A DNA stretch of 48,616 nt. Origin: Campylobacteraceae bacterium (lineage in GTDB: Bacteria; Campylobacterota; Campylobacteria; Campylobacterales; Sulfurovaceae). This document shows positions 1 to 48,616 of this stretch, piece after piece (position 1 is the stretch's first letter; every line of letters begins with the position of its first letter). Position numbers and translations under genes: made by a program. Location: the NCBI GenBank assembly GCA_027065385.1, contig JAMOOP010000048.1:1-48616 (forward strand), in the 5' to 3' direction. The notes below the pieces were generated by a model. That model saw nothing but the letters and a program-made list of their open reading frames with translations, made no database searches and was not told where the DNA came from.

Positions 1-26
1 AAAAAGAATCTATAAAATTTATTCTT
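1..26 (-). terminator. Possible terminator of the cysK operon
   Basis: On the minus strand AAGAAT and ATTCTT form a 6-bp stem with an 11-base loop, followed by at least three T before the window edge. It lies about 80 bases beyond the last gene of the cysK operon. The stem is AT-rich and short, so this is a weak call. Confidence 0.3.
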
Positions 27-49
27 GAAGACTATTACAGGGTTGCCTG

Positions 50-80
50 ACTATAACTTTTTTTTATAATTAGTTATAGT
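50..80. repeat. 9-bp inverted repeat, 13-base T-rich loop
   Basis: ACTATAACT at 50-58 is the exact reverse complement of AGTTATAGT at 72-80. The loop contains a run of T on the plus strand. No U-tract follows on either strand, so it is not a canonical intrinsic terminator, although it sits just after the last gene of the minus-strand operon. Confidence 0.4.
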
Positions 81-107
81 TACAGCTAGAACATTGTTTA
101 TTTTGTG

Positions 108-341
108 CTAGTTTTGGTGACTCTTAATTGCCATCTGCACTATCTCTTTACTACTGTTTTGAACAGATTTATCCTTTATACTTGTAATAATAATAAAAGG
201 TTTAGAGATAATAACTGTTTGATTTACATCATAAATTTTAATATTTTTAATATGCTCTTTATTACTAAAATCACTATTTCCAAAAACTCCACTAATAGTT
301 AAAAAGAGTAAAAGAGTTCCACATCTAAGTAATTTTTTCAT
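108..341 (-). CDS. Small exported protein of unknown function
   Basis: A 77-residue protein of no family I recognise. The start is the ATG at 341, because it begins a classic signal peptide: a Lys-Lys-rich n-region, a Leu-rich core, and a likely cleavage after a small-residue segment ending Val-Phe-Gly. The longer frame opening at 404 would overlap the upstream gene and bury the signal. The mature part is about 55 residues with alternating hydrophobic and Asn/Lys residues, predicted periplasmic. It is the last gene of the cysK operon, 7 bases after the SspB-like gene, with an AAGAGA-type ribosome site. Confidence 0.6.
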   Translation of the reverse strand: MKKLLRCGTLLLFLTISGVFGNSDFSNKEHIKNIKIYDVNQTVIISKPFIIITSIKDKSVQNSSKEIVQMAIKSHQN

Positions 342-348
342 CTTAAAA

Positions 349-789
349 CTATCTCTTTTTCTTTTTAAGTAATTTTGCATTTTCAGGGTTATTGAGTAAT
401 GCACTCATAGAGTCAACCTCTTCTTTCTCCTCTTGTGGAGATGTTATATTTATAAGTATTGGATATTCACTAACAAACATCTGTTTAATAGCTAAAAGTG
501 GGATTTGAACAAAAGAGCCAAAATTATCTGTTCCAAAACCAGCCTCAAATTGTAAATAGTCATCAGTTAATGAGGCAGACTCAAATGAGTAATTAGCTAA
601 CATAAAAAGTGTAACAGTAGGAAGAGTAGTCTCTATATCTTTTGGCAGTGGTGGGTCAAATTGAACAAACTCAATCTCACAAGCTACACCAAACTCTTGG
701 TTTGTATCAAATAGAAATTCAATAGTATTAAATATATGCTCTTGCATAATATCTTGAAATTGTGGTTTTTGTAGGTTTTTTAAAGACAT
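349..789 (-). CDS. Conserved hypothetical; divergent SspB-like fold candidate
   Basis: A 146-residue soluble acidic protein without signal peptide. Its layout resembles SspB adaptors, which deliver ssrA-tagged proteins to ClpXP: an N-terminal helix (about 10-27), a strand pair ending in an FDPPLP segment, LPTVTLFMLANYSF (the position of the TIVLQHQFW-like strand in alphaproteobacterial SspB), then FGSFVQIPLLAIKQMF (the position of the RLVVPFAAIKAFF-like strand-helix). A flexible Glu-rich linker leads to a basic tail ending KLLKKKKR, where SspB carries its ClpX-binding tail. The SspB assignment is my inference from remembered family patterns. It overlaps the end of the aminotransferase gene by 10 bases, so the two are probably translationally coupled. 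Confidence 0.7.
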   Translation of the reverse strand: MSLKNLQKPQFQDIMQEHIFNTIEFLFDTNQEFGVACEIEFVQFDPPLPKDIETTLPTVTLFMLANYSFESASLTDDYLQFEAGFGTDNFGSFVQIPLLAIKQMFVSEYPILINITSPQEEKEEVDSMSALLNNPENAKLLKKKKR

Positions 790-1382
790 ATTTTCTCTTT
801 TGTATTTATATAAATAGTAATATTTTTCTGTATCTGAAATCCTATCATAGCATTCATTAAAGCGTAGTGTGAAAAGTGTTTCAAACTGTCACTTTTTATA
901 TCTTTTTTAACCAATATTTTTTTATCTAATAGTTTTGCTCTTAAAGTACCTTCAAGCAAGGGTTTTTTAGGAGTTATCCACTCTTTTCCATTAAAGAAAG
1001 CAATATTAGCAATAGTTGTATCAGTTAAAAATCCATTTTTTTCAATCATAACCTCATCATACAATATGTTATTTTCCTTTAACTTATTTAATTCTTCTCT
1101 ATTAGAATATTTATATCTATAATCTATATTAGATGATACAATTTTAAATGATTTATTTCGTTTTATAGTATAAGGAATATACTTAACCGATAATATATCC
1201 CTACTGTAAACAATACGACATCTAAACAGTCCCTTTTTAGGAAAATTTGTAATATAATCTTTTAAATTAATAGGACTCTTTTTATTAAAAAGTTCAAATC
1301 GACTTTTATTACATCTTTTATTATGCCACTTTAGATTATATACTTTTCCATTTTCTATTTTTATAGTCTCAATTAAATTCAT
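780..1382 (-). CDS. Aminotransferase class IV (PabC/BCAT-fold)
   Basis: A 200-residue PLP enzyme of fold type IV. The likely Schiff-base lysine is Lys91 in YRYKYSNREEL, equivalent to the lysine of LKHLNR in E. coli PabC. It is followed by YDEVMIEKNGFLTDTTIANI, which matches the DEaLl...G.v.E....N motif, and by PLLEGTLR. At 200 residues it is shorter than PabC (about 270) or BCAT (about 300), with a reduced N-terminal domain. A 4-amino-4-deoxychorismate lyase role in folate synthesis is plausible but unproven; a D-amino-acid or branched-chain activity cannot be excluded. Its ATG directly follows the cysK stop codon, with no gap. Confidence 0.75.
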   Translation of the reverse strand: MNLIETIKIENGKVYNLKWHNKRCNKSRFELFNKKSPINLKDYITNFPKKGLFRCRIVYSRDILSVKYIPYTIKRNKSFKIVSSNIDYRYKYSNREELNKLKENNILYDEVMIEKNGFLTDTTIANIAFFNGKEWITPKKPLLEGTLRAKLLDKKILVKKDIKSDSLKHFSHYALMNAMIGFQIQKNITIYINTKEKICL

Positions 1383-2297
1383 CTACTCAAATAACTCTGT
1401 ACTCATATATCTCTCTGCTGTATCACAGAGAATAGTAACTATAACTTTATCTCTATTTTCTTCTCTTGATGCTACCTCAAAAGAGGCTTGAAGATTTGCA
1501 CCACTTGAAATTCCAACTAAAAGCCCCTCCTCTTTTGCTACTCTTCTAGCCATATTAAAAGCACTACTATCATTAACCTTTATAATCTCATTATATATAG
1601 ATGTATTTAACACTTTTGGAATTAATCCACCACCAATCCCTTGAATTTTATGAGAACCTTTCTCTTCTCCTGAAAGAACTGCTGAATTAGTAGGTTCAAC
1701 TGCTATAGATTTTAGAGTAGGAATTTTCTGTTTTAAAACTTCAGAAACCCCCGTTAAAGTTCCACCTGTTCCAACTCCTGCTACAAAGTAGTCAATATTC
1801 TCCCCTAAATCATCTAAAATTTCAATAGCTGTACTCTCTTTATGAGCTTGTGGATTATCCATATTTTCAAACTGCTGTAATACAATACCATTAAGCTCTT
1901 TTGCCAACTCATAAGCCTTATCTATAGAGCCTTGCATAGCTTCATTTGCAGGGGTAAGTACTACTTTAGCACCTAAAAATTTAACTAACTTTTGTCTCTC
2001 TATACTCATAGACTCTGGCATAGTTAAAATAAGCTTTAACCCTTTAGATGCACAAATACTAGCTAAAGCTATACCTGTATTTCCACTTGTTGGCTCTATA
2101 ATAGTAGTGTTTTTATCTATTTTTCCACTTTCTAAAGCTTTATCTATCATATTTAAAGCAATTCTATCTTTTATAGATGAGGTGGGATTTAAAAACTCAC
2201 ATTTAGCCAAAATCGTAGCTCCTGCATCTTTTGAAAGATTATTTAATTTTATTAAAGGGGTATCTCCTATAAGTTCACCTATATTCTCTGCTATCAT
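1383..2297 (-). CDS. cysK: Cysteine synthase (O-acetylserine sulfhydrylase)
   Basis: A 304-residue fold-type-II PLP enzyme that makes cysteine from O-acetylserine and sulfide in the cytoplasm. Lys43 in TSSIKDR is the PLP lysine. EPTSGNTGIALA is the substrate-binding loop, and GVGTGGTLTG is the phosphate-binding loop. Full length for the CysK/CysM family. The ribosome site GGAGAT precedes the ATG. First gene of a four-gene operon running toward the left edge. CysK and CysM are hard to separate by eye, so the symbol is the more likely of the two. Confidence 0.93.
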   Translation of the reverse strand: MIAENIGELIGDTPLIKLNNLSKDAGATILAKCEFLNPTSSIKDRIALNMIDKALESGKIDKNTTIIEPTSGNTGIALASICASKGLKLILTMPESMSIERQKLVKFLGAKVVLTPANEAMQGSIDKAYELAKELNGIVLQQFENMDNPQAHKESTAIEILDDLGENIDYFVAGVGTGGTLTGVSEVLKQKIPTLKSIAVEPTNSAVLSGEEKGSHKIQGIGGGLIPKVLNTSIYNEIIKVNDSSAFNMARRVAKEEGLLVGISSGANLQASFEVASREENRDKVIVTILCDTAERYMSTELFE

Positions 2298-2322
2298 TAT
2301 ATCTCCATTACTATTTTTAAGG

Positions 2323-2328
2323 TTTATA
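2323..2328 (-). promoter_or_regulatory. Probable cysK promoter -10
   Basis: On the minus strand TATAAA lies 26 bases upstream of the cysK ATG. The region where a -35 would sit is occupied by a tandem 10-bp repeat rather than a TTGACA-like box, so an activator or repressor may be involved. Confidence 0.4.
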
Positions 2329-2332
2329 CCAT

Positions 2333-2352
2333 AAATAGCCTAAAATAGCCTA
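2333..2352. repeat. Two exact tandem 10-bp repeats upstream of cysK
   Basis: AAATAGCCTA occurs at 2333-2342 and again at 2343-2352, so the copies are in register with one helical turn. They cover the -35 and spacer region of the candidate cysK promoter in the divergent gap between cysK and the NlpC/P60 lipoprotein gene. This is the geometry of an operator for a dimer bound to one DNA face. The regulator is unknown. Confidence 0.45.
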
Positions 2353-2437
2353 AATCTATAAAAACTCAACCCTATTTTTAGAACTGATAAATAAAAAAGT
2401 TCTAGGAGAAAATTAAGTAGTTTCATTACTCTTTAGT

Positions 2438-2443
2438 TATAAT
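2438..2443 (+). promoter_or_regulatory. Consensus -10 box very close to a start codon
   Basis: A perfect TATAAT ends 6 bases before the ATG at 2450. Transcription would therefore start at or within a base or two of the start codon, implying a leaderless mRNA. The nearest purine-rich AGGAGA lies about 40 bases upstream of the ATG and could not serve as a ribosome site. Confidence 0.5.
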
Positions 2444-2449
2444 CTCACT

Positions 2450-3772
2450 ATGAAAAAAATCCTAATAACAATAACTACACTTTTAATACTTTCAGGTTGC
2501 CAAGAGATTGGAGATAATAAACCTCTTTTAAGTAGTAAAAAAGAGAAACAGCCAATTATTATAGTAAATAAAAACCGTCATTTAAATATTGCAGAGTTTT
2601 GGATAGATAAAGTTAAAAATCCAAATAGAATTATTATGAGTAGTAAAGAGATTAATGAATTTAATAATAATGTAGCATATCAACAGAATAAATTAACATA
2701 TTTTAAAGATATAAATGGAAATTATAGTGGCTCTTGGGTTAAAAAAAGTATATTGGGAATGCAAAAAAGTATCTCTTCTATAGCACAATATTTTGAAGAT
2801 GGTAATAGAGTTCCAAATAGCTTTTTTAATGAGATAAAAGAGTATATGGATTTAGATAATATTGAAAGTAGTGTAGATACTCGTTATGCTCTTACTGTAA
2901 ACTACACTAATCAAAAGATTATTCCAACTAAACTTTCACTTCTTAAGAAAAAAGAACAGATATTTTTTGACCGTAATCAAAACTCTGCACTTGATATTGC
3001 CACACCTATTGCTATATTACACTCAACTAAAGATGGAAAATGGCACTATGGAGTAGCACCTACAAGTTCCGGTTGGATAAGAGATAAAGATATAGCCTTT
3101 GGAGAGAAAAAAGAGATAGAAGATTATCTTAATACTAAAAATTTTATTATAACAACTAATGCAAAAAGTGCTGTTATGGTAGCAGGAGAGTATTATGATT
3201 ATTTAAGAATGGGGGTTAGACTTCCTTTTATTTTAACAGTTGATAATATGACAATGGTACTTATTCCAACTAGAGATAGTGATGGAAAATTGGTATTAAG
3301 TAATGCTACTATAAAAACAGATAATGTAAATAGAGGGTATCTCTCTTATACTCCTAAAAATATATTAACACAAGCTTTTAAATTTTTAAATGCTCCTTAT
3401 GGTTGGGGTGGCTCTTTTGGTGAGCAAGATTGTTCTAAATTTATTCAAGAGATTTATGCAACAGTTGGGATTAAAATGCCTAGAAATTCACTATCTCAAA
3501 GTAGAGTAAATAGTAATTATATGGAGTTAGAGAGTTTAAGTAAAGATGCTAAAATAGATTTACTTATAAATTCAGCACCTATTGGCTCTACAATTATTCA
3601 TCTACAAGGTCATATAATGCTCTATATTGGTGATTATAAAGGTGAGCCTTATGTTATTCAAACTGTTTGGGGAGAGTCTAGCAGACACTACGCATTAGGA
3701 AGAACTGCTGTTACATCTCTAAATTTTAATAACTATATAGATAAAATAGATAGAGCAACTATTATAAAGTAG
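2450..3772 (+). CDS. SH3-domain NlpC/P60 peptidase lipoprotein
   Basis: A 440-residue lipoprotein, probably a cell-wall endopeptidase cutting stem-peptide bonds in the periplasm. The signal peptide ends in lipobox LSGC with Cys17 as the lipidated residue, which fixes the start. About 50-290 covers an NlpC-stabilising domain and two SH3-like segments (HYGVAPTSSGWIRDKDI is typical). About 305-440 is the C40 peptidase domain: Cys328 in EQDCSKF is the nucleophile and His388 in GHIMLYIG the base. This is the layout of the SH3-NlpC/P60 family known in Campylobacterota and Bacteroidota. It converges on smpB with only 3 bases between the stops. Confidence 0.88.
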   Translation: MKKILITITTLLILSGCQEIGDNKPLLSSKKEKQPIIIVNKNRHLNIAEFWIDKVKNPNRIIMSSKEINEFNNNVAYQQNKLTYFKDINGNYSGSWVKKSILGMQKSISSIAQYFEDGNRVPNSFFNEIKEYMDLDNIESSVDTRYALTVNYTNQKIIPTKLSLLKKKEQIFFDRNQNSALDIATPIAILHSTKDGKWHYGVAPTSSGWIRDKDIAFGEKKEIEDYLNTKNFIITTNAKSAVMVAGEYYDYLRMGVRLPFILTVDNMTMVLIPTRDSDGKLVLSNATIKTDNVNRGYLSYTPKNILTQAFKFLNAPYGWGGSFGEQDCSKFIQEIYATVGIKMPRNSLSQSRVNSNYMELESLSKDAKIDLLINSAPIGSTIIHLQGHIMLYIGDYKGEPYVIQTVWGESSRHYALGRTAVTSLNFNNYIDKIDRATIIK

Positions 3773-3782
3773 GCTCTATCTA
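3747..3782. terminator. Shared hairpin at the convergent lipoprotein/smpB ends
   Basis: TAGATAGAGC (3747-3756) and GCTCTATCTA (3773-3782) form a perfect 10-bp stem with a 16-base loop. The arms lie inside the last codons of the two convergent genes, so one element can serve both strands. There is no clear U-tract, so the efficiency is uncertain. Confidence 0.45.
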
Positions 3783-4231
3783 TAGTTCTTCATAGCTTGT
3801 TGAGCCTCTCTTAATTGAGTTCTTCTTTTTAAAGTCTCTCTCTTATCGTGTAGCTGTTTACCTTTTGCTATAGCAATGCTAACTTTGGCTATATTTCTTT
3901 TATTAAAATATATACTAAGAGGCACAATCGTATTTCCATCTTTACTAACTTTACCAAAGAGTTTATCTAACTCTTTTTTATGTAAAAGTAGTTTTCTAGG
4001 ACTTCTTGTATCTCTTGCAAAATTTCTATTTGTTGTATCAAGGTGTGCAATATGAGCATTCATCAGATATAACTCACCTTTAATAAATCTACAAAAAGCA
4101 TCATTTAAATTAGCTCTCTTAGCTCTTAATGCTTTAACCTCACTCCCTTGCAGAACAATACCTGCTTCAAATTTTTCTAAAATCTCATAATCATGATACG
4201 CTTTTTTATTTTTTGCTATTGTTGTTGACAT
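3776..4231 (-). CDS. smpB: SsrA-binding protein SmpB
   Basis: A 151-residue partner of tmRNA in trans-translation, the rescue of stalled ribosomes. Family features are present: [25 protein letters not shown] at the start (OB-fold), [19 protein letters not shown], and [14 protein letters not shown], the basic C-terminal tail that enters the mRNA channel. Length is normal. It overlaps the end of proB by 16 bases, so the pair is probably translationally coupled. The organism must therefore tag proteins with ssrA, which bears on the SspB-like gene at 349-789. Confidence 0.95.
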
Positions 4232-4992
4232 CTAAAAAGTGTTCCTCCAATCTGTTTTCCATTAAGAAGAAAGCTATTAATATCTTTCAATCCAAATCCT
4301 GTAGCCAAAAACATCTTTTTACCTCTTTTCAATAGATAATCCCCTGCCTTTAACTTTGTAACAATTCCACCTGTTGCAAACTCGTTATTTGCTGTTGGCT
4401 TTGCATTTAACTCCTCTTGAGTTATGGAATTTACCTCTTTTCTAATTTTAGCGTCACTATGTTCTCTTGGGTCTTTATCATAAAGTGCATCTATATCTGA
4501 TAGTATTACTAAAATATCAGCATTAAAATTATCTGCTACAGATGCTGAAAGTTGGTCATTATCTCCAAATACTAACTCCTCTGTAGCTATTACATCATTC
4601 TCATTTATAATTGGTACAACTCTATTTTTTAAAAGTCCATTAATAGCGACCCTTGCTAAATGTGTTCTTTTTTTAGAGTCTAAATCACTAGCACTTAGTA
4701 GCACTTGTGAACATAAAAGATTATATTTAGCAAATTTCTCTTGATACATTTTAAGAAGAAGTGGTTGACCAATAGCTGCTAAGACCTGTTTATTTCCTAT
4801 ATCTTTTCTATCTAATGGTAAAACTGTATAACCTGCCGATACTGCACCAGAACTTACCAATATAACCTCAATATCTCTTTGCATAAGTTTAGCAATAAGC
4901 TCTACTAACTCTATCATTCTCTTTTTAGCAACATATCCATTTTCGGTTAATACATGAGAACCTACTTTAATAACAATACGATTAAAATCCAT
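4216..4992 (-). CDS. proB: Glutamate 5-kinase (short form)
   Basis: A 258-residue amino-acid kinase catalysing the first step of proline synthesis. Motifs: [11 protein letters not shown] (ATP-binding start), [16 protein letters not shown] (glutamate binding) and FGDNDQLSA (nucleotide site). The C-terminal PUA domain of E. coli ProB (367 aa) is absent; the short form is common in Campylobacterota. Its ATG overlaps the obg stop by one base (TAATG). Confidence 0.93.
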
Positions 4993-6113
4993 TACGCCTC
5001 TTTTTTACTCTCTTGCTCTTCAACACTCTTTACAAAACCTTTAAGAGAGTAACGAAGTGTATCTATGTTTAGGTGAGAAACAGAAGAGATAGGCAGAACA
5101 AATAGAGGTTCATTAGTTGGTAAATATACCCCAAAATCCTCTTTAAACCCATAAGATAAATAGTCCATATTGGCTTTATACTTTTTAAGTGTGCTATTTG
5201 GTTTTAGTCCAATATCCTCTAAAAACTGCTTAGTTAAACTGTTAACCTCATCTATAGAAAGAGAGTCGCACTTAGTAATGGCTACAGCAAATCTTCTTTT
5301 AGCTAACTCTTTTGAGTATCTTTGAAGTTCAACTAAAAGTGTTTCATATTGATATTTCATCTCTCTATAATTTGCAATATCAACAAGTAAAAGTAGTGTT
5401 TTTGTTCTTTCAATATGTTTTAAAAACTCTAATCCAAGCCCTTTACCACTACTAGCACCCTCTATAATACCTGGAATATCTGCCATCATAAAAGAATCAT
5501 ACTCTCCAACATTTACTACACCTAAATTTGGAATTAAAGTTGTAAACTCATACTCTGCTACTTTTGGTTTAGCATTTGATATAGTTGAGATTAGAGTTGA
5601 TTTTCCAACACTAGGGTATCCTACAAGTCCAACATCAGCTATAAGTTTCATCTCTAATCTTATCTCTTTGGTAATACCTGGTAGTCCTGGTTGAGCATAA
5701 GTTGGTCTTTGGTTAGTTGAGCTTTTAAAGTGCATATTTCCAAGTCCACCTTTTCCACCCTCTAAAAATAGAACGCTCTCACCCTCATTAACTAAATCAA
5801 AAAGTACCTCACCAGTTAAAGCATCAATTACTTGTGTACCTGCTGGAACTACAATATTTACACTTTTACCTTTTCTACCATACTTCTTTCTCCCCTCACC
5901 TGGTCTTCCATTTTCTGCTTTTATATGGTTTCTACCTCTAAGGGCTGAGAGTGTATCTGTATTATTATCTACTGTAAAATATACAGAGCCTCCCTTTCCA
6001 CCATCACCACCATCTGGTCCACCTTTAATAACAAATTTTTCTGTCCAAAAAGAGACACAACCAGCACCACCTTTTCCTGAACTTACCAATAAATCAACAC
6101 TATCAACAAACAT
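4992..6113 (-). CDS. obg: Obg/CgtA GTPase
   Basis: A 373-residue ribosome-associated GTPase acting in 50S assembly and stress control. Residues 1-157 form the Gly-rich Obg fold ([25 protein letters not shown]). The G domain follows, with GYPSVGKST (G1), the switch II region [10 protein letters not shown] (G3) and ITKCD (G4). The C-terminal OCT domain of some Gram-positives is missing, as expected for this lineage. First gene of obg-proB-smpB. In many Campylobacterota rplU-rpmA precede obg; they do not here. A ribosome site AAAGGA precedes the ATG. Confidence 0.95.
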
Positions 6114-6220
6114 CTATTTCCTTTAATAATTAACATTAGTATGCAATAACTATTTTTTGAAATTATATCTAAATTATATTCGTTTATTGAATAAGTATCA
6201 AGAGTTGTGTATAGTAAAAG

Positions 6221-6248
6221 TTAAACCATATTTAACAGAAATTATACT
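6221..6248 (+). promoter_or_regulatory. Probable promoter of the gmk-cluster operon
   Basis: TATACT at 6243-6248 with a weak TTAAAC at 6221-6226 (16-base spacer) lies 35 bases upstream of the ATG at 6284. A clear ribosome site GGAG sits 6 bases before that ATG. Confidence 0.45.
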
Positions 6249-6283
6249 AGAATTGTCAATCCGTTATCAAATTTGGAGAAAAA

Positions 6284-7468
6284 ATGAAAATATTATTAGT
6301 AAATAGTAATCCAGTTGTATCAAGATTAACAGCACTTAGTGCTAGAAAAGAGAGTGTCGATTTAGATGAGATTAGAGATATATCTGAACTAAAAAAGAGT
6401 GATTATAATATAGTATTTGTAGATTCAGAAGCTTTTAGTAGTGAGTTAGCTACTGTTTTAAAAAATTCAGGTATAAAAAGAAAAGTACTCTTTTATACTC
6501 AAGATGATAAAGAGAAAGATAAAATATTTAATTATACTATTCTAAAACCATTCTTACCATCTGAAGTATCAGCTATACTTCGTGAAGCAAAAATTGAAAT
6601 AGATAAAGAAGAGAGTTTGTCACTATCTTCTAAAAAAGAAGAGCCTAAAGAGGAGTATTTAGATTTAAATGAACTTATATCTAATAAAAAAGGTGATTTA
6701 ACTCCACTTACTCTTATTGATGATGAGCCAAAAGAGAAAGAGAGTGATAATAGTTTAAAAGAGACCGAAGAGAAATTACTAGAAGAGTTAAATGCACAAA
6801 AAAGTAAATTAGATAATATTAAAGAGAGTTTTGATTTAGGATTAGAAAAAGAGTTTATACCTACTAAAGAGGAGAAAAAAGTTATTGAACCTGAACCTAT
6901 TATAGAGAAAAAAGATGATTTTAATAATGACCTTTTCGAATTAGATACTCTTAAAACTACAGATAGTAAAGAGAGTATAGATAATGACCTTTTTATAAAA
7001 GATAGTGAGATAAAAAGTATAAAAGAGGATAAAGATGAACTTCTTACATTAGATATAGATAGTAAAAATGAAGTTAACTTTGAAGAGATTAAAGAGGTAG
7101 AAAAAGTAGAGAGTAAAAAGATAGAGTCTAAAAAAGAGAGTGTTGAAGAGACAAAAATATTAGATAAAGATGAAATATCAAATATTAAAAATCTTTTAAA
7201 TAGTGAACAAATAGATGATAATCTATCTTTAGAAGATGTTATGACAACTCCACCACCTCCACCTTTTGAGCCAAAAGTAGAAGAGAAAAAACCTAAAAAA
7301 GAAGATGAAATTAAAGAGAGTAAAAAGGAAGATAATTGTATGGAGACACCAAAAGTTGCTAAGAGAGTATTTAAAGATACAGTAGGTTCTCTTCCTATTG
7401 AGGAGCTTCGTCAACTTCTTCGTGGAACAAAGATACATATAACTATTGAATTTCCAAAAGAGGTATAA
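6284..7468 (+). CDS. Degenerate receiver-like protein with long acidic/Lys-rich region
   Basis: A 394-residue cytoplasmic protein. Residues 1-97 have the strand-helix pattern of a response-regulator receiver domain: MKILLVNSNP (strand 1), NIVFVDSEAF (strand 3, Asp47 at the phospho-Asp position), KVLFYTQ (Thr72), ILKPFLPSEV (Lys88 of the conserved KP). The acidic pair after strand 1 is replaced by Asn7-Ser8-Asn9, so Mg2+ binding and phosphorylation are doubtful. Residues 100-345 are low-complexity Glu/Lys/Ser/Asp-rich, probably disordered or coiled. A Pro run lies near 325, and a compact conserved-looking C-terminus starts at GSLPIEELRQLL. The gene overlaps gmk by one base (TAATG). Function unknown; perhaps a scaffold or signalling protein. 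Confidence 0.8.
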   Translation: MKILLVNSNPVVSRLTALSARKESVDLDEIRDISELKKSDYNIVFVDSEAFSSELATVLKNSGIKRKVLFYTQDDKEKDKIFNYTILKPFLPSEVSAILREAKIEIDKEESLSLSSKKEEPKEEYLDLNELISNKKGDLTPLTLIDDEPKEKESDNSLKETEEKLLEELNAQKSKLDNIKESFDLGLEKEFIPTKEEKKVIEPEPIIEKKDDFNNDLFELDTLKTTDSKESIDNDLFIKDSEIKSIKEDKDELLTLDIDSKNEVNFEEIKEVEKVESKKIESKKESVEETKILDKDEISNIKNLLNSEQIDDNLSLEDVMTTPPPPPFEPKVEEKKPKKEDEIKESKKEDNCMETPKVAKRVFKDTVGSLPIEELRQLLRGTKIHITIEFPKEV

Positions 7469-8085
7469 TGAGTGGAGCAATATTAGTCCTTTCAGGTCCA
7501 AGTGGTGCTGGAAAAAGTACTATTATAGATAGTGCTAGTAATAGAATAGGAGAGTATTACTTTTCTATCTCTACAACTACTAGAGAGCCTAGAGAGGGTG
7601 AGGTGCATGGAGTTGATTACTACTTTGTATCTAAAGAGGAGTTTGAAGAGGATATTAAAGCAGGTCAATTTTTAGAGTATGCTACAGTCCATAGTAACTA
7701 TTATGGTACATCTTTAAAACCTGTAAAAGAGGCTTTAGAGATGGGCAAATTGGTAATTTTTGATATTGATGTGCAGGGTCACCGTTTAGTGAGAGCTAAA
7801 ATGGGTGATTTGGTCACTTCTGCTTTTATTACTCCACCTTCATTAAAAGAGTTAGAGAGAAGATTATATGGTCGTTCTACCGATAAGAGTTATATTATAG
7901 AGCAGAGAATAGAGAATGCAAAAGAGGAAATTAAAGCTATTGGAGAGTTTGATTTTGTTATTATTAATGATATTATAGATAGAGCCTCTTTAGAATTTGC
8001 TACAATTGCTAATGCCTCAAGATTGAAATTAAGTAAACAAGAGTTAGAAAATTTGGTAGTTCAGTGGGAAAATGGTCTATCATAA
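7468..8085 (+). CDS. gmk: Guanylate kinase
   Basis: A 205-residue enzyme that phosphorylates GMP to GDP. P-loop GPSGAGKST near residue 10. GMP-binding motif STTTREPREGEVHGVDYYF (about 35-53) and FLEYATVHSNYYGT follow. Full length for the family. Its start overlaps the preceding stop by one base, so it is coupled to the receiver-like protein gene. The order gmk-tatA-argS is conserved in Campylobacterota. Confidence 0.96.
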   Translation: MSGAILVLSGPSGAGKSTIIDSASNRIGEYYFSISTTTREPREGEVHGVDYYFVSKEEFEEDIKAGQFLEYATVHSNYYGTSLKPVKEALEMGKLVIFDIDVQGHRLVRAKMGDLVTSAFITPPSLKELERRLYGRSTDKSYIIEQRIENAKEEIKAIGEFDFVIINDIIDRASLEFATIANASRLKLSKQELENLVVQWENGLS

Positions 8086-8108
8086 ACTTTAAATTAACAA
8101 AATATTAG

Positions 8109-8114
8109 TATAAT
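8109..8114 (+). promoter_or_regulatory. Possible tatA promoter -10
   Basis: A perfect TATAAT lies 52 bases upstream of the tatA start in the 80-base gap after gmk. It suggests tatA-argS can be transcribed apart from gmk. No good -35 is visible. Confidence 0.4.
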
Positions 8115-8165
8115 CTCTTAACTAAATATCAATAAATTTAGATAAAACAGACAAAGGACATGTAA

Positions 8166-8393
8166 ATGGGAATGCCAAGTATGCCAGAGTTACTTATTAT
8201 CTTAGCGATAGTAGTACTACTTTTTGGAGCAAAGAAAATACCAGATTTAGCAAAAGGTATGGGAAAAGGGATTAAAGACTTTAAGAAAGCTATAAAAGAT
8301 GATGATGAAAAAGTAGCTGAGGTTAAAGAGATAAAAGATGATGCTAAAAAAGAGGCAGTAACTGACACAAAAGATACAGTTAAAAAAGCTTAG
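8166..8393 (+). CDS. tatA: Twin-arginine translocase subunit TatA
   Basis: A 75-residue membrane protein of the Tat pathway, which exports folded proteins. Features: short periplasmic N-terminus, one membrane helix (about 8-22), the [13 protein letters not shown] hinge with the FG-x-x-K(L/I)P signature, an amphipathic helix, then a charged Lys/Asp/Glu tail. Ribosome site AAAGGA before the ATG. TatB looks similar, but the length and absence of TatB's extended helix favour TatA/E. tatB and tatC are not in the window. Confidence 0.93.
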
Positions 8394-8410
8394 AAACTAA
8401 ATCTAATTTA

Positions 8411-8432
8411 AGATACCCACAAAAGGGTATCT
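8411..8432 (+). promoter_or_regulatory. Hairpin in the argS leader
   Basis: AGATACCC and GGGTATCT form a perfect 8-bp stem with a 6-base loop, ending 13 bases before the argS ATG. No U-tract follows, so it is not a plain terminator. It could shape ribosome access to argS or be a processing or stability element between tatA and argS. Confidence 0.5.
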
Positions 8433-8445
8433 CTACGGAACACAA

Positions 8446-10143
8446 ATGAAAATCAAATCACAATTAAACAGAATTATAAAAAAAGCACTCGAAAGTGCAA
8501 ATATAGAGGCTAGTGATGTTATAGTATCAGATGCCACAAAAGCTGAATTTGGAGACTACCAATTTAATGGAGCTATGAAATTAGCAAGAACTCTTAGGCG
8601 AAATCCTAGAGAGATAGCATTAGATATTATAAAACATATAGACTCTCCAATAGTAGCAAAAGTTGAAGTAGCAGGTGCTGGATTTATTAATATATGGCTA
8701 GATGATGAGTGGTTATCTAATAGTTTAAACTCTATTATAGATGATAAAAGAGTAGGAGTTGGTTTTATAGAAAATCCGAAAAGAGTAGTAGTTGATTACT
8801 CTGGACCTAATATGGCAAAACAGATGCATGTAGGTCATCTTCGTTCATCTATTATAGGTGATACTCTTGCTACTCTTTTAGAGTTTTTAGGAGATGAGGT
8901 TATTCGCCAAAACCATATTGGAGATTGGGGAACTCAATTTGGTATGCTTATTGCCTACTTAGAAGAACAAGGAGAAGAGGGAGCATCTAAAAACCTACAA
9001 GATTTAGAGCAGTTCTATAAAGATGCTAAAGTTAGATTTGACCAAAGTGAAGAGTTTGCCAATAAAGCTAGAGAGTATGTTGTAAAAATTCAACAAGGAG
9101 ACCCACACTGCTTAAATCTATGGCAAAAGTTTATAGATACATCTCTAAGCCACTGTGAAGAGGTCTATAGGAAATTGGGAGTTAAACTTACAAAAGATGA
9201 TGTAAGAGCTGAAAGTTTTTATAATCCTCAACTTCCAAAGGTCATTAAAACGCTAGAGGAAAAGGGGCTATTAGTAGATAGCAGTGGAGCAAAGTGTGTC
9301 TTTTTAGATAATTCAGATACACCTGTTATTGTTCAAAAAGGTGATGGTGGTTACCTATATGCCACTACAGACTTAGCAGGATTAGAGTTTAGAGCAAAGG
9401 AGTTGAAAGCCAATAGAGTATGTTATGTGGTTGACGCAAGACAAGGAGAACACTTTAAACAGGTGTTTAAAATTGCAAAACTAGCATCTATGGTTGGAGA
9501 AGGCGTAGCATTAGAACATATTGCATTTGGTACAATGATGGATAAGAGTGGAAAACCATTTAAAACAAGAGATGGTGGAACAGTTAAACTTATAGATTTA
9601 CTAGATGAGGCAGTAGTTCGTGCAAAAGAGACTATAAAGAAAAGAAACTCTCATAGTGAAAATGAGTTAGAAAAGGTATCATCAGCTATTGGAATTGGAG
9701 CTGTTAAGTATGCAGATTTAAGTATAAGTAGAGAGTCAAATTATCTATTCTCTTGGGATAAGATGTTAAGTTTTGATGGTAATACAGCTCTATATATGCA
9801 GTATGCTTATGCTAGAATTCAATCTATATTTAAAAAATATAATAGAAAGTTAGATGGTAAAATAGTAATTAAAGATAGTTTAGAGCATAAATTGGCACTA
9901 ATGATTTTAAAATTTGAAGATACGCTAATAAAAGCCTCTATTGATGCAACACCTCACACTATTACAGCATACCTTTACGATTTAGTAACTCTATTTATGA
10001 AATTCTATGAACAAAACCCAATCTTAAAAGATGGTGTAGAAGAGGATATTAAAAAAAGTAGACTTCTACTAGCTAAATTGACATCTAATGTAATTAAAAA
10101 AGGGTTAGAGATTTTAGGTATTGAGGTTGTAGATAAAATCTAA
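8446..10143 (+). CDS. argS: Arginyl-tRNA synthetase
   Basis: A 565-residue class I synthetase charging tRNA-Arg. The N-terminal Add1 domain (about 1-85) carries AEFGDYQFNGAMKLA. The HIGH motif appears as HVGHLRSS after SGPNMAKQM. MDKSGKPFKTRDGGTV follows, and ArgRS typically lacks a canonical KMSKS. The C-terminal DALR anticodon-binding domain includes ALYMQYAYARIQSI. Normal length. It ends at a perfect 12-bp hairpin that separates it from the convergent alpha-2-macroglobulin gene. Confidence 0.97.
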   Translation: MKIKSQLNRIIKKALESANIEASDVIVSDATKAEFGDYQFNGAMKLARTLRRNPREIALDIIKHIDSPIVAKVEVAGAGFINIWLDDEWLSNSLNSIIDDKRVGVGFIENPKRVVVDYSGPNMAKQMHVGHLRSSIIGDTLATLLEFLGDEVIRQNHIGDWGTQFGMLIAYLEEQGEEGASKNLQDLEQFYKDAKVRFDQSEEFANKAREYVVKIQQGDPHCLNLWQKFIDTSLSHCEEVYRKLGVKLTKDDVRAESFYNPQLPKVIKTLEEKGLLVDSSGAKCVFLDNSDTPVIVQKGDGGYLYATTDLAGLEFRAKELKANRVCYVVDARQGEHFKQVFKIAKLASMVGEGVALEHIAFGTMMDKSGKPFKTRDGGTVKLIDLLDEAVVRAKETIKKRNSHSENELEKVSSAIGIGAVKYADLSISRESNYLFSWDKMLSFDGNTALYMQYAYARIQSIFKKYNRKLDGKIVIKDSLEHKLALMILKFEDTLIKASIDATPHTITAYLYDLVTLFMKFYEQNPILKDGVEEDIKKSRLLLAKLTSNVIKKGLEILGIEVVDKI

Positions 10144-10149
10144 TTGATA

Positions 10150-10180
10150 AATAGAGTTTTCTTTAATAGAAAACTCTATT
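10150..10180 (+). terminator. Terminator of argS
   Basis: AATAGAGTTTTC (10150-10161) and GAAAACTCTATT (10169-10180) form a perfect 12-bp stem with a 7-base loop, followed by TT on the plus strand. The right arm runs into the last codons of the convergent alpha-2-macroglobulin gene. It may act on both strands. Confidence 0.7.
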
Positions 10181-13100
10181 TTGCCACCTCAATTTTAGTA
10201 ATTAAAACCTTTCCATTTATCTCTTTAATAGTTAAAAGGTGTTTGCTAACCCCTTTTAGCTCTTTTTTGCTATTTTTTAAAGTATAATCAAAAGTTATCT
10301 TTATAGTAGCCTCTTTCTCTTTTTTATCTAATCGTATAGTTTTAAGTTTAATATTTTGATAATCTCTTTTTGTCCAATCTCTAAAATATTTTACTTTATC
10401 TTTTATAATATCTTTTTTAGTCACATTTTTTTTATGATAGTATTGAGATAAAGGGTATGAAAATAGCTCTATAAAATCTTGTGGATTATTGCTTTGCATC
10501 TCTCTATAATATAGCTTTTTAACTAATACCTTAGCCTTATCTTCTAAACTAATATTATCTGCTTTTTTCTCTTTAATCTTATCTAAAACTATAATTTTTT
10601 CTACTCCCTTAGCATAATCATTTACTCTACTATCATACATAGATTCTATTATAACTGCTGGTATTTTACACTCACCTTTAGTTGTAACTAAAAGAGGAGT
10701 AAATATAATTCCTTTATTCTCTTTAGTTATATATTTTTTACTCTTTTTATTATATATCTGTTTTTTATTTAAATCAATAAAATTTAGTACCCTATCATCT
10801 CTTATCTCTTTATACTCCTGATTAATATTTACATTTTTAAATCTACCATCTGGAGTCTCATTTTGAATTCTACTATTTACTATAGTTAAACAGCTAGGTA
10901 CTCTTTGATTAACTACTACACTTTTAAACTCTCCATAGTTTGCAATAGTTACCTGTGAGTAAATTTTATCTCCCTGTTTTAGACTATTTAAATTGACACT
11001 ACGATTATCTTCATTTATAAATACTCTTTTTATACTTATCTTTTTAGATTTTGATAATCTATTTTTTATCTTTTTAGGTAGATTTTTTACTAATTCAATA
11101 TTATAACTCATAGCATTAGAGTTTGGAGCTAATAGTATATTACTATCTTTAACACTATTTACTATTAAAGATATTGGTTTAGTATATCTTCTACTTTTAC
11201 CATTAATAGTTAAATTAACATCTAACTTACTATTAGTAGGCTTTCCAAGATAGATACTTACAGCTTTTAATGCTATGGCTCTCTCTTGTGTAGAGTATAG
11301 AGTATTAAATGATTTCTCTATAGTTGCTAAATCTTTTACATCTACTTTAAAGTATTTAGTTTTAATAATAAATTGAAGTAACATATCTCTTATATTAGAC
11401 TCAAAATTACCACTATAGTTGGAGTATCTACTTTTTAAATATGATGATAATTTATATCCTACACTAGCATATAACTCTTCTGCCTCTTTGGTTTTACCTT
11501 TTATTTTTAATATAGCAGACATATAATATTTAGATAAAAAGAACTCTTTATAAAAACCTTTTTCTAATAGCATATTAAAACTACTATCACTTAATTCACT
11601 ATTTTCGGCTAAAATATACCCAGCATAAACTCTATGAAACTCACTATAATCTCCTAAATAATCACCATTTTTTAAAACAATAGCTTTTAATGCTTTTATA
11701 GTTTTATCTATTACAAATTGGTCAATATAAACTCCATCTCTTTTTAACTCTAATAGAGTTTGTGAAGCATATAGTGAAGCATAAGGATTAATCTCTCCAT
11801 CTTTTTCCCAATAGCTAAACTCACCATAATAGTTTTGCATATTTCTTAATTTTTTAATCCCTTGTCTAATAAAGTTTTTACTCTCTCCAACTAAAATGGT
11901 ATTTTTTAAGAAAGGTCTTGCATAATACATTGCTAAAATCTTAGAAGTTGTTTGCTCTGCACAACCATAAGGATAACTAACTAGATATTTTAAATCATTT
12001 CCTAAAACACCTATTAAGTTATTAGATAGTGTAATATAAGCTTTAGCTCCTATATACTCTTTAGGAATGGTAAACTTCTCTTTTTTATTGCTAATTCCTT
12101 TAAATGTCTTAGTACTAATAGCATAAGGGCTATAGATAGGAAGCTCTACACTATTTGTAACCACCTCATCTTTACCAAATTTAGCTATTAGTTTTATATT
12201 AGATTTTCCAATCTCTTTAGGATTTAATTTAGCATTAATTATAGTTGAACTATTTGGAGAGAGAGTTAAATTATTATCGTCTAATTTAAACTCTATATTT
12301 TTAGAAGATATAGATGCTAGAGTAATATTTTTTATATCTTTAGTTGTATTAAAGACTCTTATAGGAACTATTATCTTATCCCCTTTTAAAGCGTATAGAG
12401 GATATGATGGTTTTATCATTACATCATCTTTTACTATAATATCTTTTGAAGAGACCCCTATACTATCTTCATTTACAGCTACAGCTATAATAGAGGCTTT
12501 ACCATTAAATTGAGGTATATCTATTCCTATAGTTGTATTATTATCAGTAGGCTCTATAATTCCACTCCAAACCATAAACGGTTTAACTCTTTTACCAAAA
12601 TCTGGTGCTAAATGTTTTCTTTTTCCACCACCTGCAATATCACCTGCACCAAAATCTATTATTTTACCCTCTGTTAGATATGCCATTAATTTATCATATA
12701 GGTCATAATATGATATTTTTTTATCTGCCTCTTTATTAAAAAAGTCAAATATTTCAGGTTCTCCTTGGTTGGTTAATTGAAGTATTCCTCTATCTACAAC
12801 ACTTACTAAAATTTTAGATGGTTTAGAGGTTACTATATTTAGTTTCATTACTCTTTTAGATTTAGTAACTTTTGGGGCTTCTATTTTTACATCTATTTTA
12901 TGAGTTGTATTGTCTGGCTCTATATACTCATATCCTATAGCTCTAAATGGAATTAGTTTAGATGAGGTGTCACTTGCTCTATATACAGTTGCATGTAGAT
13001 ATGCACCTTTTTTCATATCAAAAGTTATAGGAATATCTACTTTAGCTACACCCTTTTCTATATGAACCAATCTATAACCCTCAACTTTATTATCTTCAAT

Positions 13101-15845
13101 AGTTAAAAGCAACTCTCCATTTAAAATAGGTGATTTAATTGTAGCAATAATTGTATCTCCTTTTTTATAGAGTTTATCTTCAAAATCAATCTCTACCGAT
13201 TTTAAATCATCTTTTGGAGAGATATTACTATAATCTTGCCACCAAACCTCAAAATCACTACTTGCACTATGTCCACCTAAATGGTCATAAACCTCTATAA
13301 TATAATCCCCATTTTGACCAACTTTTCTTGCAAAAGGCTCATTTGGTTTAATGGTAAAACTATCAACCACCCTACTCTCTTTTTCCCAATTACTATTACC
13401 ATTTGTATAACTATAGTGCCAATCTATCTTTTTAATAACGGCATATAGCTTTCTATTAATCTCCTCACCACTAAGAGGATTAATTAAAATAGCTCTACCT
13501 TTTAACTCTTGCCCTTTCTCTAAATGAGTAGTATCAACTTTTAATCCAACCATATTTTTATATGGAAAAAGTTTTAATTTTCTATATTTTGATACAGGTT
13601 GATTATCGTCCATAATAGTAACTCCCAAAGTTACCTCTAAAATAGATGGAACACGATTTTTAATAATAGTAGGAAGTGCTATATTAATCTTACCATTACT
13701 ATCCAATCTAATATTTTCATTATAGGCTAAATACCCCATAGTACCACCCCTATTAGGGTTAGAAAAAGAGTATCCTTTATATTTATAAAGTGAAAACTCT
13801 ATTGGTCTGCTAGATAAACTAATTTTTCCATTAAGATATGATGCAGGAGTACCAAATAGATAACTAGAGCTAATATTAGCTTCAATAAGTTCACCACTTA
13901 AATAGTTATCTCTAGCCATTTTTATATGGTTCTCAATTTTAGGAGGCATAAAAGCTTCTACTTTAAGAGTGGTAGAACCAATAATAGTTTTATCAATATA
14001 GGCTACAATCTCATAAGTTCCTGTTTTATCCTCATTATCAAGCTGATAGTTAAAATCAATTAATCCATAATTATCTGTATGATATATCTTCTCTTGAACT
14101 ATTTTTCCATATCTCTGTTTAAATACTATTTTAATAGGTAGTTTCTTAGCAGATATAAATGCTCTATCTTTAATTGTAATTAGTGCGTTTATTTTAGAGG
14201 CAGGACGGACTATATTACTTTGTAAATAAATATTAGCTCTAAATCTCTCTTCTTTATTTAAAATTTCATCGGGAGATGGAGAAGATATAGTTCTATCTAA
14301 GACTAAAAAGTTTCTATCTGATTTTGTCTCAACAACTATACCTATAGGTTTTTTAGATAGAAGTTCACTATCTTCAATTACAACCATACCATACTTATCA
14401 CTCTTTGCTGAACCTATAAGTTGATTATTCTCTCCATAAAGATAGACCATTGCAGTAACTAAAGGTTTTGCACTATCTAATTTCATAGTATGAATAAAAG
14501 CTTGTGTTTTAGAGATATTTGCAGATATTCCAATATTTGATAAAAATAGAACCCTGCTACTCTTTTTCTCTTCCTCTCCATCACTATATCTTAAAGTAAT
14601 CTTATATACACCAAAAGGTAAATCTTCATCTAAAGATGAGAATTTAAATTTTTGTTTTACTAACTTGTTTTTTATATTATTTAGTTTTATCTCTTTAGTA
14701 AATACCTCTTCTAAATATCTATCAACTACACTCTTATTGGCATTTTCAAAATTTACAAAATATCTCATATTATCGTCTAATACTCTTTGTACTATAAGAG
14801 TTGCACTATTTAGATTAATGGTAGAAAAACCTAGCTCTCCATTATTTGATACATAAGGTTTTTTATCTTCAAATATAATAGTTTTTGCTAAATCTCCACT
14901 CTTTAAAGTATAGTGTTTATCCTCTTTTAGCTCTCTATATGTTCTTAGACCCTTTTTTATGGTTATTTTATATGTATGATTTGGTTTAAATTCAGGGCTG
15001 ATAATATCAGTATAATAGTAAGCTCCACTTGATAGTTTTAATCTCTTTCTTTGTCTATATCCTACATAGTTATCTCTACTAATACGAAAATTATCAATTC
15101 CATCAATCTCTATAAAATCTTTTATACTATTATCTAGTGTATCATCAAAAAATAGTCTAATAGCAAACTCTCCACTATCTAAAGAGACCATTCTAGGCTT
15201 ATCATTAATATCCATTGACTCTTTTTTATTATCAAGTGTAACAGTTAATGACTTTTTAGCATTAAATATATTACTAAACTCTTCTCCTAAACTCTTACCA
15301 TTAATATTTTTTAGCTCTTTATCTATAGTTAACTCTATAGGATTATTATATACAGGTTCATTAATCTTTAAAAGCAAAGTATTACTACTTTGTTGGATTA
15401 TACTATAGGTTAAATCTGTAGTTGAAAGTTTATCTATTTTGGTTAGTTTTATATATTTTTTTACATCTTTAGGACTAATATTATCATTAAATTCAACTTT
15501 TATAAGTTTATCTCTTTTAAAAAAGTTATAATCTCTTAATCCAAAGGGCTTAGTTCTAAATTTAATGGTATCTTTACCATATTTACATTGATAAAGAGTC
15601 CCACTCTGTAACTGTTTTTTGGGAATAATCTTAACCTTATGAATACCCTCTATTTTATAAACAGCATTAAGTTTAGGATTACACTTTAATAGCTCTTTAT
15701 AAGTGTAGAGTATATCTGTATTAAAAATAGATTTACTACTTTTTATAGTAAATGGTTCATTTAATGATACTATCTTAATAGGTGATGGCGTTGGATTTGC
15801 ATAAATTATCGAAGATATTAAAATAATAAGATATTTCTTGAACAT
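10176..15845 (-). CDS. Alpha-2-macroglobulin-like protein with NTF2-like C-terminus
   Basis: An 1889-residue exported protein of the bacterial alpha-2-macroglobulin family (YfhM-like), thought to trap proteases in the periplasm. The N-terminal signal peptide (about 1-17) lacks a lipobox, unlike E. coli YfhM. Many beta-sandwich macroglobulin domains follow. The thioester motif is PYGCAEQT with Cys1295 and Gln1298, so the covalent trap looks intact; an alpha-helical thioester domain continues to about 1560. After receptor-binding-like segments, about 1765-1889 resembles a SnoaL/NTF2-like domain (YYHKKNVTKKDI, KVKYFRDWTKRDYQNIKL). pbpC, the usual partner, is not adjacent. Monocistronic. Confidence 0.88.
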   Translation of the reverse strand: MFKKYLIILISSIIYANPTPSPIKIVSLNEPFTIKSSKSIFNTDILYTYKELLKCNPKLNAVYKIEGIHKVKIIPKKQLQSGTLYQCKYGKDTIKFRTKPFGLRDYNFFKRDKLIKVEFNDNISPKDVKKYIKLTKIDKLSTTDLTYSIIQQSSNTLLLKINEPVYNNPIELTIDKELKNINGKSLGEEFSNIFNAKKSLTVTLDNKKESMDINDKPRMVSLDSGEFAIRLFFDDTLDNSIKDFIEIDGIDNFRISRDNYVGYRQRKRLKLSSGAYYYTDIISPEFKPNHTYKITIKKGLRTYRELKEDKHYTLKSGDLAKTIIFEDKKPYVSNNGELGFSTINLNSATLIVQRVLDDNMRYFVNFENANKSVVDRYLEEVFTKEIKLNNIKNKLVKQKFKFSSLDEDLPFGVYKITLRYSDGEEEKKSSRVLFLSNIGISANISKTQAFIHTMKLDSAKPLVTAMVYLYGENNQLIGSAKSDKYGMVVIEDSELLSKKPIGIVVETKSDRNFLVLDRTISSPSPDEILNKEERFRANIYLQSNIVRPASKINALITIKDRAFISAKKLPIKIVFKQRYGKIVQEKIYHTDNYGLIDFNYQLDNEDKTGTYEIVAYIDKTIIGSTTLKVEAFMPPKIENHIKMARDNYLSGELIEANISSSYLFGTPASYLNGKISLSSRPIEFSLYKYKGYSFSNPNRGGTMGYLAYNENIRLDSNGKINIALPTIIKNRVPSILEVTLGVTIMDDNQPVSKYRKLKLFPYKNMVGLKVDTTHLEKGQELKGRAILINPLSGEEINRKLYAVIKKIDWHYSYTNGNSNWEKESRVVDSFTIKPNEPFARKVGQNGDYIIEVYDHLGGHSASSDFEVWWQDYSNISPKDDLKSVEIDFEDKLYKKGDTIIATIKSPILNGELLLTIEDNKVEGYRLVHIEKGVAKVDIPITFDMKKGAYLHATVYRASDTSSKLIPFRAIGYEYIEPDNTTHKIDVKIEAPKVTKSKRVMKLNIVTSKPSKILVSVVDRGILQLTNQGEPEIFDFFNKEADKKISYYDLYDKLMAYLTEGKIIDFGAGDIAGGGKRKHLAPDFGKRVKPFMVWSGIIEPTDNNTTIGIDIPQFNGKASIIAVAVNEDSIGVSSKDIIVKDDVMIKPSYPLYALKGDKIIVPIRVFNTTKDIKNITLASISSKNIEFKLDDNNLTLSPNSSTIINAKLNPKEIGKSNIKLIAKFGKDEVVTNSVELPIYSPYAISTKTFKGISNKKEKFTIPKEYIGAKAYITLSNNLIGVLGNDLKYLVSYPYGCAEQTTSKILAMYYARPFLKNTILVGESKNFIRQGIKKLRNMQNYYGEFSYWEKDGEINPYASLYASQTLLELKRDGVYIDQFVIDKTIKALKAIVLKNGDYLGDYSEFHRVYAGYILAENSELSDSSFNMLLEKGFYKEFFLSKYYMSAILKIKGKTKEAEELYASVGYKLSSYLKSRYSNYSGNFESNIRDMLLQFIIKTKYFKVDVKDLATIEKSFNTLYSTQERAIALKAVSIYLGKPTNSKLDVNLTINGKSRRYTKPISLIVNSVKDSNILLAPNSNAMSYNIELVKNLPKKIKNRLSKSKKISIKRVFINEDNRSVNLNSLKQGDKIYSQVTIANYGEFKSVVVNQRVPSCLTIVNSRIQNETPDGRFKNVNINQEYKEIRDDRVLNFIDLNKKQIYNKKSKKYITKENKGIIFTPLLVTTKGECKIPAVIIESMYDSRVNDYAKGVEKIIVLDKIKEKKADNISLEDKAKVLVKKLYYREMQSNNPQDFIELFSYPLSQYYHKKNVTKKDIIKDKVKYFRDWTKRDYQNIKLKTIRLDKKEKEATIKITFDYTLKNSKKELKGVSKHLLTIKEINGKVLITKIEVAK

Positions 15846-15948
15846 GATAAAACCTTTTTAGTTTAATTTTACCATAATTTGAGATTAAATGGTAGATAAT
15901 TTGCTTATTAATATAAATAAAATTGATTTTGAGAAAAAGTGTATAGAT

Positions 15949-15978
15949 TGGGCTAATTAAGCACTAATTGGTTAAAAT
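15949..15978 (+). promoter_or_regulatory. Probable glnS promoter
   Basis: TAAAAT at 15973-15978 with TTGGGC at 15949-15954 (18-base spacer), 41 bases upstream of the glnS ATG. A ribosome site AGAGG follows. The rest of the 174-base divergent gap shows nothing else I can support. Confidence 0.4.
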
Positions 15979-16019
15979 ACTCACCTTTAAAAGTCCCACA
16001 ATCAAAGAGGTTTAATAAT

Positions 16020-18269
16020 ATGAATAAGAGCAAAGATTTTTTACGAAGAGTAGTTGAAGAGGATTTAAAATCAGGTAAATACCAAGAGGTGGTTACAAGA
16101 TTTCCACCAGAACCAAATGGATTTCCACACATAGGTCACGCTAAATCTATAGCTATTAATTTTGGAATTGCCAAAGATTATAATGGACACTGTAACCTAA
16201 GAATGGACGATACAAATCCAACTACAGAAGATACAAAATTCGTAGAGGCTCTAAAAGATGCTGTAGAGTGGCTTGGATTTAAATGGGACAAAGATGTATA
16301 TTTTACATCAGATTATTTTCAAAAACTATATGATTATGCTATTAAACTTATTAAAATGGAAAAAGCTTATATTGATAGTTTAAATGAAGATAAGATAAGA
16401 GAGTATAGAGGAACAGTAACAACTGCTGGAAAAAGAAGCCAATATGCAAATAGAACTGTTGAGGAGAATTTAGACCTTTTTAAAAGAATGAAAAATGGAG
16501 AATTTAAAGAGGGAGAGCATATATTAAGAGCCAAAATTGATATGAGTTCACCAAATATGAAAATGCGTGACCCGCTTCTATATCGCATAAGACATGCACA
16601 CCACTTTAGAGCAGGAGATAATTGGGCAATATATCCAATGTATGATTTTGCTCACCCACTATCTGATTATATAGAAGGAATTACGCACTCAATTTGTACT
16701 TTAGAGTTTGAAAATAATCGTGATATATATAATTGGTTATTAGATACACTAGAGTTAGAGCCTCCAAGACCATATCAATATGAGTTTGCACGACTAAATA
16801 TTAGCTATACAGTTATGAGTAAAAGAAAACTTTTAGAGTTAGTTGAAAGTGGAGATATTAATGGCTGGGATGACCCTAGAATGCCAACTATTGCAGGACT
16901 TAGAAGAAGAGGTTATACGCCTGAGTCTATTTTAAATTTTTGCGACCAAATAGGTGTTGCAAAGGCTAACTCTATAGTAGATGTAGCTCAACTTGAATAC
17001 TCTATTAGAGATGACTTAAATACAAAAGTTCCAAGAGTTATGTCTGTGTTAGAGCCTTTAAAAGTTACTATTGAAAATTATGAGGGAGAGGAGAGTATAA
17101 CTGCTTCATACTATCCACATGATGTACCAAAAGAGGGTTCAAGAGAGTTACCTTTTAGTAAAGAGATTTATATTAATAGAGATGATTTTAGCGAAAATCC
17201 TCCTAAAGGATACTATAGATTAACTCCAAACCAACCTGTAAGACTTCGATATGCCTATATTATTAGTTGCAAAGAGATAATAAAAGATAATAATGGAGAG
17301 ATAATTGAGATAATAGCAGAGTATTATCCAAACTCTAAAAGTGGAGAAGATAAGAGTGATATAAAAGTAAAAAGTGCCATTCAATGGGTAGAAGCAAAGA
17401 GTGCTAAAGAGATTGAAGTAAGAGTTTATGATAGACTATTTAAAAATGAAAATCCACAAGGAGTAGAAGATTTAAACCCTAACTCTCTAAAAATTATTAA
17501 AAATGCTTTAATTGAACCTGCCGTAATTGAGCAAAAACCTGATACAAGATTTCAATTTGAAAGAGAGGGATACTTTTATGCCGACCCAATAGATTACACA
17601 GATAAAAAACCTACTTTTAATAAAATAGTATCTTTAAAAGACTCATGGGCAAAAAAGAAAAAAAGGAGTCAGAACAAACCTCAACCACAACCTAAAAAAA
17701 TTCAAATTGATGGTGAAGTAGTACCAATGAGCAGAAAGGAAGAAGAACTATTTAATAAATATACAAAAGAACTTAAATTAAATAGTGAAGTAGCCAATAC
17801 TCTAGCAAGAGATAAAAGACTATCTTTCTTTTATAAAGAAGCACTAAAAGAATTTAATAGCCCTATAACTATAGCCAATATAGTAACAAATGAGGTAACA
17901 AGAGAGTTAAAACAAAAAAATATTAATGAATTAAAATTTACCCCAAAAGATATAGCCAAACTTGTTCAGATGATAGATAATGAAACTATCTCAACTAAAA
18001 TTGCTAAACAAGTTTATGAGGAAATGGCTAAAAATGGAGTAAATCCTATTGAAATAGTTGAAAGTAAAGATTTAAAGCAGATAAGCGACCCTAATATTAT
18101 TTTGCCTATTATTAATGATATTATTTCTAAAAATCCTGAAAATGTAGAAAAATATAAAAATGGAAATAAAAAGCTTTTTGGTTTCTTTGTGGGGCAGGTG
18201 CTTAAGGCTACTAAAGGGAAAGGTAATCCTAAAGTTGTTAATGAGTTGGTGAGTAAAAGGCTAAAATAA
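16020..18269 (+). CDS. glnS: Glutaminyl-tRNA synthetase with C-terminal YqeY-like domain
   Basis: A 749-residue class I synthetase. RFPPEPNGFPHIGHAKS (HIGH at 37-40) and TVMSKRKL (265-269) are specific to GlnRS rather than GluRS. The catalytic core and beta-barrel anticodon domain reach about residue 545. A Lys/Pro/Gln-rich linker follows, then about 180 residues (570-749) resembling the YqeY/GatB tail domain that helps bind tRNA. E. coli GlnRS is about 554 residues, so this is a fusion of the kind described in Deinococcus. Many Campylobacterota instead use a second GluRS plus GatCAB for Gln-tRNA. It converges on infA. Confidence 0.93.
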   Translation: MNKSKDFLRRVVEEDLKSGKYQEVVTRFPPEPNGFPHIGHAKSIAINFGIAKDYNGHCNLRMDDTNPTTEDTKFVEALKDAVEWLGFKWDKDVYFTSDYFQKLYDYAIKLIKMEKAYIDSLNEDKIREYRGTVTTAGKRSQYANRTVEENLDLFKRMKNGEFKEGEHILRAKIDMSSPNMKMRDPLLYRIRHAHHFRAGDNWAIYPMYDFAHPLSDYIEGITHSICTLEFENNRDIYNWLLDTLELEPPRPYQYEFARLNISYTVMSKRKLLELVESGDINGWDDPRMPTIAGLRRRGYTPESILNFCDQIGVAKANSIVDVAQLEYSIRDDLNTKVPRVMSVLEPLKVTIENYEGEESITASYYPHDVPKEGSRELPFSKEIYINRDDFSENPPKGYYRLTPNQPVRLRYAYIISCKEIIKDNNGEIIEIIAEYYPNSKSGEDKSDIKVKSAIQWVEAKSAKEIEVRVYDRLFKNENPQGVEDLNPNSLKIIKNALIEPAVIEQKPDTRFQFEREGYFYADPIDYTDKKPTFNKIVSLKDSWAKKKKRSQNKPQPQPKKIQIDGEVVPMSRKEEELFNKYTKELKLNSEVANTLARDKRLSFFYKEALKEFNSPITIANIVTNEVTRELKQKNINELKFTPKDIAKLVQMIDNETISTKIAKQVYEEMAKNGVNPIEIVESKDLKQISDPNIILPIINDIISKNPENVEKYKNGNKKLFGFFVGQVLKATKGKGNPKVVNELVSKRLK

Positions 18270-18277
18270 AAGTTATT

Positions 18278-18307
18278 TAAAAAAAATAGGAGACAAAAAT
18301 CCCCTAT
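18278..18307 (-). terminator. Intrinsic terminator of the S10-spc operon
   Basis: On the minus strand ATAGGGGA and TCTCCTAT form an 8-bp stem (one G-U pair) with a 6-base loop, followed by eight consecutive T at 18285-18278, shading into more AT-rich bases. It starts 3 bases after the infA stop codon. A textbook Rho-independent terminator. Confidence 0.85.
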
Positions 18308-18310
18308 CTT

Positions 18311-18529
18311 CTACTTATATCTAAAAGTAATTCGACCCTTATCTAAACTATAAGGAGTAAGTTCAACTTTTACCTTATCTCCAGGTAAGATTTTAATATA
18401 GTGCATTCTCATCTTTCCTGCTATATGGCATAAAACCACATGTTTATTTGATAACTCTACTCTAAAAGTTGCATTTGGTAGTGCTTCAACTACTTTACCA
18501 TCAATCTCTATTACATCATCTTTAGCCAT
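18311..18529 (-). CDS. infA: Translation initiation factor IF-1
   Basis: A 72-residue OB-fold protein that blocks the ribosomal A site during initiation. [19 protein letters not shown] and [25 protein letters not shown] are family signatures. It follows map by 2 bases and is the last gene of the operon here. In many bacteria rpmJ-rpsM-rpsK-rpsD-rpoA-rplQ continue; instead there is a terminator and convergent glnS. Confidence 0.97.
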
Positions 18530-18531
18530 TT

Positions 18532-19290
18532 TTATTCTCCTTTTGTTAATATTACTGCTTTGTTGTCTATTATTGCTACTGTATGTTCATAGTGAGAGGT
18601 TCTTAACCCATCTTCACTAACTACTGACCACTTATCATCCCAAACTATTGGTTTACCACTTTTTTGACAAATCATAGGTTCAAGACAGAAAACCATTCCA
18701 TTTTTTATCTTTGGCCCTTGCTTTGGTTTTCCCTCTAAATAATTTGGAATATTTGGCTCTTCATGTGGTTTTTTTCCAATACCGTGACCACAAAATTCTC
18801 TTAATGGGACAAAGCCTCTCTCTAATATAAACTGCTCTAAGATTACTGTTAGCTCTTTAAATCTCATGCCAACTCTAATATTCTCTATTGCAAAATATAG
18901 TGCATCTTTTGAACATTTTATTAACTCTTCGTCTCTTTTAGATATTTTACCTATAGGCATAGTTATAGCTGCGTCACCAAAGTAACCATCTATTTTTGTA
19001 CCTAAATCCAATCCAAGAATATCACCCTCTTGAACTCTTTTATCGGTAGGAACTCCATGAATACATACCTCATTCAGTGAAGTGCAAACAGATGCAGGAA
19101 ATCCATATAGACCCTTAAAAGATGGCTCTGCTCCTTGGCTTCTAATCAACTCTTCACCCATAGCATCAATCTCTTTTAAGCTCATTCCAACAGTAATATT
19201 TTCTTGGAGATATTTTAATGTTTTACCAACGATTGAACCTGCTACTTTTAGCCTGTCCAATTCGTCTTTTTTACGAAGTGCAATTGCCAT
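18532..19290 (-). CDS. map: Methionine aminopeptidase, type I
   Basis: A 252-residue metalloenzyme removing initiator Met. Metal ligands are visible in [19 protein letters not shown] (two Asp), [14 protein letters not shown] (His), CLEPM (Glu) and HYEHTVAI (Glu). Type Ia length without N-terminal extension. Its start shares bases with the secY stop region, so it is coupled to secY. The secY-map-infA order is common in bacteria. Confidence 0.96.
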
Positions 19291-20555
19291 TAAAGACCTA
19301 CTGCACCTAAGGTTTCATATTTACTCATATATATTTGAGCCTCTATTTTTCTCATTGTATCAAGGGCAACTTGAACTACAATTAAAACAGCTGTTCCACC
19401 AAAATAGAATGATGCACCCATTGAATTTATTAGTAAAAATGGCAGAGTGGAGATTAGTGCTAGATAGAACGCACCACTTCCTGTTAATCTACTTGCTACC
19501 TCATTAATAAACTCTTTAGTATGATTTCCAGGTCTAACTCCTGGTATAAATCCACCTTGTCTTTTTAAATTATCTGCAATATCTTTAGCATTAAATACAA
19601 TAGATGCGTAAAAGAATGCAAAGAAGATAACTAAAATAAATGTTATTACATTAAATAGTACTCCACCAGGGTGAAGTGCATCTGCTATTGCCACTAAATA
19701 CTCATTTGTACTACTCTGCAACATAGTAAGAGGAAACATTAAAACAGCACTAGCAAAGATTGGAGGAATAACACCTGATAGGTTTACCTTAATTGGTATA
19801 TAGTTCATTACTCTTTTATCTTGATTTTGCATTATTGTTTTTCTACTATATGAGATAGGTACTCTTCTCTCTCCTAATTCTACATAGATAATTACAAAAA
19901 TTGTAAGCATCATAATAGCAAATATAGCTATAACTGCTAAGAAATTAAGCTCACCAGTATTTACTGAATTTATAGTATTTGAAATTGCTGTTGGAATTCC
20001 TGATACAATACCTGCAAAGATAATTAAAGATATACCATTTCCAATTCCACTTTGAGTAATTCTTTCACCAATCCACATTAAAAGCATTGTTCCTGTAAGC
20101 ATTGATACAGTTGTTAAAAATGTAAATAGCATTGGGTCAATCATAACAGCACTTGCACCATTGCTTCCTGTCATACTTTGAAGTCCCATTGATACACCAA
20201 ACGCTTGAACAATAGTAATAAAAATAGTAGAGTATCGGATAATTTGCATATATTTTTGCATTCCATCTCTCTCTTTTTTCATCTGTCCGATAGTTGGGAA
20301 GGTGGCTGCTAGAAGTTCCATAACAATGGAGGCTGTAATGTAGGGCATAATTCCTAAGGAGATAATACTCATTCGGCTAATAGCATTTCCAGAGAACATA
20401 TTTGCCATTCCAAGCATTCCTCCACCACCGTTAGAGTCAAAAAATGACGCTATAACGGCTGTATCGACACCTGGTACTGGTATATATGCTAAAACTCTAT
20501 ATGCAAATAGAAATCCAAAAGTTATTAATATTTTTTGAGTTAAAGCACTACTCAT
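19290..20555 (-). CDS. secY: Protein translocase subunit SecY
   Basis: A 421-residue channel of the Sec translocon with ten predicted membrane helices. Signatures: RVLAYIPVPGVD in the first helix, the plug region GMLGMANMFSGNAISRMSI, GIGNGISLIIFAGI, KVNLSGVIPPIFASA, and the cytoplasmic C5 loop near GGFIPGVRPG. Normal length. Sits in the classic place after rplO. Confidence 0.97.
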   Translation of the reverse strand: MSSALTQKILITFGFLFAYRVLAYIPVPGVDTAVIASFFDSNGGGGMLGMANMFSGNAISRMSIISLGIMPYITASIVMELLAATFPTIGQMKKERDGMQKYMQIIRYSTIFITIVQAFGVSMGLQSMTGSNGASAVMIDPMLFTFLTTVSMLTGTMLLMWIGERITQSGIGNGISLIIFAGIVSGIPTAISNTINSVNTGELNFLAVIAIFAIMMLTIFVIIYVELGERRVPISYSRKTIMQNQDKRVMNYIPIKVNLSGVIPPIFASAVLMFPLTMLQSSTNEYLVAIADALHPGGVLFNVITFILVIFFAFFYASIVFNAKDIADNLKRQGGFIPGVRPGNHTKEFINEVASRLTGSGAFYLALISTLPFLLINSMGASFYFGGTAVLIVVQVALDTMRKIEAQIYMSKYETLGAVGL

Positions 20556-20557
20556 GG

Positions 20558-20956
20558 CTATTTACCACTAGTTGTAACGGCTTCATCTTTAATTTTAGAT
20601 GCTAACTCTTTTGCTTTTGAACCAATAAGTTTTACTTTTGTTACAGTTCTTTTTAATTTATGAACTGATTTTATATTTTCTAAAGTAATCTCTTCAAGTT
20701 CAGCTACTGCTTTGATTTTATCAACATTAATTGCATAAGGTTTAATTACTCTTGAGTTAAATCCAATTTTAGGAACTCTCTTAATAAGTGGCATTTGTCC
20801 ACCTTCAAAACCTCTTTTTTGAGAGTAACCTGTTCTTGATTTTTGACCTTTGTTACCTCGTCCTGCTGTTTTACCTGTTCCAGAACCTTGACCTCGACCA
20901 ACTCTTTTTCTATTTCGAGTTGACCCAGCGGCTGGTTGTAAATTATGTAAACCCAT
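20558..20956 (-). CDS. rplO: 50S ribosomal protein L15
   Basis: 132 residues. The Gly/Arg-rich N-terminus ([20 protein letters not shown]) and [18 protein letters not shown] are L15 signatures. It directly follows rpsE with no rpmD (L30) between them, as in other Campylobacterota. Confidence 0.97.
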
Positions 20957-20966
20957 ATCTACTCCC

Positions 20967-21410
20967 TTAAGCTTTAATTCTTGATAGAGCTTTTACAGTT
21001 GCTCTTACAAGGTTATTTGGATTGTTTGAACCTAATGATTTTGCGATAACATCTTTAATACCTGCTAACTCTAGTACTGGTCTCATCGCACCACCTGCGA
21101 TTGTTCCTGTACCTTCACTTGCTGGTCTTAATATAATTCTACTAGCACCTGTTTTTTGTTCAATGTCATGGGCAATAGTACTACCTTTAACATTTACTTT
21201 TACAAGTGATTTAAACGCATCATCAACAGCTTTTTTAATAGCATCAGGAACCTCTTTTGCTTTTCCTGTACCATAACCTATTGTACCATTTTTATCACCA
21301 ATAACTACAAGAGCTGTAAATCTAAATCTTCTACCACCCTTTACAACTTTGGTAACTCTTCCAATATTTACAATTTTTTCTTCAAATTTATCTCTATCAA
21401 TATTCTGCAT
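20967..21410 (-). CDS. rpsE: 30S ribosomal protein S5
   Basis: 147 residues. [20 protein letters not shown] and the double-stranded-RNA-binding fold, then [22 protein letters not shown], identify S5, a protein of the decoding and mRNA-entry region. Slightly shorter than E. coli S5 (167), with a trimmed N-terminus. Confidence 0.97.
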
Positions 21411-21421
21411 AGACTCTTTCC

Positions 21422-21778
21422 TTATAACTTAATTCCAGCTTCTCGCAAAGCGTCAGCAAAAGATGCAACAACACCATGATAAAGATAACCGTTTCTATCA
21501 AATACTACTGTTTCAATATTTTTCTCTTTAAGCTTATCAGCAAATGCAGTAGCCACTTTTTTAGCATCTTCTCTATTTGCTTTTAGACCCATAGCTCTAC
21601 CATCAATAGAAGCTAAAGTAACTCCTGCTACATCATCAATAGCTTGTGCATATACATGTTTATTTGATTTAAAGATAGATACTCTAGGAAGAGTAGCATT
21701 TCCACTAATCTTACCTCTAACTCTTGCTTTTCTCTTTGCTCTAACTCTGTTTTTTCTTCTTTGAATACTTTTTAACAT
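21422..21778 (-). CDS. rplR: 50S ribosomal protein L18
   Basis: 118 residues. Basic N-terminus, [20 protein letters not shown] and the C-terminal [20 protein letters not shown] signature of L18, which binds 5S rRNA with L5. Standard length and position between rplF and rpsE. Confidence 0.97.
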
Positions 21779-21787
21779 CTGCTACTC

Positions 21788-22324
21788 CTACTTACCAGCT
21801 GCTTTACCAGCTTTTCTAATGATAACTTCATCAGTGTATTTAACACCTTTACCTTTATATGGCTCTGGTGGTCTAAAGCTTCTAATTTCAGCAGCTACTT
21901 GTCCAACGGTCTGTTTATCTGTACTTTTAATAGTAATAATATTTTTATTAATAGTAATATCCACACCATCTGGAATTTCAAAGTTAATATCGTGAGAGAA
22001 ACCTAGTTGAAGATTAAGTACTTTTCCTTGAACAGATGCTCTATAACCTACACCATTAATCTCTAAAGATTTTTCAAAACCTTTATCTAATCCAATAATA
22101 ATATTGTTAAATAAAGCTCTATATGTTCCCCAAAAAGCAGAACTCTCTTTATCTTCACCTACTCTTGAAAATGTAACTTCTGAACCACTAATATCAATAC
22201 CAACTCGTCCATAAGTCTCTAATCTCTTCTCTAACTTGCCTTTTTTAGCAACAAGAGTCGTACCATCGAGTGATACCTCAATACCACTTGCAACAGTTAC
22301 TGGTCTTTTTCCTATTCTTGACAT
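21788..22324 (-). CDS. rplF: 50S ribosomal protein L6
   Basis: 178 residues with two repeated L6 folds. N-terminal [19 protein letters not shown] and C-terminal [20 protein letters not shown] are diagnostic. Located near the factor-binding site of the large subunit. Standard position after rpsH. Confidence 0.97.
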
Positions 22325-22333
22325 ATCTTTCCC

Positions 22334-22729
22334 TTACCAAATACTACAGATTACTTCACCACCAACTTTTAACTTAAATGCTTCATCATTTGCAATTACG
22401 CCTTTGTTGGTAGATACTACTAATGTTCCATAACCATTTTTGAAACTTCTAATCTCGTCAGCACCTTGATATACTCTTCTACCAGGTTTTGAAATCTTTT
22501 TAATTTCATTGATTACACTATGACCATTTTCATCATATTTTAATACAACTTTAATAGTCTTTTTATTTCCGTTCTCTTTTACTTTATAACTCTCAAGGTA
22601 TCCCTTGTTTACTAAAATAGCAACTGTAGCCTCAATAGTTTTTGAGTGAAGAAGTGTTGTTACATCTAATCTTCTTTGTGCAGCATTTCTTATTCTTGTA
22701 AGAGAGTCTGCAATTATATCTGTCATCAT
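22334..22729 (-). CDS. rpsH: 30S ribosomal protein S8
   Basis: 131 residues. [17 protein letters not shown] at the start and the C-terminal GGEVICSIW are S8 signatures. Two adjacent ATG codons occur; either may be used, and the first has a GGAG about 10 bases upstream. In E. coli S8 represses the spc operon by binding its mRNA; whether it does so here is not visible. Confidence 0.96.
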
Positions 22730-22742
22730 CTTTTACTTCTCC

Positions 22743-22928
22743 TTACCAGCTTGATTTTTTCATACCAGGGATTAAACCCTCGTTTGCCATTTTTCTTAAA
22801 CAAATTCTACAAATTCCAAAATCTCTATATACAGAGTGAGGTCTTCCACAGATACTACATCTTGTATATTCTCTTGATGAGAATTTTGCAGGTCTTTTCT
22901 GTTTAGCAATCATTGATTTTTTAGCCAT
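22743..22928 (-). CDS. rpsN: 30S ribosomal protein S14, zinc-binding short form
   Basis: 61 residues. [10 protein letters not shown] and CRICLRK give the two CxxC pairs of a zinc ribbon (the C+ or type Z form), unlike the 101-residue zinc-free S14 of E. coli. The short form is usual in Campylobacterota. The start overlaps the rplE stop by one base. Confidence 0.97.
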
Positions 22929-23473
22929 TAGTTCTTTCCTTTAGCAAAAGGCATACCAAGTTTCTCTAAAAGAACAAATGCCTCTTTATCGTTATCAGTG
23001 CTTGTAACAATAGTAATATTCATACCGTGAGTTTTGATAATATTATCAAATTCAACCTCTGGGAACATAAGTTGCTCATCAAGACCAAAGTTATAGTTAC
23101 CTCGTCCATCAAAACCTTTTCTAGGTGTTCCTCTAAAGTCTTTCACTCTTGGAAGTGCGATTGATACTAGTTTATCAAAGAAGTTATACATATTTTCACC
23201 TCTAAGAGTCACTTTAATACCACTTGGACTTCCCTCTCTTGCTTTAAAACCAGCAACTGATTTTTTAGCATTAACTATAACTGCTTTCTGTCCAGCAATT
23301 AGAGAGATAGTATCTGTCATATTTTGGATAAGTTTATTATCTTTACCCTCTTCACCAGCACCAACAGATATTACTATCTTTTCAAGCTTAGGTGTCTGCA
23401 TTACATTTTTAATCCCACACTCTTCTCTTAGAGCTGGTGTAATGTCATTGTACTTTTGCTTCATTCTGCTCAT
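22928..23473 (-). CDS. rplE: 50S ribosomal protein L5
   Basis: 181 residues. [27 protein letters not shown] and [19 protein letters not shown] are L5 signatures. It binds 5S rRNA and touches the P-site tRNA. Spaced by 3 bases from rplX. Confidence 0.97.
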
Positions 23474-23476
23474 AGA

Positions 23477-23710
23477 TTACGCCTCTACTTTTTTTACATT
23501 AGAAATATGGATAGGCATCTCTTTTTCAGCGAAACCACCATCTTTATTCTCTTCACTTGGCTTTACAGCTTTTTTTGCTAGTTTACAACCCTTAACAATT
23601 ACAGCATCTTTTTTAGTAAGTACTTGTAGTACTTCACCAGTTTTGCCTTTATCATCACCAGCGATAATTAAAACTTCATCGCCTTTTTTAATTTTAAATT
23701 TCTTTGCCAT
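23477..23710 (-). CDS. rplX: 50S ribosomal protein L24
   Basis: 77 residues from the ATG at 23710 ([11 protein letters not shown]), which I prefer because it overlaps the rplN stop by one base (TAATG) and matches the family N-terminus; the ATG two codons earlier would add Met-Val. KOW motif [19 protein letters not shown]. An assembly-initiator protein of the large subunit. Confidence 0.95.
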
Positions 23711-24078
23711 TACCATACCTCTGGAGCTAATGATACAATCTTCATAAATCCTGCATATCTAGCTTCTCTAGCTACAGGACCAAAGATACGAGTACCAATT
23801 GGTTGTTTTTTATCATCAATAATTACAGCTGCATTATCATCAAATCTAATAAGAGAACCATTTTCTCTTTGTATCTCTTTGTGAGTTCTAACAACTACAG
23901 CTTTAACTACTTTTCCTCTTTTTACCTTACCTGTTGGAAGTGCTTTTTTAACTGATGCTACAATTACATCACCTACAGTTGCATATCTTCTTTTAGAACC
24001 ACCTAAAACTTTAATACACATAATCTCTTTAGCACCACTATTATCAGCTACATTTAATCTTGTAAAACCTTGTATCAT
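23710..24078 (-). CDS. rplN: 50S ribosomal protein L14
   Basis: 122 residues. [19 protein letters not shown] and the C-terminal [11 protein letters not shown]...[12 protein letters not shown] pattern are L14 signatures. It lies at the subunit interface. Its start overlaps the rpsQ stop by one base. Confidence 0.97.
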
Positions 24079-24326
24079 TACTCTTCTCCTACTTTTAGGA
24101 TTTCAAGCAATCTAAAGCTTTTTCTTTTTGACATTGGACGACACTCAATAGCACTTACAGTATCTCCAACTTTTGCACTACCTTTTTCATCATGAATAAG
24201 ATATTTTTTAAATCTTTTTACAGTTTTATGGTATCTTGGGTGAATAACTTTTCTCTCTACTACAACAGTAGCTGTTTTTTCACCTGCTATTTTAATCACT
24301 GTACCAGTTATTTGTCTTTTTGGCAT
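24078..24326 (-). CDS. rpsQ: 30S ribosomal protein S17
   Basis: 82 residues, OB-fold. The [19 protein letters not shown] start and [15 protein letters not shown] end are typical of S17, a primary binder of 16S rRNA. Standard place between rpmC and rplN. Confidence 0.97.
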
Positions 24327-24337
24327 TCGTTAACCCC

Positions 24338-24529
24338 TTACTTAGACGCGTTAGCAGTAATTGCTGTTTTAATTCTAGCGATGTCTTTTTTCGCTACTTT
24401 TAACTCACTAGTATTAGTAAGTTGCATTGTTTTTTGCTTTGCTTTAAGAGTAAAAAGCTCTAACTTTTTCTCTTTTAACATAGCTGTTAACTCTTCTACA
24501 CTTTTATCTTTAATATCAGTATATTTCAT
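24338..24529 (-). CDS. rpmC: 50S ribosomal protein L29
   Basis: 63 residues, two antiparallel helices. Motifs [20 protein letters not shown] and the C-terminal [11 protein letters not shown] match L29, which sits at the peptide-exit tunnel. The first codons overlap the end of rplP by 14 bases, suggesting coupling. Confidence 0.95.
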
Positions 24530-24941
24530 TACTATCCTTTGCAGAGATAATTTTACATTTTAATGGGAACTTATGTAGAGCTAAAGTTAAAGCTGAACGA
24601 GCTACATCTTCAGGAACACCTGCTACTTCAAATATAATTCTACCAGGTTTAATATTCATAACCCACTCTTCAACACTACCTTTACCTTTACCCATTCTTG
24701 TCTCAAGAGGTTTTTTAGTAAGAGGCTTATCAGGGAAAACTCTAATCCAACTCTTTCCTTGTCTCTTCATCTGTCTAGTCATTGTAATTCTCGCAGCTTC
24801 AATCTGTCTTGAGTTAAGACGACCTGCCGAGACTGCTTTAAGTGCAAACTCACCAAACTCAATCTTATTACCTCTAAAAGATTTACCTCTGTTACGACCC
24901 TTCATAACTTTTCTAAATTTTGTTCTTTTAGGCATTAACAT
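24516..24941 (-). CDS. rplP: 50S ribosomal protein L16
   Basis: 141 residues. [19 protein letters not shown] is the family start, so the first ATG is kept. [20 protein letters not shown] and the C-terminal HKFPLKCKI are present. It helps position tRNA at the A site. Standard order after rpsC. Confidence 0.97.
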
Positions 24942-24943
24942 AA

Positions 24944-25651
24944 CTATTCACCTCTTCTATTATTACGGTTAGATGGTCTTCTTCCACCTTTTTTCTCTTC
25001 TTTTGGCTCTGCTTGGATACCTTTAGCTAGAACTTCACCTTTGAAAATCCAAACTTTAATACCAATAATTCCATAAGTTGTTTGTGCTTCAGCAAAACCG
25101 TAATCAATTTTAGCTCTTAGTGTATGAAGAGGAACTCTTCCCTCTAAGTACCACTCAGTTCTTGCCATTTCAGCCCCACCAAGTCTTCCTGCAACAGAAA
25201 TTTTAATACCTTTTGCACCTGACTTTAATGCACCTTGAATTACCTTTTTCATAGCTCTTCTAAATGCAACTCTTCTCTCAAGTTGAGTAGCTACATTTTC
25301 AGCAGCAAGTTGAGCTGATGCTTGAGCTCTTTTCTCTTCTTTGATATTTAAAGAAATATCTTTACCAAACTTTTTAGTAAGAGTTGTTTTTAGTTTAGTA
25401 ATATCAGCACCCTTTTTACCAATAATAATTCCAGGTCTTGCTGTTACAATAGTTACTCTAATTTTTTTAGCAGTTCTTTCTATAATAAGATTAGATACAC
25501 CTGCATAGAAAAGCTCTTTTTTAAGATATTTTCTTAATTGGTAATCTTCTGCAATAAATGACGCAGTTCTCTCTTTCTTTGGAAACCATCGAGATTCCCA
25601 GTTTCTATTAATTCCAAGTCTAAGACCTATAGGATTTACTTTTTGACCCAT
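24944..25651 (-). CDS. rpsC: 30S ribosomal protein S3
   Basis: 235 residues. [16 protein letters not shown] start, KH domain with [14 protein letters not shown], then the S3 C-terminal domain ([20 protein letters not shown]). A basic Gly/Arg/Asn tail ends the protein. It forms part of the mRNA-entry tunnel. Confidence 0.98.
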
Positions 25652-25652
25652 A

Positions 25653-25979
25653 TTATGCTTCCTCTGCTTTTGCTACTTCTACCAAGATGTGAGCTGTTGG
25701 TTTTAATATTCTACTAGCAGTTCCTCTTGCTCTTGGTCTCCATCTCTTCATTACAGCTGCTTTATCAACTCTACAACTTGTAATTACTACCTCTTCTGGT
25801 TCAAAATCTCCATTAGCTACTGCTGAAGCGATAACTTTTGAGATAATTCTAGCTGCTTTGTTTGGCATAAACTCTAGTGATGCAAGTGCTAGTTCAGCGT
25901 TCATTCCTTGAACTTCTCTTGCTATCATTCTAGCCTTATTTGGTGCTACTCTTGTAAATTTTAATAATGCTCTACTCAT
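25653..25979 (-). CDS. rplV: 50S ribosomal protein L22
   Basis: 108 residues. [17 protein letters not shown] and the beta-hairpin region [18 protein letters not shown], which lines the peptide-exit tunnel, identify L22. One base separates it from rpsC. Confidence 0.97.
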
Positions 25980-25984
25980 AATAA

Positions 25985-26260
25985 CTACCCTTTTCTCTGA
26001 ACAGAGCCTTTATGACCCTTAAATGTTCTAGTTGGTGCAAATTCACCGAGTTTATAACCTACATGGTTTTCTGTAATAAATACAGGGATAAATTGTCTTC
26101 CATTATGAACATTGATAGTTAAACCAATAAACTCTGGAAAAATAACAGAGCGTCTTGACCATGTTTTAATAGGTTTATGAGAACCCTCTGCTTTTGCTTT
26201 TAGAACTTTTTTCTTTAGGTGTTCATCTATAAATGGACCTTTTTTAGTTGATCTTGCCAT
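25985..26260 (-). CDS. rpsS: 30S ribosomal protein S19
   Basis: 91 residues. [19 protein letters not shown] and [14 protein letters not shown] are S19 signatures; it lies in the 30S head next to S13. Standard order. Confidence 0.97.
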
Positions 26261-26269
26261 CTCTTACCC

Positions 26270-27097
26270 TTACTTCTTTCTCTTAGAGATAATTAATTTA
26301 TCACTAGCTTTTTTCTTACGAGTTTTATAACCTTTAGTAGGCATACCCCAAGGACTTACTGGGTGTCGTCCAGAGTTAGTTTTACCTTCACCTCCACCAT
26401 GTGGGTGGTCAATTGGGTTCATTGCTGACCCTCTAGTTTGTGGTCTAATACCTCTATGTCTCTGTCGTCCAGCTTTTCCTAAAACAACATTTGACCAATC
26501 TTCACTACCTACAGTTCCAATAGTTGCCATACACTCACCAAGAACATATCTCATTTCACCAGATGGAAGTCTTAAAGATACATATTTGCCGTCCCTACCC
26601 ATAATTTGAGCATATCCACCAGCACTTCTAGCTATTGTTCCACCTTGACCAACATTAAGCTCAATATTATGAACTAAAGTTCCTACAGGAATTGCTTTAA
26701 GTCTCATAGCGTTTCCAGTTTTAATATCAAGTCCAGACTCTGCTGACATAATTTTATCACCAACACTCATACCTTTAGCTTGAAGAACATATCTTCTATC
26801 ACCATCAGTATATTTTACAAGACAAATTCTACAAGTTCTGTATGGGTCATACTCAACAGATGCTATAGTACCTTCAACACCAAACTTGTTTCTTTTAAAA
26901 TCTATAATTCTATATAGTTTTTTAGCTCCACCTTGTCTGTGACGAGATGTAATTCTACCATTAGAGTTTCTACCAGCACTTCTTGGAAGCTTTTTTAATA
27001 GACTTCTAACACTAGCTTTAGCTGTAATATCACCACTGTCAAGATTTGTAATATATCTTCGTCCAGCTGAAGTTGGTTTATATGATTTAATTGCCAT
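26270..27097 (-). CDS. rplB: 50S ribosomal protein L2
   Basis: 275 residues. [39 protein letters not shown] and the near-peptidyl-transferase motif [15 protein letters not shown] are diagnostic. Full length. Essential for subunit association. Confidence 0.98.
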
Positions 27098-27106
27098 CTA
27101 CTTCTC

Positions 27107-27388
27107 CTATACCGCTAAGCTTTCAATTTTTGCATCTTCAGGTAAGAATACATAAAACTTTTTTAAGTCTGGTCTTTTACCCTCAATACCTTTAAATCTC
27201 TTAACTTTACCATTAACTCTCATTGAATTTACTCTAAGAGGTTTAATACCAAAGTACTCTTGGAAAACTGCTTTTAGACCACTTTTAGTCATTCTTGGGC
27301 TAGTTTGAACAACGATAACACCATCTTCTTGAAGTTCAAGAGATTTCTCGGTATATAGTATTGCTTTAATATCTGTAATATCTGCCAT
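27107..27388 (-). CDS. rplW: 50S ribosomal protein L23
   Basis: 93 residues. [18 protein letters not shown] and [13 protein letters not shown] match L23, the docking site for trigger factor and SRP at the exit tunnel. One base separates it from rplD. Confidence 0.96.
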
Positions 27389-27389
27389 C

Positions 27390-27980
27390 TTAGCTCTCTT
27401 TTATCAATTTATCCCAAACAGCTTTCTCAATTACCACAGAGTGATAAGCAGCCGCAAGGTAAGCATTTAGCTCATTAGTTTCTACCAAATACGCATTTTG
27501 AAGATTTCTAAACGCAAGGAATGTTTTGTCATCAATTAACTCTTTAACAACTAATACATCTCTTTGTCCTAAAGCATCTACAAATGTTTTAGCATCTTTT
27601 GTTTTACCTGTTTCAATAGTAATATTTTCAACTACAAAAAGTTTCTCTTCATTAGCTAAATCAGCTAATGCTCTATGTAGAGCTAACTTTTTCTGTTTTT
27701 TATTTACTTTTTGGTTATAGTTTCTGTTGTTTTGAGGACCAAATGCAACACCACCACCAACAAATACAGGAGAACGAAGAGAACCAGCTCTTGCTCGTCC
27801 ACCACCTTTTTGAGCCCATGGTTTCTTACCACCACCTCTTACCATTGAACGGTTTTTAGCTTGAGCTGTATTTGCTCTAAGTCCTGCTGCATAAGCTTTA
27901 CAATAAAGGTAAAGGTTATGTGGGTGAACTTCTAAAAATGACTTTGGTAAGTCACTTGCTTTAATTACTGTTGTACTCAT
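27390..27980 (-). CDS. rplD: 50S ribosomal protein L4
   Basis: 196 residues. The exit-tunnel loop [20 protein letters not shown] is the clear L4 signature. In E. coli L4 represses the S10 operon through a leader attenuator; no comparable leader structure could be assigned here. The start overlaps the rplC stop by one base. Confidence 0.97.
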
Positions 27981-28561
27981 TATTTAACAATCCTTACCAA
28001 TCCTCTAGCACCATTGTGACCAGGAATTGAACCTTTTAATACTAATATTCCATTTTCAGCATCATAAGAAATAACATCATTTTTTACTGTAACTTGTGTA
28101 TTTCCATACTGTCCAGGCATCTTTTTACCCTTCATTACACGACCTGGCCATTCAGCATTACCAATTGAACCAATTCTTCTACCAAATCTGTGACCATGAC
28201 TTCCAGGTCCACCACCAAAGTTGTGTCGTTTCATACCACCAGAAAAACCACGACCTTTAGTATTTAGTGAAGTTTTTACCAATTCTGCTTTTGCTAAAGC
28301 CTCTGTGCTATAATCACCAGCCTCTGTACCTTCAGCTACAGAGATAGTCATAAACTTATTAAACTCTTTGCTAAGACCAAATTTAGATTGTTGACCTTCA
28401 ATACTTTTATTCATTTTTTTGCTATAGTTATAAGCAACCAATGCCTTACCATCAGAACGCACTTCACACACTTTAGTTTCGATAACTTTTAAAAGCGTTA
28501 CTGGAACACTTGGTACGCCAATAGTTCTGCTCATACCTATTTTTTCAATAATAAATTCCAT
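27980..28561 (-). CDS. rplC: 50S ribosomal protein L3
   Basis: 193 residues. [20 protein letters not shown] and [12 protein letters not shown] are L3 signatures; the extension reaches the peptidyl-transferase centre. Standard second position in the S10 operon. Confidence 0.97.
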
Positions 28562-28569
28562 CTCTACTC

Positions 28570-28881
28570 CTATTTGTCCATAGAACGAATTTCAACATCA
28601 ACTTCAGGTGCTAAATCTAACTTCATTAAAGAGTCAATAGTATCTGATGTTGCTGAAACAATATCAATCATTCTAGCGTGAATTCTAATTTCAAACTGCT
28701 CTCTACTATCCTTATTAACATGAGGAGATTTAAGAACAGTATATTTTTTAATCTTAGTTGGCATTGGGATTGGGCCAATAAGCTCTGCACCAGTTCTTCT
28801 AACAGCTTCAACGATAGAAGCTACAGAACGGTCTAAAACACGATGATCATAAGCTTTAAGCTTAAGTCTAATTTTTTCCAT
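28570..28881 (-). CDS. rpsJ: 30S ribosomal protein S10
   Basis: 103 residues. [38 protein letters not shown] and [16 protein letters not shown] identify S10 (NusE), also a transcription antitermination factor. First gene of the 23-gene operon that runs to infA. Confidence 0.98.
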
Positions 28882-28952
28882 TTATTTTACCTTATAAAGA
28901 ACTCGTTAAGTTTATCTAAACACTAGACAACCTAACTAAAATTTGGAGTCGT

Positions 28953-28958
28953 ATTGTA
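28953..28958 (-). promoter_or_regulatory. Possible S10-operon promoter -10
   Basis: On the minus strand TACAAT lies 72 bases upstream of the rpsJ ATG. A second AT-rich candidate (TATTAT) lies about 20 bases further upstream. No convincing -35 is visible for either, as is common in Campylobacterota, whose sigma-70 promoters often lack a conserved -35. Confidence 0.35.
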
Positions 28959-29016
28959 CCTAGATTAGCTTTTATAATAGGGATATTTTTAACTGTTTTT
29001 TATAGTTTTTAGGTTT

Positions 29017-29041
29017 TTATTTCCTTTTTAAAAGGAAATAA
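29017..29041. repeat. Perfect 12-bp-arm palindrome between kinase gene and S10 operon
   Basis: TTATTTCCTTTT (29017-29028) and AAAAGGAAATAA (29030-29041) are exact reverse complements around one T. The element starts 10 bases beyond the histidine-kinase stop and lies upstream of the S10-operon promoter region. It may be a terminator for the kinase gene without a U-tract, or a protein-binding site. Confidence 0.5.
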
Positions 29042-29050
29042 TAGAGTTAA

Positions 29051-30469
29051 TTAAGAATTTAATCTAATTATAAATATTGTGCTACCTCCCTCTACCTTAA
29101 CACTAAGCTTTCCACTCATTTCTCTTTCTATAATAGTTTTTGCTATATAAAGTCCTATTCCATCACTATTTTTTTTGGTACTAAAGTATGGTTCAAAGAT
29201 TTTATCTATATACTCTTTTTCTATGCCTCCTGCGTTATCCTCTATTGATACTTTAAAGTTCTCTATGGTTATTTTAATTTGTGGTTTTTCTATCTTTCTC
29301 TCTACTAAAACATCTCTTGCATTATTTATAATATTTAAAATAACCTGCTGAAACTCATTACTGTTGGCATAGAAAAAGAAGTTCTCCTTTACATCTAAAC
29401 CAATATCTATCTTTTGAAGAGTGGGAGATACTATCTTTATGGTATCTTCACACGCCTTTGCTATATCAAAACTCTCTCTTTTTTTAGATGGATTATAGAA
29501 GTTTCTAAAATTCTCTATAGTTTTAGACATATATTGTAACTGTTCATTTGCCTCTTTTATAGTTAAAAGTGCATCTTTATCTCCATTACAACCTCTTTTA
29601 ATATGCATAAAAGCAAAAGATAAAAAATTGAGAGGTTGTCTCCATTGATGAGCAATAATTGAAATCATCTCCCCCATAGAGGCTAGTCTTGATTGTTGTA
29701 GTAACATACTCTGTTGAAGTCTTTGCTCTTTTTCTATAAGTTTAAACTTATAAGATATAGCAAAAGATAGTAACATAGATTCAATAGCAAATGCTATATG
29801 TAAAAAAGGAAATGTTTTAACCTCTAATCCTGCAAACTCAAAATACTCAATTAAAGATACCAAAAGAAGACTATACCACCCTACTAAAATAAAATAGAAT
29901 GGTACATCTTTGTTTTTACTTAATCTTTGAGCCTCCGATAAAACAAGTAAAATCCAAATAAAACTAGGTACAAATTTAGTTAAAAGTGCATGAGAAAATA
30001 TTAGAGTAAATAGTAAATCAAAAATAGATAGATATATAACACTATTAATTAATCTATTTAAATTTTTTATTTTATATAGTGATAAAAACTGCTGTATAAA
30101 TAACATAGAAAAAAGTACAACTAAAATTTGTGAAATATCTAAAATAAATAGGTGCTTTTTAAATCCATAAATTTCACTAAAAGGGAATATAAATAGATTT
30201 TCTATCTGTACTAAAAGTGATATAATTGCTATTTGGGCTAGGGCGTAATATAGATATTGAAGATTTCTAATATAAAAAAAGAATGCTAGATTATATACAA
30301 TAGAAGATAAAATAACCCCTAAAGAGAGTATTGCAATAATAAACTCTAAATTATTGTAGGTATATATAGGTGCTGTTGTTGTTAGAAAGTGGTCATTATA
30401 AAAAAATATAACTGCTACACCTAAATAGAGTACAATAAGGGATATTTTTATCTTAAGTATATTATCCAT
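29051..30469 (-). CDS. Membrane sensor histidine kinase (7TM-type sensor)
   Basis: 472 residues from the ATG at 30469, which has AGGA 9 bases upstream; a GTG at 30490 would add 7 residues. About 7 or 8 hydrophobic segments occupy residues 5-240, resembling the 7TM-DISM module without its periplasmic domain. A short coiled linker leads to the H-box IIAHQWRQPLN (phospho-His), the N-box ILNIINNARDVL, the G-box DNAGGIEKEYIDKIFEPYF, and SDGIGLYIAK. The HQWRQPL form is characteristic of Campylobacterota kinases. It follows and overlaps its response regulator by 8 bases. The ligand is unknown. Confidence 0.9.
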   Translation of the reverse strand: MDNILKIKISLIVLYLGVAVIFFYNDHFLTTTAPIYTYNNLEFIIAILSLGVILSSIVYNLAFFFYIRNLQYLYYALAQIAIISLLVQIENLFIFPFSEIYGFKKHLFILDISQILVVLFSMLFIQQFLSLYKIKNLNRLINSVIYLSIFDLLFTLIFSHALLTKFVPSFIWILLVLSEAQRLSKNKDVPFYFILVGWYSLLLVSLIEYFEFAGLEVKTFPFLHIAFAIESMLLSFAISYKFKLIEKEQRLQQSMLLQQSRLASMGEMISIIAHQWRQPLNFLSFAFMHIKRGCNGDKDALLTIKEANEQLQYMSKTIENFRNFYNPSKKRESFDIAKACEDTIKIVSPTLQKIDIGLDVKENFFFYANSNEFQQVILNIINNARDVLVERKIEKPQIKITIENFKVSIEDNAGGIEKEYIDKIFEPYFSTKKNSDGIGLYIAKTIIEREMSGKLSVKVEGGSTIFIIRLNS

Positions 30470-31142
30470 AGAGGTGTATCCTATATCCACATTTTGAGAT
30501 ATTTTCTATTTTCTCTTTTCCTATAAGTTTTCTAACATCTCTAACTAAACTACGAAGTGCGTCACTACTCATAACTTTATCAAACCATACAAAGTTTTCT
30601 ATTTCAGAGTATGATACAATTCGACCTTGATTTTTTATTAGAATATCTAAAAACTTATATTGAGACTCTGTTAAAGTAATAACTTTGTCTCCTTGTAAAA
30701 GAGTATGATTAAAGGTATCAAACCTATACTCTTTTGATATATGTATTATATTTGGATTTTGAGTTTCTATCTGTTTAAAGCATAATTTTATAGCTTCAAA
30801 TAGAGGCTCTTCCTCCATGGGTTTTACCAAATATTTAATAAGATTTAGACTTACAGCTTCTAAAAGATACTCGGTTGAAGTATATGCTGTTGTAATAATA
30901 ATTGGTGTCTTTTTATCATTAGCCCTAATCTCTTTGCACAGAGCTAGTCCGTCCATATTTGGCATCTCTATATCGGTCATTATCATATCTATTTTGTTAC
31001 TTTTATATATCTCTAACGCCTCTACTCCATCACTTGCTTCATATATTTCGGCAAAATATGGACGGAGATAAGATATGGCTATTCGCCGTATAAAATCCTC
31101 ATCTTCGACATACAAAAGTGTATATTTTGATTTCTTTAACAT
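30462..31142 (-). CDS. OmpR-family response regulator
   Basis: 226 residues. Receiver domain about 7-120: acidic pair in LLYVEDEDF, phospho-Asp in MIMTDIEMPNMDG, Thr in IITTAYTS, Lys in LVKPME. The C-terminal winged-helix DNA-binding domain (about 150-226) includes LTESQYKFLDILIKNQGRIVS and RSLVRDVRKLIG. Pairs with the kinase gene that overlaps its end. Its targets are unknown; the divergent lipoprotein at 31267 is a natural candidate, since the two share a 124-base promoter region. Confidence 0.93.
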   Translation of the reverse strand: MLKKSKYTLLYVEDEDFIRRIAISYLRPYFAEIYEASDGVEALEIYKSNKIDMIMTDIEMPNMDGLALCKEIRANDKKTPIIITTAYTSTEYLLEAVSLNLIKYLVKPMEEEPLFEAIKLCFKQIETQNPNIIHISKEYRFDTFNHTLLQGDKVITLTESQYKFLDILIKNQGRIVSYSEIENFVWFDKVMSSDALRSLVRDVRKLIGKEKIENISKCGYRIHLYG

Positions 31143-31266
31143 GCTCTACACTTTTTCTACATTTTTTTATTATAACTTGCTTATACCATAGTAGTATATA
31201 AAATATTTATCTAACCTTATACTTAATTTTATATGCTATTATTAGTAAAACAAAACGAGGTTTTTT

Positions 31267-33090
31267 ATGGTAAAAAATATAATTTTTTTGACACTTATCT
31301 TTATCATAAGTGGGTGTGGTATGATGGGAAGCAGTTCAAGTAAAGATACCTCTTTATCTAGTGGTGGGTCTAACAATGTAGCAACAACTGATTTAAATTC
31401 AACTAATACAGACTCTAATTTAATAGCCAATAACTCCTCCGAAGATATACCAACCAATACTCCTACAAACCAAGAGGAGAGCATACTACCACAAACTATT
31501 AGTATAGATTTTCCAGATATATTAAAACAAGATATATCAAGAGATAAAAATATAACTAATGAGTTAAATGAAACTATAGAAGATAATAAAACTATAGAGA
31601 GTAATAGTACAAATAGTACTATTGCCGAAATTGGTTATGAACAGCTTAAAAAAAATATATCTCATATAGAAGATGTTGTAAAAATTGCTCAGATTAATCT
31701 TATTCTTTTAGAAAAGGTAATGCCACAAGTTTTAGATAAGTGTGATGGAATGATTTCTTGTACTTTTGAACCTAAATATCTATCTATTGTTTTAGATAAT
31801 AAGACTATAGATAAAATAGATGATATTATAGATGATAGTAACTTTACAATAGTAGATAAGAGTAGTAGAGTATCTTTAGGTGAAATAGCATTTACAAAAA
31901 AGAGTGTAGATGAGGGGTATGATTATGAGTTAAAGCTAGATATGCTATCGGATAATATAAGATTAAATAATCTATATAAAGATGCAAATAGAAGTGATAT
32001 TAATCTCAATATAGATAATGAATTAGATATAAATTCTACAGAAATAAATATAACCAATAGCAGTCAATTAGATATAAATGTTACAAATAGTAATTTAATT
32101 GAAATTAATAGCACCATAGATATAAATACAACTGAAATAAATAGCACTAATAGATTAGATTTAAATATTACAGATAATAACTTAAGTGAAAACAATAGTA
32201 CAACAGATATAAATATAAGTAGTGAAAATAATAATACTAATAATATAAACCCAATAGAGAATAATACAACTAAAGAGGTAAATATAGTAGATAATAATAA
32301 TATATCTGATATTAATGTAACAGATAAAAATAGAACTATAAAAGAGTATCAAATATTTAAATGGTCTGATTATAATAGTGATGTTATAACAACTTATGTA
32401 TATGATAATAGTGAAAGTATTATAAATATATCAATATATTATTTAGTTGATGAGTATGGAAAAGCAACCATGCATGTATATAATACAAATAATAAAGATG
32501 GACATAAAGAGAATATGAATTTAACTCTAGCTAGTACAGAAGACGATAATAGTACTCTTGTATTACAAGCAAATAGTATAGAGCAATCGTTTGATGGAAA
32601 TGAGACAAATGTTAGTAGCTTTTCATCTAATGGAGAAATTTCAGATGATAATAGTTTAATACTATTTTCAGGAACTGTATCAAATGATAATGAAGAGAAT
32701 AATATAAGCAATAGTTCAGAGGTTATCTGTAGTGGTAATAGTAGCTGTAATGAAAGTAATAATACAATTAATGAAATTCCTGAAATAAAAACAAATCTTG
32801 AATTTTATGAGCTAAAGATAAAAGATGGAAATTTAACAGATGGCTCTTATGTCCTTTTACCACCATATACAGATATTAATGGTTTAACTCTGATAGATGT
32901 TTTTGGACTAACACTCGGAACTTTTACTGTATCTAATGGAAAAGCACAAGGAGAAATTCATAATGGTAGTTATAATGATATGCTTGATAGATTGACTATA
33001 GTTGAAATAAATGAGTCCGAAAAGTCTAAAACTAAATTTAGACTTATAAGTAGTGAAGATAGACCTAATATTGAATTAATAGAGCCATGA
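31267..33090 (+). CDS. Asn/Asp-rich lipoprotein packed with N-glycosylation sequons
   Basis: A 607-residue lipoprotein; the signal peptide ends in lipobox ISGC with Cys17. I recognise no family. Reading the residues, I count 25 sites fitting the bacterial sequon D/E-x-N-x-S/T (for example DINST, EINIT, DINVT, DLNIT), at Asn44, 95, 101, 107, 113, 192, 256, 261, 271, 281, 287, 292, 300, 310, 316, 322, 333, 350, 355, 428, 445, 479, 498, 522 and 582. Thirteen lie between 254 and 357 in a low-complexity region of imperfect D/E-I-N-x-T repeats. Between them are ordered-looking segments at about 122-225 and 358-420 and a C-terminal part from about 505. Surface or periplasmic; glycosylation is inferred, not shown. 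Confidence 0.8.
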   Translation: MVKNIIFLTLIFIISGCGMMGSSSSKDTSLSSGGSNNVATTDLNSTNTDSNLIANNSSEDIPTNTPTNQEESILPQTISIDFPDILKQDISRDKNITNELNETIEDNKTIESNSTNSTIAEIGYEQLKKNISHIEDVVKIAQINLILLEKVMPQVLDKCDGMISCTFEPKYLSIVLDNKTIDKIDDIIDDSNFTIVDKSSRVSLGEIAFTKKSVDEGYDYELKLDMLSDNIRLNNLYKDANRSDINLNIDNELDINSTEINITNSSQLDINVTNSNLIEINSTIDINTTEINSTNRLDLNITDNNLSENNSTTDINISSENNNTNNINPIENNTTKEVNIVDNNNISDINVTDKNRTIKEYQIFKWSDYNSDVITTYVYDNSESIINISIYYLVDEYGKATMHVYNTNNKDGHKENMNLTLASTEDDNSTLVLQANSIEQSFDGNETNVSSFSSNGEISDDNSLILFSGTVSNDNEENNISNSSEVICSGNSSCNESNNTINEIPEIKTNLEFYELKIKDGNLTDGSYVLLPPYTDINGLTLIDVFGLTLGTFTVSNGKAQGEIHNGSYNDMLDRLTIVEINESEKSKTKFRLISSEDRPNIELIEP

Positions 33091-33093
33091 ACT

Positions 33094-33750
33094 CTACTTA
33101 GTAAGGTTTAAATCCCTAACCTTACTACGAACGGCTCTCATAAACTTCTCACCAGGGTCTTTTTTTTCAGTTCTATATCCACTATCTAACTCTAACCACT
33201 CCTCACTTCCCTCTAACTCTCTATACTCATAGTGACCTATTAATTTAGTAATAGTTGGATACTTCTCTTTTAAATAACGAACCAATTTTATATTAGATTT
33301 TAGTTGAGCTTTTGTTAAATCCTCTTTTTTATTACCTTTTCCTCCCACATTTTCCACTCCAATAGAGCTATAATTCAGACCTATTACATGTCGTGCCATA
33401 TAGTTTTCTGGCATAAGTCTATATATAGTACCATCTCTAGCAATTAAAAAGTGAGCCGATACATTTAAAGCACTAGCTTTTGCTATATCTTTTCTATCTG
33501 AAAATAGTCTTTGAGGTTTTAATCTATTAAAAGATTTTTTAAAACTCATATCAGCAGTCCAGTGAAGAACTATAATTTTAGGAACTATCTCTATATTATC
33601 AACCTCAAAGCCATAATGCTTTTTTATATACTCTTTTGTTAAATCAATTCTCTCTTGTCCAAAATCTATAGGTTTATCTATTATTTTAATAGAATTATCT
33701 GCCAAAGAAAATATAGCTGTACTCATTAATAGTAGTATTGTTTTTTTCAT
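33094..33750 (-). CDS. Exported N-acetylmuramoyl-L-alanine amidase (Amidase_2)
   Basis: 218 residues with a cleavable signal peptide (about 1-17, ending Ser-Leu-Ala). Zinc ligands of the AmpD/AmiD fold are visible: His in VLHWTADMSF, His in AHFLIARDGTIYRLMP, and the later GHYEYRE. IGVENVGG is the usual strand. It would cleave the amide between MurNAc and the stem peptide in the periplasm. No lipobox, unlike AmiD. Its end overlaps the hairpin shared with the convergent lipoprotein gene. Confidence 0.88.
   Translation of the reverse strand: MKKTILLLMSTAIFSLADNSIKIIDKPIDFGQERIDLTKEYIKKHYGFEVDNIEIVPKIIVLHWTADMSFKKSFNRLKPQRLFSDRKDIAKASALNVSAHFLIARDGTIYRLMPENYMARHVIGLNYSSIGVENVGGKGNKKEDLTKAQLKSNIKLVRYLKEKYPTITKLIGHYEYRELEGSEEWLELDSGYRTEKKDPGEKFMRAVRSKVRDLNLTK
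33099..33127. terminator. Shared hairpin at the convergent lipoprotein/amidase ends
   Basis: TAGTAAGGTT (33099-33108) and AACCTTACTA (33118-33127) form a perfect 10-bp stem with a 9-base loop, inside the last codons of the amidase gene and 9 bases after the lipoprotein stop. No U-tract on either side. Confidence 0.5.
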
Positions 33751-33801
33751 AATTTACATCTTTTTAATTTTTATGAAACTATACTATTTTTTTGTGGAGT
33801 A

Positions 33802-34548
33802 TTAGCTATATCTCTCCATAATATGCTCTAAAGTAAACTGCATATCTTCATCTAAATCCATATTTTTATACATCCACTTCAAATAACCCATATCTTTTCT
33901 AGCAATTACCTCTATCTTCTCACCATTGTATTTACCAAATTTAAACTCTTGTAGCAGAACAGGTTGTGCAGTTAGTTCTACTAACTTTTTCATTGGGTGA
34001 ATATGAGGATATTTCTCTTTTACTTTGGCTACTATTTTAGAGAGAAGAAGTTTCATAACTAAAACATCACCTATTGCATCATGAGCTTTAATAATAATAT
34101 GGTGCTTTTGTGCCTCTCTTGCTTCATCTTTATATAATCCAAGCGAATATCTAAAATATTGTAATCTATGATAAGGTGACTCTGGAAATAGGTGCTTAGA
34201 ACATCTTAGAGTATCAATTAACTGCATACCATTTTTAAAGCCCTCTTTTTCTAACATTCCTAAATCAAACTTTATATTATGAGCTATTAGATAGTTATTT
34301 TCACTATTTAAAGCTTTTAAATCATTAAAAAATTTTGTATCTTGAAATCTAGCTTTTCCTTTTATTAGTTCAGGTGTTATATTGTGAACCTCCATAGCCT
34401 CAATCTTAATAGGAACTTCACTACTACACAACTCATCATAAACCTCAACCTCTCCTCTAGCACCAATAACCATAGCACCTATCTGTATAATCCTATCTTC
34501 ATCTTGATTACCTGTTGTTTCAGTATCAAAAAGTACATATTTTGTCAC
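33802..34548 (-). CDS. DEDDh 3'-5' exonuclease with ExoX-like C-terminus
   Basis: 248 residues. Exo I: FDTETTGNQDEDRIIQIGA (Asp, Glu). Exo II: YLIAHNIKFDLGML (Asp). Exo III: KAHDAIGDVLV (His, Asp). A C-terminal segment FKFGKYNGEKIEVIARKD...YLKWM resembles the DUF3820/ExoX tail. Likely a DNA repair or proofreading-type exonuclease, not certainly DnaQ. It starts with GTG overlapping the previous stop by one base (TAGTG), with AGGA upstream. Confidence 0.88.
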   Translation of the reverse strand: MTKYVLFDTETTGNQDEDRIIQIGAMVIGARGEVEVYDELCSSEVPIKIEAMEVHNITPELIKGKARFQDTKFFNDLKALNSENNYLIAHNIKFDLGMLEKEGFKNGMQLIDTLRCSKHLFPESPYHRLQYFRYSLGLYKDEAREAQKHHIIIKAHDAIGDVLVMKLLLSKIVAKVKEKYPHIHPMKKLVELTAQPVLLQEFKFGKYNGEKIEVIARKDMGYLKWMYKNMDLDEDMQFTLEHIMERYS

Positions 34549-35123
34549 TACTTATTCCTATTTTTAAAATTTTTAATATAACGATAAAACGCTTTTGTAT
34601 CTTGTATAAAACGGCTCTCTTTTGAGAAATATCTTTTTTTAATCTCTTTAAGAGTAGTTTTCAGTTTTAAAAGAAGACTTAAAGAGCTTTTATAAATATC
34701 TGTTGATTTTAACCACTCTATACCACTCATTAATTTATAATAAGCTAATGAAAACCAATTAAAGCTTAAAAGTCTGTTTTTAGAGACTCTAAATAACCAA
34801 AAAGTAAACCCTGCAATAGGAATTTTAATAGCATATAGTAAAGAACCAAAAATTACTTTACCTTGAACAAAAAATATACCAGCTATCAATCCTGCACCCT
34901 CTACACTAAATAGTAAGATTATAAAAAGAGTTAAGAGTATATATCTATTAGTTCTATTTACATATATTTGAAGTCTCTGTAAAATTCTTAATGATTGAAT
35001 TTTATGATATATAGGTTCTGCTAAACCTTCCCAAATAATCTCTTCAAAAAGTATAAATAAAGATACTAAAATAAATTGAATAAATAGAAGTAATCTCTGT
35101 CCTATTTTTTGTAAAAAATTCAT
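34548..35123 (-). CDS. Membrane protein of unknown function
   Basis: 191 residues. Hydrophobic segments at about 10-28, 60-77, 79-92 and 93-112 lie among basic stretches, and the C-terminal third is strongly Lys/Arg-rich. No family recognised; the N-terminal segment ending FEEIIWEGLAEPIY looks conserved-like. It is translationally coupled to the exonuclease gene and 14 bases after pgeF. Confidence 0.75.
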   Translation of the reverse strand: MNFLQKIGQRLLLFIQFILVSLFILFEEIIWEGLAEPIYHKIQSLRILQRLQIYVNRTNRYILLTLFIILLFSVEGAGLIAGIFFVQGKVIFGSLLYAIKIPIAGFTFWLFRVSKNRLLSFNWFSLAYYKLMSGIEWLKSTDIYKSSLSLLLKLKTTLKEIKKRYFSKESRFIQDTKAFYRYIKNFKNRNK

Positions 35124-35137
35124 AATCTCTCCTCTTT

Positions 35138-35890
35138 TTATCTATTTGCTATTATACTCATAAATCTACCACTACAACCACCCTCTTTTCTATAAGAGAA
35201 ATAGTTATTAACTTCACAAGAGGTACATATATTGCTAAGTTCTATATTATTCTCTTTTAATCCAATAGTTAATAGTTGCTCTTTATTTATAAGAGGTAAA
35301 TCTAACATATACTTATCCCCTACCCTATCAAAAGGGTTATTATAAGAGGTAAATTTTTTAGCAACTTCCGAATCAACTTCATAACAGCACCGTCCAATAG
35401 ATGGAGCAATACCTGCTATAATATCTTTTGGATTAGAACCAAACTCCTCTATCATCTTTTCTATAGTTTTAATAACTATCTTTTTTTCAGTTCCTCTCCA
35501 ACCTGCATGAACTGCTGAAACTACACCTTTTTTAGGGTCAAAAAGTAAAATAGGAACACAATCTGCTGTAAGGATAGTTAACGCAATATTTTTTTGATTT
35601 GTAATTAAAGCATCACAGTTAGATATAGCACTATTTTCACTGCTCCAACCTAGTTCACTCTTACTATAAATAATTTTAATATTACTACTATGTGTCTGAT
35701 TTGCTACAATAAAGTGCATATTAGGACAGTTCTCTTTTAAAACTCTCCTATTGTTTAAAATATCTTTTTTATTCTCTCCTGTGTGCAAAGCCAAAGAGAA
35801 GTTAAAAGCATATTTACTATTTTTAGTTGTTACTAAATGAAAACAACCACTTCTCTTTGATAGCTTACTAAAATAGTAAATATTTTCCAT
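35138..35890 (-). CDS. pgeF: Peptidoglycan editing factor / YfiH laccase-domain protein
   Basis: 250 residues. The metal-binding motifs are clear: VANQTHSSNI (His), LTADCVPILLFD (Cys), SAVHAGWRGTEKK (His), and CCYEVDSEV. YfiH/PgeF proteins remove mis-incorporated amino acids from peptidoglycan precursors; older annotations call them polyphenol oxidases or purine nucleosidases. Normal length. Spaced by 3 bases from the malic-enzyme stop. Confidence 0.92.
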   Translation of the reverse strand: MENIYYFSKLSKRSGCFHLVTTKNSKYAFNFSLALHTGENKKDILNNRRVLKENCPNMHFIVANQTHSSNIKIIYSKSELGWSSENSAISNCDALITNQKNIALTILTADCVPILLFDPKKGVVSAVHAGWRGTEKKIVIKTIEKMIEEFGSNPKDIIAGIAPSIGRCCYEVDSEVAKKFTSYNNPFDRVGDKYMLDLPLINKEQLLTIGLKENNIELSNICTSCEVNNYFSYRKEGGCSGRFMSIIANR

Positions 35891-35893
35891 AGT

Positions 35894-37183
35894 TTAATCT
35901 TTTGTTAATGAAGAACTCTCATCACTATCAACATAAATCATTTTACGCAACTTATCTTTATATGATTTAAGCTCACAAGCTTTCATATCTGTAACTCCAT
36001 CATCAAATGCAGCCTTAGCAACAGCTCCTGCTACCCAAACTAAAGCCTCTTTTGAAAATGGTGTAGGAATAATATGCTCTCTTCCATACTCCATATTAGG
36101 ATTATTATAAGCAGCTTTAACATAATATGGAACTGGCTCTTTTGCTAAATCAGCTAAAGCTCTAGCTGCTGCCATTTTCATATTTTCTGTAATCTTTTTA
36201 GCTCCAACATCTAAAGCACCTCTAAAGATAAATGGAAAACCTAAAACATTATTTACCTGATTTGGATAATCACTTCGTCCACTTCCTGCTATAATATCAG
36301 CTCTTACTTCATGAACTTTATCTGGAGTAATCTCTGGTGTTGGGTTAGCACAAGCAAAAATAATTGCATCTTTTGCCATGGTTTTTACCATATCTTGGCT
36401 TACAAGGTTTCCAGAAGATAATCCTAACATCATATCAGCATTCTTTAGTGCATCTTCAAGTGTTCTATCTTCTGTATCTATTGCAAACTCTTGTTTATAT
36501 TTATTTAAATCATCTCTTCCAGAGTGAATAACTCCTTTAGAGTCTAACATTACAATATGTTTTACACCTAAATTTCTATACATTTTAGCACTAGCAATTC
36601 CTGCAGCTCCTGCACCAATAACTACTACTTTTATATCTTCTATATTTTTACCTGCTAAATCAACAGCATTTAAAAGTCCTGCTGATGTGATTATTGCTGT
36701 ACCGTGTTGGTCATCGTGGAATACTGGAATATCTAACTTCTCTTGTAAAATTCTCTCTATCTCAAAACATTGTGGTGCTGCTATATCTTCTAAGTTAATA
36801 CCACCATAAGTATCTGAAATTGCAGAACATACGCTTACTATCTCATCAATTTCATGAACATTTAATATTACATCAACAGCATCAACATTAGCAAAAGTTT
36901 TAAACAGAACTGCTTTACCTTCCATTACAGGTTTACCTGCAAGTCCACCAATATTTCCTAAACCAAGAACAGCAGTTCCATCACTTATAACAGCTACACT
37001 GTTACCTTTATTTGTATATTTATATGCTAATTTTGGCTCTTTTGCAATCTCTAAACATGGATATGCAACACCTGGTGTATATGCCATAGATAACTCTTTT
37101 TGCGTTTTACATGGCTTAGTAATAAGCGTTCCTGTTTTTCCTTTTTCATGATATGCTAGAGACTCTAGCTTAAATTGTTCCAC
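35894..37183 (-). CDS. maeB: NAD(P)-dependent malic enzyme (short MaeB form)
   Basis: 429 residues, oxidative decarboxylation of malate to pyruvate. Signatures: [37 protein letters not shown] (metal and substrate), [14 protein letters not shown] (nucleotide-binding Rossmann). Lacks the phosphotransacetylase-like C-terminal domain of E. coli MaeB (759 aa). GTG start at 37183 with AGGA 6 bases upstream. First gene of the minus-strand cluster, divergent from luxS. Confidence 0.94.
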
Positions 37184-37261
37184 GATTTATCCTTGATAAT
37201 TTTTTAAAATGAAATTTTATCACAACTAACATATTATTATGATTGAAAATGTTTAAAACTA

Positions 37262-37290
37262 TTTAGGTTAAAGCTAATGCAGACTATAAT
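37262..37290 (+). promoter_or_regulatory. Probable luxS promoter
   Basis: A perfect TATAAT at 37285-37290, with TTTAGG at 37262-37267 (17-base spacer), 35 bases before the luxS ATG. An AAGGA ribosome site precedes the start. Confidence 0.5.
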
Positions 37291-37325
37291 GCCAAAAATA
37301 ATATATATTATATAAGGAAAAAAAT

Positions 37326-37835
37326 ATGCCTCTATTAGATAGTTTTACCGTTGACCATACAAAGATGAATGCACCTGCTGTTCGTGTGGCAAAAAGAATG
37401 ATGACTCCAAGTGGAGATGATATTACGGTATTTGATTTAAGGTTTTGCAGACCAAACCATAATAAGTTAAGTGTTAAAGGAATTCACACACTAGAACATC
37501 TATTTGCTGGATTTATGAGAGACCACTTAAATAGTGATAGTGTAGAGATTATAGATATTTCACCAATGGGTTGTAGAACAGGATTTTATATGTCACTACT
37601 TGGAACTCCAAAGAAAAAAGAGGTGGTAAAAGCTTGGGAGAAATCTATGAAAGATGTACTTAAAGTTAAATCTCAAAAAGATATTCCAGAACTAAATATC
37701 TATCAGTGTGGAACTTATAAGATGCACTCTTTAGATGATGCACAAGATATTGCTAAAGATGTACTAGAGAAAGGTATTGGTACTATGAGCAATAAAAAGC
37801 TAAAACTTAGCAAAAAAATATTGAAAGGGCTTTAA
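37326..37835 (+). CDS. luxS: S-ribosylhomocysteine lyase LuxS
   Basis: 169 residues. It splits S-ribosylhomocysteine into homocysteine and DPD, the precursor of autoinducer-2, in the activated-methyl cycle. Metal ligands His54 and His58 in IHTLEH and Cys128 in YQCGTYKMH; catalytic Cys83 in [11 protein letters not shown]. Full length. First of three plus-strand genes with the NifX-like and MnmD-like genes; linkage to methyltransfer is consistent with a methyl-cycle theme. Confidence 0.97.
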
Positions 37836-37836
37836 T

Positions 37837-38139
37837 ATGTTAATTTGGATACCTGTTAATGGAGAAGATAAAAAATTATCTAAAGTTACACCACTACTTA
37901 CTCTTAAAAAGTGGGCATTAGTTGATTTTGATAAGGGTGAAGTTCAATCTATTAAATTTTTTGATACAAGAGAAGAATTTAATGAGTGGGTTGATTTTAT
38001 TATTTTAGAAAATAAATTTGAAAGTTATATAGATTTTATGAATGAAGGAATAATGGTTCTTTGTGTTAGAGATGAAGAGACTATTGAAGATATTATGGAA
38101 GCATTTAAATTTAAAGAACTTGATGAGGTTGGACTATAA
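37837..38139 (+). CDS. Small protein with NifX-like fold candidate
   Basis: 100 residues, acidic, no signal. MLIWIPVNGEDKKLSKV...WALVDFDKGEVQSIKFFDT then a segment leading to GIMVLCVRDEETIEDIMEAF follows the strand-helix pattern of the dinitrogenase Fe-Mo-cofactor-binding family (NifX/NifB-C-like), without its usual metal-binding residues. This is a by-eye comparison. It starts one base after the luxS stop, with AAGGG upstream, so it is very likely in the luxS operon. Function unknown. Confidence 0.7.
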   Translation: MLIWIPVNGEDKKLSKVTPLLTLKKWALVDFDKGEVQSIKFFDTREEFNEWVDFIILENKFESYIDFMNEGIMVLCVRDEETIEDIMEAFKFKELDEVGL

Positions 38140-38145
38140 TTTAAA

Positions 38146-38910
38146 ATGTATAAAGAGGAGTTAAGAGATAAAAAAGAGTTAATTTTAACAGAAGATGGAA
38201 CAAAAACTCTATTTTCTTGTGAATTTAATGAAGCTTACCACTCAACTAAAGATGGAGCTTTAGTTGAGTCTTTAGAGAAACATATAAAACCAGCTTTTTT
38301 ATTACAAAAAGATAAAAAAGATTTAGTTATTTTAGATATATGTTTTGGACTAGGTTATAACACTCTAACTACTCTTTACTATATTAAAAAGCATAATCTA
38401 TCTATAAATCTACACATTATATCCCCTGAAATAGATAGAGGACTTATTAGTTCTTTAAAAGATTTTGAGTACCCTAAAGAGTTTAATCAATTTAGAAATA
38501 TTATAAACGACTTAAGCAAAAACTTATACTATAAAGATAAAAACTTAACAGTAGAAATTTTAATAGGTGATGCAAGAGCCATAATCCCAAAAATAGATAA
38601 AAAGGTAGATATAGTATATCAAGACGCTTTTAGCCCCAAACAGAACCCCCTACTCTGGACAAAAGAGTATTTTGCTGATATTAAAGCTTTAAGTAAGAGT
38701 AATACTATAATTACAACCTACTCAGTAGCCTCATCTGTTAGAATGGGACTTTATGAGAATGGTTATAATATATTCTTAGTAGATGGGAAAGGGGTTCGCT
38801 CCTCAACTATTGCTTCACCAAAAATATTAGATTTAAAATATATTGATATGGAGCTAAAAAAGGCTAGAAATCCTAAAGCTAGAAGCTTTAGGGATAGTGA
38901 CTTTAATTAA
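38146..38910 (+). CDS. MnmD-like tRNA modification methyltransferase
   Basis: 254 residues of the MnmC1/MnmD (Methyltransf_30) family. SAM-binding motif ILDICFGLGYNT (about 62-73) and the family hallmark QDAFSPKQNPLLWTKEYF (Asp160 onward). MnmD methylates aminomethyl-uridine at tRNA wobble position 34; the fused FAD oxidase domain of E. coli MnmC is absent. The C-terminus is short and basic. Its stop overlaps the convergent ABC-transporter stop by 3 bases. Confidence 0.87.
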   Translation: MYKEELRDKKELILTEDGTKTLFSCEFNEAYHSTKDGALVESLEKHIKPAFLLQKDKKDLVILDICFGLGYNTLTTLYYIKKHNLSINLHIISPEIDRGLISSLKDFEYPKEFNQFRNIINDLSKNLYYKDKNLTVEILIGDARAIIPKIDKKVDIVYQDAFSPKQNPLLWTKEYFADIKALSKSNTIITTYSVASSVRMGLYENGYNIFLVDGKGVRSSTIASPKILDLKYIDMELKKARNPKARSFRDSDFN

Positions 38911-40496
38911 GGCAACTTTGGAGCAGAACTTAAAAGCTTTTTAGTATAAGCCTCTTTTGGTTCTCTCATAACCTCATCTACTCGACCTTGTTCTACTATT
39001 TTACCATCTTTCATTACAGCTACCATATCAGAAATAGCAGGAACAATAGATAAATCGTGAGTAATAAATAGGTAACTAAGCCCCTCTTCCTTTTGTAATC
39101 TTTTAAGAAGTTTTAAAACTTGTGAACGAACCGATACATCTAAAGCTGAAGTTGGCTCATCACAAATAATAAGTTTAGGTTTAACGGCTAATGCTCTAGC
39201 AATTCCAATTCTCTGTCTTTGACCACCTGAAAACTCATGAGGGTAACGGTTAAAATGCTCTTTCTCCAATCCAACTTTTACTAAAAGCTCTTCTATAGCT
39301 CTATTTTGAATATTTTTATCTTTTGAACCAACTTTTAAACTTACCATTCCCTCTCTTATAATCTCACCTATACTCATTCTAGGATTAAGTGCTGAATATG
39401 GGTCTTGAAAAACTATTTGTATTTTTTTTCTATAAGCTCTTAACTCTTTTTGTGAAAGTTTTGCTATATCTGTTCCATTAAAAAGTATCTCTCCACCTGC
39501 TATATCTAAAAGTCTTAAAACTGCACTACCTATAGTACTTTTTCCACTTCCACTCTCACCAACTAAAGCTAGAGTTTTACCTTTTGGAATAGATAAAGAT
39601 ACACCATTGACTGCTTTAGTATATCCTACTACTCTTTGAAATATTCCTTTTTTAATAGGAAAGTAAACTTTTAAATCTTTAATAACCAAAAGTTCTTTGG
39701 TATTAGATATACTATTATCTCTTTTTTCTACTCTTACATCTTTTAAAAGCTGTTTTGTATAAGGGTGTTTAGGATTTATAAAAAAACTATCTCTTTTACT
39801 CTCTTCTACTATTTTACCATACCTCATAACAGCAATTCTATCTGCCATTTGAGCAACTACTCCCATATCATGAGTAATAAATAGTATAGATAAAGCTCTT
39901 TTTTTCTGTATCTCTTTAAGAAGTTTTAAAACTTGTGCTTGAATTGTAACATCTAAAGCAGTTGTAGGCTCATCAGCTATAAGCAGAGTTGGTTCACAAG
40001 CTAAAGCCATAGCAATTACAACCCTCTGTTTTTGCCCACCTGAAAGTTGATGAGGATAGGAGTTATATCTTCTTTTTGCCTCTTTTATGCCAACCTCATT
40101 AAATAAATCTATAACTCTTCTTTTTATCTCTTGCTCTTTTAAATTTAGATGAAGTCGTATAACCTCTGCTACCTGCTCACCTATAGTAATAACAGGATTT
40201 AAAGCTGTCATTGGCTCTTGAAATATCATAGCAATAGATTTACCTCTAATAGATTGCATCTCTATTTCCGTTAAATTAAAAAGGGATTTTTCTTTTAAAG
40301 ATATATCTCCTTTAATTATTTTTATAGTTTCAGGTAAAAGTCTTATAATTGCTAAAGAGGTAAGAGATTTTCCACTTCCACTTTCACCAACTAAAGCAAA
40401 TATTTCACCCTCTTTTATATTAAAACTTATATAATCTAGTAGAGTTTTTTCTTTTATTTTTAGAGTTAGATTTTTTACTTCTAATATTTTATTCAT
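38907..40496 (-). CDS. Fused dipeptide/oligopeptide ABC transporter ATPase (DppD-DppF type)
   Basis: 529 residues with two complete ABC ATPase domains. Walker A: GESGSGKSLTS and GESGSGKSTIG. Signatures: HQLSGGQKQR and HEFSGGQRQR. Walker B: LLIADEPTTALD and LIICDEPTSALD. Each domain ends in the oligopeptide-type tail (NPKHPYTKQLL; EPKEAYTKKLL). YejF-like. Permease and binding-protein genes are not adjacent in the window, so it is an orphan here and the substrate is unknown. Confidence 0.92.
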   Translation of the reverse strand: MNKILEVKNLTLKIKEKTLLDYISFNIKEGEIFALVGESGSGKSLTSLAIIRLLPETIKIIKGDISLKEKSLFNLTEIEMQSIRGKSIAMIFQEPMTALNPVITIGEQVAEVIRLHLNLKEQEIKRRVIDLFNEVGIKEAKRRYNSYPHQLSGGQKQRVVIAMALACEPTLLIADEPTTALDVTIQAQVLKLLKEIQKKRALSILFITHDMGVVAQMADRIAVMRYGKIVEESKRDSFFINPKHPYTKQLLKDVRVEKRDNSISNTKELLVIKDLKVYFPIKKGIFQRVVGYTKAVNGVSLSIPKGKTLALVGESGSGKSTIGSAVLRLLDIAGGEILFNGTDIAKLSQKELRAYRKKIQIVFQDPYSALNPRMSIGEIIREGMVSLKVGSKDKNIQNRAIEELLVKVGLEKEHFNRYPHEFSGGQRQRIGIARALAVKPKLIICDEPTSALDVSVRSQVLKLLKRLQKEEGLSYLFITHDLSIVPAISDMVAVMKDGKIVEQGRVDEVMREPKEAYTKKLLSSAPKLP

Positions 40497-40617
40497 ATCT
40501 ATCCAATTATTATTTAATTTTAGAATTATAACAAATAATTTTACTTAAAATCGAAACAGACAAATACAAAAAGTTATCGTTTAAAATTTTTATATCTTAT
40601 ATTTAATAAGAATGTAG

Positions 40618-40623
40618 TAGAAT
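40618..40623 (+). promoter_or_regulatory. Possible promoter -10 of the maturation operon
   Basis: TAGAAT lies 23 bases before the TorD-like start codon, in a very AT-rich divergent gap with no clear -35. A ribosome site AGAGG precedes the ATG. I see nothing else in the 150-base gap. Confidence 0.3.
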
Positions 40624-40646
40624 ATATTTTTAATAAAAGAGGTAAA

Positions 40647-41282
40647 ATGAATATAACAAAAGAAGAGATAGAAAATCGTATAACACTATATGCACTTATT
40701 TCAAGAGTAATGATTATAGAGGTTGATAAAGAGTTTTTAAAATATATTGAAGATAATAGTGCAATATTAGAACTTTTTCCAAACTATAAAAATTGGGATA
40801 AGAGAAAAGAGTTTAATAGCAGTATCTTAAAGGAGAGATATTTAGATGTTGACTATGCTAACCTATTTTTACTTCATCTAGTACCTTATGAGAGTTTTTA
40901 TACAAGAGATGACCAGATGATAGAGAGTGGTGGAGATAATCCTGTTTTAGATATATATAATACACTAGATTTTAGAGTAGAACTTGATAAGGCTAGAGTT
41001 ATAAGCCCTGACCATATAGGTGTGGAGTTGGAGTTTATGTATATGTTAACTACTGCACTTAAAAAAGCTTTTGAGGCAGAAGATGAGCTAGGGGTAAAAG
41101 AGATTTTACAAGTTCAAAAAGGGTTTATGCAAGACCATCTTTTAAATTGGTCACCAATGTTTTTAATCAATATGAAAAAAGAGTCAAGAACAGCACTATA
41201 TCATGATGGTGCAGAGTTGGCTTTAGAGTTTCTTTTAAGTGACTTTGAGTATATTTGTGAAAAACTAGAAGAGTTAGAGTAG
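40647..41282 (+). CDS. TorD/DmsD-family molybdoenzyme chaperone
   Basis: 211 residues, all-helical. SPDHIGVELEFMYMLTTAL (about 119-137) is the family motif ((S/D)(D/P)HxxxELxFM). YESFYTRDDQMI upstream and FMQDHLLNWSPMFL downstream match TorD/FdhM-like chaperones that insert the cofactor into Tat-exported molybdenum or tungsten enzymes such as formate dehydrogenase. No catalytic subunit is in the window. First gene of a five-gene operon; directly abuts the ferredoxin ATG. Confidence 0.87.
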   Translation: MNITKEEIENRITLYALISRVMIIEVDKEFLKYIEDNSAILELFPNYKNWDKRKEFNSSILKERYLDVDYANLFLLHLVPYESFYTRDDQMIESGGDNPVLDIYNTLDFRVELDKARVISPDHIGVELEFMYMLTTALKKAFEAEDELGVKEILQVQKGFMQDHLLNWSPMFLINMKKESRTALYHDGAELALEFLLSDFEYICEKLEELE

Positions 41283-42380
41283 ATGCATTTAGAGTTTGCC
41301 GTCTCATCTTGTATAAGAGCTACTAGTAAATTTTCAGAGTGTTCAAAGTGCGTCGATATTTGTCCTGTTGATACTATAGAGATAGTTGATAATATTCCAG
41401 CTTTTACCCCATCAGCTTGTATTAATTGTGGTGGTTGTGTTGGGGTGTGTCCAACTGAAGCTTTCTTTCTTTCAGGTTTTTCATCTATTGAGTTTTTCTT
41501 TAAATTTTTAGAAGAGGATAATAATGAACTAGTTTGTCAAAAAGATTTATACTCTTGTTTATCGGTTTTAAGTGTAGAACATCTTATCTCTTTAGCTTTA
41601 GCTAGTAATGAACCTATTGTTATAGATGCACATAGTTGTAAATGTGGTGGAGAGAGTGATAAGTTAAGAGTAAAACTTTTAGATAATATAGAAGAGGCTA
41701 ATTTTATATTAGATAGTATATCCAATAAACAGATAGAGATTAAATCTATTGAGAAAAAAAATAAGGTAGAAGAGCAACAGAAAACTCCTAGTAGGCGTTC
41801 ATTCCTATCTTTAAAAGGTGCAATAAAGAGTAAACAAGAGTTTGATAACGCAGTTGTAGCAGATGAACTTAAAGAGTTTGGAATAGATATAAAAGATATT
41901 AATGGTATAAAAGAGAAAAAAATTCCAGATAAGAGAAAACTTCTATTTTCTATACTAAAACGGCAAGAGAGACCTAAAGTTTATGATGTCTTAGCAGGAG
42001 AAGATATTAGTTTTACCTCTCAAAAATTTATAGATGAGAGTTGTACTAATTGTCAAATATGCTATCGTATCTGTCCAACTGGTGCTTTAAGTAGCGATAA
42101 TAAGTTTTCGGTAATTAATTTTGATGCTATGATGTGCCTTAAGTGTCATCTTTGTCATGATGTTTGTGAACCTAACTCTATTCAACTTCAAAGAGGTTTT
42201 GAGATAAAAGAGTTTTTTGAACCGACTCAAAGAACTTTAGCATCATTTAATATTAAAAGATGTAATGAGTGTGGAAACTATTTTACCTATAAGGGTGGGC
42301 TTATTGAGTGTCCAAGATGTCAAATAGAAGAGGCTGAAGCTATGGAACTACATGAAAATGCTAGAAAAATGAATTTTTAA
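41283..42380 (+). CDS. Multi-cluster ferredoxin with C-terminal zinc-ribbon-like end
   Basis: 365 residues. Four CxxCxxCxxxC-type motifs can bind [4Fe-4S] clusters: CSKCVDICP (~20-28; its first Cys is upstream at residue 10 or 20), CINCGGCVGVCP (46-57), CTNCQICYRICP and CLKCHLCHDVCEP (both in about 250-300). A middle segment has more Cys (residues 85, 92, 119, 121). The C-terminus holds CNECG...CPRC, a zinc-ribbon or rubredoxin-like knuckle. Residues 170-179 SRRSFLSLKG resemble a twin-arginine motif but are internal and lack a hydrophobic core. No N-terminal signal, so cytoplasmic; probably an electron carrier or maturation factor for the molybdoenzyme served by the upstream chaperone. Confidence 0.85.
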   Translation: MHLEFAVSSCIRATSKFSECSKCVDICPVDTIEIVDNIPAFTPSACINCGGCVGVCPTEAFFLSGFSSIEFFFKFLEEDNNELVCQKDLYSCLSVLSVEHLISLALASNEPIVIDAHSCKCGGESDKLRVKLLDNIEEANFILDSISNKQIEIKSIEKKNKVEEQQKTPSRRSFLSLKGAIKSKQEFDNAVVADELKEFGIDIKDINGIKEKKIPDKRKLLFSILKRQERPKVYDVLAGEDISFTSQKFIDESCTNCQICYRICPTGALSSDNKFSVINFDAMMCLKCHLCHDVCEPNSIQLQRGFEIKEFFEPTQRTLASFNIKRCNECGNYFTYKGGLIECPRCQIEEAEAMELHENARKMNF

Positions 42381-42389
42381 GGGGAGATA

Positions 42390-42860
42390 ATGAAACCAAA
42401 AGAGATAAAACCAGATACTAAACTCTGTACTATTATAGGCTATAATGCTCAAATAGGTAAAAGAAGAAAATATTTTAATAAAATACTAAAACTAAATCAA
42501 ATTAATGCAACAGCTATTGCACTAAATATTAAAGATGAACATTTTGATTTTACTATGAAAAATCTAGCCAACTCTAAAGTTGATAGAATGATAATTGAAG
42601 ATGAGTTTCAGGTAGAAGCTATGCAGTATTGTAATGTGCTTGATGAACGCTCAAAAGTCAGAGGATTAGTAGGTTTTGTAGAAGTTGTAGATAAAAGAAT
42701 TATGGGTTATAACTTAGATGTTGATATAGATAATCTAGTTGAAAACCCAGAGTTTTTTGATAGTAATATGATTTTAGCTATTAGAATGATGTTACTTGCT
42801 AATCGTTGGTATGGTGCTAAGATAGATATGGATTTAATCCCAACTATAGTACAAAAATAA
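42390..42860 (+). CDS. Protein resembling the shikimate dehydrogenase substrate domain, no catalytic Lys
   Basis: 156 residues, cytoplasmic. LCTIIGYNAQIGKRRKYFNKILKL, then ATAIALNIKDEHFDF and GFVEVVDKRIMGYNLDVD, follow the N-terminal domain of AroE (iiGnPv.hS.SP..hN; GAvNtv....g.l.GyNTD). The substrate Ser residues and the catalytic Lys of the NVTiPfK motif are missing, as is the NADP domain. It is thus a stand-alone, probably non-enzymatic version. Strong ribosome site AAGGGGAG. Third gene of the operon; function unknown. The fold comparison is mine and unverified. Confidence 0.72.
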   Translation: MKPKEIKPDTKLCTIIGYNAQIGKRRKYFNKILKLNQINATAIALNIKDEHFDFTMKNLANSKVDRMIIEDEFQVEAMQYCNVLDERSKVRGLVGFVEVVDKRIMGYNLDVDIDNLVENPEFFDSNMILAIRMMLLANRWYGAKIDMDLIPTIVQK

Positions 42861-42872
42861 ATAGGAGAAGAG

Positions 42873-43334
42873 ATGTTAAAAGATAGTGATTTAGCCGACT
42901 TAAGAGCCGAATTTGAAGCAATAAAAAGTGGAACAGAGTTTTGTAGTGATGGGAGTTGTAGTAGTGATGAGCAGATTGATTTAAAAGATTACCCAAGTTA
43001 TACAGAAGCACTATATGCTCAAATAGTAGCACCAAATGCAAGTGGCATATATATATCAAGATGGGATATTAAAGAGATAGCCCAAACTGCTGGAGACTCT
43101 ATGTCTATTCACCCAAGGAAGAGAATGTTTGAACTTCTTATGAAATATGCTGTAAGCCAAGAGAGAATGCAACTTGTACTTAATGCAATAGAAGAACATA
43201 TTGAAGAAAAAATTAAGATATATAAAGAACTTCAAAAGACATTTCCACACTCTAAAGTGGTATTTGAAGATAAAATAGAAAAAGCTAGAAAAACTATTAA
43301 AACCTTTCCTCATATTATGAGTGAATATTTCTAA
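42873..43334 (+). CDS. Conserved-looking hypothetical in the maturation operon
   Basis: 153 residues, mainly helical, no signal peptide. A CSDGSCSS pair (Cys24, Cys29) near the start could bind metal or form a disulfide. The C-terminal half (about 95-153) is a long charged helix, probably coiled-coil. No family recognised. Strong ribosome site TAGGAGA and 12-base spacing from the previous gene put it firmly in the TorD-like operon. Confidence 0.72.
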   Translation: MLKDSDLADLRAEFEAIKSGTEFCSDGSCSSDEQIDLKDYPSYTEALYAQIVAPNASGIYISRWDIKEIAQTAGDSMSIHPRKRMFELLMKYAVSQERMQLVLNAIEEHIEEKIKIYKELQKTFPHSKVVFEDKIEKARKTIKTFPHIMSEYF

Positions 43335-43342
43335 GGAGATAT

Positions 43343-43813
43343 ATGAAAACTATAATCTCATTTATAATAGCCATCTCTTTCTATACAGGTTGCTTAGAGA
43401 GACCTAGAAATGGTCTTGGAAAAAATATTCACAGCAGAAATATTATTGTAAATAGTGCTAAAAAGTATCTAGGAAAACCTTATAGATATGGAGCAACAGG
43501 GCCTAATAGTTTTGACTGTTCTGGATTTACTTATGCAGTCTATAAAGAGGTTGGGATACAAATTCCAAGAACATCTATAGCACAATCAAAAATAGCAGGT
43601 AAAAAACTATCTATAAATGAGTTAAAAGAGGGAGATTTACTCTCTTTTGATACATCTCTAAAAGGGCATATTAACCACTCTGGTATATATATTGGTGACC
43701 ATAAGTTTATCCATGCAAGTAGTGGAAAATCTCATTCTGTTACAATATCTACTTTAGATGGTTGGTATAAGGATAAATTTAGGTGGGGAAAAAGAGTCTC
43801 TAACCTAAAATAA
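43343..43813 (+). CDS. NlpC/P60 peptidase lipoprotein (short)
   Basis: 156 residues. Lipobox YTGC with Cys17. The C40 domain fills the rest: KKYLGKPYRYGATGPNSFDCSGF with catalytic Cys59, then NHSGIYIGD with His112 and FIHASS with His123. Similar to E. coli Spr/MepS-type DD- or DL-endopeptidases of the periplasm. Ribosome site AAGGAGA; 8 bases after the previous gene, so probably cotranscribed, although the role is unrelated at first sight. A second, larger NlpC/P60 lipoprotein lies at 2450-3772. Confidence 0.9.
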   Translation: MKTIISFIIAISFYTGCLERPRNGLGKNIHSRNIIVNSAKKYLGKPYRYGATGPNSFDCSGFTYAVYKEVGIQIPRTSIAQSKIAGKKLSINELKEGDLLSFDTSLKGHINHSGIYIGDHKFIHASSGKSHSVTISTLDGWYKDKFRWGKRVSNLK

Positions 43814-43875
43814 AAAAGTTATATAGATATATTTGAAAAAAAAATAATAGTATCATATTAAAAAATAATTTTTAT

Positions 43876-43903
43876 TTGAAAAAAACAAATTTTTATGTAT
43901 AAT
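43876..43903 (+). promoter_or_regulatory. Strong sigma-70 promoter before a 38-codon ORF
   Basis: TTGAAA at 43876-43881 and TATAAT at 43898-43903 with a 16-base spacer, the best promoter match in the window. It lies after the NlpC/P60 gene and reads only into the small ORF at 43927, with AAGGGA between. Confidence 0.7.
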
Positions 43904-43926
43904 GTACCCAAAAAAAGGGATTAATT

Positions 43927-44043
43927 ATGCAAGAGACACTATTAACGATTGGAATAATCGCAGTCCTATACTTTTTATTGCTAAGAAGAGGAAAAGGAAG
44001 TATAGAAACAACGACAATAAACTATCAAATTAGCACAAGTTAG
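43927..44043 (+). CDS. 38-residue single-span membrane peptide
   Basis: The product starts MQETLLTIGIIAVLYFLLL, one hydrophobic helix, followed by a basic RRGKGS segment and a Thr/Asn-rich tail, so the C-terminus is probably cytoplasmic. The start is supported by an AAGGGA ribosome site 7 bases upstream and by a consensus promoter at 43876-43903. Its stop abuts the stop of the convergent peptidase gene. No family recognised; the arrangement recalls small regulatory membrane peptides. Confidence 0.55.
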   Translation: MQETLLTIGIIAVLYFLLLRRGKGSIETTTINYQISTS

Positions 44044-45063
44044 TTATAAGATAACTGCTCTACCATTAACCATAGCAACCATATCTTCTATTCTAATTCC
44101 AAACTCATTAGGAATATAGATACCAGGTTCTATGGTATAAACCATTCCATCTTTAATTTTAGTGTTTGATTTAGAAGATATATAAGGCATCTCATGAATA
44201 TCCAATCCCACTCCATGACCTGTTGAATGAACAAAATATTTCCCAAAACCAGCTTTAGTTATAATATCTCTGGTTATTTTATCTATCTCTTTTGCTCTCA
44301 TTCCACTTCTAGCTTTATCTATTGCCATATCATGAGCTTTTAAAACAGTATCATAAGCCTTTTGTATCTTTTTCTTTTTAAATTTTTGATTTGTAGTAAA
44401 TGAAAAATCATCTTTTAAAGAGATAGTTCTTGTTCTATCTGAACAGTATCTTTTATATTTTAATCCTGCATCAACAAGCAGTAAATCACCTTTTTTTAAT
44501 CTCTTATCTGTAGGAAGTGCATGAGGTTTAGAAGCATTTTCATTAATAGCTACAATAGGCTCAAAAGATAGTTCATACTTTCCACTTTTAGATAGAGCTT
44601 TTTTTGCCATATAAGTTAGAGCATACTCATCTTTTTTTAAACCATTCTTATGAATATATTTAGAGAGTCTATCAAAAGCTTTAGCCCCTAATTGTGCTGA
44701 TATAGATAATATTTCAAGTTCTTTTTCACTCTTTATAATTCTCTTTTTATGAGAAAAATCTATTTTTTGTTTAAACTCTATATTAAGCCCATCTTTTATC
44801 TTTTCAAAACTAAATATATTCCACTCTTTTGGGTCATATATTAGCTTTTTAATTTTTGATTTTTTTATAATCTTATTAGCTTTTTTATATAGGTCTTGTT
44901 CTATTAAAACAGAGGCATTTTTAATTGCCTCTTTTGCCTCTATTTCATATCTGCTATCAGTTAAAAAAAAGCTCTCACTTCCTAGTTTTAAAAAGATTGC
45001 ATTATCAGAGCTATATCCACACTCGTAATATATAGCATTTTCATTAGTTAATATATAATTCAC
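44044..45063 (-). CDS. pepP: M24 family Xaa-Pro aminopeptidase
   Basis: 339 residues. N-terminal creatinase-like domain (about 1-110) and a pita-bread catalytic domain. Metal ligands: Asp in LLVDAGLKYKRYCSDRTRT (two Asp), His in HSTGHGVGLDIHEMP, Glu in TIEPGIYIP, Glu in GIRIEDMVA. It trims N-terminal residues before proline. Starts with GTG at 45063, 4 bases after the aroQ stop; no alternative ATG is found until deep in the domain. The pepP/pepQ choice is uncertain. Confidence 0.9.
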   Translation of the reverse strand: MNYILTNENAIYYECGYSSDNAIFLKLGSESFFLTDSRYEIEAKEAIKNASVLIEQDLYKKANKIIKKSKIKKLIYDPKEWNIFSFEKIKDGLNIEFKQKIDFSHKKRIIKSEKELEILSISAQLGAKAFDRLSKYIHKNGLKKDEYALTYMAKKALSKSGKYELSFEPIVAINENASKPHALPTDKRLKKGDLLLVDAGLKYKRYCSDRTRTISLKDDFSFTTNQKFKKKKIQKAYDTVLKAHDMAIDKARSGMRAKEIDKITRDIITKAGFGKYFVHSTGHGVGLDIHEMPYISSKSNTKIKDGMVYTIEPGIYIPNEFGIRIEDMVAMVNGRAVIL

Positions 45064-45067
45064 AACT

Positions 45068-45562
45068 CTAGCTATTTTTTAAAGATTGTTGTGCCATTTG
45101 AGCTTTTTGAGCCTCTTGCATAGCATGAACCTCATTCATAATTTGAGTTATAGCAATCATTGCCATGTGGTAGCCAAAAGGTCCAAAACCTGAAATTTGA
45201 CCTGCACATACAGGAGCAGTTAATGATGTTTTTCTAAACTCTTCTCTAGCGTAAATATTGGATAGATGAACCTCAACAGTTGGAATTTGAACAGCTGATA
45301 TTGCATCACGAATAGCAATAGATGTGTGAGTGTATGCAGCAGGATTAATAATAATTCCATTAGCCTCACCCATACACTCTTGAATTCTATCAACAATCTC
45401 ACCCTCTAAATTACTTTGAAAAAACTCAATCTCAACTTTATTTTGTTCAGCAAAATTTTGCATCTGTTTATGAATATCTTCTAATTTCATTGGACCATAG
45501 ATATTTTGTTCTCTATGACCTAACATATTTAAATTTGGACCTTGAATTACTACTATTTTCAT
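45068..45562 (-). CDS. aroQ: Type II 3-dehydroquinate dehydratase
   Basis: 164 residues, third step of the shikimate pathway. [16 protein letters not shown] (active-site loop, Tyr), [17 protein letters not shown], and [15 protein letters not shown] with the active-site His are clear. A slightly extended C-terminal tail rich in Met/Gln/Ala goes beyond the usual 145-150 residues. In Campylobacterota aroQ and an M24 peptidase are often neighbours, as here. Confidence 0.95.
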
Positions 45563-45595
45563 TGTTAATATAACCTTCTATTTAATTTTGGTTGT

Positions 45596-45601
45596 ATTTT
45601 A
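45596..45601 (-). promoter_or_regulatory. Possible aroQ promoter -10
   Basis: TAAAAT on the minus strand, 34 bases upstream of the aroQ ATG, in the 103-base gap after the PilJ-domain gene. Confidence 0.35.
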
Positions 45602-45665
45602 TCCAAATAAATATTAAATAGCTTTAAGCTCCAATAATTAGCGTAAGTTTTAAAACAGTATATTT

Positions 45666-47339
45666 TTAATATTCTCTCTCTGCCTCTGCCATAGATACCA
45701 TCTTGTTCATCTCTTGTAATAGTAAAGGGTTCATTTTAATAATTAAAGCTAACTCTTTAGTAGTAGGTTTCTCTTTTTCATATAGAGGTTTAAGTTTTGA
45801 CCAAATTTTAGCCACCTTATCTAACTGCTCTTTTATTTTTTTATTAGATGGTTTAATAATTCCCTCTTTTGAGTTTCCATTAATAAGAGAGTTTAAAGAG
45901 TCATCAAATAGTTTAATAGTCCCTTTTAGTTTACTAATATACTCTTTTTTCCCTTGAACAATTAAAAGCTTCTCTTTTGTCATCTTTTGAGATAACATTC
46001 TTTGTCGTCCTGCAATATTTACAATATGTAATCTAGCTTTCTCTAAATAGTTTTCAGAGTTATTTAATTTTTCAAATCTTTTTACCAAATCATCAGATAC
46101 TTTTAAAAGCTCTTCATTTTTACTAACTAAGTAAGAGAGTGCTTTTTTATCTTTATCTTTTCCATCAATAATAGTTTGAATATTTTTATAAAAAGGTTTC
46201 CATTTTGCCTCAACTAAATCTATCTGTTTTTGAAGGTCATTATTTTTACTTGGAATACACCCCAAATCTTTATCACCCTCTTTAAAAGCTTTTAGTGTTT
46301 TATCATATAGCTTTGAGTATTTAATTAATTTTTCTCTATTTACCTCTTTATTTATATTTGAACTAATAAGAAGTGAAAGTTTTGTCATTCTTTGAACTAA
46401 CATTCTCTGTTTTCCAGATAGATTAACTCTCTTTTTAGATATTTTATTTTTATTCATAAAATTACCAAGAATTGATGCAAATTGAAGTCTCTGTTCTTGT
46501 CTATTAACAGATTGAGTATAAAAGATTACAGCTTGGTTCATCTCATCTAAAAGAGTATCTAAACTTGTAATAACTTTTTCTTCATCTTTACCCTTTAAAG
46601 CATTATCTAATATAGGTTGCATGCTTTTCCAATGTTTATCAACTACATTTAACTGATTTACAATTTTAGGTAATTTTGTTCCAACCAATTTAAGCTCTTT
46701 ATCTCCATGTAATAGACCTTTTAAAGTTCTGCTAAAAAGCTTTTTAGATTTTTCAAAGTCTTTAATATGAGCATCTTTATCTAAATTGTTTTTAATTGCA
46801 AGTAAATCTTTTCCCATTCTTTGGGTTAACATTCTCTGCTTTCCTGCTAGATTTATATCATTTGCTAATTTTAGTTTACTATTACCTCTACTTTGAGAAC
46901 TATACATACCTACAGCTTTGTTCATCTCTTTTAATAGAGTCATATTGTTTTTTTCTAAAAACTTATAACTACTCTCTTTAGCTTTTTCTGATAAAATCTT
47001 ATCTATCTCTGTATGAAATGGTTTCCATAAATCATCTACAATTTTTAATTGCTTCTGTATAGATTTATCATCTATTGCTACTAATCCTAGTGATTTATTA
47101 CCAGATATAAGACCTTTTAATATATTATCAAAAAGTTTAGTACTCTTTTTTAAATTATCAATATTTGTACTCTTATCTAAATTAGCATGAATAAGAAGTG
47201 CCTCTTTTGTTATCTTTTGAATTAACATTCTCTGCTTACCTGCTAAATTAATAGATACAGCTAACTCTTTATCTGAAATAGCAAAAAGCGAACTGCTAAA
47301 AAGCACTAAAAAAGATAAAAATATAGTTATTTTTTTCAT
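45666..47339 (-). CDS. Periplasmic protein of four tandem PilJ-type domains
   Basis: 557 residues from the ATG at 47339, chosen because MKKITIFLSFLVLF...FA is a clean signal peptide (the upstream frame adds 6 residues). Four repeats of about 115-125 residues begin N-(L/I)-(A/S)-G-(K/R)-Q-R-M-L-x-Q at about 31, 163, 306 and 441. This is the signature of the PilJ/type-IV-pilus methyl-accepting transducer N-terminal sensing domain (also in NarX-type sensors). There is no later membrane helix, HAMP, kinase or MCP domain, so it seems a free periplasmic ligand-binding protein. Partner unknown. Adjacent to iscB. Confidence 0.85.
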   Translation of the reverse strand: MKKITIFLSFLVLFSSSLFAISDKELAVSINLAGKQRMLIQKITKEALLIHANLDKSTNIDNLKKSTKLFDNILKGLISGNKSLGLVAIDDKSIQKQLKIVDDLWKPFHTEIDKILSEKAKESSYKFLEKNNMTLLKEMNKAVGMYSSQSRGNSKLKLANDINLAGKQRMLTQRMGKDLLAIKNNLDKDAHIKDFEKSKKLFSRTLKGLLHGDKELKLVGTKLPKIVNQLNVVDKHWKSMQPILDNALKGKDEEKVITSLDTLLDEMNQAVIFYTQSVNRQEQRLQFASILGNFMNKNKISKKRVNLSGKQRMLVQRMTKLSLLISSNINKEVNREKLIKYSKLYDKTLKAFKEGDKDLGCIPSKNNDLQKQIDLVEAKWKPFYKNIQTIIDGKDKDKKALSYLVSKNEELLKVSDDLVKRFEKLNNSENYLEKARLHIVNIAGRQRMLSQKMTKEKLLIVQGKKEYISKLKGTIKLFDDSLNSLINGNSKEGIIKPSNKKIKEQLDKVAKIWSKLKPLYEKEKPTTKELALIIKMNPLLLQEMNKMVSMAEAEREY

Positions 47340-47440
47340 CTCTCTATCTCCAAGCATACCTCGTCTATAATCTCTGATTTAGGCGAGGAGGAATTGGTAG
47401 TGCTGTTACTTCTATTTGATTGTCGATATTGCGTATGCAT
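47336..47440 (-). CDS. Possible 34-residue ORF between iscB and the PilJ-domain gene
   Basis: Starts MHTQYRQSNRSNS at 47440 with a near-perfect AAGGAG 6 bases upstream, overlaps the last 29 bases of iscB in another frame, and ends in an ATGA overlap with the PilJ-domain start. This suggests coupling. Against it, the ORF contains a hairpin that may be a transposon end, and the product is low-complexity Ser/Asn/Gln with no recognised family. Confidence 0.35.
   Translation of the reverse strand: MHTQYRQSNRSNSTTNSSSPKSEIIDEVCLEIER
47359..47388. repeat. Imperfect palindrome just after iscB; possible element end
   Basis: CCTCGTCTA (47359-47367) pairs with TAGGCGAGG (47380-47388), 9 bp with one wobble or mismatch and a 12-base loop. 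It lies 24 bases beyond the iscB stop. IS200/IS605-related elements carry subterminal palindromes near their ends, so this could mark the right end of an iscB element; a coding hairpin is the alternative. Confidence 0.4.
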
Positions 47441-48616
47441 ATCCGTCTCCTTTTTGTATTGTTCTACAGTATTTATAATTAATACCTTGAATAGTTGTTT
47501 TTGTGGTAGTAATGTTAAAATTCCCACTAGCTCTTACAGCCACTTTTCCAAGGTAAGCTCCCATCTTTTTCCCTTTGGTAACTACTGCTTTCACAATGTC
47601 ACCTGTCTGAAAACCTTTTACTATTTTAGAACCTTTAGCTTTAGTTCTTGGAAACCCAAATCTATCCATTCGACACATCTGTCGGCTTCCTCGTCCTTGT
47701 GCTTTAATCTCTAAAACTTTATCTGTTACTATTTCGTATTTATATTTTTCTCCAATACACATAGCATCATAGTAGTGTTGTTTTGGTAAACCAAGCTCTT
47801 TTCTATTTGCGTAAGTTTCCCACCCCTCGCCTACTATTACATCAAAGTTTCTACTTAACTCTTTTATGGTATAAGTTCTAGCACTTTGAATAATTGATGC
47901 GTGTTTTGGTGTTTTTTTAGGCTTTATATGTGACAAATCCTTACCTATCTTCTTACCAAATGCTTCTAAGGTTAAATTTCCCTTAGCTATATTACATTTT
48001 CTGCATGAGAGAGTTAAGTTTTCAATAGAGTTAGTTCCACCTTTAGATTTTGGAACAATATGCTCTATCTCCTCTCCTTTTTTACCACAATAAACGCATT
48101 TATAATTATATTTTTGGAAGATAAAATCTCTTAACTTTGTATCTTTTAAATCACCATTTTGATACTCCATTCCATATAATTTTTCTCCATTTGTCATAGA
48201 ACTAGTATCAAAAGAAACTCTCTCAACCACAACAGACTCTATTGGTATCAGTTTTGCATATTTTTTTGCAAAATTTATTACATTATCTGCTCTTGATTTA
48301 ACACTTGGAGGCAACCACCCTTTAGGTCTAGTTCTATTATCAAATCTCGGCTCTCTATATCTAGTTTTTCTATCTCTTCTACTTCTTCTTACTGCTCTCC
48401 TTGAGTCCATTGCTTTTTTAATTACTGCTCCTCGATGCACTATCTCTGCAAAGAAAAAGCATTTAACTGCATCTACTATAGCTACTCCTGTAACTGATGC
48501 ACCTACATCAAACTTTATTTCAAAACTTTTTTTACACTCTTTATTCTCTTTTAATCTTATTGTGAAAGGATAAACTTTGTGAATAATAGCTTTTTCTTTT
48601 TTTAGTAAAATTCTAG
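47412..48616 (-). CDS. iscB: IscB RNA-guided nuclease (N-terminus cut by window end)
   Basis: 400 residues visible; the frame stays open to the window edge, so the GTG at 48440 is not the start. Order seen: end of the PLMP-type domain and LLKKEKAIIHKVYPFTIRL; RuvC-I with FDVGASVTG (Asp at visible residue 36); Arg-rich bridge helix RRAVRRSRRDRKTRYRE; RuvC-II IESVVVE (Glu about 131); HNH with CVYC, EHIVPKSKGG and CRKC (about 173-207); RuvC-III QHYYDAM (Asp about 283); then the RNA/TAM-side C-terminal part GRGSRQMCRMDRFGFPR and GFQTGDIV. All catalytic residues look intact. IscB is the OMEGA nuclease ancestral to Cas9, carried by IS200/IS605-type elements. Its guide RNA is normally encoded upstream, outside this window. 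No TnpA seen. Confidence 0.93.
   Translation of the reverse strand, partial: RILLKKEKAIIHKVYPFTIRLKENKECKKSFEIKFDVGASVTGVAIVDAVKCFFFAEIVHRGAVIKKAMDSRRAVRRSRRDRKTRYREPRFDNRTRPKGWLPPSVKSRADNVINFAKKYAKLIPIESVVVERVSFDTSSMTNGEKLYGMEYQNGDLKDTKLRDFIFQKYNYKCVYCGKKGEEIEHIVPKSKGGTNSIENLTLSCRKCNIAKGNLTLEAFGKKIGKDLSHIKPKKTPKHASIIQSARTYTIKELSRNFDVIVGEGWETYANRKELGLPKQHYYDAMCIGEKYKYEIVTDKVLEIKAQGRGSRQMCRMDRFGFPRTKAKGSKIVKGFQTGDIVKAVVTKGKKMGAYLGKVAVRASGNFNITTTKTTIQGINYKYCRTIQKGDGYAYAISTIK

Follow-up and report, generated by a model that had tools for sequence, protein, structure and literature searches.

A lipoprotein dense in PglB-type N-glycosylation sequons as a candidate many-site glycoprotein in a Sulfurovum-like bacterium

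The window, by which we mean the whole 48,616-bp stretch of DNA analysed here, encodes a lipoprotein with 28 sequons of the form D/E-x-N-x-S/T in 607 residues. We consider it quite likely that PglB, the oligosaccharyltransferase of the same cell, naturally modifies this protein at many sites, which would leave it with glycan-coated linkers around a beta-rich domain. That it is probably heavily N-glycosylated is well supported as an expectation from its sequence. The gene and its parts, in window coordinates, are as follows.

31267..33090 (+): sequon-rich lipoprotein gene, 607 aa, 28 D/E-x-N-x-S/T sequons (open reading frame and motif count)
31267..31317 (+): signal peptide with lipobox IISGC, presumed lipidated Cys at residue 17 (read from the sequence)
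31318..31479 (+): predicted disordered linker behind the lipid anchor, residues 18-71, 1 sequon (AlphaFold model)
31534..31626 (+): predicted disordered linker, residues 90-120, 4 sequons at 6-residue spacing (AlphaFold model)
31606..31950 (+): folded part A, residues 114-228, long helix and strands (AlphaFold model)
31951..32334 (+): predicted disordered insert, residues 229-356, 15 of the 28 sequons (AlphaFold model)
32024..32215 (+): degenerate tandem DNA repeat, 87 bp x 2.1, within the sequon array (repeat scan)
32335..33087 (+): folded part B, residues 357-607, beta-rich, no significant PDB fold match (AlphaFold model)

The signal peptide and lipobox indicate that the lipoprotein is probably exported past the inner membrane, and G16-C17-G18 is invariant in all eight aligned sequences. 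The preliminary description of this DNA had proposed a sequon-dense lipoprotein and counted 25 sequons; the enrichment proved stronger than claimed, while the number itself did not hold, our recount giving 28 (still 28 when proline is allowed in x, since none of them has proline there). Shuffling the protein globally or within blocks of 60, 30 or 15 residues left a mean of 2.9–3.5 acidic sequons, and 28 was reached in 0 of 5000 shuffles; dipeptide-preserving shuffles had a mean of 3.3, with 28 reached in 0 of 2000. The observed count is thus far above composition-matched expectation (28 versus about 3), and chance or composition as its source was rated low after these shuffles. Motifs lacking the acidic residue at -2 were at chance (15 N-x-S/T observed, 14.9–16.6 expected), as was the reversed motif (3 observed, 3.2 expected), so the excess is confined to the acidic sequon.

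Sequon Asn at residues 233-360 account for 15 of the 28. The regular period of this array, along with its repeated core, had been taken as a sign of selection, but the argument from the period is weak: of 27 gaps between consecutive sequons in the protein, 11 measure 5 or 6 residues, and the 87-bp DNA repeat has 78% matches. The case for selection is stronger from the specificity of the flanking positions, acidic at -2 and Thr at +2. Searches of Pfam, NCBIfam and PDB sequences placed the lipoprotein in no family; two single-member Pfam matches (E 0.015 and 0.043) and one PDB match (E 0.27) were taken as chance.

A preference for Thr at +2 is attributed to PglB-type enzymes. The acidic sequons of the window lipoprotein have a Thr:Ser ratio of 22:6 at this position (binomial p 0.00016), though Ser is the commoner residue in the protein, and the ratio in its non-acidic N-x-S/T is 4:11. 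In the seven orthologues the preference is weak (53:45 in acidic sequons, p 0.0098) and the same as in their non-acidic motifs (17:17). Other exported proteins, pooled over three PglB-positive genomes, have 131:68 in acidic versus 181:240 in non-acidic motifs (p 1.3e-7), and acidic sequons of cytosolic-like proteins have 61:63. When Asp/Glu was counted from -12 to +12 relative to each N-x-S/T, the acidic fraction in the window lipoprotein was 0.65 at -2, 0.05–0.30 elsewhere and 0 at the two fixed positions; the corresponding values in the seven orthologues were 0.74 at -2 and 0.07–0.32 elsewhere. The acidic peak at -2 and the Thr preference at +2 have the signature of acceptor recognition by PglB and not that of composition, and an acidic -2 residue is the published acceptor rule of the C. 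jejuni enzyme (PMC4894442).

In an AlphaFold model computed with eight sequences (mean pLDDT 58.6, pTM 0.61), pLDDT falls below 50 at residues 14-71, 90-120 and 229-356. Sequon Asn lie in these segments in 23 of 28 cases, in other loops in four and in a strand in one; on the model, 27 of the 28 would therefore be exposed and flexible. Sequon density is 9.1 per 100 residues in the pLDDT<50 segments versus 1.4 outside, but non-sequon Asn are also frequent there, and a preference of sequon Asn over other Asn for predicted disorder is only suggestive (p 0.085). A shorter orthologue (L164) models better (pLDDT 74.5, pTM 0.76), with a long helix followed by many strands. Foldseek searches with the two models against the PDB returned nothing at E <= 0.001.

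The preliminary description recommended a search for pglB, and the window genome (2.66 Mb in 175 contigs, 96.4% complete, 5.8% contaminated) has two proteins above the STT3 (PF02516) cut-off, G000:C21 and G000:C145. Residues 7-697 of the first, a 698-aa protein, align with C. lari PglB (5ogl) at 568 bits, with the WWDYG motif and the Arg aligned to ClPglB R331 both kept; its score against NCBIfam NF050801, 659 bits, is below the 1300 cut-off. Keeping R331 is by itself not enough to fix the -2 rule, since some relaxed enzymes retain it (PMC4894442). This full-length copy belongs to a cluster of genes with PglF-, PglE-, PglD-, PglC- and PglA-like Pfam domains (names given by analogy of domains), which also holds a further glycosyltransferase and an epimerase-like gene. 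The second copy lies as follows.

L002:273-2291 (+), own-genome contig C145: second, divergent PglB, 672 aa, above the PF02516 cut-off

It has TWDYG in place of WWDYG, keeps the Arg and scores 271 against the 1300 bits of NF050801. The gene stands apart from the pgl-type cluster and adjoins genes for a small lipoprotein and a DUF285 protein. H. pullorum likewise has two enzymes, the PglB1/PglB2 pair. By homology, PglB and a lipid-linked glycan pathway appear to be present in the window genome, though the assembly is a draft and its 5.8% contamination means that a foreign contig may have contributed the pgl cluster or the second sequon-rich lipoprotein described below.

Matches to the lipoprotein at E <= 0.001 occur in 12 of the 34 genomes of the genus, and close orthologues in eight: G000 (the window genome), G001, G004, G006, G008, G011, G020 and G028. 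In our scan of a named collection, the seven orthologues outside the window belong to two Sulfurovum and five Campylobacteraceae, Campylobacterota or Epsilonproteobacteria MAGs, and we therefore call the organism Sulfurovum-like. Across the family, lipoprotein profile matches were found in 23 of 175 genomes, the strong ones all within the window's genus. PglB is present in all eight close-orthologue genomes (in G004 only as a C-terminal 236-aa piece). The eight proteins carry 28, 21, 22, 13, 7, 23, 7 and 5 acidic sequons, and all exceed 30-residue-block shuffles (0 of 2000 up to p 0.008); non-acidic N-x-S/T is above shuffles in none. Acidic sequons number 1-5 in each of nine more distant homologues, three of which exceed their own shuffles at p <= 0.001. 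At one further candidate locus (G021:C138), the single ORF of at least 250 aa was by eye not homologous, and the locus was rejected.

Comparison with orthologues gave enrichment in all seven and a divided answer on the conservation of individual sites. Alignable window sequons are retained as sequons in 13/15, 14/15, 7/13, 3/9, 10/13, 3/11 and 2/11 cases (L161 to L167), against 18/43, 18/43, 7/40, 11/38, 6/36, 6/35 and 8/33 for other Asn retained as Asn. Conservation above that of other Asn is clear in four of the seven, and slight or absent in L164, L166 and L167. The alignment has 59 sequon columns, of which 37 are occupied in a single protein and 22 in two or more; the number of sequons stays raised in the orthologues despite turnover of their positions. 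Expansion also differs in place: the insert at residues 229-356 is expanded in the window protein, the seven close orthologues lacking most of it, and in L165 (the same gene as L008) the expanded linker is the counterpart of residues 90-120.

The excess is not restricted to this family. Counts by protein class, like the offset, acidic-fraction and Thr:Ser counts, covered ORFs of at least 120 aa, leaving out 5'-open ORFs and smaller ORFs overlapping larger ones by at least 30%; for the window genome the class counts took in the window plus 20 stretches, and a separate cytosolic-like count used ORFs of at least 150 aa. The exported class rests on a crude hydrophobicity rule, and contrasts between classes are approximate. 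On this basis the O/E ratio of acidic sequons in the window genome is 0.86 in cytosolic-like proteins, 1.55 in polytopic, 1.52 in signal-like and 4.67 in lipoproteins, and that of exported proteins without the three richest is 1.72. Two other PglB-positive genomes gave 2.07 (exported) and 1.10 (cytosolic-like) in G008, and 4.05 and 0.88 in G009; without the three richest proteins the exported values are 1.58 and 1.90. Taken alone, the exported versus cytosolic contrast of acidic fractions in G008 is not significant (p 0.071). One of the rich proteins of the window genome is an unrelated lipoprotein.

L079:11610-13697 (-), own-genome contig C17: lipoprotein whose residues 95-150 comprise eight EVD(T/I)NTT units (sequence)

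It has 17 acidic sequons overall, and its near-perfect array is built from near-identical 21-bp units. More than four acidic sequons within 60 residues occur in just two proteins across the stretches sampled from five genomes, the window protein (9) and this lipoprotein (8). The gene next to the latter (13700-17800, -) encodes a large exported protein that has 11 acidic sequons, a weak Cytochrome_C7 match and, by eye, CxxCH motifs. In G009, a 2890-aa Ig/cadherin-repeat lipoprotein (L152:3572-12241, +) has 45 acidic sequons, and the next exported protein has 18.

PglB was not found in the drafts G016 and G013, each at least 94% complete. Their exported O/E ratios, from the first 20 stretches of each, are 1.77 and 1.79, falling to 1.07 and 1.08 without the three richest proteins. 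For G016, this O/E ratio and the offset and Thr:Ser counts used the first 20 of 40 stretches, and the acidic fractions all 40; over all 40 its exported O/E is 2.55. The acidic fraction of exported motifs is 45/177 in G016 and 13/60 in G013 versus 100/316, 25/107 and 102/264 in the three genomes with PglB (odds ratio when pooled 1.5, p 0.014), while the cytosolic-like fraction is higher where PglB was undetected (99/514 versus 124/1022). G016 also encodes sequon-rich proteins, with 16 acidic sequons in 1514 aa (L174), 12 in 1256 aa (L176) and 11 in 651 aa (L178), at a maximum of 4 per 60 residues; G016 proteins with hydrophobic starts and many sequons were not all classed as exported. For the distant homologue in G013, the part covered was a stretch of 158 aa that follows the first Met within a longer open frame, and all 4 of its N-x-S/T have the acidic residue. 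The PglB-negative control is thus not clean: the two drafts may lack a real pglB, or at least some of the genus-wide excess of acidic sequons has a different cause.

We weighed two readings in which the sequons owe nothing to glycosylation. They could be a neutral by-product of AT-rich, low-complexity linkers rich in D, E, N, S and T together with slippage of short DNA repeats. The genome is indeed AT-rich (GC 0.295 in the sampled part), Asn makes up 14.7% of the lipoprotein, the degenerate 87-bp repeat lies within its array, and the L079 array consists of near-identical units; the repeat protein L178 (position 2 onward, +, its start outside the stretch) combines VDNN(N)GSNGSGT-type repeats with 11 acidic sequons in a genome where PglB was not found. 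However, shuffles preserving composition, blocks or dipeptides all fall short of 28, the reversed and non-acidic motifs stay at chance with the excess peaking at -2 only, and cytosolic-like proteins of the window genome have O/E 0.86-0.99. The nearest orthologues retain sequons that lie beyond the array, different linkers are expanded in different orthologues, and the N-x-S/T of L178 are mostly non-acidic (24 of 35), unlike those of the window lipoprotein; we judge this explanation improbable. It is more improbable still that D-x-N-x-S/T marks metal-binding loops, of EF-hand or cadherin-like calcium type, in exported proteins. Some sequon-rich exported proteins of relatives are Ig/cadherin-repeat proteins, such as L152, and Asp is favoured over Glu at -2 in the sequons of other exported proteins (133:66), where calcium may have a share. 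In the window lipoprotein, by contrast, Glu is nearly as free as Asp at -2 (13 and 15), and 23 of the 28 sequons lie in predicted disorder. EF-hand loops carry a Gly after the motif, which follows 0 of the 28 sequons.

A third reading accepts that the sites are glycosylated and assigns the protein a mainly signalling role, as envelope partner of a two-component system, with glycans that only protect it. As the preliminary description stated, a response regulator gene is divergent from the lipoprotein gene.

30462..31142 (-): response regulator (Response_reg and Trans_reg_C), divergent (domain matches)
29051..30490 (-): histidine kinase with 7TMR-DISM membrane domain (domain matches)
31143..31266 (no strand): intergenic region, 124 bp, from response regulator to lipoprotein (ORF borders)

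A regulator of equal size and N-terminal sequence, and the kinase, lie divergent beside the lipoprotein gene in all seven fetched orthologue loci, with kinase identity of 59-79% in those genomes, and a related kinase occurs on the same contig within about 2 kb of distant homologues in four (G013:C53, G022:C66, G031:C6 and G004:C458). Such co-location may mean merely that the regulator controls the lipoprotein gene, and G019 (86% complete) has the kinase at 80% identity with no lipoprotein detected. A mainly signalling role seems to us rather unlikely, while gene order makes it plausible that the two-component system is a controller or partner of the lipoprotein; promoter-like matches in 31100-33200 were not above shuffles. 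Elsewhere in the window are a bacterial alpha-2-macroglobulin-like protein (10179-15845, -) and, truncated by the window end, a protein with RRXRR and HNH domains that we take to be IscB-like (47415-48616, -).

Under the preferred reading, that of a many-site PglB substrate, the lipoprotein would be exported and then lipidated at Cys17. The oligosaccharide would be built as a lipid-linked glycan by the PglF/E/D/C/A-type enzymes, and PglB would move it onto exposed Asn of D/E-x-N-x-S/T in the flexible linkers, in line with its preference for exposed, flexible and unstructured sequons (PMC8518210). If the sequons are occupied, up to 28 glycans could result, roughly half within the single 128-residue disordered insert, and the coated linkers flanking the beta-rich domain would be extended and hard for proteases to cut. 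The lipoprotein may face outside; the surface scaffold suggested in the preliminary description would have its basis in the lipobox alone. Its glycans may act as spacers or shield it from proteases; in C. jejuni, reduced proteome stability has been linked to the loss of N-glycosylation (PMC6478998). The lipoprotein gene may be controlled by the divergent two-component system.

PglB chemistry and a natural tandem sequon peptide are already known. The closest precedent is the "GlycoTag" of C. jejuni Cj1433c, a natural array of nine KIDLNNT units that receives up to nine N-glycans when exported in E. coli with pgl genes (PMC4879521). The EVDTNTT array of L079 is the nearest look-alike of its 7-residue unit. 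The GlycoTag units are perfect, whereas those of the window lipoprotein are degenerate, and its sequons are also spread over three linkers and surface loops; the former was glycosylated on an engineered exported fusion, while the latter's carrier, as far as its sequence tells, is itself a lipoprotein. PglB-dependent general N-glycoproteins of Campylobacter and H. pullorum resemble the window lipoprotein in being exported and in having D/E-x-N-x-S/T with acidic -2 (PMC6025236, PMC6478998), with six sites in five proteins described for H. pullorum versus 28 candidate sites in one protein here. The PglB of a related organism, Sulfurovum lithotrophicum, is among the characterised oligosaccharyltransferases (PMC6025236, citing Mills et al. 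2016), in a passage that concerns enzymes and not native acceptor proteins. In our searches of open-licence papers we met no natural exported protein family with so many PglB sequons, and no scan of -2 in exported proteins of Sulfurovum-like genomes.

Why bacteria glycosylate proteins has been described as poorly defined (PMC6478998). A lipoprotein family that gains, keeps and relocates sequons offers a system for a direct test of the benefit of glycan number, and its sequon-rich linkers may serve as acceptor tags. Since exported proteins bear the -2 and +2 signature and cytosolic ones do not, it may become possible to read from a genome which acceptors an uncharacterised PglB prefers. More tentatively, it is possible, if somewhat doubtful, that this Sulfurovum-like lineage bears N-glycan "mucin-like" lipoproteins, their disordered linkers filled with sequons by independent expansion in unrelated lipoproteins; PglB would then shape how a large share of the exported proteome evolves, and protein-borne N-glycans would form a coat around the cell.
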